DNA of 31,354 nucleotides. It comes from a virus. Position 1 is the stretch's first letter. Each line of letters starts with the position of its first letter. Under the pieces are notes generated by a model. That model was not told where the DNA came from. It saw only the letters and a list, made by a program, of their open reading frames with translations, and searched no databases. The DNA lies in IMG/VR virus record IMGVR_UViG_3300006803_000054, positions 1 to 31,354 of that record; one strand, given 5' to 3'. Position numbers and translations under genes: made by a program. Positions 1-31,354 of the stretch are shown here, piece by piece.

Positions 1-567
1 GTACAAGCAGGTGATAGGGTTATCTCAGTAAATAATACCTTTGAAGAGTATGGGGTATTTACTTGCACTGGGGTGGTTAGTAGTTATGGTTTTTGGCTCG
101 GTGATAGGTACTTAGAGAATGATAGCTACGGTAGAGGCTTATTCAAAGATGCTGATGGCCTGTGGGTAATAGTTTCTCGTGCAAATGATAACGACAGTAA
201 TAAAATAGGAGAGGATAATACAATGAATAACTCTAATGAGATTAAGGTTGGGGATAAGGTTGTTACACTTAATAGTGAGTGGGGTGACTCAGAGTATACT
301 GTAATTCATATACATCATGTAGACCCTAAACGTAAGTATTATGTGGTGGCGTTTATGGGCGACATCCCAAGCTCTTACCTTGCTGATCAGGTACGTAAGG
401 TAAAGCCTAAGGTTGTGGGCCACTCGTACACAATGTTGGCAGACCCTACTGGTGGTGATCTTTACTTCGGCTGGTGTCACTCTCCGGGACTTAAAGAGGT
501 GGTAGTCTCTTACAGCACCATTGATGGAGTAGTTGACCTAGGTTCCTACAAGATCACCCCAGCTTAG
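1..567 (+). CDS. Small accessory protein, 5' end outside window; apparent in-frame fusion of two genes
   Basis: The frame is open from base 1 and stops at 567. Residues encoded before 223 (VQAGDRVI ... WVIVSRA) resemble the N-terminal part of the protein at 3738-4274 (VQVGDII ... FEIVSRA). From ATG 223 a second protein begins (MNNSNEIKVGDKV), preceded by a leader typical of gene starts in this phage. That leader is itself read in frame as IGEDNT. I infer two small genes, originally separate, now joined because the first has no stop; the second is probably also made alone from ATG 223. Both halves carry a VGDxV motif suggesting a small beta-barrel (SH3/KOW-like) fold. The function is not recognised. 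A GTG at 73 is a possible but unsupported internal start. Confidence 0.6.
   Translation, partial: VQAGDRVISVNNTFEEYGVFTCTGVVSSYGFWLGDRYLENDSYGRGLFKDADGLWVIVSRANDNDSNKIGEDNTMNNSNEIKVGDKVVTLNSEWGDSEYTVIHIHHVDPKRKYYVVAFMGDIPSSYLADQVRKVKPKVVGHSYTMLADPTGGDLYFGWCHSPGLKEVVVSYSTIDGVVDLGSYKITPA
207..225 (+). promoter_or_regulatory. Internal ribosome binding site and ATG inside the fused frame
   Basis: AGGAGAGG at 207-214 lies 8 bases before ATG 223. The leader closely matches those before the genes at 3738 (AGGAGATAATACA) and 7875 (AAGAGATAATACA), so it is a bona fide start signal lying inside an open frame. Confidence 0.6.
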
Positions 568-575
568 GTACCAGA

Positions 576-673
576 TAGCCCCTGAGAGGCCCTAGGAGCC
601 CCACTGAGTGGCCTTCTAGGGTTTTCCTAGGGGTCTGTGGCTTAAGGTAGGTTAAGGTGCCTCACAGGGGCTA
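576..673 (+). other. Nested inverted repeat, candidate structured RNA or terminator-like element
   Basis: Bases 576-590 pair with 659-673 at 14 of 15 positions. Inside, 590-597 (ccctagga) pairs perfectly with 625-632 (tcctaggg), and 601-611 can form a small hairpin (ccac/gtgg). An alternative hairpin joins 616-620 and 626-630 (ctagg/cctag). No T-run follows, so a simple rho-independent terminator is unlikely. It follows the stop of the first gene and precedes the iteron region, so a transcript-end, replication or RNA-protection role are all possible. Confidence 0.5.
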
Positions 674-708
674 AATGAGAGATGACAAAATAAATCTTCT
701 CTTGCCCC

Positions 709-736
709 TTGAAGTTGGATCAACGAGTCCTATATA
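709..736 (+). promoter_or_regulatory. Weak sigma70-like promoter candidate
   Basis: TTGAAG (709-714) is followed after 16 bases by TATATA (731-736), or after 18 by TATAAG. It lies immediately before the iterons, in a region without genes. The match to consensus is moderate, so this is only a candidate. Confidence 0.25.
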
Positions 737-740
737 AGAA

Positions 741-872
741 TACTTAATGTAGATACTTAAGGTATACTTTAGGTTTCTACATTAAGGTTCTTAATGTATT
801 ATTTATATTACTTATTATATTACTTATAATACTTAAGGGTACTTAATGGGATACTTAATGTATTACTTAAGG
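741..872 (+). repeat. AT-rich iterons (tacttaatg / tacttaagg), possible replication origin
   Basis: Eight related 9-10 base units occur: 741-749, 754-762, 778-787, 788-796, 830-838, 840-848, 852-860 and 864-872. The last four are spaced 10-12 bases apart, about one helical turn. The surrounding sequence is very AT-rich. No gene overlaps. Iterated short repeats in an AT-rich non-coding patch are typical of origins or binding arrays. The origin role is inference. Further right in the same gap, 935-948 forms a 5 bp stem with a GGAA tetraloop (gtagc/gctac). Confidence 0.5.
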
Positions 873-1020
873 TGGTTTAGTCTAATTAGATTAATATTAT
901 ATAAATAAAAACCTTACTTCTTTTGTGTCGTCCAGTAGCGGAAGCTACGCCCCCTTAGCTCCACCCTATCCCTTGAGGTAACGCCTTGATGGCAACATGA
1001 TAAGACCCTTAAGGTCACAC

Positions 1021-1050
1021 TTGACTTGAAGGATGAACTACTGCTACTAT
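1021..1050 (+). promoter_or_regulatory. Sigma70-like promoter P1
   Basis: TTGACT at 1021-1026, an 18-base spacer and TACTAT at 1045-1050 precede the gene at 1096. The same boxes with the same spacer occur at 7797-7826 and 15780-15809, each in an intergenic region. This recurrence supports a real host-type promoter. Confidence 0.6.
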
Positions 1051-1095
1051 TTCAACTTAGGTTAAAGCTAGAGAAAGAGAAGAGGTACTTAGAGT

Positions 1096-1287
1096 ATGAA
1101 CTTCAAGCAAGGTAAAAGATATGTGTGCCTAACCTCATCATCTTGTGGTTACAAGAAGGATGTAGTCTATGAGTGCTACTTGAACAGTAAAGGTAAGACC
1201 TGCCTTAAGGGGTCAGATGGTTATGAAGATATGACTTCAATGCTTGTATCAACATTCCGTGAGGTTAGAGAAGAGTACAATAATTAG
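1096..1287 (+). CDS. Small hypothetical protein, 63 aa
   Basis: This is the first gene after promoter P1, with an AGAGG-type ribosome site a little upstream. The protein begins MNFKQGKRYVCL and is short, mixed-charge and probably beta-rich. The FxxGKxYxCL opening recalls the VGDxV start of other small proteins here, suggesting an SH3-like fold, but the likeness is weak. It has three cysteines with no clear metal-binding spacing. No family is recognised. Position at the head of the rightward operon suggests an early accessory role, for example host takeover. Confidence 0.6.
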   Translation: MNFKQGKRYVCLTSSSCGYKKDVVYECYLNSKGKTCLKGSDGYEDMTSMLVSTFREVREEYNN

Positions 1288-1320
1288 ATACTACTATGGA
1301 TATAATAGGAGAGAAATAAG

Positions 1321-1653
1321 ATGCTTAAAGAAATCGACTACAACGACGGCGAAATACACACTTGGAGTGGTGGTAAGTGTCCTATTCACCAAAAGAGTGT
1401 GGTTGACGTATCCTATGGAGGGCGGTGGATTCTCGCAGCTAAGGCAGCGGACCTTTATTGGTTCAAACCCCTCCTGTTCCGCATTACCAAGCAGCACATC
1501 GAGCCAGTAGCTCCCCCGAAGCCGCTGGAACTGTGGGTGAATGTTTATGCTGACGGACGTGTTATGGCATACAAAACCGCAGATATTGCCGCGTCTTGGC
1601 TTAGCAGGACTGGCCGCACCATTCGCGTGATCGAGGTGCTGGAAGATGTCTAA
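1321..1653 (+). CDS. Hypothetical phage protein with GEIHTWSGGKCP motif, 110 aa
   Basis: The start follows a strong leader (ATAGGAGAGAAATAAG-ATG). The N-terminal part (residues 10-25, DGEIHTWSGGKCPIHQ) is almost identical to that of the tiny protein at 1755-1889. The C-terminal half (about 66-106) begins LELWVNVYADGR and ends RTIRVIEV, a pattern I recall from accessory proteins of rhodobacterial phages. The Cys-Pro-x-His could bind a metal. Base composition is GC-richer than the neighbours, suggesting recent acquisition. The stop overlaps the start of the next membrane peptide. The function is unknown. Confidence 0.65.
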   Translation: MLKEIDYNDGEIHTWSGGKCPIHQKSVVDVSYGGRWILAAKAADLYWFKPLLFRITKQHIEPVAPPKPLELWVNVYADGRVMAYKTADIAASWLSRTGRTIRVIEVLEDV

Positions 1654-1717
1654 CACTCTCTACATCACCTGCATTGCTCTTTTCATACTTATCACGGCGT
1701 ATCTAATGGCCGCCTAA
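1646..1717 (+). CDS. Single-pass membrane micropeptide, 23 aa
   Basis: A 23-codon frame starts at ATG 1646, overlapping the last codons of the previous gene, with GAGG at 1634-1637 as a possible ribosome site. The peptide MSNTLYITCIALFILITAYL is nearly all hydrophobic and would form one transmembrane helix. Such tiny overlapping membrane peptides occur in phage early regions, but a chance frame cannot be excluded. Overlap with the upstream stop suggests translational coupling. The function is unknown. Confidence 0.4.
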   Translation: MSNTLYITCIALFILITAYLMAA

Positions 1718-1754
1718 ACCCATTCAACTGGATACCATGACAGAGGAGATTGAT

Positions 1755-1889
1755 ATGAGTGACAACAACAAAGACGGCGAAATTCATACATGGAGTGGTG
1801 GGAAATGTCCTGTTCACCCAAAGAGTGTGGTTCACACATCCTCCCATCTCTCTGGACAGGTAAGAGACATTCTGAAAGGGGAAATGTGA
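1755..1889 (+). CDS. Tiny paralogue of the 1321-1653 protein, 44 aa
   Basis: The frame starts at ATG 1755 after GAGGAG and ends at TGA 1889. Residues 7-20 (DGEIHTWSGGKCPV) match residues 10-23 of the protein at 1321 with one conservative change, and the DNA there is also nearly identical. It lacks the C-terminal LELWVN half. This points to a duplication followed by truncation, or a stand-alone copy of the N-terminal module. An in-frame ATG at 1737 is less likely because the ribosome site lies downstream of it. Confidence 0.5.
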   Translation: MSDNNKDGEIHTWSGGKCPVHPKSVVHTSSHLSGQVRDILKGEM

Positions 1890-1890
1890 T

Positions 1891-2094
1891 ATGGCGTGCC
1901 AGAAATGCGGCGCGGTAAGTGGGGATGACTGGTCGCAGTGCGGTGGCGTGTGCCCCATGCCGATGTCTCCGCACTACAAAGAACCCGAAAACAGAGGCAC
2001 GCATCGCCACAATGAGGCAAAAGCCTCCACCCCCGCCCTAGCCCTGACCATAGCCGCGCTGAATGCGCTGATCGAATTGGAGGATGCGAAGTGA
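1891..2094 (+). CDS. Small cysteine-motif protein, 67 aa
   Basis: The start follows the previous stop by one base, with AAGGGGA upstream. The N-terminus has CxxC (C3, C6) and a second pair C17 and C21 (QCGGVC), a plausible zinc-ribbon layout. The second half is Ala/Leu-rich and likely helical. Composition is GC-rich like the rest of the 1321-2094 cassette. I recall similar small Cys proteins in Roseobacter phages but assign no function. Confidence 0.55.
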   Translation: MACQKCGAVSGDDWSQCGGVCPMPMSPHYKEPENRGTHRHNEAKASTPALALTIAALNALIELEDAK

Positions 2095-2131
2095 ACCAAT
2101 GGCAAGTACGTTAGAGGAGAACTAAACCTTA

Positions 2132-3715
2132 ATGAGTACAACAGAAGATAAGATACACCAACCCTGCCCCTACGTTGACTGTGGCTCATCAGATGCCTTC
2201 TCGTGGAACAGCGATGGATTTGGGAAGTGCCATTCTTGTGGGGAAGGTTACCCCTCAAAGAAACCTAAGTTCAGTTGGGCAGAAAAAGAATACCCAGTTA
2301 AAACAATGGAGCAGATCATGAATACACCCGTAACTGGTGTAACTTACGACAACATCCGTAGTATCAGTCCAGAGGTCTGCAAGATTTATGGTATCCAAGT
2401 CCAAACTGATGCCGATGGAGTTCCAGTAAGATACGCCTACAAATACCCTAACAACATTAAGTACCGTGACTACAACGACAAGAAGAAGTCATGGATGAAG
2501 GAGAAGGGTCAGAAGATGGTCCACCTCTTTGGTCCAGATTTCAATGCTGGTTCCTCTAAACGTATCTATATTACTGAGGGAGAGTTTGATGCAGCCTCAC
2601 TCTATGAGGTCTTAGGTAAGACGTACCCAGTTAAATCTCTCCCTAGTGCATCTATTGGGGAAGCATTCATCAAAGCTAACTATGCTTATCTGTCGTCATT
2701 CCAAGAGGTAGTATATGCTGGTGAACTTAGTGATGATGCAGGACGTAAGGCAGCTGAGAAACTATATGCTGCACTCCCTGAGCGTTTCTACTACGTCCCA
2801 CTAACCAAGTGGAAAGATGCTAATGAGTTCCTAGAGAAGGGTGACAAGGAGGACCTCAAGTGGGCTGCGCTTAAACCTCAGCGATACTCCCCCGACAACT
2901 TCTTTTGTTCAGACTCAGATGTAGAGAAGGCTATCACTGAGGAAAACCCATATGAGTATGTACCAACTGGTCATACAGGTTGGGACGATAAACTACGGGG
3001 GTTAGTTAAGGGTGGGCTTACTTTCATCAAGGCACCTCGTGGCTTAGGTAAGACAGAGCTTGTACGCTACTTTGAAGTTGCTATGCTAAAGGACAAGGAT
3101 ACCCGCATTGCCCTACTTCATGCAGAGGAGCAGAAGAGTACTACCTACCGTGCTATGGCAACCTATGATCTAGGTGTTAATGTACGTACAAAAGATGATG
3201 CCAGAGATAATGGAGTAACTGAGCTACAGGTTATTGAGGCAGCTAAACGAGCTACAGATAATGAACGCACTATCATCTTTGAGATGAGAATCCATGATGA
3301 CCCAATGAAAATCTTGGAGTATGTTCGTCTAGCTGCTTCAGTGTATGGTGCTGATTTTATCTTTGTGGACCATATCCAACGTCTAGCTTATCTAAGTCAG
3401 ACTGGAGTAGATGGTGCTACCTCAATGCTAACTGCACTAGGCTCTCGTATGGCTCAGATGGCCAAGGAGTTGAACATCGGGGTTATCTTTATCTCTCAGG
3501 TCAATGACGACGGGAGGACCAAATACGCTGCTGCCCTAGAAGAAGAAGCTATTATCTGTGTACTACTTGAGAGAGACCTTGAGTCAGATGATGAGATTCT
3601 ACAGAACACTACGCACTTCAAGATTGATAAGAACAGACCATTCAGTAAGCTAGGGTCAGCTGGATCAGTGTACTATGAACCAGAGACAACTATCTTGACT
3701 GAATGTGACACTTAA
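2132..3715 (+). CDS. T7 gp4-like DNA primase-helicase
   Basis: This bifunctional replication protein makes RNA primers and unwinds DNA at the phage fork. A zinc-binding domain is at the N-terminus (C12, C17, C33, C36). A Toprim region follows with YITEGEFDAA (about 146-155) and an acidic GELSDDAGRKAA segment (about 197-208). The RecA-like helicase has Walker A APRGLGKT (301-308), Walker B FIFVDH (409-414) and a following VIFISQVN segment. Length 527 aa fits T7 gp4 (566 aa). AGAGGAGA lies about 11 bases before ATG 2132. It should act with the polymerase halves at 5414-7779 and the SSB. The Toprim DxD-like segment differs from the usual DNDEAG, but the enzyme looks complete. Confidence 0.93.
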   Translation: MSTTEDKIHQPCPYVDCGSSDAFSWNSDGFGKCHSCGEGYPSKKPKFSWAEKEYPVKTMEQIMNTPVTGVTYDNIRSISPEVCKIYGIQVQTDADGVPVRYAYKYPNNIKYRDYNDKKKSWMKEKGQKMVHLFGPDFNAGSSKRIYITEGEFDAASLYEVLGKTYPVKSLPSASIGEAFIKANYAYLSSFQEVVYAGELSDDAGRKAAEKLYAALPERFYYVPLTKWKDANEFLEKGDKEDLKWAALKPQRYSPDNFFCSDSDVEKAITEENPYEYVPTGHTGWDDKLRGLVKGGLTFIKAPRGLGKTELVRYFEVAMLKDKDTRIALLHAEEQKSTTYRAMATYDLGVNVRTKDDARDNGVTELQVIEAAKRATDNERTIIFEMRIHDDPMKILEYVRLAASVYGADFIFVDHIQRLAYLSQTGVDGATSMLTALGSRMAQMAKELNIGVIFISQVNDDGRTKYAAALEEEAIICVLLERDLESDDEILQNTTHFKIDKNRPFSKLGSAGSVYYEPETTILTECDT

Positions 3716-3737
3716 ACATGAATAGGAGATAATACAG

Positions 3738-4274
3738 ATGGGAAAGACATTGAAAGAGTTAGGCGTGCAGGTTGGTGATATCATCAAGCGTACTGGATGG
3801 CATGATGAATTCCACATGTATGTTGGTGATTACTACGAAGTTCGGGGTGGGGAGTATGGGGTCGCCGCATATAATAATACTGTTCAAAATAGTTGGGTAC
3901 CTCTTGGAGATACGAGTGGCTACTTCGAAATCGTGTCTCGTGCTACACCAGTAGCTCCCCCCATCGACCTAACCACAATAACTACACCCTTCGGCCTACT
4001 GGATGAAGCAACACAGAAGGCGCTTAAGGATGATGGTGGGCCGTATGAGTTTTATAGCGGTGACAGGTGGTTTGAGCATGGCCCATTGTGGTATAGAACA
4101 AGCACATACCGCAAGAAACCCGTCCCCAAGGTCGAGACAGTGGTGTTGACTGGGTGTCAAAGGTGGGGTCATTGGGCTTTCGACCAAGCTGACTTAGGTG
4201 ATACCCACTCAATCACCCTAACCTTCACCGATGGTGTCCTTGATTCAGTAGCTAAGGTAGAGGTATTAAAATGA
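3738..4274 (+). CDS. Accessory protein of the VGD/IVSRA family, 178 aa
   Basis: It starts after a clear AGGAGATAATACAG leader. Residues 1-73 carry LGVQVGDII and end in FEIVSRA, matching the partial protein at 1-222. The start (TLKELGVQVGD) also resembles that of the 16424 protein (TLKEFGFNVGD). The middle carries a short DGGPYEFYSGDRW stretch, and the C-terminus (from about 130, VPKVETVVLTG) is a likely beta domain ending in LTFTDG. It appears to be a modular accessory protein of phages of this type. The function is unknown. The stop overlaps the next start by ATGA, implying coupling. Confidence 0.75.
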   Translation: MGKTLKELGVQVGDIIKRTGWHDEFHMYVGDYYEVRGGEYGVAAYNNTVQNSWVPLGDTSGYFEIVSRATPVAPPIDLTTITTPFGLLDEATQKALKDDGGPYEFYSGDRWFEHGPLWYRTSTYRKKPVPKVETVVLTGCQRWGHWAFDQADLGDTHSITLTFTDGVLDSVAKVEVLK

Positions 4275-4594
4275 GATATACTCCAGATAACTGGGTTGTC
4301 CTAAAGATTAATGTGGCTGAGGAAGGAGACCTACACTACAGGGTACTTGGTGGTTGGTCAGGGGGTTACACTACAGGAGACTCTTGGAGGCTCAATAGTG
4401 GGATCACCTCAGTACTAGATGGAGGAGACTACCTCATCTTTCATGGGTCTACTGGATCAGAGTATATCTGCTCCAAGGAAACTTATGGATTACGCATGAA
4501 CAATGCACACATAGCATCTTATTACCTAGAAGAGTATCCCGGTATGGTTGAGCTTATGCCAGAGGATACTGACTGGGTTAAGTTGTTTAGTTAG
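4271..4594 (+). CDS. Hypothetical protein, 107 aa
   Basis: The ATG overlaps the TGA stop of the upstream gene (ATGA), so it is probably translated by re-initiation. The sequence starts MRYTPDNWVVLKI and is rich in Gly, Tyr and Trp with alternating hydrophobics, suggesting a beta fold. It contains no recognisable catalytic motif. Coupling to the VGD-family gene suggests a shared, probably non-essential role. No family is recognised. Confidence 0.7.
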   Translation: MRYTPDNWVVLKINVAEEGDLHYRVLGGWSGGYTTGDSWRLNSGITSVLDGGDYLIFHGSTGSEYICSKETYGLRMNNAHIASYYLEEYPGMVELMPEDTDWVKLFS

Positions 4595-4610
4595 AAATAG
4601 GAGAGACGAT

Positions 4611-4784
4611 ATGTATGTATACCCTATTCACACTAAAAGTGAAGTAGAGCCAGTAGCAGTGTGTGACACAGAGGAGGTAGCAAAGGAGCTGGTTGAACTC
4701 CTTAAAGAAGAGTCTGGCAGAACCCACTGGTTCAGTTGCTACGAAGTCTGCACTAATGCCCCAGACTTTATTGACCATTGGTAG
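4611..4784 (+). CDS. Small hypothetical protein, 57 aa
   Basis: The frame is open from 4548, but the start is placed at ATG 4611 because AATAGGAGAG lies just before it and the earlier codons overlap the upstream gene. The protein starts MYVYPIHTKSEVEPVAV. A helix around EEVAKELVELLKEE and a C-terminal Cys pair are visible. No family is recognised; it lies in a run of small early genes. Confidence 0.65.
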   Translation: MYVYPIHTKSEVEPVAVCDTEEVAKELVELLKEESGRTHWFSCYEVCTNAPDFIDHW

Positions 4785-4796
4785 AGGAGAATAACG

Positions 4797-5207
4797 ATGA
4801 CAGACTATACTGATTATAGAGTCTGGAGAGACATTGAGTTGTGGGACGAAAAGGAGTATCTCCAAGACCATCAAGAGTACTCCCCAGAAGATGTGTTTCA
4901 GATTTGTAATAACCTAATTGAGAAGGCAGTTAAAAGTGGTCTGGAGGGTTGCTACCTCAAGTTTAGTTCCCATATGGAGCCTTATGATGACTGTCTGGGG
5001 CCACCATCTATCACTGCTTGTGGGTATCGTAAGGCCAGCTGGTACGAAAAGGCTGAAGCCAAAACTCAAGATGAGATGTATAAACTAGCTCAGTCCTTAG
5101 GTATTACTTTCTACGAGGCCACTATTTTAGACAAGCTCCAGAAAGATGGTAAGGTAAGCTACAACAACCCAACACAAACGGAGAATAACAATGGCACTAT
5201 GCTATAA
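4797..5207 (+). CDS. Hypothetical acidic protein, 136 aa
   Basis: AGAGGAGAATAACG precedes ATG 4797. The first half is rich in Asp, Trp and Tyr; the second half has a helical segment (KTQDEMYKLAQSLG) and a charged tail. The tail overlaps the next gene by 17 bases in another frame. No catalytic or metal motif stands out. The function is unknown. Confidence 0.7.
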   Translation: MTDYTDYRVWRDIELWDEKEYLQDHQEYSPEDVFQICNNLIEKAVKSGLEGCYLKFSSHMEPYDDCLGPPSITACGYRKASWYEKAEAKTQDEMYKLAQSLGITFYEATILDKLQKDGKVSYNNPTQTENNNGTML

Positions 5208-5379
5208 AGATATGACGTTCTGTAAGAGTGACTGCTTGAACACTGACTGCTTCAGGTATTATGACGAGGGGGTAGCTAAGGATGCAGCTGACTTTGGGCT
5301 ACCATGTGCCTTGTCAGATATGAGTAACCGATGCTCAATGTATACCCCACCTAAGAGCTTAGAGAGCTATGGTGACTAA
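5191..5379 (+). CDS. Cysteine-rich small protein, 62 aa
   Basis: CGGAGAATAACA precedes ATG 5191, inside the end of the upstream gene. The sequence CYKDMTFCKSDC is followed by CLNTDC, then C39 and C48, six to seven cysteines in 62 residues, a likely zinc-binding mini-protein. Proteins starting CYKDMTFC are widespread in tailed phages to my recollection. Their role is unknown. It lies directly before the polymerase gene. Confidence 0.75.
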   Translation: MALCYKDMTFCKSDCLNTDCFRYYDEGVAKDAADFGLPCALSDMSNRCSMYTPPKSLESYGD

Positions 5380-5413
5380 CTAAGATATACACAAAGACAA
5401 GGAGACATATGGT

Positions 5414-6766
5414 ATGGCAGTATTTGATGTAGAAGCTGATGGACTACTAGAGGAGGCAACAAAGCTACATGTATTGTCATACCAACCTCTAGGTTCTACT
5501 GAAGTACACTCAGTCCATCACTATGATGACATGAGGGAGTTCCTAACTACAGAGAAGGTCCTAATTGGACACAACATCTATCGCTATGATGTACCACTCC
5601 TAGAGAAGCTCCTCAACATCGAGATTAAAGCCAAGCTCTATGACACTCTTCCTATGTCGTGGTACTTGAATACCAATAGACTCAAGCATGGCCTAGACTC
5701 TTTCGGTGATGACTACGGTATCCCTAAACCCAAGATCACTGACTGGGAAGGGTTAACTAGAGAGGAGTACACACATCGTTGCCAAGAAGATGTTAAGATC
5801 AACATGGCTCTCTGGAATGATCTAATCAAACGTCTCCTCTTCCTCTATAAGGACCGTACAGCCCTAGAGAAGTTCCTTGGGTACCTCATGTTCAAGATGA
5901 AGTGTGCTAGCACTCAGGAGGCCTTAGGATGGCCCGTAGACACTGTTGCAGTCCTTAAGCACATCGAGACACTGACAGCACAACAAAAGGAGAAGAAGAC
6001 AGAGCTAGTCAAGGTTATGCCTAAGCATAAGGTGTACAAGATAGCTAAGCCCCCAAAGGTTCTCTTCAAGAAAGATGGTACAGCCTCAGTGGCTGGTCAG
6101 GGGTGGTTCGATGTATTGGACCAAGAGGGCTTAGATAGAACACACCAAGAAGATGTTAGAGTCTTCAAGGAAGAGGTTGACCCTAACCCTCAGAGTTCAG
6201 ACCAAGTAAAGGATTGGCTCTATGGTCTAGGTTGGGAACCCTGTACCTTCGACTACAAGAAGGACGACAAGACAGGGGATGAACGTAAGGTACCTCAGGT
6301 AAGGAAGGATGGTGAACTAACTGAGTCAGTTAAACTGCTAATTGAGAAAGACCAATCAGTTGGGGTACTTGATGGACTAACAGTTATCCAACATAGACTA
6401 AGTATCTTCGAGGCATTCAGAGACATGGAAGTTGACGGTAAGCTTAAGGCAGAGATTGCTGGCCTAACGAATACCCTACGCTTCAAACACTCTAAACCTC
6501 TAGTCAATCTCCCCGGAGTAGATAAACCTTGGGGCAAGGAGATTAGGGGTTGCTTGATTGCCCCAGAGGGTCATGTACTTTGTGGTGCTGACATGGTGTC
6601 CCTTGAAGATACTACTAAGAGGCACTATGTAAAGCCTCTCGACCCAACTCTTGTTGAAGAGCAGACAAGGGATGACTACGACCCACACCTTAAACTTGCA
6701 GTTGTTGCTGGTATGCTCTCTCAAGAGGACTATGATTTTTATGTCAGTTATAAGAAAGAAGGTTAG
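5414..6766 (+). CDS. Family A DNA polymerase, N-terminal fragment (exonuclease plus palm motif A)
   Basis: This is the first part of a T7-like replicative polymerase. Exo I is FDVEADG (D5, E7), Exo II GHNIYRYD (about 52-59) and Exo III CQEDV (about 123-127). Polymerase motif A is GADMVSLEDTTK with likely catalytic D393. The frame stops at 6766, before motifs B and C, because an HNH endonuclease gene is inserted. The rest of the enzyme is at 7246-7779 in a different frame. AAGGAG lies upstream of ATG 5414. Unless RNA splicing removes the insert, this 450-residue chain must work with the C-terminal chain in trans. Identity as family A polymerase is secure; the split architecture is read directly from the sequence. 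Confidence 0.92.
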   Translation: MAVFDVEADGLLEEATKLHVLSYQPLGSTEVHSVHHYDDMREFLTTEKVLIGHNIYRYDVPLLEKLLNIEIKAKLYDTLPMSWYLNTNRLKHGLDSFGDDYGIPKPKITDWEGLTREEYTHRCQEDVKINMALWNDLIKRLLFLYKDRTALEKFLGYLMFKMKCASTQEALGWPVDTVAVLKHIETLTAQQKEKKTELVKVMPKHKVYKIAKPPKVLFKKDGTASVAGQGWFDVLDQEGLDRTHQEDVRVFKEEVDPNPQSSDQVKDWLYGLGWEPCTFDYKKDDKTGDERKVPQVRKDGELTESVKLLIEKDQSVGVLDGLTVIQHRLSIFEAFRDMEVDGKLKAEIAGLTNTLRFKHSKPLVNLPGVDKPWGKEIRGCLIAPEGHVLCGADMVSLEDTTKRHYVKPLDPTLVEEQTRDDYDPHLKLAVVAGMLSQEDYDFYVSYKKEG

Positions 6767-7304
6767 TGACCTAGTAGGCAGAGAGTTTGACAGACTTGTT
6801 GTCACTGAGTACTTAGGTTTAGGTAAACACAGTAAGCATTACTGGAGGTGTACCTGCAAATGTGGTGGGGAGATTGTGCTGCCTACTTATAGGGTCACAG
6901 GTAAAACAACCAGTACAAAAAGTTGTGGGTGCCTAAGGTCTGAAAAGCTTAGGGTTAATAGAAAAGACTCAACTACCCACGGCTTATATAGGCACAAGCT
7001 CTATGCCATACATTCAGGTATGAAGCAGAGATGTCACAACCCTAATTCTCAAAGGTATAAGTATTACGGGTTTATAGGTATCTCAATCTGCTCTGAGTGG
7101 GAAGAGAATTTCATGTCTTTTTACACTTGGGCTATGGGTAATGGTTATGAAGAAGGCCTCTCTATTGACAGGCTTGATAGTACGAACGGCTACTACCCTG
7201 AGAACTGCCAGTGGGTGACCATATCAGAAAACTCTAGGAGGATGAATGAAGGAAAGCAGAGAAGAAAGGTACAAGAGAATACACGCTGTAAGGAAGAAAG
7301 CTAA
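6741..7304 (+). CDS. HNH homing endonuclease inserted in the DNA polymerase gene
   Basis: The 187-residue protein starts at ATG 6741 (MSVIRKKVSDLVGREFD). An N-terminal zinc-ribbon-like part has CTCKCGG and KSCGCL. The HNH core follows with HSGMKQRCHNP, YKYYGFIGISIC, SIDRLDSTNGYYPENCQW, typical of phage HNH endonucleases. The first 26 bases overlap the end of the polymerase N fragment and the last 59 overlap the start of the C fragment, so almost no non-coding sequence remains for a group I intron. The frame is open back to 6651, but those codons lie in polymerase sequence. It presumably cuts uninterrupted polymerase genes to spread itself. Confidence 0.88.
   Translation: MSVIRKKVSDLVGREFDRLVVTEYLGLGKHSKHYWRCTCKCGGEIVLPTYRVTGKTTSTKSCGCLRSEKLRVNRKDSTTHGLYRHKLYAIHSGMKQRCHNPNSQRYKYYGFIGISICSEWEENFMSFYTWAMGNGYEEGLSIDRLDSTNGYYPENCQWVTISENSRRMNEGKQRRKVQENTRCKEES
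7236..7248 (+). promoter_or_regulatory. Shine-Dalgarno AGGAGG and ATG for the polymerase C fragment
   Basis: AGGAGG at 7236-7241 lies 4 bases before ATG 7246. The six bases are also two consecutive AGG arginine codons of the HNH gene. This gives the downstream polymerase piece its own start signal, supporting independent translation, though the spacer is short. Confidence 0.55.
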
Positions 7305-7779
7305 GGTTGTAACTTACAGCGCTATGTACGGAGTAGGCAAGTCAAAACTCTCTAGGACTACTGGTATGCCAGAGAAGGAGGCTGCCGCACTAATTGAAGC
7401 TTTTTGGGAGATTAATTGGGCAGTAAAAGAGGTAGCAGCAAAGGTTGAGATAAGGAAGATTAAAGGTCAGATGTGGGTTAAGAACCCTGTTAGCAGTTTT
7501 TGGCACTCCCTCAGGTACGAGAGGGATGTTTGGAGCACCCTTAACCAAAGCACAGGTGTCTACTGCTTCGATACTTGGGTTGCCTACTACCTAACTAAAC
7601 GGCCTGATCTACGTGGACAGTTCCATGACGAGACCATCAATGCAGTACCCAAGGGGGAGGAGAAGGTACACGAGAAGGTTCTTCAGTGGGCCATCGGTAA
7701 GGTCAACGATAAACTCAAACTCAACGTGGACCTAGGGGTTGACGTACAATTTGGGGCTAACTACTCCGAAATTCATTAG
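7246..7779 (+). CDS. Family A DNA polymerase, C-terminal fragment (motifs B and C)
   Basis: This is the second part of the polymerase. Motif B (O helix) is RKKAKVVTYSAMYG at residues 16-29, with R16, K20, Y24 and Y28 in the positions of E. coli Pol I R754, K758, F762 and Y766. Tyr at the 762 position is the T7 type, often linked to virulent phages. Motif C is HDE at 127-129. The break lies between motif A and motif B, in the fingers. The fragment runs in a frame different from both the N fragment and the HNH gene. ATG 7246 follows AGGAGG, but the conserved part begins only around ERYKRI (residues 7-12). Confidence 0.9.
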   Translation: MKESREERYKRIHAVRKKAKVVTYSAMYGVGKSKLSRTTGMPEKEAAALIEAFWEINWAVKEVAAKVEIRKIKGQMWVKNPVSSFWHSLRYERDVWSTLNQSTGVYCFDTWVAYYLTKRPDLRGQFHDETINAVPKGEEKVHEKVLQWAIGKVNDKLKLNVDLGVDVQFGANYSEIH

Positions 7780-7796
7780 GTAGTACAACATACCTA

Positions 7797-7826
7797 TTGA
7801 CTGAACTCAAATGAGTCTGTTACTAT
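7797..7826 (+). promoter_or_regulatory. Sigma70-like promoter P2 (upstream of ssb)
   Basis: TTGACT (7797-7802), 18-base spacer, TACTAT (7821-7826), followed by TCAGG. It lies in the 95-base gap between the polymerase and SSB genes. It shares box sequences and spacing with P1 and P3. Confidence 0.6.
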
Positions 7827-7874
7827 TCAGGTATCAGATTACATATACATACACACAAGGAAGAGATAATACAA

Positions 7875-8450
7875 ATGGCTACACGTAAAATTAAGTTGTC
7901 TGGTATTGGTTACTGGGCTAAGGTGTTCGAATCTAACCGAGACTTGACTGGTTTTGAAGATGCCCTCAAGGATGTAGGTGGTCAGTGCACTATTGATGTA
8001 GACCTTGATGCAGAGAACATGGCAAAGCTTAAGGCATCTAAATCCATGAAGAAGGGGAACCCCTCACCTGACAACCCCGGTATGACGCGAGTTAAATTCA
8101 CTCGTAAGTGGGAAGAGCAGTATGGTGGTGGGGCACCTACGGTAGTTAAGGACGATAGCACTATCTGGGACTATGACGAAGATGGTACAATCGGTAATGG
8201 TTCCTCAGTGGATGTACTCCTAGCAGTTTATGATACCTCTCGTAAGAGTATCGTTGGTACCCGATTGGATAAGATCAAGGTCACTAAGCATATCCCATAT
8301 GTTTCTGATGATGATGGTCCAGTAGATGACGACAGTGATGACGTTGAGGATGAAGACATTGAGGTTGTAGTGGCTGCACCTAAGGCTAAGAAGGTAGCAG
8401 CTAAGGCCAGCACTACTATGGACATTGAGGATGATAATATTCCCTTTTAA
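7875..8450 (+). CDS. Single-stranded DNA-binding protein
   Basis: This protein likely coats single-stranded DNA at the phage fork. After a KIKLSGIGYWAKVF start and a beta-rich core of about 130 residues comes a long acidic linker and a terminal EDDNIPF. Such an acidic tip with a terminal aromatic is the hallmark of SSB tails that dock replication partners (as in E. coli SSB and T7 gp2.5). Its 191 residues fit. It has its own promoter (P2) and the leader AAGAGATAATACAA, consistent with high expression. A stem-loop follows the stop. Neighbours are the polymerase and ThyX. Confidence 0.8.
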   Translation: MATRKIKLSGIGYWAKVFESNRDLTGFEDALKDVGGQCTIDVDLDAENMAKLKASKSMKKGNPSPDNPGMTRVKFTRKWEEQYGGGAPTVVKDDSTIWDYDEDGTIGNGSSVDVLLAVYDTSRKSIVGTRLDKIKVTKHIPYVSDDDGPVDDDSDDVEDEDIEVVVAAPKAKKVAAKASTTMDIEDDNIPF

Positions 8451-8476
8451 TTAGGTTAAGTTAGGGGGATAACACA

Positions 8477-8502
8477 AAGGGGTAGCTTAAAGGTTACCCC
8501 TT
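8477..8502 (+). terminator. Stem-loop after ssb (weak terminator or processing hairpin)
   Basis: aaggggta (8477-8484) pairs perfectly with tacccctt (8495-8502), and three more inner pairs leave a 4-base loop. The following bases (aatacttt) are not a true T-run, so termination may be partial or the hairpin may protect the ssb message. Confidence 0.45.
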
Positions 8503-8532
8503 AATACTTTAAGGAGAGAGGAAGTATTCTAA

Positions 8533-8733
8533 ATGAAACTAATCATAGATGGTGACCCAAGTGACTTTAGCTCAGCAATGAGTTTCTTCTTTAGGACTAC
8601 AGCTAACAACCCAACCCAGAAACAAGGTAAGGAGAATGCCATTAAGGCTACAGCAGGTCAAGGGAGGCAGATGTCATTGATCAGGAACACTGGTAGTTAT
8701 ACGGTCAAGGTTACAAGTAAGGGTACAGTATGA
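8533..8733 (+). CDS. Small hypothetical protein, 66 aa
   Basis: AAGGAGAGAGG precedes ATG 8533. The protein starts MKLIIDGDPSDFSSAM and is basic in its second half, with many Lys, Arg, Asn and Gln, so nucleic-acid contact is possible but unproven. It overlaps the thyX start by ATGA, implying translational coupling. No family is recognised. Confidence 0.65.
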   Translation: MKLIIDGDPSDFSSAMSFFFRTTANNPTQKQGKENAIKATAGQGRQMSLIRNTGSYTVKVTSKGTV

Positions 8734-9536
8734 GTGGCAAAGAGCAAATCCTAGTTCAACTCAACCCTGACTGCCCCCCTACTGGAAACGATCTAGGAAT
8801 TACAAATGCTGCCCGCCGTTCATTTGGAAGACGTAGTGAGTGGGAAGGCTCCTTGAGGAATAAGCTAAAGGACAAAGATAAACGACTCCTTGAGTTCCTA
8901 GCTAGGGGTATGACAGCAGACGATTTCGAGAAGTTTAAGCTTGAGGTTGGTGGGCAAGGGTTACACTGGCTATACTATATGGACAATAACAAAGAGTCTG
9001 AGTTGCTAGAGAGCTTGTGGCAATGGCGTAATACCCCAACCCACGACACACCTTTCAACCACGGGTTCTTCTCCTTTGAAGTTAAAGCCCCTATCTTCGT
9101 AGCACGTCACCTAGTAAAACATGAATACCTAATTATGAGTGAGTACTCTCGTCGCTATATTACTGAGGATGTAGAGTTCTATAAGCACACCTACAGGTTG
9201 GCAGCAGAGGACAAAAAGCAAGGCTCTGGTGGTGCACACCCAGAAGGCACTCACTGGGAACGTAAGGCCCACCTAGCTAACCTAGATGCAGTTGAACTAT
9301 ATAACTCAATGCTAGCTGCTGGAGTAGCACCAGAGCAAGCTAGAGGTCAACTTCCTCAGGACCTAATGACTGCATGGACATGGAGCGGAACACTAGGTGC
9401 CTTTGCTAACATGTGTCAGCTACGTCTTTCTGAAGATACTCAAGTAGAGACACGCTATGTAGCTGAACAAGTCTATGAACACCTAAAGAAACAATTTCCA
9501 ATCTCAGCACCACTATTGGTAGAAGGAACTAAATAA
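8730..9536 (+). CDS. thyX: Flavin-dependent thymidylate synthase
   Basis: ThyX makes dTMP from dUMP using FAD, NADPH and methylenetetrahydrofolate. The signature region is RHLVKHEYLIMSEYSRRY at residues 126-143, a variant of the RHRxxSxNxxSxRY motif. PEQARGQLP (201-209) and a later LRLSEDTQVETRY are also typical. Length 268 aa is within the family range. The start overlaps the upstream stop. With MazG and the class II reductase it forms a DNA-precursor set. The RHR is changed to RHL and the Asn is replaced, as happens in phage ThyX. Confidence 0.88.
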   Translation: MSGKEQILVQLNPDCPPTGNDLGITNAARRSFGRRSEWEGSLRNKLKDKDKRLLEFLARGMTADDFEKFKLEVGGQGLHWLYYMDNNKESELLESLWQWRNTPTHDTPFNHGFFSFEVKAPIFVARHLVKHEYLIMSEYSRRYITEDVEFYKHTYRLAAEDKKQGSGGAHPEGTHWERKAHLANLDAVELYNSMLAAGVAPEQARGQLPQDLMTAWTWSGTLGAFANMCQLRLSEDTQVETRYVAEQVYEHLKKQFPISAPLLVEGTK

Positions 9537-9537
9537 T

Positions 9538-9891
9538 ATGTCTAAATATAAACTTAAAGTCAAACTCGGTAAGGTTAATATTATGCTTAATGAGGATCAA
9601 ATCTCGGAGATTGTACGTCAGGATATCTTAAGGTCAATCAGTATCGTTGAGCTTCTAGGTGGTACAGAAAGAGAGGCATCAAATGATGTAAGTACTTGGG
9701 ATGCACTTAATGAGGTTCTCTGCTACTATAGTACACCAGAACAATTGGCAGAGTATGAGAACCGTGATATTCCAGATGACTGGGTTAATAAGGTTGTGTT
9801 GACTGACAGGATCAAACGTGGTGACCAAGCCTACGACAAGCTAGTTATGATTGATCGTGCACTTGATCGTATGGCCCATCTAGGAGTATGA
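9538..9891 (+). CDS. Hypothetical protein, 117 aa
   Basis: ATG 9538 lies one base after the thyX stop. An alternative start is Met16 (MLNEDQISEIV), after which the sequence looks like a helical small protein with paired acidic segments. Similar short helical proteins occur between replication genes in tailed phages. No motif allows a function. It runs into the exonuclease gene with one base between them. Confidence 0.65.
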   Translation: MSKYKLKVKLGKVNIMLNEDQISEIVRQDILRSISIVELLGGTEREASNDVSTWDALNEVLCYYSTPEQLAEYENRDIPDDWVNKVVLTDRIKRGDQAYDKLVMIDRALDRMAHLGV

Positions 9892-9892
9892 C

Positions 9893-10603
9893 ATGAGAAC
9901 AGACCAAGACAACATTATCATTGATGGGGATGTCTTAGTCTATCGGGCGGCATGGTCAAAGAATGATGACACACAGGAAGCAGCTATTGAGAAGGTTGAT
10001 GAGTTACTCTGTAATGTAATTGATAAGCTGCTCCCTAACCCACCTGAAACTGGTAACATCTATACACTCTACTTAACTGGTAAAGGTAACTTCAGAGAGG
10101 CCATTGGGATTACTGCACCCTACAAGGGTAATAGAAAGGATGTACCCAAGCCAATCCATATCCAAGCAATCAGAGACCACCTAGTTAGCTACTGGGAAGC
10201 TGAGGTATCCAGTGGTGAGGAAGCCGATGACTGCATTGGGATTAAGGCCACAGAGGTTGGAGAGGGTTCTATTGTCGTCTCCATTGATAAAGATATGCTC
10301 CAGATACCTTGCTACCACTACAACCCAACTAAGTACACCTTAACTAAAGTAACTAAGTGGCAAGGAACTCAATTCTTTTATGAACAAGTATTGACTGGGG
10401 ATAAGGTAGATAATATCATTGGCTTAATGGGTGTCGGACCAGTCAAAGCTAAGAAGGCCCTAGAGAAGTGCAAGACTGAAGGGCAACTCTTTCAGGTATG
10501 TATTAAAATGTATAATGGCAATGTAGCTAGGGTGATCGAGAATGCCAGACTCCTTTGGTTGAGACGTACACCTAATGAAATCTGGGAGCCACCTAAGGTA
10601 TGA
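9893..10603 (+). CDS. 5'-3' exonuclease (T7 gp6 / FEN-like)
   Basis: A PIN-type nuclease of 236 residues. Metal-binding acidic clusters are IIIDGD (D11, D13), GEEADD (108-113), SIDKDM (D132, D134) and GDKVDN (D170, D173), followed by a helix-hairpin-helix VGPVKAKKAL (181-190). These are the conserved elements of T5/T7-like 5' nucleases. It should remove RNA primers and degrade DNA to feed nucleotides to replication. It overlaps the endonuclease I gene by 4 bases. Confidence 0.88.
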   Translation: MRTDQDNIIIDGDVLVYRAAWSKNDDTQEAAIEKVDELLCNVIDKLLPNPPETGNIYTLYLTGKGNFREAIGITAPYKGNRKDVPKPIHIQAIRDHLVSYWEAEVSSGEEADDCIGIKATEVGEGSIVVSIDKDMLQIPCYHYNPTKYTLTKVTKWQGTQFFYEQVLTGDKVDNIIGLMGVGPVKAKKALEKCKTEGQLFQVCIKMYNGNVARVIENARLLWLRRTPNEIWEPPKV

Positions 10604-11019
10604 AACGTAGGTACTTAGGTGAGAAACAAAGTAATAGAACCAAGCTGGGGCACCTCTCTGGCTTGGAGGACAACATAGCCCTTCAGCTTCAAGGTCTAGG
10701 CGTTAAGTATAGTTATGAGAAGGATAAGATTAAATATACTATCCCTGAGAGTAACCACACTTATACACCTGACTTTATCCTAAGTAACGGTATCATCATT
10801 GAGGGGAAGGGTTTATTCTCAACTGCAGATAGAAAGAAACACCTCCTGATTAAGGAGCAACACCCAGAGTTAGATATCAGGTTCGTGTTCTCTAGATCAC
10901 ATAGCCCACTCTATAAAGGTTCCAAGAATACTTATGGTGGTTGGTGTAATCAGAAGGGATTTCTTTATGCGGACAAGTTGATACCTAATGAGTGGCTTAA
11001 GGAGAGAAAGAAGAAATGA
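10600..11019 (+). CDS. Endonuclease I, Holliday junction resolvase (T7 gp3-like)
   Basis: It cuts branched DNA, resolving phage replication intermediates and helping degrade host DNA. Catalytic residues E23 (GLEDNIA), D58 (TPDF), E68 and K70 (IEGKG) have the same spacing as E20, D55, E65 and K67 of T7 endonuclease I. Its 139 residues match the family (149 in T7). It overlaps both the exonuclease gene and the next gene by ATGA junctions, so the three are probably translated as a coupled set. Confidence 0.9.
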   Translation: MKRRYLGEKQSNRTKLGHLSGLEDNIALQLQGLGVKYSYEKDKIKYTIPESNHTYTPDFILSNGIIIEGKGLFSTADRKKHLLIKEQHPELDIRFVFSRSHSPLYKGSKNTYGGWCNQKGFLYADKLIPNEWLKERKKK

Positions 11020-11210
11020 CATTAGTAGATAATGATCTGGGGTCCCAACTCTTACGGGCTAGCCCACCACCAATGACTAGTAATATTCAACCATATACTA
11101 TCGAGGAGATTGATGACCATGAAGATTCCAATCGTATCTGGGCCACTCTCTTGGCTATCCGGCAAGCCTCAGCTTACCACTACCTCCAAAAGTGGAAAGG
11201 GTTCTCCTAG
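11016..11210 (+). CDS. Small hypothetical protein, 64 aa
   Basis: ATG overlaps the endonuclease I stop (ATGA). The N-terminal third is Pro-rich and disordered-looking; the rest (TIEEIDDHEDSNRIW ...) is probably helical. Its last 98 bases overlap the next gene in another frame. No family is recognised. The overlap-coupled position supports it, but less strongly than its neighbours. Confidence 0.5.
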   Translation: MTLVDNDLGSQLLRASPPPMTSNIQPYTIEEIDDHEDSNRIWATLLAIRQASAYHYLQKWKGFS

Positions 11211-11487
11211 CAAGAAGAGTAATGGGGTCCGTATCTGGGGGGTGCTAGAGGGCCCTATAAGCTCTGAGGACCTTCCTAGTGATCTACCCTACTTCGGAGA
11301 CGAGTATCCTTCCAACTACCTCAACGTCTGTAAGGTAGAGATTGATGGGGAGATTACTACAATTAATTATTGGTTTAGTGAGTTCAATGATGCCTACGCT
11401 TGGGTACAACACTTCAACAAATCAGTTGAACCTATCGAAATAGCTTATGCAGACAGTGATAACGAACAGACAGATTGGAAACAATAG
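11113..11487 (+). CDS. Hypothetical protein, about 124 aa
   Basis: GAGGAG (11103-11108) precedes ATG 11113 and ATG 11119; spacing favours 11119 (MKIPIVSG) although 11113 is in the same frame. After a basic linker (SKSGKGSPSKKS) comes RIWGVLEGP, then a region rich in aromatic residues (INYWFSEFNDAYAWV). No enzyme motif is seen. Its first part overlaps the previous gene. The stop lies three bases before the metallophosphoesterase start. Confidence 0.65.
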   Translation: MTMKIPIVSGPLSWLSGKPQLTTTSKSGKGSPSKKSNGVRIWGVLEGPISSEDLPSDLPYFGDEYPSNYLNVCKVEIDGEITTINYWFSEFNDAYAWVQHFNKSVEPIEIAYADSDNEQTDWKQ

Positions 11488-11490
11488 AAC

Positions 11491-12270
11491 ATGGCAGGTA
11501 AGACAGCAGTTGTGTGGAGTTGTGCACATGCTGACCCCAGTGTGAGCAACGAAAGGTTCCACTGGTTAGGTCAGCTTATTGAGGATATCAAACCAGACTA
11601 TACCATTGATCTAGGTGATGGGGCAGATATGAGAAGCCTCAATTCCTTTGACACACGTTACCCACAGAAGATTGTGTCTCAAAGTTATCAGGCAGATGTA
11701 GAGAATTATAATGAGTCACAAGGGATTCTATGGGACCGTTTTAGAGAGAAAAAGAAGAAAAGACCCTTTCGCATTGGTTTTGCTGGCAACCACGAAAATC
11801 GCTATAGTCGTGCACTAGCCTCTGACCCAAGACTTGAGGGGGAGAAGTATGGTATTAGCTTTAGTCATCTTCAAACTGACCATTGGTTTGATGAGTACTA
11901 TAACTACCACAACTCAGCTCCAGCCATTGCTGACTACGATGGGGTATCTTATGCACACTTCTTTAGTGCAGGTAACTTTGGGTCGGCTGTGTCAGGTATC
12001 CACCATGCCTATGCACTACTCCAAAATCGCAACAGCTCCAGCACCTGTGGGCACTCCCACAAGAGGGGTATCTACTTTAAGGACGGTGCACACCCACAAG
12101 GTATCGTTGGCCTCGTAGCGGGCTGCTTTAAGGGTGCTGAGGAGGACTGGGCAGGGCAAGCCAACAACGACTGGTGGAAAGGTGTAATCATCAAAAGAGA
12201 GATTTGCAATGGTACGTATGAGCCAGAGTTTGTTTCTCTTAGTAGACTTAAAAAGGAGTACGGGTCTTGA
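11491..12270 (+). CDS. Calcineurin-like metallophosphoesterase
   Basis: Motifs of a binuclear metallophosphoesterase are in order: CAHAD (11-15), DLGD (40-43), GNHE (99-102) and GHSH (187-190). The first motif is normally DxH; here the Asp is replaced by Cys11, which could weaken one metal site. The substrate is unknown; related phage proteins act on nucleotides, phosphorylated proteins or nucleic acids. Length 259 aa is ordinary. The TGA stop overlaps a TTG start of the next small gene. Confidence 0.8.
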   Translation: MAGKTAVVWSCAHADPSVSNERFHWLGQLIEDIKPDYTIDLGDGADMRSLNSFDTRYPQKIVSQSYQADVENYNESQGILWDRFREKKKKRPFRIGFAGNHENRYSRALASDPRLEGEKYGISFSHLQTDHWFDEYYNYHNSAPAIADYDGVSYAHFFSAGNFGSAVSGIHHAYALLQNRNSSSTCGHSHKRGIYFKDGAHPQGIVGLVAGCFKGAEEDWAGQANNDWWKGVIIKREICNGTYEPEFVSLSRLKKEYGS

Positions 12271-12428
12271 AATACCAAGTAACAATGCTTATATCGGTTG
12301 ACCCTGAAGCGAACTTCTTGGAGACCAACAGGGAGACAAACCTAGAGGTTATCCAAGAGCTTATACAGTATGCAATCTTTGATATTGATGACATTAAGGT
12401 TCATGATATTGATGTGATGGAGGACTAG
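12267..12428 (+). CDS. Small hypothetical protein with TTG start, 53 aa
   Basis: AAGGAG (12253-12258) lies 8 bases before TTG 12267, which overlaps the upstream TGA. The product begins KYQVTMLISVD after the initiator and ends FDIDDIKVHDIDVMED. It looks like a compact alpha/beta protein with two strands around one helix. The stop leads directly into the mazG ribosome site. The excellent start signal and fill of the gap make it convincing. The function is unknown. Confidence 0.65.
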   Translation: MKYQVTMLISVDPEANFLETNRETNLEVIQELIQYAIFDIDDIKVHDIDVMED

Positions 12429-12431
12429 GGT

Positions 12432-12860
12432 ATGGTATCTGAAGATGATCTAGATGGTTTTGGTTACTATGAACAATCCAAACCTATGAAGCCACCCAAG
12501 AGTGTGATTGGTATGGTTCAGGAGTTCGTTAAGGTTACTGGGCAAGTCCCAAGTGCCGAACTCTCGGTGAAGCTTATTGATGAAGAGTACCTAGAGTGGC
12601 AAGAGGAGTTCTTCAATTACATTGATGAGTTGGATGACTACAACCCCGTTAAAGAGCTTAAAGAACTTTCTGATCTAGTGTACGTAATCTACGGGTATGC
12701 CAATGTACGTGGCTGGGACTTAGATGAAGGTCTACGTAGGGTGCACCAGAATAATGTAGGGCGTTGTGTGCAACCAGATGGCACAGTGCAACGTAGAGGA
12801 GACGGAAAAATTATGAAGAATAAGGATTACCCTAAGGTGGATTTAGGTGATCTAGTTTAA
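12432..12860 (+). CDS. MazG-like nucleotide pyrophosphohydrolase
   Basis: An all-alpha NTP pyrophosphatase-type protein of 142 residues. Metal-binding motifs EEYLE (51-55) and ELSD (78-81) form the EExxE and ExxD pairs of the family. C-terminal NVGRC is a usual MazG-like ending of the fold. Phage MazG proteins hydrolyse nucleoside triphosphates to monophosphates, possibly favouring DNA precursors or altering alarmone signalling. GGAGGA sits before ATG 12432. It lies directly upstream of the reductase gene. Confidence 0.82.
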   Translation: MVSEDDLDGFGYYEQSKPMKPPKSVIGMVQEFVKVTGQVPSAELSVKLIDEEYLEWQEEFFNYIDELDDYNPVKELKELSDLVYVIYGYANVRGWDLDEGLRRVHQNNVGRCVQPDGTVQRRGDGKIMKNKDYPKVDLGDLV

Positions 12861-12909
12861 TACCAGTACTATAATAGACTTAATGAAATCAAGGGGACTA
12901 AGTAAACTA

Positions 12910-15783
12910 ATGAGTAATCAACTGCCTACAGACTACCAGACCTTCATTGCAACTTCGAGATATGCCCGATGGTTGCCAGAAGAAAAACGACGAGAGAATT
13001 GGGGAGAAACAGTAACACGCTATGTAGATAACATTGTAAACAAGAAGCTAGCTGAGATTGATTACGTTGGTGGGGTAGCTATAGATATTGAAGAAGCTAT
13101 TCTGGACCTAGCCCTGATGCCCTCTATGCGATCAGTAATGACTGCAGGAGTAGCAGCTAAGCGTGATAATACTTGCATGTATAATTGCTCTTACCTTCCA
13201 GTGGATGATCCCAAGTCCTTTGATGAGGCTATGTTCATCTTGCTCTGTGGTACTGGTGTGGGCTTCTCAGTAGAGCGACAGTATGTATCTAAACTACCTG
13301 ATGTACCAGAGCGTATGTTTGATAGTGGTACAGTCGTTATGGTTAAAGATAGCAAAGAGGGTTGGGCCAAGTCTTATCGTCAAGTGCTCTCTCTCCTATG
13401 GGCTGGGGAGATTCCTAAGTGGGATACCTCTAAGGTTCGTCCAGCTGGCGCTAAACTCAAGACCTTTGGTGGTCGTGCATCTGGCCCAGCGCCACTTATT
13501 GACCTCTTCAACTTCACTATCCAAAAGTTCAAAGGTGCAGTTGGGCGTAAGCTCTCCTCCATTGAGTGCCACGATATTATGTGTAAGATTGGCGAGGTAG
13601 TGGTAGTTGGGGGTGTTCGTCGTTCAGCTATGATCTCTCTCTCTAACCTCTCTGATGACCGTATGCGTCACGCTAAGAGTGGTCAGTGGTGGGAGACACA
13701 AGCTCAACGAGGCTTAGCTAACAACTCAGTATGCTACACTGAGAAGCCTGATGTAGAGACCTTCCTACGTGAGTGGACTGCACTAGTTGAGAGTAAGTCT
13801 GGTGAACGTGGAATCTTTAATAGGGTAGCCTCACGTAAACAAGCAGCTAAGTATGGTCGTCGTAACCCTAACTTTGAATTTGGAACTAACCCCTGTTGTG
13901 TCTCAGGGGACACTCTCATACTCACTAGCACAGGTTATGAGCCTATCTCGGAGGCAGTAGGTCAACCAACTACAATCTGGAACGGAGAGTCTTGGGAACT
14001 TGTGTACCCCTATGAGGCTGGGGAAGCTAACCTATACCGGGTGACACTCTCTGATGGGTCTTACCTTGACTGCACGGACAACCACCGTTGGTGTGTAGGT
14101 AATGAGTTCGTTTACACGGAGGATTTGCAAGTAGGTAATAAGCTGGATAAGTTTGATATGCCTGTAGTAGGTAAAACGAAGCTGGAAATCTTCGACTATA
14201 TGGGGGCATACAGCCAAGGTTTCTACTCTGGTGATGGCACTAAAGGTAACACTAGGTCTTGGTTGTATGAGCCAAAGTATGGTTGTGACAGGAGCCTCGT
14301 AGGTAGAGTGTACGCAGATGGTAAAAACACACACCGCCGTGTTTGGAATCATGGACCTATGCTGGACAAATCATACGTGCCTATGGAGAAAGGAGTCTCG
14401 CATAAACTCGCTTGGCTAGCAGGCATCTTAGACTCTGATGGAACTGTTACACGGGACAAGAATGGTAGTGGCTTTCAGGTTGCTAGTATAGACCATGATT
14501 TTCTCGATAAGCTGCGACTGATGCTAACTACCCTTGGTGTACGAGCTAAAGTAGTCTCCGCAAGCCCAGCTGGTAAACGTATGATGCCAAACGGAAAAGG
14601 GGGCAACGCAGAGTATGACTGCAAAGAGACTAAGCGTATTCTAATTGGTAACTACGATGCTTGGAAGCTCATGAACCTAGGTTTAGGGGCATTTCTCAAT
14701 AGACTGGATCATAACGGTGAGGCCCCACAAAGAGATGCTAGGCAGTTTGTACGTGTTGTTAGTATAGAAGACCTTAACCTCCGAGAGATGACCTTCTGCT
14801 TTACTGAACCTAAAACTTCACGAGGTACTTTTAATGGTATTGTGACTGGTAACTCTGAAATTATCCTTCGACCGTATCAATTTTGTAATCTTTCGGAGGT
14901 AGTGGTAAGGGCTACAGACACCTTAGAAGACCTTGAGCGTAAGGTTAAGCTAGCAACTATTCTAGGTACTATCCAATCTACTTATACGCACTTCCCATAC
15001 CTACGCCCCATCTGGCAGAAGAATACAGAGGAAGAGAGACTTCTTGGAGTATCCCTTACTGGGATCATGGATAACCCACTGATGACGACAAAGAATAGGG
15101 GTTTGGATAAGACCCTTGAGCACCTTCGTCTAGTTGCAGTTGCAACCAATGCAGAGTGGGCTGAAAAGCTAGGTATTGAACAGTCTGTTGCTATTACATG
15201 CGTAAAACCCTCGGGCACAGTGTCACAACTAGTGGACTCAGCTAGTGGTATTCACACCCGACACTCTGAGTATTACATCCGTACAGTACGAGGGGACAGT
15301 AAAGACCCACTAACACAACTTATGAAGGACCAAGGAATCCCTAATGAACCCTGTGTGATGAAACCTGACCACACTGTAGTCTTTAGCTTCCCAGTTAAAG
15401 CCCCTACAGGGTGTGTTACCAGAGACGATATGACAGCCGTACAGCAGCTTGAGACATGGTTGATGTACCAACGTCACTGGTGTGAACATAAGCCCTCAGT
15501 GACAGTATCAGTCAAGGATGAGGAGTGGTTCGAGGTTGGGGCATTCGTCTACAAACACTTTGACGAAATGTCTGGGGTGTCGTTCCTACCTCATGATGGG
15601 GGTAGTTATCAACAAGCACCTTATCAGGAAGTGGGTAAGGAAGGGTATGAGGAACTACTAGCTAAGATGCCAGAGCGTATTGATTGGAGTAAGCTATCCG
15701 ACTATGAGAAAGATGATACTACATCTGGAATGCAAACTATGGCTTGTAGCGGCGACAGTTGTGAGTTTGTGGATTTGACTTGA
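12910..15783 (+). CDS. nrdJ: Adenosylcobalamin-dependent (class II) ribonucleotide reductase with intein
   Basis: It reduces ribonucleotides to deoxyribonucleotides using a B12-generated thiyl radical. Numbering below is from the upstream ATG 12883. Features are of the monomeric RTPR type: NC at 101-102 (redox Cys), CGTGVGFSVE (122-131), the radical-Cys motif NPC (336-338), then after the intein SEI ... QFCNL (658-669) with the second redox Cys, and a C-terminal CSGDSC (955-960) for re-reduction. The intein spans 339-657. Removing it leaves about 638-647 residues, close to RTPR. I prefer ATG 12910 (MSNQLPTDYQ) because AAGGGGA precedes it; 12883 lacks a ribosome site. A TATAAT at 12870-12875 could be a -10 box but lacks a convincing -35. 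Confidence 0.92.
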   Translation: MSNQLPTDYQTFIATSRYARWLPEEKRRENWGETVTRYVDNIVNKKLAEIDYVGGVAIDIEEAILDLALMPSMRSVMTAGVAAKRDNTCMYNCSYLPVDDPKSFDEAMFILLCGTGVGFSVERQYVSKLPDVPERMFDSGTVVMVKDSKEGWAKSYRQVLSLLWAGEIPKWDTSKVRPAGAKLKTFGGRASGPAPLIDLFNFTIQKFKGAVGRKLSSIECHDIMCKIGEVVVVGGVRRSAMISLSNLSDDRMRHAKSGQWWETQAQRGLANNSVCYTEKPDVETFLREWTALVESKSGERGIFNRVASRKQAAKYGRRNPNFEFGTNPCCVSGDTLILTSTGYEPISEAVGQPTTIWNGESWELVYPYEAGEANLYRVTLSDGSYLDCTDNHRWCVGNEFVYTEDLQVGNKLDKFDMPVVGKTKLEIFDYMGAYSQGFYSGDGTKGNTRSWLYEPKYGCDRSLVGRVYADGKNTHRRVWNHGPMLDKSYVPMEKGVSHKLAWLAGILDSDGTVTRDKNGSGFQVASIDHDFLDKLRLMLTTLGVRAKVVSASPAGKRMMPNGKGGNAEYDCKETKRILIGNYDAWKLMNLGLGAFLNRLDHNGEAPQRDARQFVRVVSIEDLNLREMTFCFTEPKTSRGTFNGIVTGNSEIILRPYQFCNLSEVVVRATDTLEDLERKVKLATILGTIQSTYTHFPYLRPIWQKNTEEERLLGVSLTGIMDNPLMTTKNRGLDKTLEHLRLVAVATNAEWAEKLGIEQSVAITCVKPSGTVSQLVDSASGIHTRHSEYYIRTVRGDSKDPLTQLMKDQGIPNEPCVMKPDHTVVFSFPVKAPTGCVTRDDMTAVQQLETWLMYQRHWCEHKPSVTVSVKDEEWFEVGAFVYKHFDEMSGVSFLPHDGGSYQQAPYQEVGKEGYEELLAKMPERIDWSKLSDYEKDDTTSGMQTMACSGDSCEFVDLT
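13897..14853 (+). mobile_element. Intein with LAGLIDADG homing endonuclease inside nrdJ
   Basis: A 319-residue in-frame insertion splits the conserved NPC|SEI active-site motif. Block A is CVSGDTLILTSTGYEPI (first residue Cys), block B has TDNH, the endonuclease motifs are QGFYSGDGT and LAGILDSDGT, and the end is TFNGIVTGN followed by extein Ser. The first Cys, last Asn and +1 Ser needed for splicing are present. The penultimate residue is Gly rather than the usual His, a variation known in some inteins. The intein begins directly after the catalytic Cys, so the enzyme should be inactive until splicing. Confidence 0.92.
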
Positions 15784-15809
15784 CAACAATACCAGTTATA
15801 CCTTACTAT
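15780..15809 (+). promoter_or_regulatory. Sigma70-like promoter P3 (tRNA cluster)
   Basis: TTGACA (15780-15785, consensus) overlaps the nrdJ stop codon; after 18 bases comes TACTAT (15804-15809), then TGAGG. It matches P1 and P2. It would drive the four tRNAs and downstream genes. Confidence 0.6.
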
Positions 15810-15835
15810 TGAGGGTATAGAATAACATAACATTT

Positions 15836-15865
15836 AAGGTGGGGGCATTAAGTTGTCCCCACTTT
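15836..15865 (+). other. Strong stem-loop in the tRNA leader
   Basis: aaggtgggg (15836-15844) pairs with ccccacttt (15857-15865), nine pairs with one G-T, 12-base loop. Only a short interrupted T stretch follows. Because it lies downstream of P3 it may be an RNA-processing or attenuator hairpin; it could also end the nrdJ message. A smaller hairpin (tatacc/ggtata) lies at 15797-15819. Confidence 0.5.
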
Positions 15866-15877
15866 ATAAAGACTAAA

Positions 15878-15955
15878 GGCCCCTTAGCTCAGCTGGATTA
15901 GAGCAAAAGACTTCTAATCTTTAGGCCGTAGGTTCGAGTCCTAGAGGGGTCACCA
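15878..15955 (+). tRNA. tRNA-Arg (TCT), CCA encoded
   Basis: Acceptor GGCCCCT/AGGGGTC with one G-T pair, D stem GCTC/GAGC, anticodon stem AAAGA/TCTTT with loop CTTCTAA (anticodon TCT, reads AGA), T arm with TTCGAGT loop, then A-CCA. The T stem has one mismatch at its base. AGA is rare in GC-rich alphaproteobacteria, so it probably supports phage codon use. Confidence 0.92.
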
Positions 15956-15968
15956 AAACTAATCTCTA

Positions 15969-16055
15969 GCGGGTGTGGTGAAACTGGTTATACACGTCAG
16001 ACTTAAAATCTGATTCCTTAATGGAGTGTGGGTTCAAGTCCCACCACCCGTACCA
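15969..16055 (+). tRNA. tRNA-Leu (TAA), CCA encoded
   Basis: Acceptor GCGGGTG/CACCCGT, anticodon stem TCAGA/TCTGA with loop CTTAAAA (anticodon TAA, reads TTA), a long variable arm typical of leucine tRNAs, T stem GTGGG/CCCAC, A-CCA end. It reads the AT-rich leucine codon. Confidence 0.93.
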
Positions 16056-16062
16056 AACCAAA

Positions 16063-16136
16063 GTCGGTGTAGCGTAATGGTAGCGCGTCAGTCTCCAAAA
16101 CTGAAAGTCGGGGTTCGATTCCCCGCACCCTCGCCA
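16063..16136 (+). tRNA. tRNA-Trp (CCA), CCA tail encoded, imperfect acceptor
   Basis: Anticodon stem TCAGT/ACTGA with loop CTCCAAA (anticodon CCA), T arm CGGGG/CCCCG with TTCGATT loop, discriminator G and CCA tail. Acceptor GTCGGTG against CACCCTC has two mismatches at positions 2 and 3. The G discriminator fits bacterial tRNA-Trp identity. It may be a decaying or edited tRNA. Confidence 0.85.
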
Positions 16137-16155
16137 CTAACACTAAAACTAATAT

Positions 16156-16231
16156 GCTTGCGTAGCTCAGTTGGTAGAGCGCTTGACTTGTAATCGAGAG
16201 GCCGTTGGTTCGACCCCGACCGTAAGCACCA
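16156..16231 (+). tRNA. tRNA-Thr (TGT), CCA encoded
   Basis: Acceptor GCTTGCG/CGTAAGC with one G-T, D stem GCTC/GAGC, anticodon stem CTTGA/TCGAG with loop CTTGTAA (anticodon TGT, reads ACA), T stem GTTGG/CCGAC, A-CCA. Confidence 0.93.
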
Positions 16232-16296
16232 AACTAAAGTTAATCTCCGCATTTCTTGCGGTGCATCTACGAGTTACGGAGTTGAATCGTAAACTA

Positions 16297-16397
16297 TACT
16301 ACCTTTGTTCTTGGACTGCGTATCTTAACGGTATCTTTGGGAGTCCCTTAGTGCCTCTCCTCGCTAAGCCCAAGACGGTCCAAGTACTAAGGTAGTA
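16297..16397 (+). ncRNA. Candidate structured RNA after the tRNA cluster
   Basis: This gene-free 101-base segment folds by eye into one long rod: tactacctt (16297-16305) with aaggtagta (16389-16397); cttggac (16310-16316) with gtccaag (16378-16384), the two helices separated by a symmetric 4x4 loop; tttggg (16336-16341) with cccaag (16369-16374); cttag (16347-16351) with ctaag (16364-16368). That makes about 27 pairs. Two smaller hairpins precede it: ccgca/tgcgg at 16247-16261 and ttacg/cgtaa at 16274-16292. It is not a recognisable tRNA. It probably shares the P3 transcript with the tRNAs. Confidence 0.5.
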
Positions 16398-16423
16398 AGA
16401 TTATATATAGAGGAGAGAGAGTA

Positions 16424-16891
16424 ATGAAAGAGTACGGTACACTAAAGGAGTTTGGGTTTAATGTAGGAGATACTGCTTACCCTAAAGAACCATTCTTAAA
16501 GCCTTTTTATGTAACTGAGCTAGACCTAGAGAATATCTATCTGCAGGTACTTAACCCGGCCAATTATGCTCATATACTTATAACAGAGTCAAAACACACA
16601 ACAGTACAAGCAGATGGGGGTCCAGCGAGCTATTATGATTATCCACCACACTGGAATACTCACAATGACTACGTGGAAGATAAGTCTAAGAATCAGTGGC
16701 TAGAGCACTCATGGCACTTAGCTAATGTGAGTAAGGTTCTCACTAGGTGGGGTGACAAAGAAGGTACTTCCAAGACCTATGATGCCAAGAAGGGTATCTA
16801 CTCTTTTTGTCGTGTACTAATGGCTCTAATTGGTAAAGAGGCCATGAGGGAGTACCTGCAGAAACTACTTGATGACCCACAATTTAAATAG
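16424..16891 (+). CDS. Two-part accessory protein: VGD module plus DUF3310-like region, 155 aa
   Basis: AGAGGAGAGAGAG precedes the ATG. Residues 1-60 (TLKEFGFNVGDTAYP ...) resemble the N-terminal module of the 3738 protein. The second part, from about 70, has YPPHW, then LANVSKVLTRWGDKEG and DAKKGIYSF, a pattern similar to DUF3310 proteins of phages (GNVxKYxxRxxxK ... DLxKAxWYL). The role of DUF3310 is unknown. Located just behind the tRNA and RNA cluster. The family call is tentative. Confidence 0.65.
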   Translation: MKEYGTLKEFGFNVGDTAYPKEPFLKPFYVTELDLENIYLQVLNPANYAHILITESKHTTVQADGGPASYYDYPPHWNTHNDYVEDKSKNQWLEHSWHLANVSKVLTRWGDKEGTSKTYDAKKGIYSFCRVLMALIGKEAMREYLQKLLDDPQFK

Positions 16892-16905
16892 ATAATGGAG
16901 ATGAA

Positions 16906-17115
16906 ATGTTTAGTCTAGTATTTGTCTTATGTAATCTACAAGAGGGGGTCTGCTACACCAAGGCCCCTGTCCAAGTCTTCCAACAAGAAGAGCAGTGTCA
17001 GACAGTAGGTCAGGGAATCTTTAATAGTATTATTACTGAAATCATTGATGCTAAGGAAGACCCCAACACAGCCCTAGTACTTTATCATTGTGTTAACTGG
17101 GGAGACTATTCCTAA
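16906..17115 (+). CDS. Small hypothetical protein, hydrophobic N-terminus, 69 aa
   Basis: ATGGAGATGAA precedes ATG 16906. The start MFSLVFVLCNLQEGVCY is hydrophobic but too short for a full membrane helix, and Cys residues are spaced through the chain (C9, C16, C31, C62). A helix (GIFNSIITEIIDA) follows. It may be a small disulfide- or metal-stabilised protein. No function is recognised. Confidence 0.6.
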   Translation: MFSLVFVLCNLQEGVCYTKAPVQVFQQEEQCQTVGQGIFNSIITEIIDAKEDPNTALVLYHCVNWGDYS

Positions 17116-17116
17116 C

Positions 17117-17428
17117 ATGACTGTACTACCCCCACCTGAGGGTCTCATTAGGTCTCCTGACCCACGTAAAAGAAAGGGAAGGCCCAGAGGCTCTACTCAG
17201 AACAGAAAAAAGCTCCTCCCCCTAGAGGAAGAAGCCAAGCAGTTTATTGAGAGCACCAATATTAAGATGCCTTCAGAGGATGAGCTGTACCCTAAAGAAC
17301 TTACAGCTAAGCTTTATCTAGTCGGTCAAGCTATGAGTGCCCTAATGATTACTAGCCAAGGTCAGGCTAGGGTTAACGACATAAAAAGAGAAGCCTATCA
17401 ATGGGCCGAAGAGATGTTAAAAGACTAA
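17117..17428 (+). CDS. Small basic DNA-binding-like protein with AT-hook motif, 103 aa
   Basis: ATG 17117 follows the previous stop directly, with GGGGAG 12 bases upstream; the frame is open back to 17090. Residues near 20-30 read RKRKGRPRGSTQ, containing the GRPRG core of an AT-hook, which binds the minor groove of AT-rich DNA. The C-terminal half is helical (LTAKLYLVGQAMSALM). It is the last gene of the rightward arm, followed by a terminator. It might be a packaging or nucleoid protein, but no family is recognised. Confidence 0.6.
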   Translation: MTVLPPPEGLIRSPDPRKRKGRPRGSTQNRKKLLPLEEEAKQFIESTNIKMPSEDELYPKELTAKLYLVGQAMSALMITSQGQARVNDIKREAYQWAEEMLKD

Positions 17429-17487
17429 TAACAATAATATAAATCATAACATCAACTACTACACTAGTATCAGTAGGTAGTACATAA

Positions 17488-17521
17488 GGGGGTCCCATTA
17501 GGGGCTCCCCTTTTCTTTTTT
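17488..17521 (+). terminator. Rho-independent terminator ending the rightward arm
   Basis: gggggtccc (17488-17496), loop atta, ggggctccc (17501-17509), nine pairs with two G-T, followed directly by a T-rich run (ttttctttttt). It lies between two converging gene arms. There is no matching T-run on the other strand, so it should stop rightward transcripts only. Confidence 0.88.
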
Positions 17522-17527
17522 ATTTAT

Positions 17528-20500
17528 TCATCTTCTGGATATATCTTCTCTAATCTGACCACGATTCTTGAGGAACTCTTGCAACATGATTAGCTGAGGG
17601 TACTCTAGTTCTTCTAGAGTCAGCTCAGGTGGCATATCTAGCTCCTTCATGGCACCCTCTAAAGACTCTACTGTACCACCAGTACCTGTCTTAGTTAGGT
17701 CAAAGATAATCTTTAGCTCTTTGTTACGTGGGGAAATAGAGTTCTCCAAGTAAGCTAAGGTCTTCTCTTTAGCTAAGCTGAGAGATGCTTTGAACCTACG
17801 CTCCTTAACGTCAGTTGGGGCACTTCTAAACTTCTCATCCCTAACTAGAAGCATCATCTCTTGTTCAAGAATAGGATTAGCAATCTTATTGACAACATTA
17901 GTAGATGCAGCTTCAGAACCATAGAACTCAGACTTCCAGAGTGGTCTACCAACCATATTAAAAGCTTGGGCTGTAGCTGTAGTAGGGGGTAGGTCTCTAA
18001 CACCAAAGACCTTAGCTGGTTGACGAGATTTATACTCCTCAGTTGCAGAATACTTCTTCTCTAAACCTTCACCTAAACCGACAGCCCCATAGAACTGATC
18101 GACATAACGGAGAGACTTAAGGATGTACTCTCGTCCCTGTTTGTTATCTTTAATCACATAGTCTTCTGGGTCAGCCGATAGAGATACAGCTACGTTAACT
18201 GGCTCAAGGAAACGAGAGAAACCTGAAGCAGCTGTGGCACCAGTACTTTGCATCATTTCAGTCAAACCACTAAAGGCTTCTGTTGTCTCGCCTAAGAACA
18301 ATGACTTACCAATCTTGAACATTGTATCTTCTGTGTCATTCAACTGACGAGTAAGAGAACCAAGCTGAGTAGCATAGAAATCAGCCATAAGTTCCTCAGG
18401 TACATCTAGACCAACAGCCTTCTCCCTTAGTCCGGGCACCATGTTGCTATAGGCAAAGCGTCTAGCCATACCCTTAACGGCAGAGTAGGGGAAGTCTAGT
18501 TTCTCACTGACAACCTCTCCAGTCTTCTCATCAATACTCTCATCCCAAGCTAAACCAAGCTTGATGTATTCAGCTTCAGTATCAACGAGAGTGGCCATAA
18601 AGCCCCAACCTACTGCAGCCTTAGACATCAGCTGCCCAATAGATTTGTTGTCGCCAACACCTTTAACAAAAGGTTTCATCAAGGCTGTAGCACCAGAGTA
18701 CTCAGACATTGTAGCAATAGTATTGTTGAAGAACCGACCGAAAGGGATGTTGATACCAATAACTGGCAACCTTCTAAAATCTTCAATCAGAGAGGCTATG
18801 TGGGCAATACCAGCATTATCTACACTCTTATAGCTCTTAGCTAGGATGTTCTCCATTGTTGCATCAATAGCTGTAGACTGGGCTTTCAGGTACTGCTTAG
18901 ACTTCATTAAGACAGACACATCATCTCTCTGGATAAACTCAATGTAACCTTGGTTAAAAGTTCTTCTAAGGTTGAGGTCTAGGTTATACATTAGCTCTTG
19001 AGACTTAGTGAAAGCATCCTGACTCTTAACTAAGCTCAAAGCAGCAATATAGTCAGCCGCCTTATCAGTCTTACGCATCCATCCAGCTACGTTGGGTGTA
19101 ACACCATACATCTCTTGAAGGTTCTTCTCAACACCCATAGGTAACGTAGAGAGGAGCTTATCGAACGCCTTAGGGTCTCTATCTACTAGCGACTTATAAG
19201 CTGTGTAAGTCATCTCAGGGTCAACTAGGTTCCTCATCTTGGAACCATTAGCTTTATAGGTATTTAATAGCTGAGACCAACCCTCATTCATTGCACCTTT
19301 TCTGCCTGAGATAGCTGCAATAGTGGTAGCTCCACCATAGACAATAGTACCGTGCAGTAGGTCAGCAGCTGATTGACCAGCAGATTTAAAACCCCAACCT
19401 TTGATGTTAAGGATACTAGTGCCGGGGTGTGAAGTTAGTAGTCTAATATATAAGTCTTGAGTGTACTTCTGACCAGCAGAAATTTCACCTATCTTACCCT
19501 CTAGCTTAGAGCCTACACCCGCAATCCTATCCCCAATAGTATCAGTAGCTAACTCACCTAAGTTACCGAAGACATAATCAGCATACTGGTCAGCAGTGAT
19601 TGAGTCACCACTCTTAACACCTAGCACTCTAGCTGCCTCTGAGGTAGCCTTAAGTATTTGACCACCTTGGCTAACCTTCTTAGACATTAGATCAGCTATA
19701 CGAGCAATGGGCTCACCCTCAATGCCAGTTAACTTAATACCTGTACGCTTCTGGAAACTAGAGATGAAAGCATCAACCTCATCCTTAGGGGCATTCTTCA
19801 TGGCATCAGCCATCCAGTTGGTGAAGTTATCGTCCTTAGTTCTAGGACCTACCCAAGAGAAGCCAGCATCATTCAAGCTGTGAGCTAACCCCTTATACCC
19901 ATCTTCGACATTACCTGTGATTAAACCTCTAAAGAAATCAGTATCTAGGAGTTCAAGCTCATCACCACGAGCTACCTTATCCTTGAAGGGTTCAATGTAC
20001 TTCAACATCCTCTCTTCTGGAACTTTATCTAGTTCAGCAGTGAGGGACTTAAGGACACCCTTAAGGTCAGCCTCTTTAGTTACGGACATATCTTTGATGA
20101 CTGCACCAGCTAGTGGTAGCTTAGAGGTGCCCTTAAGTGCACTCACACCTACAGATACACCAGCACCCACTAGACCACCGATAGCAGCTAGACCAGACTG
20201 AATCTGAGAGTAGTCATCCTGTACATCAGTAAGGATCATACCTCTCTGGTAGGCTACATCAGCACCAACAGCTACAGCAGAGTCAACTGCATCAGAGACA
20301 GCTGCATGTTTAACTACTTCTTTGAAAGTGGATCGAGTACCAATCTCTTGGATACCTTTACTCCAGACCTTATTGCCTAAGCGTCTGGCTGTAGCTTGAG
20401 ATGCACCTGAAGCAAGAGACTTAACTACGGCCTTCTCAGCTAATAGAGTGACCCCTTTAGCTGCACCCTTAGCTCCAGCACCGACAAAGAATCTAGCTAC

Positions 20501-21124
20501 CAGTGGACCAGCTAAGTTAGTGGGGTCAGCCACAGCACTCCATACATAGTCACCAACCGCATCAAGGCTTTCACCCCAAGTGTACTCTTCACTAGTTATA
20601 CCTGACAGCCCTTTGAAGAGTTTCATACCCTCCCCATAGGAAGCTCTACCCTCTTCAGTAGTTGAGAGAATATGATTTATTTCCATCACTGTTCTAGGTA
20701 CATTACCTGACTCGAATGACCGAATCATGTTAAGGTACTTATCAACCTTATCCTGTCTGGAGTAGTTCCTTAGTTCAGTATCACCTAGTCTGTCTCTTAG
20801 GAACTTATCTACTACAGCGTACTTCTCACCTTCAAGTAGGGCTGAGGGCCCATATGCTGCTCCCTGAGTGGAGAGCCCTGTGGTTTGGGTAGGGGTATCG
20901 CCTAAAGGTGCATCAGCCTCCCAGAAGGCCCCCTCTGGAGCCTCAGCTGTGGGTGTAGCAACTGTAGGGGGTGCAACCTCTTGGTCCTTACTCCACCATT
21001 GAGTATCAGACTCAACCACACCCTCCATAGCGCTATCAGTTTGTACATCAATAGGCTCAGATTCCACTGGGGTATCTTTCTCCCACCAATTCTGAGTCTC
21101 ATCCGTCTCATTAAGTACAGCCAT
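17528..21124 (-). CDS. Large internal virion protein (gp16-like ejection protein), 1198 aa
   Basis: The largest gene, in the position of T7 gene 16 after the other internal proteins. It is probably part of the inner core injected into the host to form the DNA channel. The N-terminus has three short (W/F)W(E/S)xD motifs at W13, W43 and F67, possibly docking sites. Two Ala/Gly/Val-rich stretches (about 195-250 and 275-335) could insert in membranes. No lysozyme motif is seen here; the hydrolase is in a separate gene. Homology is judged by size, order and style, not by a conserved site. AAGGAT precedes the start. Confidence 0.7.
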   Translation of the reverse strand: MAVLNETDETQNWWEKDTPVESEPIDVQTDSAMEGVVESDTQWWSKDQEVAPPTVATPTAEAPEGAFWEADAPLGDTPTQTTGLSTQGAAYGPSALLEGEKYAVVDKFLRDRLGDTELRNYSRQDKVDKYLNMIRSFESGNVPRTVMEINHILSTTEEGRASYGEGMKLFKGLSGITSEEYTWGESLDAVGDYVWSAVADPTNLAGPLVARFFVGAGAKGAAKGVTLLAEKAVVKSLASGASQATARRLGNKVWSKGIQEIGTRSTFKEVVKHAAVSDAVDSAVAVGADVAYQRGMILTDVQDDYSQIQSGLAAIGGLVGAGVSVGVSALKGTSKLPLAGAVIKDMSVTKEADLKGVLKSLTAELDKVPEERMLKYIEPFKDKVARGDELELLDTDFFRGLITGNVEDGYKGLAHSLNDAGFSWVGPRTKDDNFTNWMADAMKNAPKDEVDAFISSFQKRTGIKLTGIEGEPIARIADLMSKKVSQGGQILKATSEAARVLGVKSGDSITADQYADYVFGNLGELATDTIGDRIAGVGSKLEGKIGEISAGQKYTQDLYIRLLTSHPGTSILNIKGWGFKSAGQSAADLLHGTIVYGGATTIAAISGRKGAMNEGWSQLLNTYKANGSKMRNLVDPEMTYTAYKSLVDRDPKAFDKLLSTLPMGVEKNLQEMYGVTPNVAGWMRKTDKAADYIAALSLVKSQDAFTKSQELMYNLDLNLRRTFNQGYIEFIQRDDVSVLMKSKQYLKAQSTAIDATMENILAKSYKSVDNAGIAHIASLIEDFRRLPVIGINIPFGRFFNNTIATMSEYSGATALMKPFVKGVGDNKSIGQLMSKAAVGWGFMATLVDTEAEYIKLGLAWDESIDEKTGEVVSEKLDFPYSAVKGMARRFAYSNMVPGLREKAVGLDVPEELMADFYATQLGSLTRQLNDTEDTMFKIGKSLFLGETTEAFSGLTEMMQSTGATAASGFSRFLEPVNVAVSLSADPEDYVIKDNKQGREYILKSLRYVDQFYGAVGLGEGLEKKYSATEEYKSRQPAKVFGVRDLPPTTATAQAFNMVGRPLWKSEFYGSEAASTNVVNKIANPILEQEMMLLVRDEKFRSAPTDVKERRFKASLSLAKEKTLAYLENSISPRNKELKIIFDLTKTGTGGTVESLEGAMKELDMPPELTLEELEYPQLIMLQEFLKNRGQIREDISRR

Positions 21125-21125
21125 G

Positions 21126-22154
21126 TTATTGCTTTATCCTTGTAACCCCATTAGGGTCAATGTAAGTTGTACCTGCAGGTAGTGCATCGTACTCTTCTTT
21201 AGACTGGATTTGAGTTGCCGGAGCAGGGGTATCAGAGGTGGTACCCGGAACATACTCACCTTCAATATTAGAGATATATGGGTTGTTATCAATACCAGCC
21301 AAGTACTGAGCATCAATATCTGGGGCATTCTTTAGGTAGGTCTTAGCCACATCACCATAAATAGACCTAAGCTCCTGTTTAACTGCAGGACTCTTGTCAT
21401 AGTCAGTAACCTGAGTCAGCAGATTACTAATCTTTTTAGTCAGACCCTCATCATTTGAGCCATCTTTCTTTTCTTTTTCAAGTCTAGCTAGGTCAGCATC
21501 TACTGCAGTCATAACTGCTCTGTCGAAGAAGACCTCTTGTTCTTTAGCTAAGGCCAACTCAGAGGAGGAAAGCTTCTCCTTGGTTGGGTCCCTGAACTCT
21601 ACTGTCCCACCAGTAGCACTTACAGGAGCTTGTGCAGCTGTAAGTGCACCCCAGTACTTATCCTCATCAGCAGCGAGCTCATCAATAGATAATCCACCGA
21701 TACCAGTAGCAATGTTGTGTAGGCCACTAGCCCTTCTTAGAGCATCATCAACTGTTTCACCCTCACGTACACTACCAGCTGCCGACCTATAGATGCCATT
21801 AAAAGTTTCAGAGTCTAGATCAGCGCCTTTAGTACGAGCAAACTCATAAGCACTAGCCAGACCAGCAGGGTCATTAGCTAAGGCTACAACTGTCTCTTTC
21901 TCTAAGCCTCTATTGACTAGATACTCAGCCTGAGAGGTCATCTGACCATAAGAAGCCTCAGCCTCAGCCCTAGCTGGCATAATGGTGTTGAAGAGGTTTT
22001 CTTTACGCTTACTAATCTGCTGACTAAGGAATGCCTGACGAGCTTCTTCCTTCTCCTCTTTACGAGTCTTCTCAGCTTGAGTTCTTGCACCCTCACGTTC
22101 TTGTCTTTCAGAAGCTTGAGTGTAGCCTTGAAGTAGTCCTTGCCACATACCCAT
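21126..22154 (-). CDS. Internal virion protein (gp15-like), 342 aa
   Basis: GGAG precedes ATG 22154, which follows the upstream stop by one base. The first 60 residues are strongly charged and helical (SERQEREGARTQAEKTRKEE), then a mainly helical body. The C-terminal YDALPAGTTYIDPNG is a short beta motif that I recall at the ends of many phage virion proteins. Position between core proteins suggests an inner-core or ejection role. The gp15 assignment rests on gene order only. Confidence 0.6.
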   Translation of the reverse strand: MGMWQGLLQGYTQASERQEREGARTQAEKTRKEEKEEARQAFLSQQISKRKENLFNTIMPARAEAEASYGQMTSQAEYLVNRGLEKETVVALANDPAGLASAYEFARTKGADLDSETFNGIYRSAAGSVREGETVDDALRRASGLHNIATGIGGLSIDELAADEDKYWGALTAAQAPVSATGGTVEFRDPTKEKLSSSELALAKEQEVFFDRAVMTAVDADLARLEKEKKDGSNDEGLTKKISNLLTQVTDYDKSPAVKQELRSIYGDVAKTYLKNAPDIDAQYLAGIDNNPYISNIEGEYVPGTTSDTPAPATQIQSKEEYDALPAGTTYIDPNGVTRIKQ

Positions 22155-22155
22155 A

Positions 22156-22740
22156 TTACATAATCTCCGCTTCTACTTTAGGTGATGTAGGTCTAGCCAT
22201 AAGACCTTTTCTTTCAGGTAGAGGTTCAGCTACATCAACAGGCTCTTCATCCACTGGGATATCACCTTCTTCTACCATAGCCTCACCAGTATCTTCTACT
22301 TCACCAGCTTGAGCTACATCTTCCTTAGTTGGGGAGAGCTTCATATTACGAAGTTGTTTAGATGCTTTAGCAGCCATAACTTGTTTCTGGAGTTTCTCTT
22401 TCTTACCTAAGTCCTCAAAGCCATCATCATAATCAATACCAGCCATCTCAGCGGTACTTCTAATGAACTCATGGATCACTGGGGCAATAACCATACTCAC
22501 ATCGAGAGAGTGGATACCCTTAGAGACTGCACTACGGAGTAACCCTGTAGTGATAGTCATGATATCTGTATCTAACTCAATCAAATCTAAGATGGACGAC
22601 AAACGCTCAGGAGTATTGATCTTAGAGATATGGAGCTGTAGGGCTTCCTCTGGGTCAGCAACCTCAGGTGGACGCTCCCAAGGGTAGTTCTTTGGGGCCT
22701 TAGTGAGAGACTCTCCGGGGATAGGTGCATTGAATTTCAT
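22156..22740 (-). CDS. Conserved marine phage virion protein, 194 aa
   Basis: The opening MKFNAPIPGESLTKAPKNYP is characteristic of a small protein family seen in many marine tailed phages (to my recollection). A helical middle (residues 30-130) precedes a very acidic, probably disordered tail. Found here among the internal virion genes. The specific role is unknown; it may be a minor structural or assembly factor. AAGGAT lies before the start. Confidence 0.6.
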   Translation of the reverse strand: MKFNAPIPGESLTKAPKNYPWERPPEVADPEEALQLHISKINTPERLSSILDLIELDTDIMTITTGLLRSAVSKGIHSLDVSMVIAPVIHEFIRSTAEMAGIDYDDGFEDLGKKEKLQKQVMAAKASKQLRNMKLSPTKEDVAQAGEVEDTGEAMVEEGDIPVDEEPVDVAEPLPERKGLMARPTSPKVEAEIM

Positions 22741-22757
22741 TTTTATTATTTATATCC

Positions 22758-23612
22758 TTAAGAGGTTGGTCTAGGGACTGGTACAACAGAAGTTCCAGCT
22801 TCAAAGTCTCTGATAGCTTGATCTAACTGCGCATCACTTACGTGCTTAAAGCCATCCCACTCAGCTCTCATCTGTTTACGCTTACCCTCTATAGAGTCAG
22901 CATTACTCAGACGTTGTTTAGCCTTAAAAGCAAACATCCTATCTTGTACTTCTGGAGAGAATACAGTGTCATCAGGTAGACCCATAGCATCAGCCACTTC
23001 CCTCATGGTCTTACCAACAAACTGATAACGACCCATAGGAGTAGCAACTCTAGCTTCTTCTCCATCAGACTTAGCTAACTCACCCTTAACGTACTGACCA
23101 TAAGCACCAGAAGGTTTAGAGAAAGCCTTAAGTTGACCTAAAGTCATGTTGCTGACATCCACACCAGCAAAAGCTCGCCCCTCTTTCTGAGAGAAGCCAA
23201 ATAGGGTGTCATACTTTCCACCACCTTCAGTTTGGTCAATCAAACCCATAAGGCCCTCATAACCACCAAAGCTGATACCACCACCTTTTAGGCTCTTAGA
23301 ACGACCACCTGATTTAGAGAGGGCATTAGAGGTATTCATTTCACGGTTAACTGCATCTTCTTGCTTTGGGATATCCTCTTCTTCTTTCTTTGAGAAAGCT
23401 GAAGTATAATCAAAGAGGCCAGAGATGTCAGTAGAGGCTACATCATATGCTTCCTCTGTACCAATGTTCTCAGTGATGTTCTGTCGTCTCATCAACCCTT
23501 TACTATTATCTGTACCTTTAATAACTGAAGCACTTGAAGGGGCCTTAGCTCCAGCAATAATCATATCTGATAGTTGACGAGCTTCTCTTACTGAATCTTT
23601 ATAATTAAACAT
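22758..23612 (-). CDS. Virion-associated peptidoglycan hydrolase (lysozyme-like), 284 aa
   Basis: An N-terminal disordered part of about 110 residues precedes a lysozyme-like domain. IDQTEGGGKYDTLFG (125-139) supplies likely catalytic E129; MGRYQFVGKTMREVADAMG (193-211) and FSPEVQDRMF match the conserved GRYQ and SPxxQD blocks of lambda-type GH104 transglycosylases. It would open the cell wall during DNA injection. In T7 this activity is part of gp16; here it is separate. TAGGAG precedes the start. Confidence 0.78.
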   Translation of the reverse strand: MFNYKDSVREARQLSDMIIAGAKAPSSASVIKGTDNSKGLMRRQNITENIGTEEAYDVASTDISGLFDYTSAFSKKEEEDIPKQEDAVNREMNTSNALSKSGGRSKSLKGGGISFGGYEGLMGLIDQTEGGGKYDTLFGFSQKEGRAFAGVDVSNMTLGQLKAFSKPSGAYGQYVKGELAKSDGEEARVATPMGRYQFVGKTMREVADAMGLPDDTVFSPEVQDRMFAFKAKQRLSNADSIEGKRKQMRAEWDGFKHVSDAQLDQAIRDFEAGTSVVPVPRPTS

Positions 23613-23625
23613 AATACTTTAGCTC

Positions 23626-25095
23626 CTACCAGATGTCCATTAGAATTTTAGCTGCTAGGGCCCACTTAGCGGTACTCTCATTATCTGACCTTTGAGCTTC
23701 CAGATCAGAGTATTTCTTATTAGCTAGGAATAGATCAACTTCTCTATCAGCTGCACTCTCACCTGAACTAAAGGCAAAGGCCAGGAGGTCTCTTTCCTTC
23801 TGCCAGATTTCATCCATAGCTAACTGAGTTAGTCCAGTAGCAGCCTTAGCTGTAGTCATGGTGGCCTCATTCTGTGCTGCAGTGTCTAGGGTAGAGATAT
23901 CCTGACGCCACTTAGCATTAGCTTGAGCGATGACTAAAGAATTATTAGCATTGAACTGGGCCCTCTGATTCTCTACTTGAGAGTTGAACTGTGCCATTGC
24001 ATTAGTTTGACCAGAGTTGAACTGTCTAATAGCATTTACTTGGTCAGCATTGAACTTGGATACACTCTCCTGAAGTCCAGCAAAGAACTGACTGGTCTGG
24101 TTTTCTGAGGCAGCATTGAACTGGGCTGCAGCATTAACTTGAGATTGGTCAGAGAGGATTCCAGAGATACGTTGCTGAGTCTTGAAGATTAGAGTTTGTT
24201 GCTCATTATTCAAGTTCTGCATTTCGAACTGGGCGACAGTAGCTGCATCTCTATCAGCAATAGCGATAGCTGACTCCATAGCGGCCTGTGTGATAGCTTG
24301 ACCAGCTACAGAGGATGCACCTAGCCCACGAGCTTGCATGACACTCATAGCCTGTCTCATAGCCCCTGAGGCCCAAGGAGGTGTAGCACCACCCTCAAAC
24401 TGCTCCATGAGGCCTTCAAGTTGCCCTTGCACTGTAGCCTTCTTAGAGGGTTCACCTGTAGCTGCAGTAACATCCTCTAAGGCTGTAGTGATAGCTGGTG
24501 TAGCTTTCTCTGCCTCAACTGTTGCAGTCTCTGTAGTCGTTGGTACTACAGCTTGCTCAGCTGGTCCAGTGGTCACAGCCTGTACTGGTGCAACAGCTTG
24601 TGCTTCCCCTGCACCCTCAGCTACAAACTGATCTGGTGTCTGGGTAATTGGAGCTACAGTAGCTTGAGTAACTAGGTCCTGAGGAGTCGAAATAGCCTTC
24701 CCTACAGCTTCTGCACCAGAAGGTACCCCAGTAAGGGTAAAGGCATCCTGTGCAGTCTGTAAGCCTTGTTGAGCCGTTGTGAGGCCCTCAAGTGCAGTCT
24801 GGTCCTCAGGGGAGGTTGTAGCAGCTTTCTGAGCATCAGCTAATTGTTGTTGAGCTAGGTCTAGATCAGACTGTGGGGTAGTAACCGTACCACCCTCAGC
24901 GAAACCCTTATCAACAGTAGATTGAGTTAGCATCTCATATCTTTTACGTGCAGCCTCTCCTACCTTACCTAAGTGGGCAGCAGCACTGGGTGAGCCAGCA
25001 ATGAACTTCTCAATACTATCTTGATCCGAGGGACCATCATAGCCTACCTGAGATAGAGCTCTCTGCTGCAACTGTGTAGGAAGCTTGAACTGCAC
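23626..25095 (-). CDS. Internal virion protein with hendecad repeats, 489 aa
   Basis: It starts with GTG directly after the upstream stop. Residues 70-220 are Ala/Thr/Gln-rich and low-complexity. Residues 325-393 have QFN-type units repeating every 11 residues, with Phe at 326, 337, 348, 359, 370 and 381, a hendecad pattern suggesting a long right-handed coiled coil. The rest is helical. Gene order (gp14-like position) suggests an internal core protein. No enzyme motif is seen. Confidence 0.65.
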   Translation of the reverse strand: MQFKLPTQLQQRALSQVGYDGPSDQDSIEKFIAGSPSAAAHLGKVGEAARKRYEMLTQSTVDKGFAEGGTVTTPQSDLDLAQQQLADAQKAATTSPEDQTALEGLTTAQQGLQTAQDAFTLTGVPSGAEAVGKAISTPQDLVTQATVAPITQTPDQFVAEGAGEAQAVAPVQAVTTGPAEQAVVPTTTETATVEAEKATPAITTALEDVTAATGEPSKKATVQGQLEGLMEQFEGGATPPWASGAMRQAMSVMQARGLGASSVAGQAITQAAMESAIAIADRDAATVAQFEMQNLNNEQQTLIFKTQQRISGILSDQSQVNAAAQFNAASENQTSQFFAGLQESVSKFNADQVNAIRQFNSGQTNAMAQFNSQVENQRAQFNANNSLVIAQANAKWRQDISTLDTAAQNEATMTTAKAATGLTQLAMDEIWQKERDLLAFAFSSGESAADREVDLFLANKKYSDLEAQRSDNESTAKWALAAKILMDIW

Positions 25096-25446
25096 TTAGC
25101 TATCTCTCTTCTTGTTGTTATACTTAATGGTATTGTCGGAATACATGTCTTTTATTTCTGGTCTCTTATCTGGGAAACCCTTAAGCCAACTAGATATTTC
25201 TTTAACCTTAGTTGACCTCTTATCTTCAGCTTCCCATGAACTCTTACAGTGATCTTCTTGTAGGAAGGCAAACCAATTAATAATCAATCTAGCTTTAGCC
25301 CAAGAGGGTTTAGTGTAACTCTCATAGTGGGTCCTAGCTGAGGTAGTCATATCAGTTGACCCACCTAGGACAGAGGCATTAAATAACCTAGAGAATGACG
25401 ACCCAAGATCAGATAAGAACTTGTAGAGGATGTATAGAGGTCTCAT
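25096..25446 (-). CDS. Hypothetical protein, 116 aa, in the structural arm
   Basis: The frame is open from 25560, but the start is placed at ATG 25446 (MRPLYILYKFLSDLGSSFSR) since TAATG overlaps the stop of the upstream adhesin gene. A basic, Trp-rich middle contains FLQEDHCKSSWEAE. Similar short proteins with RPLxxxYKFLxDLGSS occur in other podoviruses to my recollection, role unknown. The 38 extra codons lie in adhesin sequence and are not real. Confidence 0.65.
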   Translation of the reverse strand: MRPLYILYKFLSDLGSSFSRLFNASVLGGSTDMTTSARTHYESYTKPSWAKARLIINWFAFLQEDHCKSSWEAEDKRSTKVKEISSWLKGFPDKRPEIKDMYSDNTIKYNNKKRDS

Positions 25447-26465
25447 TAAAAGCTCCCATAGATTGTGCCCGTGTTCGTAAGCGTTACCGCAGTCCCGGAT
25501 ATAGCGGCACCGCCAGCTCCACCTGTCGCCGCTGAGGAGTTTCCTCCAGATGAACCCCAACCACCTCCTCCCCCAGAACCAGCACCACCATTGTAGTTAG
25601 ACCCAGTAGACGTTGTTCCCCCAGCTCCACCACATCCACGAGAACCAAACCCACCACATCCAAATGTGTTTAGTCCCCCTGCACCCCCAAGACCAGTAAG
25701 AACCCTACCGCCACCAGCCCCCGCAGCGGCCCCATAGCTACCAGACCCTACATCCCAAGCAGCTCCGCCACCCCCTCCAGAACCTCCCCCAGAAGCATGG
25801 GTAAGTCCGTCATGCAGTGAACCAGTGGTATCTCCTCCAGATAACCCTAGACCCCCACCAGAGCCCTCAGTTAGGTTGCTAGCGCTACCAGATAGCGTTC
25901 TACCTATACCCCCCGTACCGCCTCCAGCCCCACCACCGCCACCATAGCCAGCTCCACCACCGCCACCTGCGGCTATATAGGCACCCGCTAAATTAAACAG
26001 GAAGACTTCAGACGCATCATTTACTACTGCAGGTCCACCTACTCCACCTGCGCCATTAGATCCACCATCTCCACCCCTACCGATAATGTACCCATTGTTG
26101 TTCAGGGTCACCGAGGTTGTTATGGACGAAGGTATAGTTAGACCGCCCACTGCAGTATCATTGGACCACAGGTAAACTCCGCTGGCTACCGTGGCTACGA
26201 GAGGTGCAGTACCATCCCATCCTGCGTTAGTCGCAAGGGTGGCTAGGTTCGCTTCTTGTACGTTATCTTCTATGGTGAACGCGAACTGTTTCACGGCACC
26301 ATAAAAATCATTCACGTTAATCTCGCCCGATGTGGGGACGCCGGTATTGTTATCCGTGACGTATGCACCATTTCTATAATACTCATTGAGGCCGATAGGA
26401 TTTGCACCTCCAAACTCATTTTGTATGTCTAGCAGAGATATTGCACCAGAGGTTTGCAAAGCCAT
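25446..26465 (-). CDS. Glycine-rich tail adhesin / receptor-binding protein, 339 aa
   Basis: The N-terminus (ALQTSGAISLLDIQNEFGG, 2-20) is a module I know from marine phage tail proteins. Residues 128-320 are dominated by Gly-Gly-Gly stretches, as in polyglycine-II adhesin tips of T4-like phages (S16 gp38 type), ending in TLTNTGTIYGSF. The pattern suggests bundles of polyglycine helices with exposed variable loops. It directly follows the tail fibre gene, fitting a fibre-tip adhesin. GC content is much higher than nearby genes. It probably sets host range. Confidence 0.75.
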   Translation of the reverse strand: MALQTSGAISLLDIQNEFGGANPIGLNEYYRNGAYVTDNNTGVPTSGEINVNDFYGAVKQFAFTIEDNVQEANLATLATNAGWDGTAPLVATVASGVYLWSNDTAVGGLTIPSSITTSVTLNNNGYIIGRGGDGGSNGAGGVGGPAVVNDASEVFLFNLAGAYIAAGGGGGAGYGGGGGAGGGTGGIGRTLSGSASNLTEGSGGGLGLSGGDTTGSLHDGLTHASGGGSGGGGGAAWDVGSGSYGAAAGAGGGRVLTGLGGAGGLNTFGCGGFGSRGCGGAGGTTSTGSNYNGGAGSGGGGGWGSSGGNSSAATGGAGGAAISGTAVTLTNTGTIYGSF

Positions 26466-26466
26466 C

Positions 26467-27489
26467 TTATATAGTTCCGTAAGCTGTCACGTTACCAACA
26501 ATAGTAAGATTACCTGTAGTGTCTAATTTAGCTTTATTGACCCCACCATAACTTATTACCAAGTCATTCCCTGAGAGCGCAAACTTCCAATCTGAAGCGG
26601 CCCCAGTCAAACTAATGGATGTTGCGACGGTAGCATTAGTGTTTAAAGCTTTGGCATCTAACTGAGTTTGAATAGCTGAGGTAACACCATCAACATAGTT
26701 TAGTTCAGTGACTGTCGGTAAGATGCCATCAAGAGTATTGAGTTCAGCTGCAGTAGCAGTTAAACCAAGATTAACTAAGGCACCAGCTGCAGTAGAGGAG
26801 CCTGTACCACCATCGAGTACAGCTAGATCAGTGATACCAGAGATTGTGCCCCCAGTAATGGTAGCTGTATTAATAGTTGGGCCAGTTAAGGTCTTATTAG
26901 TTAAGGTGGCTGTATTAGCTCTCTCAGCAAAGACATGGGCTGTGGTGGCCAACTGAGTTGTATTAGTTGCAGCAACTGCTGTAGGGGCTGTAGGAGTGCC
27001 AGTGAGCGCTGGGCTAGCTGAGAACACCACAGAACCAGTACCAGTCTCATCAGTGAGGGCAGTAGCTAGTTGAGCTGAGGTAGCAGTTAGAGTATTACTA
27101 GTTAGATTAATAGTCTTATTAGTTAAGGCTTGAGTATTAGAAGCTGTAGTGATAGCTACCCCACCAACTGTACCTGTATCAGCTACAAGAGAGTCAATGT
27201 TAGCTACGCCATCAATGTATAGGTCCTTGAACTCCAAGAGAGCAGAGCCTAGATCAATTAGGTCATCAGTCTTAGGTACAACAGCCGAAGTAGTTGCACT
27301 AATCTGTTGGGAAGGACCTAGGGCTTCAATAGGTGCACCTTCACCTACTGTGCCATCATGGGTATGACCTGAAGCCGAGTTAAAGGCAGCTTCAAGTTGG
27401 TCAAACTCATTGTCTAGGTCAGCAGCATCAATGACGTTACCATCAGCAATGTTGTTGGAAGTATCTTGCCTTGAGTAGGGGGTACCCAT
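26467..27489 (-). CDS. Tail fibre protein, 340 aa
   Basis: An N-terminal attachment region (VIDAADLDNEFDQLEAAF ... HTHDG) typical of T7-like fibres is followed by a Thr/Ala-rich shaft with repeats such as ALTNKTINLTS and TLTNKTLTGPTINTA. LNTLDGILPTVTELNYVDG is another common fibre repeat. The C-terminus is short and simple, so the adhesin encoded next probably forms the tip. Trimeric by analogy. AATAGGA lies upstream of the start. Confidence 0.8.
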   Translation of the reverse strand: MGTPYSRQDTSNNIADGNVIDAADLDNEFDQLEAAFNSASGHTHDGTVGEGAPIEALGPSQQISATTSAVVPKTDDLIDLGSALLEFKDLYIDGVANIDSLVADTGTVGGVAITTASNTQALTNKTINLTSNTLTATSAQLATALTDETGTGSVVFSASPALTGTPTAPTAVAATNTTQLATTAHVFAERANTATLTNKTLTGPTINTATITGGTISGITDLAVLDGGTGSSTAAGALVNLGLTATAAELNTLDGILPTVTELNYVDGVTSAIQTQLDAKALNTNATVATSISLTGAASDWKFALSGNDLVISYGGVNKAKLDTTGNLTIVGNVTAYGTI

Positions 27490-27516
27490 ATTGCTTCAGT
27501 ATCCTATTATTGTATC

Positions 27517-29058
27517 TTAGTTTCTGTCGTGTGATCTGTATTCAAAGATTGCTGTGTCTAAGGTGAATGAGGGATTAATACTTATATCCTCGATCCTAAA
27601 TGCGAATGTCTGACCTGAACCAATAACTGGTGTGTCATAGACCTTATCTAGTTGGGAACCATAAGTGGCTGTACCATAGAGAGAGTTAACACCACCATAG
27701 ACAAATACACCTGTACTAGAGCTAGCTAGATTAATAGTTGCAGGTTGAACTGTACTATTATAGTTCTTAACTTTGAACAGATCGAACTTAAGGTTAAAGT
27801 CTACACTGAAAGTCCCATTAAGGTCTACATAGAGAGTAGCTTTATAAAGGGTCTTCCTAAGCTTTGGGTCATCAATTGGCATAAAAGGAGATTCATAGAC
27901 TGCTCTAATCGTCTCTCCATCCCTACTTGAACCATCCTCTAACTTATAGACATAACCTGTACCATTAGCGAAGAGTGTAAGCTCTTGTCCGGGGATATAA
28001 CGACCATCAGAGCAATAAACTTTAAAACCTTCTAATGTACCCCACTCGATCCTAGAGGCACCTTGGTCAGAGAACTTAGTTGCTACTAGTCCTTTAGATA
28101 CTTGGTCAGCCACTGACTCAATATGACCAAAGACTCTGTACTGGGCCTTCTCTCTTAATACAATACTAGAGAAGTTATCTGTACTCTTAATGAAGTCTAA
28201 GGCATCTTTAGAGATAGGAGCTGAGGCAATCTCTAGGCCAAAGTCACCAATACGATCAGTAGCACTAAGGAGGCGTAGACCATCAGCTGCCATATATATT
28301 ACATCCCCACCTACCTCTTGGATAGTGTCAGGGAAGAGGCAACCAATACCATCAGAGATAGGTTGAAGCTGGAAGTCAGCAATACTTGAGCCAGTAAGTC
28401 TTTGGACTGTATTACGACTAAAGATAATTAGTTGGTCTCTAAATACAATGAGACCAGTAATAGTATGACCTACGTTAATAATACCTCCACCATTAGCTGG
28501 TGTGAAGTCTGTCTCGTCATATGGTGCACTGAATACTAAGTTAGAGCCATTACCTAAGAAGATAGTGTTCTTATATATTTCAATGTGCTCAGCACCAGTA
28601 GCATCAGCTGTAAGTGTTGGGAAGGTTAGGGTATCAGTTGTGTCTTCAAAGACTGCAGGAGAGTTAACTCCATCAACTAACATAACCTTATGAACTGTAC
28701 CAAAGTTAAAGTCTACACCACGAACCTTACCACCAAGGGATGCAGCAGCACCTAAGGAGGACCATGCGCCAGCCACGTTGATATAGTACTCAGAGAAGTT
28801 AGAACCATTCTTACGAATAGCTAGGGCCTTCTCTTGGTTGACTACTCGTACCCCAAGGACAGAACCTGAACCGGGAACGACATCATCAATGTAACGGGAG
28901 TAACCTAGTACCTTCTTATAACCACCTTCTTTAGAGGGTTCAAAGTTCTGGAGAGTTGTAGCTGATCCAACTGCATTAATACCCTGCTGCAGAGGGCTGA
29001 GGTTAGAAATCAAACCCCCCTTAAATTCAACTGGAAATGTCTGCCATTGAGTTGCCAT
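27517..29058 (-). CDS. Tail tubular protein B-like (T7 gp12, nozzle), 513 aa
   Basis: The N-terminus (FKGGLISNLSPLQQGINAVG ... LQNFEPSKEGGYKKVLGYSR) is the recognisable opening of podoviral tail nozzle proteins. The body is beta-rich, as in the propeller-like nozzle. Next to the gp11-like gene, as in T7. It forms the distal tail tube and contacts the fibres. The ribosome site is weak. Confidence 0.85.
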   Translation of the reverse strand: MATQWQTFPVEFKGGLISNLSPLQQGINAVGSATTLQNFEPSKEGGYKKVLGYSRYIDDVVPGSGSVLGVRVVNQEKALAIRKNGSNFSEYYINVAGAWSSLGAAASLGGKVRGVDFNFGTVHKVMLVDGVNSPAVFEDTTDTLTFPTLTADATGAEHIEIYKNTIFLGNGSNLVFSAPYDETDFTPANGGGIINVGHTITGLIVFRDQLIIFSRNTVQRLTGSSIADFQLQPISDGIGCLFPDTIQEVGGDVIYMAADGLRLLSATDRIGDFGLEIASAPISKDALDFIKSTDNFSSIVLREKAQYRVFGHIESVADQVSKGLVATKFSDQGASRIEWGTLEGFKVYCSDGRYIPGQELTLFANGTGYVYKLEDGSSRDGETIRAVYESPFMPIDDPKLRKTLYKATLYVDLNGTFSVDFNLKFDLFKVKNYNSTVQPATINLASSSTGVFVYGGVNSLYGTATYGSQLDKVYDTPVIGSGQTFAFRIEDISINPSFTLDTAIFEYRSHDRN

Positions 29059-29067
29059 CTATTTCTA

Positions 29068-29787
29068 TTAAACCCTAGCTGCTGTCTGATATTGGTTCTT
29101 GGTAATCATTGTGGACCTAAGGTACTCATATCTGTTGATATAGATACTTCTCATATTCTTAATCCCAACCTCAAACTTTTGAAGGCTTAGCTGAGAACTC
29201 TCATTGTCACCCCTAAAAGCGTGTGCATGAACCATAGCACCATCAACTAATATATAACGAAACTCTTCAGGTACACTTGGTACATCGGAGAAGAGGTTTA
29301 AGTCAGGAGAGTTTCTATAATACTCATAGACAATACTATAATCTTTATCGGGTGGGGGGACGACACCATACTCCAAAGAAGGGGTTCTAAATACGTATCT
29401 AGGTACCGATCTAATCCCCTCTGAAGTATTGTACTCATAATCTAAATGTTTGTCAAGATACTCTTCATAAGATAAAAGCTTTAATCTTACAGTAGAGTTA
29501 CCTAAGGTGTCATCTCTAGGGATTCTAAAAGAGTCCATATCTAAAGACTTTACATCTCTAGGAATAAAATACCTTACATCCCCTTCAATAAGGCTTTCTT
29601 CTTGAGTGACATGGTTAAAGGGCCACTCAAAACTCTGATGATTAATCTCACGTAAAGCATTATTAATAGAGTCTTTAGTTGAGGAGTAAAAACCAGTAGA
29701 AGAGGCGAAGTTAACTGAGGTCAACTCAACTTCATTCAGTTTACGATTAACATCATTAACTAGCCCAAGGAAGTTATAAGTAGACAC
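29068..29787 (-). CDS. Tail tubular protein A-like (T7 gp11, tail adaptor), 239 aa
   Basis: It begins with GTG, whose G is also the last base of the upstream TAG stop; GGGAG lies 9 bases before. The sequence FLGLVNDVNRKLNEVEL and the helical ends around a beta middle (VPEEFRYILVDGAMVHAHAF) fit the gp11 adaptor that joins portal to nozzle. Length is near T7 gp11 (196 aa). Paired with the nozzle gene. Confidence 0.8.
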   Translation of the reverse strand: MSTYNFLGLVNDVNRKLNEVELTSVNFASSTGFYSSTKDSINNALREINHQSFEWPFNHVTQEESLIEGDVRYFIPRDVKSLDMDSFRIPRDDTLGNSTVRLKLLSYEEYLDKHLDYEYNTSEGIRSVPRYVFRTPSLEYGVVPPPDKDYSIVYEYYRNSPDLNLFSDVPSVPEEFRYILVDGAMVHAHAFRGDNESSQLSLQKFEVGIKNMRSIYINRYEYLRSTMITKNQYQTAARV

Positions 29788-30110
29788 TAGTTGTACTCCC
29801 TAATACGAATTTTTACTGCTCTCTCTTTTACTCTACCCGCCGAGGTCGTAACAGAACAATAGAGTTTGTACTCTTTATTATCAGTGCCACTATTGAGGTA
29901 GATTGTTGCTACAGTACTGGTATTAGTCTGTGACAAGTTCTTTAAACCCGAGATAGTGTTTCCTGTACCAAACGATACTTTGTCACCCTCTGTATTAACG
30001 ATAGACCAAGAGACAGACTGTATAGTTTCACTACTCTCTAAAGCCCTCGACCAATCAAGAGAGTAGTCTAAGGTCTCATCTTTATCTTTAGGTGCCCATT
30101 TAAGACTCAT
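29787..30110 (-). CDS. Fibre-tail adaptor-like protein, 107 aa
   Basis: The opening KWAPKDKDETLDYSLDWSRAL matches a small family of proteins annotated as fibre-tail adaptors in phages (my recollection). The rest is beta-rich and Ig-like (ATIYLNSGTDNKEYKL ... VTTSAGR). Its gene overlaps the gp11-like gene by one base, and two bases separate it from the upstream repeat protein, so the three form one translational block. Confidence 0.65.
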   Translation of the reverse strand: MSLKWAPKDKDETLDYSLDWSRALESSETIQSVSWSIVNTEGDKVSFGTGNTISGLKNLSQTNTSTVATIYLNSGTDNKEYKLYCSVTTSAGRVKERAVKIRIREYN

Positions 30111-30111
30111 T

Positions 30112-30864
30112 TTAACTCACTCTCAAGGTTTTATTACTCTCAGTAGGCACATAAGTTACTCTTATTGGTGAGGCATTAATGTAAGCTACTCGACTTATCT
30201 CAGGGTTAGTTCGTGCAACCCTCTCAAGATTAAAGTTATTGGGGTTGTAGACTGTTATAAGTATTGGGATGGTAGGTAGTAGTGGGGCCCCAGAGAGAAT
30301 AACCTCTCCAATTATGTTGACAGATTCAGAGAATTGACCTGAGCTGACACTAACTGCTGCTGTAGTTATCCCTTGGGCCAGTAAGTTCTGTAGCTGACTA
30401 AGATTAGAGTTGCCAACTACAGGATTGCCAGAGGTAATATCTACTAAAGAGATACCTTGAAATAGATAAAGGGTAGCAACACTTACGCTAGGGGCTTGAG
30501 TAGTTATTGGGGTTAAGTTTAGAGGATAAACAACATCTGCTGTAGGGAGCCCAACAACTGGATTTCCAGTAACAATAGCCCCAAGATTTAATAGGTGGGC
30601 TTGTAGTAGTGTTGTGTTGCCAACAAGTGGTTGGTTCAGTGTGAGGGGTACAAGACTCAGTGCAGAGTTCTGTAGTAGGCTAGGCGCACCGACAAAGGAT
30701 GCTCCGGTAGTAATAGCCTCAAGGTTTAAATTTATTAACTGTAAAAGAGTGGTATTATCTATAACCGGATTGCCAGAAGTAATACTAGTTAAACCATAAA
30801 CTAGACTAGCAACAACCCCATCATCACCTAACGGAGCGGAGGCGAGAGGGGAAAATCCTAACAT
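30112..30864 (-). CDS. Tail-associated protein with eight 23-residue repeats, 250 aa
   Basis: GGAG precedes ATG 30864. After a FSPLASAPLG start, units with ITTG-xPxVG character recur at residues 28, 51, 74, 97, 120, 143, 166 and 189, exactly 23 apart. Such L-x-x-ITTGxPxVG repeats occur in phage tail-region proteins; they may build a solenoid or spring-like shaft. The C-terminus (about 200-250) is a non-repeated beta segment. The exact role is unknown. Confidence 0.65.
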   Translation of the reverse strand: MLGFSPLASAPLGDDGVVASLVYGLTSITSGNPVIDNTTLLQLINLNLEAITTGASFVGAPSLLQNSALSLVPLTLNQPLVGNTTLLQAHLLNLGAIVTGNPVVGLPTADVVYPLNLTPITTQAPSVSVATLYLFQGISLVDITSGNPVVGNSNLSQLQNLLAQGITTAAVSVSSGQFSESVNIIGEVILSGAPLLPTIPILITVYNPNNFNLERVARTNPEISRVAYINASPIRVTYVPTESNKTLRVS

Positions 30865-30867
30865 GGC

Positions 30868-31293
30868 TTACTCCGGTTTAGTGGGCCAGATGACCGAGTA
30901 GGGGAAGCCTTCTTGGGCAGTCACGTCGCGCAACTGTTGCCTGTATTCACGCCAATACGGCTCTATCGTGACATCGCTCAGGGCCATCCAGTCGGTCTGT
31001 TGCAGCAGGTAGTCACGGTGGTTGCGGATGTTGCGCCCCGCGTCCTCGACGGGCAGGTTGCTTACTTCCCATCCTTGGGTCCACGCGCCATTGACCTGCG
31101 TAATATCAAGCCGCTGAACAGTCTGCGTTAGGTGGTCATACTCAGGGCGATCTTGCATGGTATAGGGGTAGACACCCCAGTCTGCCAGAAGCGCATCACT
31201 TGGCACTTTAGGGAAAGATGTATTTGGATTATCACGGCGTAGTTGCCCGATTGAGTATGTCTCAGGCTGGCCGTTTGTGATCTTCAGGTGCAT
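30868..31293 (-). CDS. Tail fibre assembly chaperone-like protein, 141 aa
   Basis: AAAGGAGG lies 5 bases before ATG 31293. The C-terminal part NHRDYLLQQTDWMALSD, then WREYRQQLRDV ... GFPYSVIWPTKP, is the signature of phage tail assembly chaperones (Phage_tail_APC type). These help fold or attach tail fibres. Base composition is GC-rich relative to neighbours, suggesting import from a GC-rich phage or prophage. Its partner may be the cut-off upstream gene. Confidence 0.8.
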   Translation of the reverse strand: MHLKITNGQPETYSIGQLRRDNPNTSFPKVPSDALLADWGVYPYTMQDRPEYDHLTQTVQRLDITQVNGAWTQGWEVSNLPVEDAGRNIRNHRDYLLQQTDWMALSDVTIEPYWREYRQQLRDVTAQEGFPYSVIWPTKPE

Positions 31294-31304
31294 TTAAGCC
31301 TCCT

Positions 31305-31354
31305 TTATGCGGTGAGGTCGTATTCTTGAATAGCAATAGCCGATAATCCTGTAA
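31305..31354 (-). CDS. C-terminal end of an upstream gene (cut by window edge)
   Basis: Reading leftward from the window edge, one frame gives TGLSAIAIQEYDLTA and a TAA at 31307-31305, just before the ribosome site of the next gene. Only 15 residues are visible, so no identity can be given. The other frames are less protein-like. Confidence 0.4.
   Translation of the reverse strand, partial: TGLSAIAIQEYDLTA

Follow-up and report, generated by a model that had tools for sequence, protein, structure and literature searches.

An HNH endonuclease gene divides a T7-like family A DNA polymerase gene into two reading frames whose products probably form one two-chain enzyme

The sequence analyzed here (the window) is a linear viral contig fragment of 31,354 bp, in which positions 5414 to 7779 encode a T7-like family A DNA polymerase as two open reading frames (ORFs) split by an HNH gene. 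The upstream polymerase piece (polN), the HNH gene and the downstream piece (polC) all lie on the plus strand in three different frames (Table 1), and their layout suggests that they are translated in this order. The split polymerase is located in a replication block with genes for a primase-helicase (2132 to 3715), a 5′-3′ exonuclease, ThyX and a phage endonuclease I. The window also carries a 966-residue ribonucleotide reductase ORF (12883 to 15783) with an apparent in-frame intein harboring a LAGLIDADG domain (residues ~508 to 584), as well as four clustered tRNA genes (15878 to 16228).

Table 1. Coordinates of the split polymerase locus in the window
Feature	Position	Strand	Remarks
polN: 3′-5′ exonuclease domain, thumb and N-terminal palm (motif A), ending with the helix that precedes the fingers loop	5414..6766	+	450 aa; stop TAG at 6764-6766
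Exo I motif, D-V-E (D-x-E)	5426..5434	+	Motif read in polN
Palm motif A, GADMVSLE	6584..6607	+	Motif read in polN
HNH homing-type endonuclease gene, phrog_374	6741..7304	+	187 aa, ATG start; overlaps both polymerase pieces
Insert between polN stop and polC start	6767..7245	+	479 nt, all HNH coding; without intron match
Shine-Dalgarno AGGAGG of polC	7236..7241	+	Inside HNH gene; four bases before ATG
In-frame TGA immediately upstream of polC ATG	7243-7245	+	Sequence
polC: fingers starting at the O helix, and C-terminal palm (motif C)	7246..7779	+	177 aa
Motif B/O helix, RKKAKVVTYSAMYG	7291..7332	+	Motif read in polC
Motif C, FHDE	7621..7632	+	Motif read in polC

The products of polN and polC match adjoining stretches of the phrog_17 profile (positions 674 to 1056 and 1061 to 1232, respectively; PHROGs), and that of polC also matches Pfam DNA_pol_A. 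Across the two ORFs, the order exo-A-B-C of a family A (T7-like) polymerase is maintained, the catalytic residues of the exonuclease and of motifs A, B and C are all kept, and the best PDB match is T7 polymerase. The HNH gene matches phrog_374 (PHROGs profile; E 5.5e-56), and its product returned no Pfam match. An earlier note on this DNA had placed the exonuclease, motif A and a stop codon in the first piece and motifs B and C, in another frame, in the second, and had described an HNH gene which fills the gap and overlaps both pieces, leaving almost no noncoding bases; all of these coordinates check out, with the HNH ORF sharing 26 nt with polN and 59 nt with polC and occupying the whole of the intervening sequence. 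Because a Shine-Dalgarno sequence lies four bases upstream of the polC ATG, which is itself directly preceded by an in-frame TGA, polC appears to be set up for its own initiation. The locus is a gene in pieces, being composed of two complete coding parts which are split by an endonuclease gene and each possess their own start.

The break was aligned to residues ~506 to 513 of T7 polymerase by means of a family profile alignment, and in an AlphaFold model of the unsplit polymerase of locus L008 (mean pLDDT 90), whose closest PDB entries are T7 polymerase, it falls in a loop (445 to 452) between helices 436 to 444 and 453 to 474. This agrees with the suggestion of the earlier note that the break lies just before the O helix of the fingers. 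In comparison to unsplit relatives, the end of polN and the start of polC fall in a loop which is variable in both length and sequence, with conserved columns kept on both sides: polN aligns to these relatives until ~1 to 5 residues from its end and polC from residue ~8 to 12 on, as exemplified by ...SQEDYDFYVSYKKEG / MKESREERYKRIHAVRKKAKVVTYS in the window versus ...SSEDYDFYTRSDEETVNDVARFKGIKKVRKKFKPVNYS in L008. Split members retain 103 to 108 of the 108 columns that are near-invariant in unsplit relatives, while L027, of which the sequence is partial, retains all 103 of the columns covered. The break is, therefore, positioned in a surface loop that immediately precedes the O helix, and it removes no conserved residue of the polymerase.

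The same arrangement recurs in other contigs of this group of aquatic bacterial viruses. A second IMG/VR contig of the same phage (L002) matches the locus over 10,531 nt with a single mismatch, and an orthologous arrangement is present on a 53.9-kb contig (L265), the products of which are 61% (polN), 72% (polC) and 59% (HNH) identical to those of the window, while L010 harbors an HNH gene whose product is 58% identical to that of the window at the same site. An assembly error was rejected on the basis of the same locus in L002 and the same arrangement, with ~60% identical proteins, in L265 and L010. Since divergence is similar in the polymerase and in the HNH protein, the comparison suggests that the splits of the window and L265 may derive from one event, in which case the split would have been kept through ~30 to 40% amino acid divergence. 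An unsplit gene is nonetheless usual: in the first sets of related loci, 156 have a single open polymerase frame, and a comparable split is thus not expected by chance. The polymerase of R16F is likewise a single ORF, and none of the GenBank phage polymerases sampled near the top of the match ranking is split. Pseudomonas phage KIL3 (L273), the related polymerase of which (1474 to 4728) is annotated in the record as a coding sequence joined from two pieces, was considered as a split or intron case and rejected, as this gene actually contains a large intein, in frame and directly upstream of CNYASVYN.

Among the relatives are several in which the endonuclease gene is lost and the polymerase is still split. 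In L011, L012 and L013, which are close kin of L010, the HNH gene has been deleted except for its ends, leaving a scar of 43 nt from the stop codon to the polC ATG, and both the polymerase middle piece (305 aa) and polC (176 aa), with an AAGGAG site, are intact. L027 and L269 carry in the same loop an endonuclease of the Endo VII type (Pfam Endonuclease_7), which is unrelated to the HNH protein and belongs to a characterized homing family (PMC6083498). In L124, an Endo VII-type gene has been shortened by deletion between two copies of gctaga (ATGGCTAG to ATAGCTAG), with loss of its ATG, and the polymerase is left as two intact ORFs that are 80 nt apart. The Shine-Dalgarno sequence of polC is strong in the window, L265 and L010 to L013 and only modest in L027 and L124. 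Comparison of these loci shows that loss of the endonuclease with retention of the split would have happened twice, independently, i.e., in L011 to L013 and in L124. As gaps of 43 or 80 nt are too short to hold an intron, the polymerases of these strains must be either two-chain or dead.

Additional gene rearrangements were observed around these polymerases. In L010 (3125 to 3607 and 3592 to 4509), L011, L012 and L013, the exonuclease domain is encoded by a gene apart from that of the polymerase domain, so that these loci, with their split fingers, would have three-piece polymerases; a separate exonuclease gene is also found in L085, L086, L076, L079, L080, L114 and L116. The two genes are separated by a DNA methylase gene (N6_N4_Mtase) in L012 and L013 and by an 82-codon ORF in L011. 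The exonuclease ORF of L010 to L013 lacks an ATG, GTG or TTG at the expected N terminus (~3152 in L010, ~1949 in L011 and ~2879 in L013) and has a strong Shine-Dalgarno sequence ahead of an ATC codon, which is possibly a noncanonical start. Further HNH/Endo VII-like genes lie immediately upstream of the polymerase gene, overlapping or adjoining it, in L265 (2613 to 3092) and L269 (2754 to 3215), rendering the polymerase operon rich in endonuclease genes.

Pairs of closely related split and unsplit strains, as well as conflicting trees, point to movement of the insert. L013 (split) and L085 (unsplit) are ~96% identical in the flanks and diverge only at ~4790 to 5297, a tract reaching from ~155 nt left of the break to ~305 nt right of the polC start. 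L027 (split) and L068 (unsplit), with flanks that are 99 to 100% identical, diverge only at ~1065 to 1660, corresponding to ~85 nt on the left and ~90 nt on the right. L124 and L027 are ~75% identical overall and 93 to 100% identical around the insert. A tree of the break-proximal (cassette) region grouped the window with L265 and L010 to L013 (support 0.975) and L027 with L124 (1.0), whereas the thumb tree placed L010 to L013 with the unsplit L085, L027 with the unsplit L068, and the window, L265 and L269 with the unsplit L008 and L009. L265 and L269 are sisters in the thumb tree, yet carry different endonucleases at the same place. Site-specific presence and absence of the insert with conversion of its flanks was, therefore, evident from the L013/L085 and L027/L068 pairs and from the conflict between cassette and flank trees, and such divergent tracts, near-identical flanks and tree conflict are the traces to be expected of homing with co-conversion. 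For the window itself, the support for homing consists of the tree conflict, a near-identical unsplit strain being known for L013 and L027 and not for the window.

Whether the divided polymerase is still functional was assessed from the substitutions within the split clade. For L010 to L013, dN/dS amounted to 0.16 to 0.20 in the middle piece and 0.185 in polC, and a comparison of L011 and L013, both of which lack the endonuclease, yielded 16 nonsynonymous and 25 synonymous substitutions in the pooled pieces (p ~2e-7 against neutrality), bearing in mind that these are few substitutions, some of which were possibly imported by recombination from unsplit relatives. These values show both halves to be evolving in the manner of genes under purifying selection. 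No second PolA or PolB was found in kindred contigs of up to 59 kb, nor was a second PolA found in the 31-kb window (a search for PolA only, with polC as the query), with the qualification that all split cases are metagenomic contigs from uncultured, incomplete genomes, none of them circular, so that a second polymerase could conceivably be encoded off the contig. The intact polymerase gene elsewhere in the genome that the earlier note had named as contrary evidence did not, accordingly, turn up in these searches of the window and its kindred contigs.

These results bear directly on the reading that the insertion has inactivated the polymerase, the genome being copied by another viral or host enzyme. 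The incompleteness of the contigs leaves room for such a pseudogene, which is nonetheless very improbable given that both halves are open and under apparent purifying selection even in lineages without the endonuclease, that every catalytic motif is retained, that contigs of up to 59 kb yielded no second PolA or PolB, and that genes for the primase-helicase, 5′-3′ exonuclease, ThyX and endonuclease I accompany the polymerase; selection and motif retention led us to reject it. The earlier note had offered as one of two alternatives a very compact splicing element in coding sequence, i.e., a group I intron hidden in the HNH gene whose removal from the RNA would join polN and polC. Phage DNA polymerase genes do indeed commonly contain group I introns that carry an HNH or Endo VII endonuclease (PMC11878797, PMC6083498), and a distant family A relative, L200, harbors an Endo VII-type gene inside its O-helix codons (KTLNYA / FGASD; 2652 to 3443) together with a full-length group I match below the gathering threshold, which was recovered by a permissive Rfam search (28.9 bits, E 3.6e-5). 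This match lies at a different site; both routes of polymerase invasion appear to exist side by side. The search for a group I intron core in the insert which the earlier note had proposed was performed with Rfam. The window yielded no match, either at the gathering threshold or at an E value of ≤5, and the inserts of L265 and L269 gave none even when the threshold was relaxed to this level; ten related loci were likewise negative at gathering. Moreover, the insert is 100% endonuclease coding, whereas the introns of Bastillevirinae carry 350 ± 108 noncoding nt (PMC11878797). On its own, the lack of an Rfam match would not settle the matter, but the deletion scars do, since those of L011 to L013 (43 nt) and L124 (80 nt) are too small for a group I intron and yet the split persists. 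The compact splicing element of the earlier note is thus left with neither a group I match nor room in the scars, and we regard it as highly unlikely.

Ribosomal bypassing, by which the two parts would be fused during translation, has a precedent in T4 gene 60, where the hop is about 50 nt. The gaps in L011 to L013 are close to this length and the T4 case is also tied to a homing endonuclease, but in none of seven loci (the window, L265, L010, L011, L013, L269 and L027) does the polC frame offer, upstream of the O helix, a landing codon that matches the final sense codon, and the polC ATG of the window is directly preceded by an in-frame stop in addition to its AGGAGG site. A hop of 479 nt would, to our knowledge, be without precedent, and bypassing is considered extremely improbable. 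Split intein halves which join the chains by protein trans-splicing, in the style of fractured genes, are known with an endonuclease gene between them from phage PolB (MIJ3; PMC6892783). There is no room for such halves in the present case, as alignments reveal that both polN and polC end in polymerase sequence; the alignments refute this reading, to which we attach a negligible probability.

It is, therefore, a two-chain polymerase, rather than splicing, to which the relatives point. Such an enzyme, functional in trans, had been the other alternative of the earlier note, and it is strongly supported by sequence comparison, namely by split relatives from which the endonuclease is deleted, by the selection on both pieces, by the homing footprints and by the lack of a second polymerase in the contigs searched. 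We propose that a free-standing HNH homing endonuclease gene invaded a T7-like family A polymerase gene at its fingers loop and thereby divided it into two parts, which would be separately translated from one operon in the order polN, HNH and polC, with polC being translated in an overlapping frame from its own Shine-Dalgarno sequence inside the HNH gene. The two chains, one contributing the exonuclease, thumb and N-terminal palm and the other the fingers and C-terminal palm, are presumed to fold in trans into a working polymerase, which would be possible because the interruption falls in a surface loop of variable length and nothing conserved has been removed. The split would travel with the endonuclease, which is predicted to cleave the unsplit allele and thereby to trigger gene conversion replacing ~85 to 155 nt of polymerase sequence on the left and 90 to 300 nt on the right. 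The endonuclease could later be lost by deletion, with the polymerase staying divided. The sequences themselves show the architecture, its recurrence, the conversion tracts and deletion scars and the purifying selection, and they revealed neither an intron signal nor a second polymerase. From their comparison we infer that the endonuclease is active, that the two chains assemble, that the assembled polymerase is active and that events occurred in this order. For the explanation as a whole, i.e., a mobile split made by a homing endonuclease gene, yielding a two-chain, trans-assembled family A polymerase that stays divided once the endonuclease is lost, we estimate a probability of roughly 0.87.

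Polymerases divided in two have precedents, among which that of certain Aeromonas phages is associated with an endonuclease of the GIY-YIG type, unlike the HNH protein described here. As outlined in a review (PMC2988022), the PolB halves gp43A and gp43B of Aeromonas phage 25 co-purify with polymerase activity (Petrov 2010), and PolB of Aeromonas phage 44RR is split by untranslated sequence. According to the same outline, these phages share with the present case a replicative polymerase encoded by two genes, which an endonuclease gene (seg) separates in one phage but not in a relative, while differing in that the polymerase is of family B, the phages are T4-like and a single locus is concerned. 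In the polymerases described here, by contrast, two unrelated endonucleases occupy one loop, and conversion tracts as well as two apparently independent deletions are visible. The earlier note had cited as precedent the NrdA of phage Aeh1, split by mobE, which, as far as the review describes it (Friedrich 2007, cited in PMC2988022), likewise involves an HNH endonuclease in an essential gene without intron or intein and two separately translated chains; this is the same kind of split, albeit in a different enzyme and with activity demonstrated by experiment where ours is deduced, and the PolB of Aeromonas phage 25 represents the closer precedent.

The OM43 phages MEP401 and MEP402 (Zobellviridae), which are of a related phage family, also encode a family A polymerase by two genes, which flank a small ORF, but there the break falls just before motif A rather than before the O helix, the ORF in between is not among the known endonucleases, and an intron was surmised by the authors (PMC10580990). 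The split polymerase of MEP401 (L181; 6111 to 8221), the second ORF of which starts with MILNADAKALEWV, is another two-chain candidate. The group I introns of SPO1, Bastille, Pf-WMP3 and LUZ24 involve the same kinds of endonuclease and the same target gene (PMC11878797, PMC3428280, PMC6083498), yet possess a splicing ribozyme, whereas none was found here and none would fit the scars. The methylase of actinophage ShiLan contains an out-of-frame HNH insertion which, as in the present case, is without a detectable splicing element, but which leaves the host frame open and the protein lengthened, whereas here the host protein is terminated and then restarted (PMC11855218). Our literature search, which was incomplete, turned up neither a family A polymerase that a homing endonuclease has split at the O-helix loop nor endonuclease-free derivatives thereof. 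Splits made by homing endonuclease genes are known for NrdA and PolB, and the present case is the family A, recurrent, mobile and endonuclease-free version.

A broader proposal, the odds of which we consider evenly balanced, is that the fragmented family A polymerase represents a stable multisubunit enzyme, with two chains in the window lineage and three (exonuclease, palm and fingers) in L010 to L013, the break points of which would act as hot spots for repeated insertion and loss of endonucleases, a DNA methylase and small ORFs, with the pieces of the polymerase being retained throughout. Alongside ribonucleotide reductase and family B polymerase, the present findings would place the T7/Pol I type, in which the catalytic fingers would reside on a different chain from motif A, among the enzymes whose genes endonucleases have divided, and would provide a ready design for a two-part (e.g., switchable) Pol A enzyme. 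Furthermore, published split polymerases of marine phages that were presumed to be intron-interrupted may be real two-chain enzymes. The relatives constitute a natural series of unsplit genes, genes split with an endonuclease and genes split after its loss, some members of which are near-identical outside the insert, and this makes it testable whether a selfish element may permanently turn a one-chain enzyme into a multisubunit one.

Follow-up and report, generated by a model that had tools for sequence, protein, structure and literature searches.

Behind a cluster of four tRNA genes in a viral genome lies a 101-nt inverted repeat, occupying exactly 16297–16397 and here called the rod. Judging by its computed fold, it is a real and strong RNA structure, hitherto unannotated, of an ordinary general kind and found in one virus population. 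Most likely, given its predicted structure and position, the rod parts the tRNAs from the message that follows, and it may help to control the translation of that message. The window is the whole stretch of DNA analysed, that is, the virus record IMGVR_UViG_3300006803_000054 of 31,354 bases; coordinates given without a locus name refer to it, and the features are collected in Table 1.

Table 1. Features of the rod, of its surroundings in the window, and of the rods in the second phage group.
Feature	Position	Strand	Evidence or remark
Sigma-70-type promoter, TTGACA + 18 nt + TACTAT	15780–15809	+	10/12 consensus positions; putative function
Hairpin of 13 bp, interval from promoter to first tRNA	15835–15862	+	−21.3 kcal/mol, z −4.8, 0/500 shuffles
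tRNA-Arg (TCT)	15878–15955	+	ARAGORN, Rfam RF00005
tRNA-Leu (TAA)	15969–16055	+	ARAGORN, Rfam RF00005
tRNA-Trp (CCA)	16063–16136	+	ARAGORN, Rfam RF00005
tRNA-Thr (TGT)	16156–16231	+	ARAGORN, Rfam RF00005
Spacer with two weak hairpins	16240–16291	+	z −0.71, 106/500 shuffles as stable
Main stem, 5′ strand	16297–16318	+	arm complementarity, pair list of the fold
Hairpin B, 5 bp, 5-nt loop, weak	16320–16334	+	pair probability about 0.49, formed about half the time
Hairpin C, 6 + 7 bp with 5-nt bulge	16336–16374	+	pair probabilities 0.80 and 0.99
Apical loop of hairpin C, 8 nt, CCUCUCCU	16354–16361	+	complementary to the Shine–Dalgarno region of the next gene
Main stem, 3′ strand	16376–16397	+	arm complementarity, pair list of the fold
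Shine–Dalgarno region GAGGAGAGAGAG of the next gene	16410–16421	+	sequence
Downstream gene, 155 aa, unknown function	16424–16891	+	no PHROG family; no Pfam match above cut-off
tRNA-like gene, second group: T-arm GGTTCGAGTCC, 7-bp acceptor stem, variable middle	L122:643–727 and homologues		missed by ARAGORN
Six divergent rods, second group	L122:736–830; L101:691–789; L106:511–595; L108:806–904; L129:1638–1728; L131 around 1542–1626		85–99 nt

The virus and its tRNA cassette

The ribonucleotide reductase (RNR) of the virus is 80% identical to that of Lentibacter phage ICBM2 and about 71–79% identical to those of Roseobacter CRP phages. The two arms of the genome run in opposite directions with a terminator-like site (17488–17512) between them, in agreement with the opposed arms of the published cobavirus layout (PMC6775973). 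The virus is a cobavirus-like roseophage, that is, a marine bacterial virus; the cobaviruses are distant relatives of T7 (PMC6775973). The genomes in the paper defining the cobaviruses are reported to be without tRNAs (PMC6775973), in contrast to the window, which has four at 15878–16231.

The tRNA cluster, the rod and the Shine–Dalgarno (SD) region of the downstream gene all lie on the same (+) strand. The promoter upstream of the cluster is the sole match to its pattern in the window, with 0.02 expected by chance, and no further promoter is seen on this strand before the downstream gene. It likely drives the tRNA cluster plus what comes after. The 13-bp hairpin ahead of the first tRNA is stable, and hence stable stems flank the tRNA block on both sides. 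The last two thirds of the downstream gene correspond to a phage family often found beside RNR, PhoH or ThyX. From the end of tRNA-Thr to the next start codon (16232–16423) there is no ATG-started gene, in line with an earlier note on this DNA, made from the letters alone, which had called the stretch gene-free.

The RNR gene (12883–15783) is interrupted in frame by an insert bearing a LAGLIDADG domain (PF14528), probably an intein; the RNR of one relative (L005) is without the insert, 641 aa versus 966. The DNA polymerase gene (5414–7779) is split into a 450-aa part, a 217-aa ORF (6651–7304) that is homing endonuclease-like by eye and has no Pfam match, and a C-terminal part from position 7246. 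A large noncoding region at 568–1095 is rich in repeats with the units TACTTAATGTA and TTACTTAAGG. It includes a 22-nt near-perfect palindrome (743–786), and the segment 568–800 folds with −91.9 kcal/mol (z −5.7). The region may hold an origin of replication or else a further structured RNA.

Fold and stability of the rod

The 20-nt arms 16297–16316 and 16378–16397 are 90% complementary and lie 61 nt apart. No other two 20-nt arms in the entire 31 kb of the window lie within 120 nt of each other with two mismatches or fewer, and ten shuffled windows yielded one such pair altogether. The main stem has 22 positions, arranged as 9 bp, a 1 × 1 mismatch, 2 bp, a second 1 × 1 mismatch and 9 bp, with the lower helix at 16297–16305/16389–16397 and the upper one at 16310–16318/16376–16384. 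Its 20 pairs close a three-way junction with hairpins B and C, and the fold has 38 pairs in total. The earlier note had proposed a rod of four stacked helices, two of them separated by a symmetric 4 × 4 internal loop. The 101-nt rod and the lower helix named there are present in the computed fold, and there is indeed an element between two helices; however, the helices form a long stem closing a junction rather than a stack of four, and folding resolves the putative loop into the two mismatches around 2 bp.

The same note had suggested energy folding against shuffled sequence, and the structure passes this check. Folded by itself, the rod reaches a minimum free energy of −39.1 kcal/mol (z −4.7 to −5.0), and none of 1000 shuffles is as stable; the segment 16240–16400 folds with −51.3 kcal/mol (z −3.4; none of 200 shuffles). 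The stability of the rod is not due to composition. The pair probability of the main stem is 0.89–0.99 in every transcript context tried, up to 1077 nt (15815–16891), and the junction arms by themselves are not significant (z −1.1). The opposite strand likewise folds well, which is inevitable for an inverted repeat. The two hairpins reported ahead of the rod did not hold up, being no more stable than shuffled sequence (z −0.58 and −0.71; 132 and 106 of 500 shuffles as stable).

Rfam 15 applied to the window matches only the four tRNAs; in the interval 16200–16450 nothing meaningful turns up even at E ≤ 10. The stably folding RNA behind the tRNA cluster is new to Rfam, which supports the possible new structured RNA of the note. 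The further claim that the rod is neither a tRNA nor a terminator also stands. ARAGORN reports no tRNA there, and the Rfam search of the same interval gives no tRNA-type match. An intrinsic terminator is rejected because there is no U-run, the stem being followed by AGATTATATA, and no terminator site on the + strand near 16397. On the minus strand, a sequence resembling a promoter (16592–16563) was considered as the start of an antisense RNA, but it falls within the number of sites expected by chance.

Copies of the rod and origin of the cassette

Outside the window, the rod was found only in three contigs (L002–L004), which are identical across the rod and show 99.9% identity overall, leaving no variation in which the compensating changes sought by the note could appear. 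No second copy was found in the window, in 50,697 phages and 72,556 plasmids searched by blastn, or in 84,980 genomes scanned with the rod pattern. Queries with the downstream protein, RNR, and DNA patterns of the stem, the junction, tRNA-Trp and tRNA-Thr retrieved no diverged copy from viral contigs. The covariance model of the window rod (R1) detected no diverged copy in 84 loci, 40 whole records and 30 further loci; in the whole-record scan, the other 39 of the 40 records were without a match. An exact 18-mer match in two loci (L085 and L089) was set aside as chance, since the surrounding sequence is unrelated.

Homologues of the downstream gene are found in 32 further viral loci, identical contigs not counted, at 38–66% identity. 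A comparable leader is absent before those examined, most of which overlap the preceding gene, and R1 has no match in these loci. In L097, RNR directly precedes the homologue with a 4-nt overlap, while in L095 and L096 it ends 79 nt before it. In the window, these two genes are separated by the cassette formed by the promoter, the four tRNAs and the rod. Since RNR and the downstream gene are adjacent in these other loci, the gene order is most simply explained by a gain of the promoter–tRNA–rod block, about 640 bp, between two neighbouring genes.

Rods in a second group of phages

The downstream gene also led to a separate group of phages (L101, L104, L106, L107, L108, L122 and their records). 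Six divergent rods are present here, close behind a tRNA-like gene (about 15 nt or less from its 3′ end) and inside a noncoding zone of about 500 nt. The tRNA-like gene, GACTGCG...CGCAGTC, is seen in L122, L129, L130 and L131. All six copies keep a stem of about 20 pairs with 1 × 1 mismatches, and the small hairpins on top differ; in the stem, one pair is altered on both sides and two on one side. The L122 rod alone has z −8.4. In some copies, the 3′ strand of the stem, AGAAACGCGG, is also complementary to CCGCGTTTCT further downstream, and thus an alternative fold is possible. There is no Rfam match in the rod zones of L122 and L107, and no blastn match to the L122 noncoding zone in 50,697 phages.

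These rods resemble the window rod in build, with a stem of about 20 pairs, 1 × 1 mismatches, a junction on top and a tRNA-type neighbour. However, the stem sequences are unrelated, and the rods of the second group are not upstream of the same gene. The covariance model of the second group (R2) scores 2.6 bits on the window rod (E 0.72 in a 199-base search with filters off), and R1 has no match to the rods of the second group. As far as the sequences tell, the two kinds of rods have the same architecture, and the covariance models do not support kinship. No rod is found behind other phage tRNAs at six further sites in the loci examined; phage tRNAs are not generally followed by rods. One may imagine a dedicated device, placed by different phage groups directly behind their tRNA genes in the form of a junction-topped rod RNA (85–101 nt), by which the tRNA precursor is released or protected. 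The window rod and the R2 rods would then belong to one functional class without being related in sequence, both being absent from Rfam, but we regard this whole reading as improbable.

A loop complementary to the Shine–Dalgarno region

The loop of hairpin C is a perfect complement, over 7 nt or over 8 nt with the closing base, of the SD sequence GAGGAGAG at 16410–16417, which sits 12–13 nt past the main stem. An inverted-repeat search independently pairs 16348–16362 with 16410–16424, with 80% agreement over 15 nt. The predicted energy of the loop–SD duplex is −11.7 to −15.6 kcal/mol, pseudoknot costs excluded, versus −9.2 for pairing of the SD with the 16S anti-SD. Such 7-nt complementarity is reached by 0.45% of random 8-mers from the window; if the pyrimidine-rich composition of the loop is kept, 14% of shuffles equal it, and 6.7% of shuffled whole leaders contain an 8-nt complement of the SD somewhere. 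Given the latter two values, the loop–SD step is only suggestive: the loop may pair with the SD and so perhaps regulate how the next gene is translated.

Possible function and alternative explanations

The earlier note had offered three roles, a regulatory small RNA, a tRNA-processing element and a decoy, and the second of them, understood as a processing or leader element, fits best. Specifically, with confidence somewhat short of even, we propose that the rod is a cis-acting intercistronic leader on a tRNA–mRNA transcript, with a stem for RNase III-type processing or 5′ protection and, possibly, loop–SD control. We favour this reading because the stem is stable, robust in long transcripts and placed between the tRNA cluster and the SD, because rods of like build follow a tRNA-like gene in an unrelated phage group, and because RNase III cuts comparable transcripts, namely the R1.1 stem in T7 RNA (PMC4858673) and Correia-element transcripts (PMC10969869). 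The near-continuous duplex of about 20–22 pairs expected of an RNase III signal forms in all the contexts tried, as 9 + 1 × 1 + 2 + 1 × 1 + 9.

In the proposed mechanism, transcription would begin after 15809 and pass through the tRNAs into the downstream gene. Excision of the tRNAs would leave the 22-position stem, whose two helical turns are the size bound by RNase III. The host RNase III could then cut the stem, parting the tRNA precursor from the mRNA; alternatively, the stem could remain on the mRNA as a protective 5′ structure. More weakly, the loop of hairpin C might pair with the SD and lower translation, a block that would be relieved by ribosomes, cleavage or a factor freeing the SD. 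Phage tRNA clusters are common, and to our knowledge few studies address how their transcripts are parted from adjacent mRNAs; with its well-delimited stem ahead of the next start site, the present cluster is a case that can be tested directly. If the loop–SD pairing is true, a single RNA would link the processing of the tRNAs to the translation of the gene behind them.

The chief rival is a passive DNA relic, that is, an imperfect inverted repeat, MITE-like or a recombination scar, which came with the tRNA cassette and folds without a selected function. The arms of 20–22 nt flanked by TA and the length of 101 bp resemble those of Correia and other small inverted-repeat elements (PMC10969869), the conservation is confined to one virus population, and the junction arms lack significance of their own. 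Nevertheless, we consider a relic somewhat unlikely, as the searches of the window, phages, plasmids and genomes yielded no second copy, and TA adjoining a palindrome does not evidence target duplication. With no second copy found in these searches, the rod is not classified as a MITE, which would have dispersed copies with common terminal inverted repeats. A stable free-standing small RNA, cut from the tRNA transcript and acting in trans, is distinctly unlikely. T4 tRNA clusters contain stable RNAs, the three-way junction is compact and stable, and processing of the tRNA transcript in which it is located would release such an RNA; on the other hand, it has neither a promoter nor a terminator of its own, lies 26 nt from the next start codon, and has no Rfam match and no conserved loops for comparison.

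The remaining two explanations are weaker. That the rod is a tRNA-like mimic or a decayed tRNA gene serving as a decoy is highly improbable: the stem CTTGGACT/GGTCCAAG followed by TTAACGGTA bears, by eye, a faint resemblance to an acceptor stem and D-loop, but the T-arm motif is absent, and the negative ARAGORN and Rfam results given above leave the decoy without positive evidence. A small protein encoded across the rod region is scarcely credible. The frame 16171–16395 is open for 74 codons, beginning inside tRNA-Thr, or for 44 codons from GTG at 16262; however, reading frames through tRNA genes often lack stop codons by chance, the entire leader has no ATG and no well-placed SD, and no match occurs among 50,697 phage records.

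Comparison with known systems

Three known systems are comparable to the rod. MITEs of the Correia/nemis type are about 100 bp or more in length, have terminal inverted repeats and produce transcripts cut by RNase III (PMC10969869), whereas the window rod is a single copy for which no dispersed relatives were found. Like structured 5′ leaders that hide the SD by loop pairing, it has a loop whose sequence complements the SD of the gene directly behind it; unlike them, it is a single sequence without a ligand or a conserved core, and its complementarity is partly compositional. It differs from the RNase III signals of T7-type phages in having a three-way junction on top, in following tRNA genes, and in that cleavage here is only predicted. 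At that, the R1.1 signal has the shape of a stem of about two helical turns with a small internal loop, and it and the other signals of this type are, like the window rod, situated between cistrons, in their case those of the early transcript.
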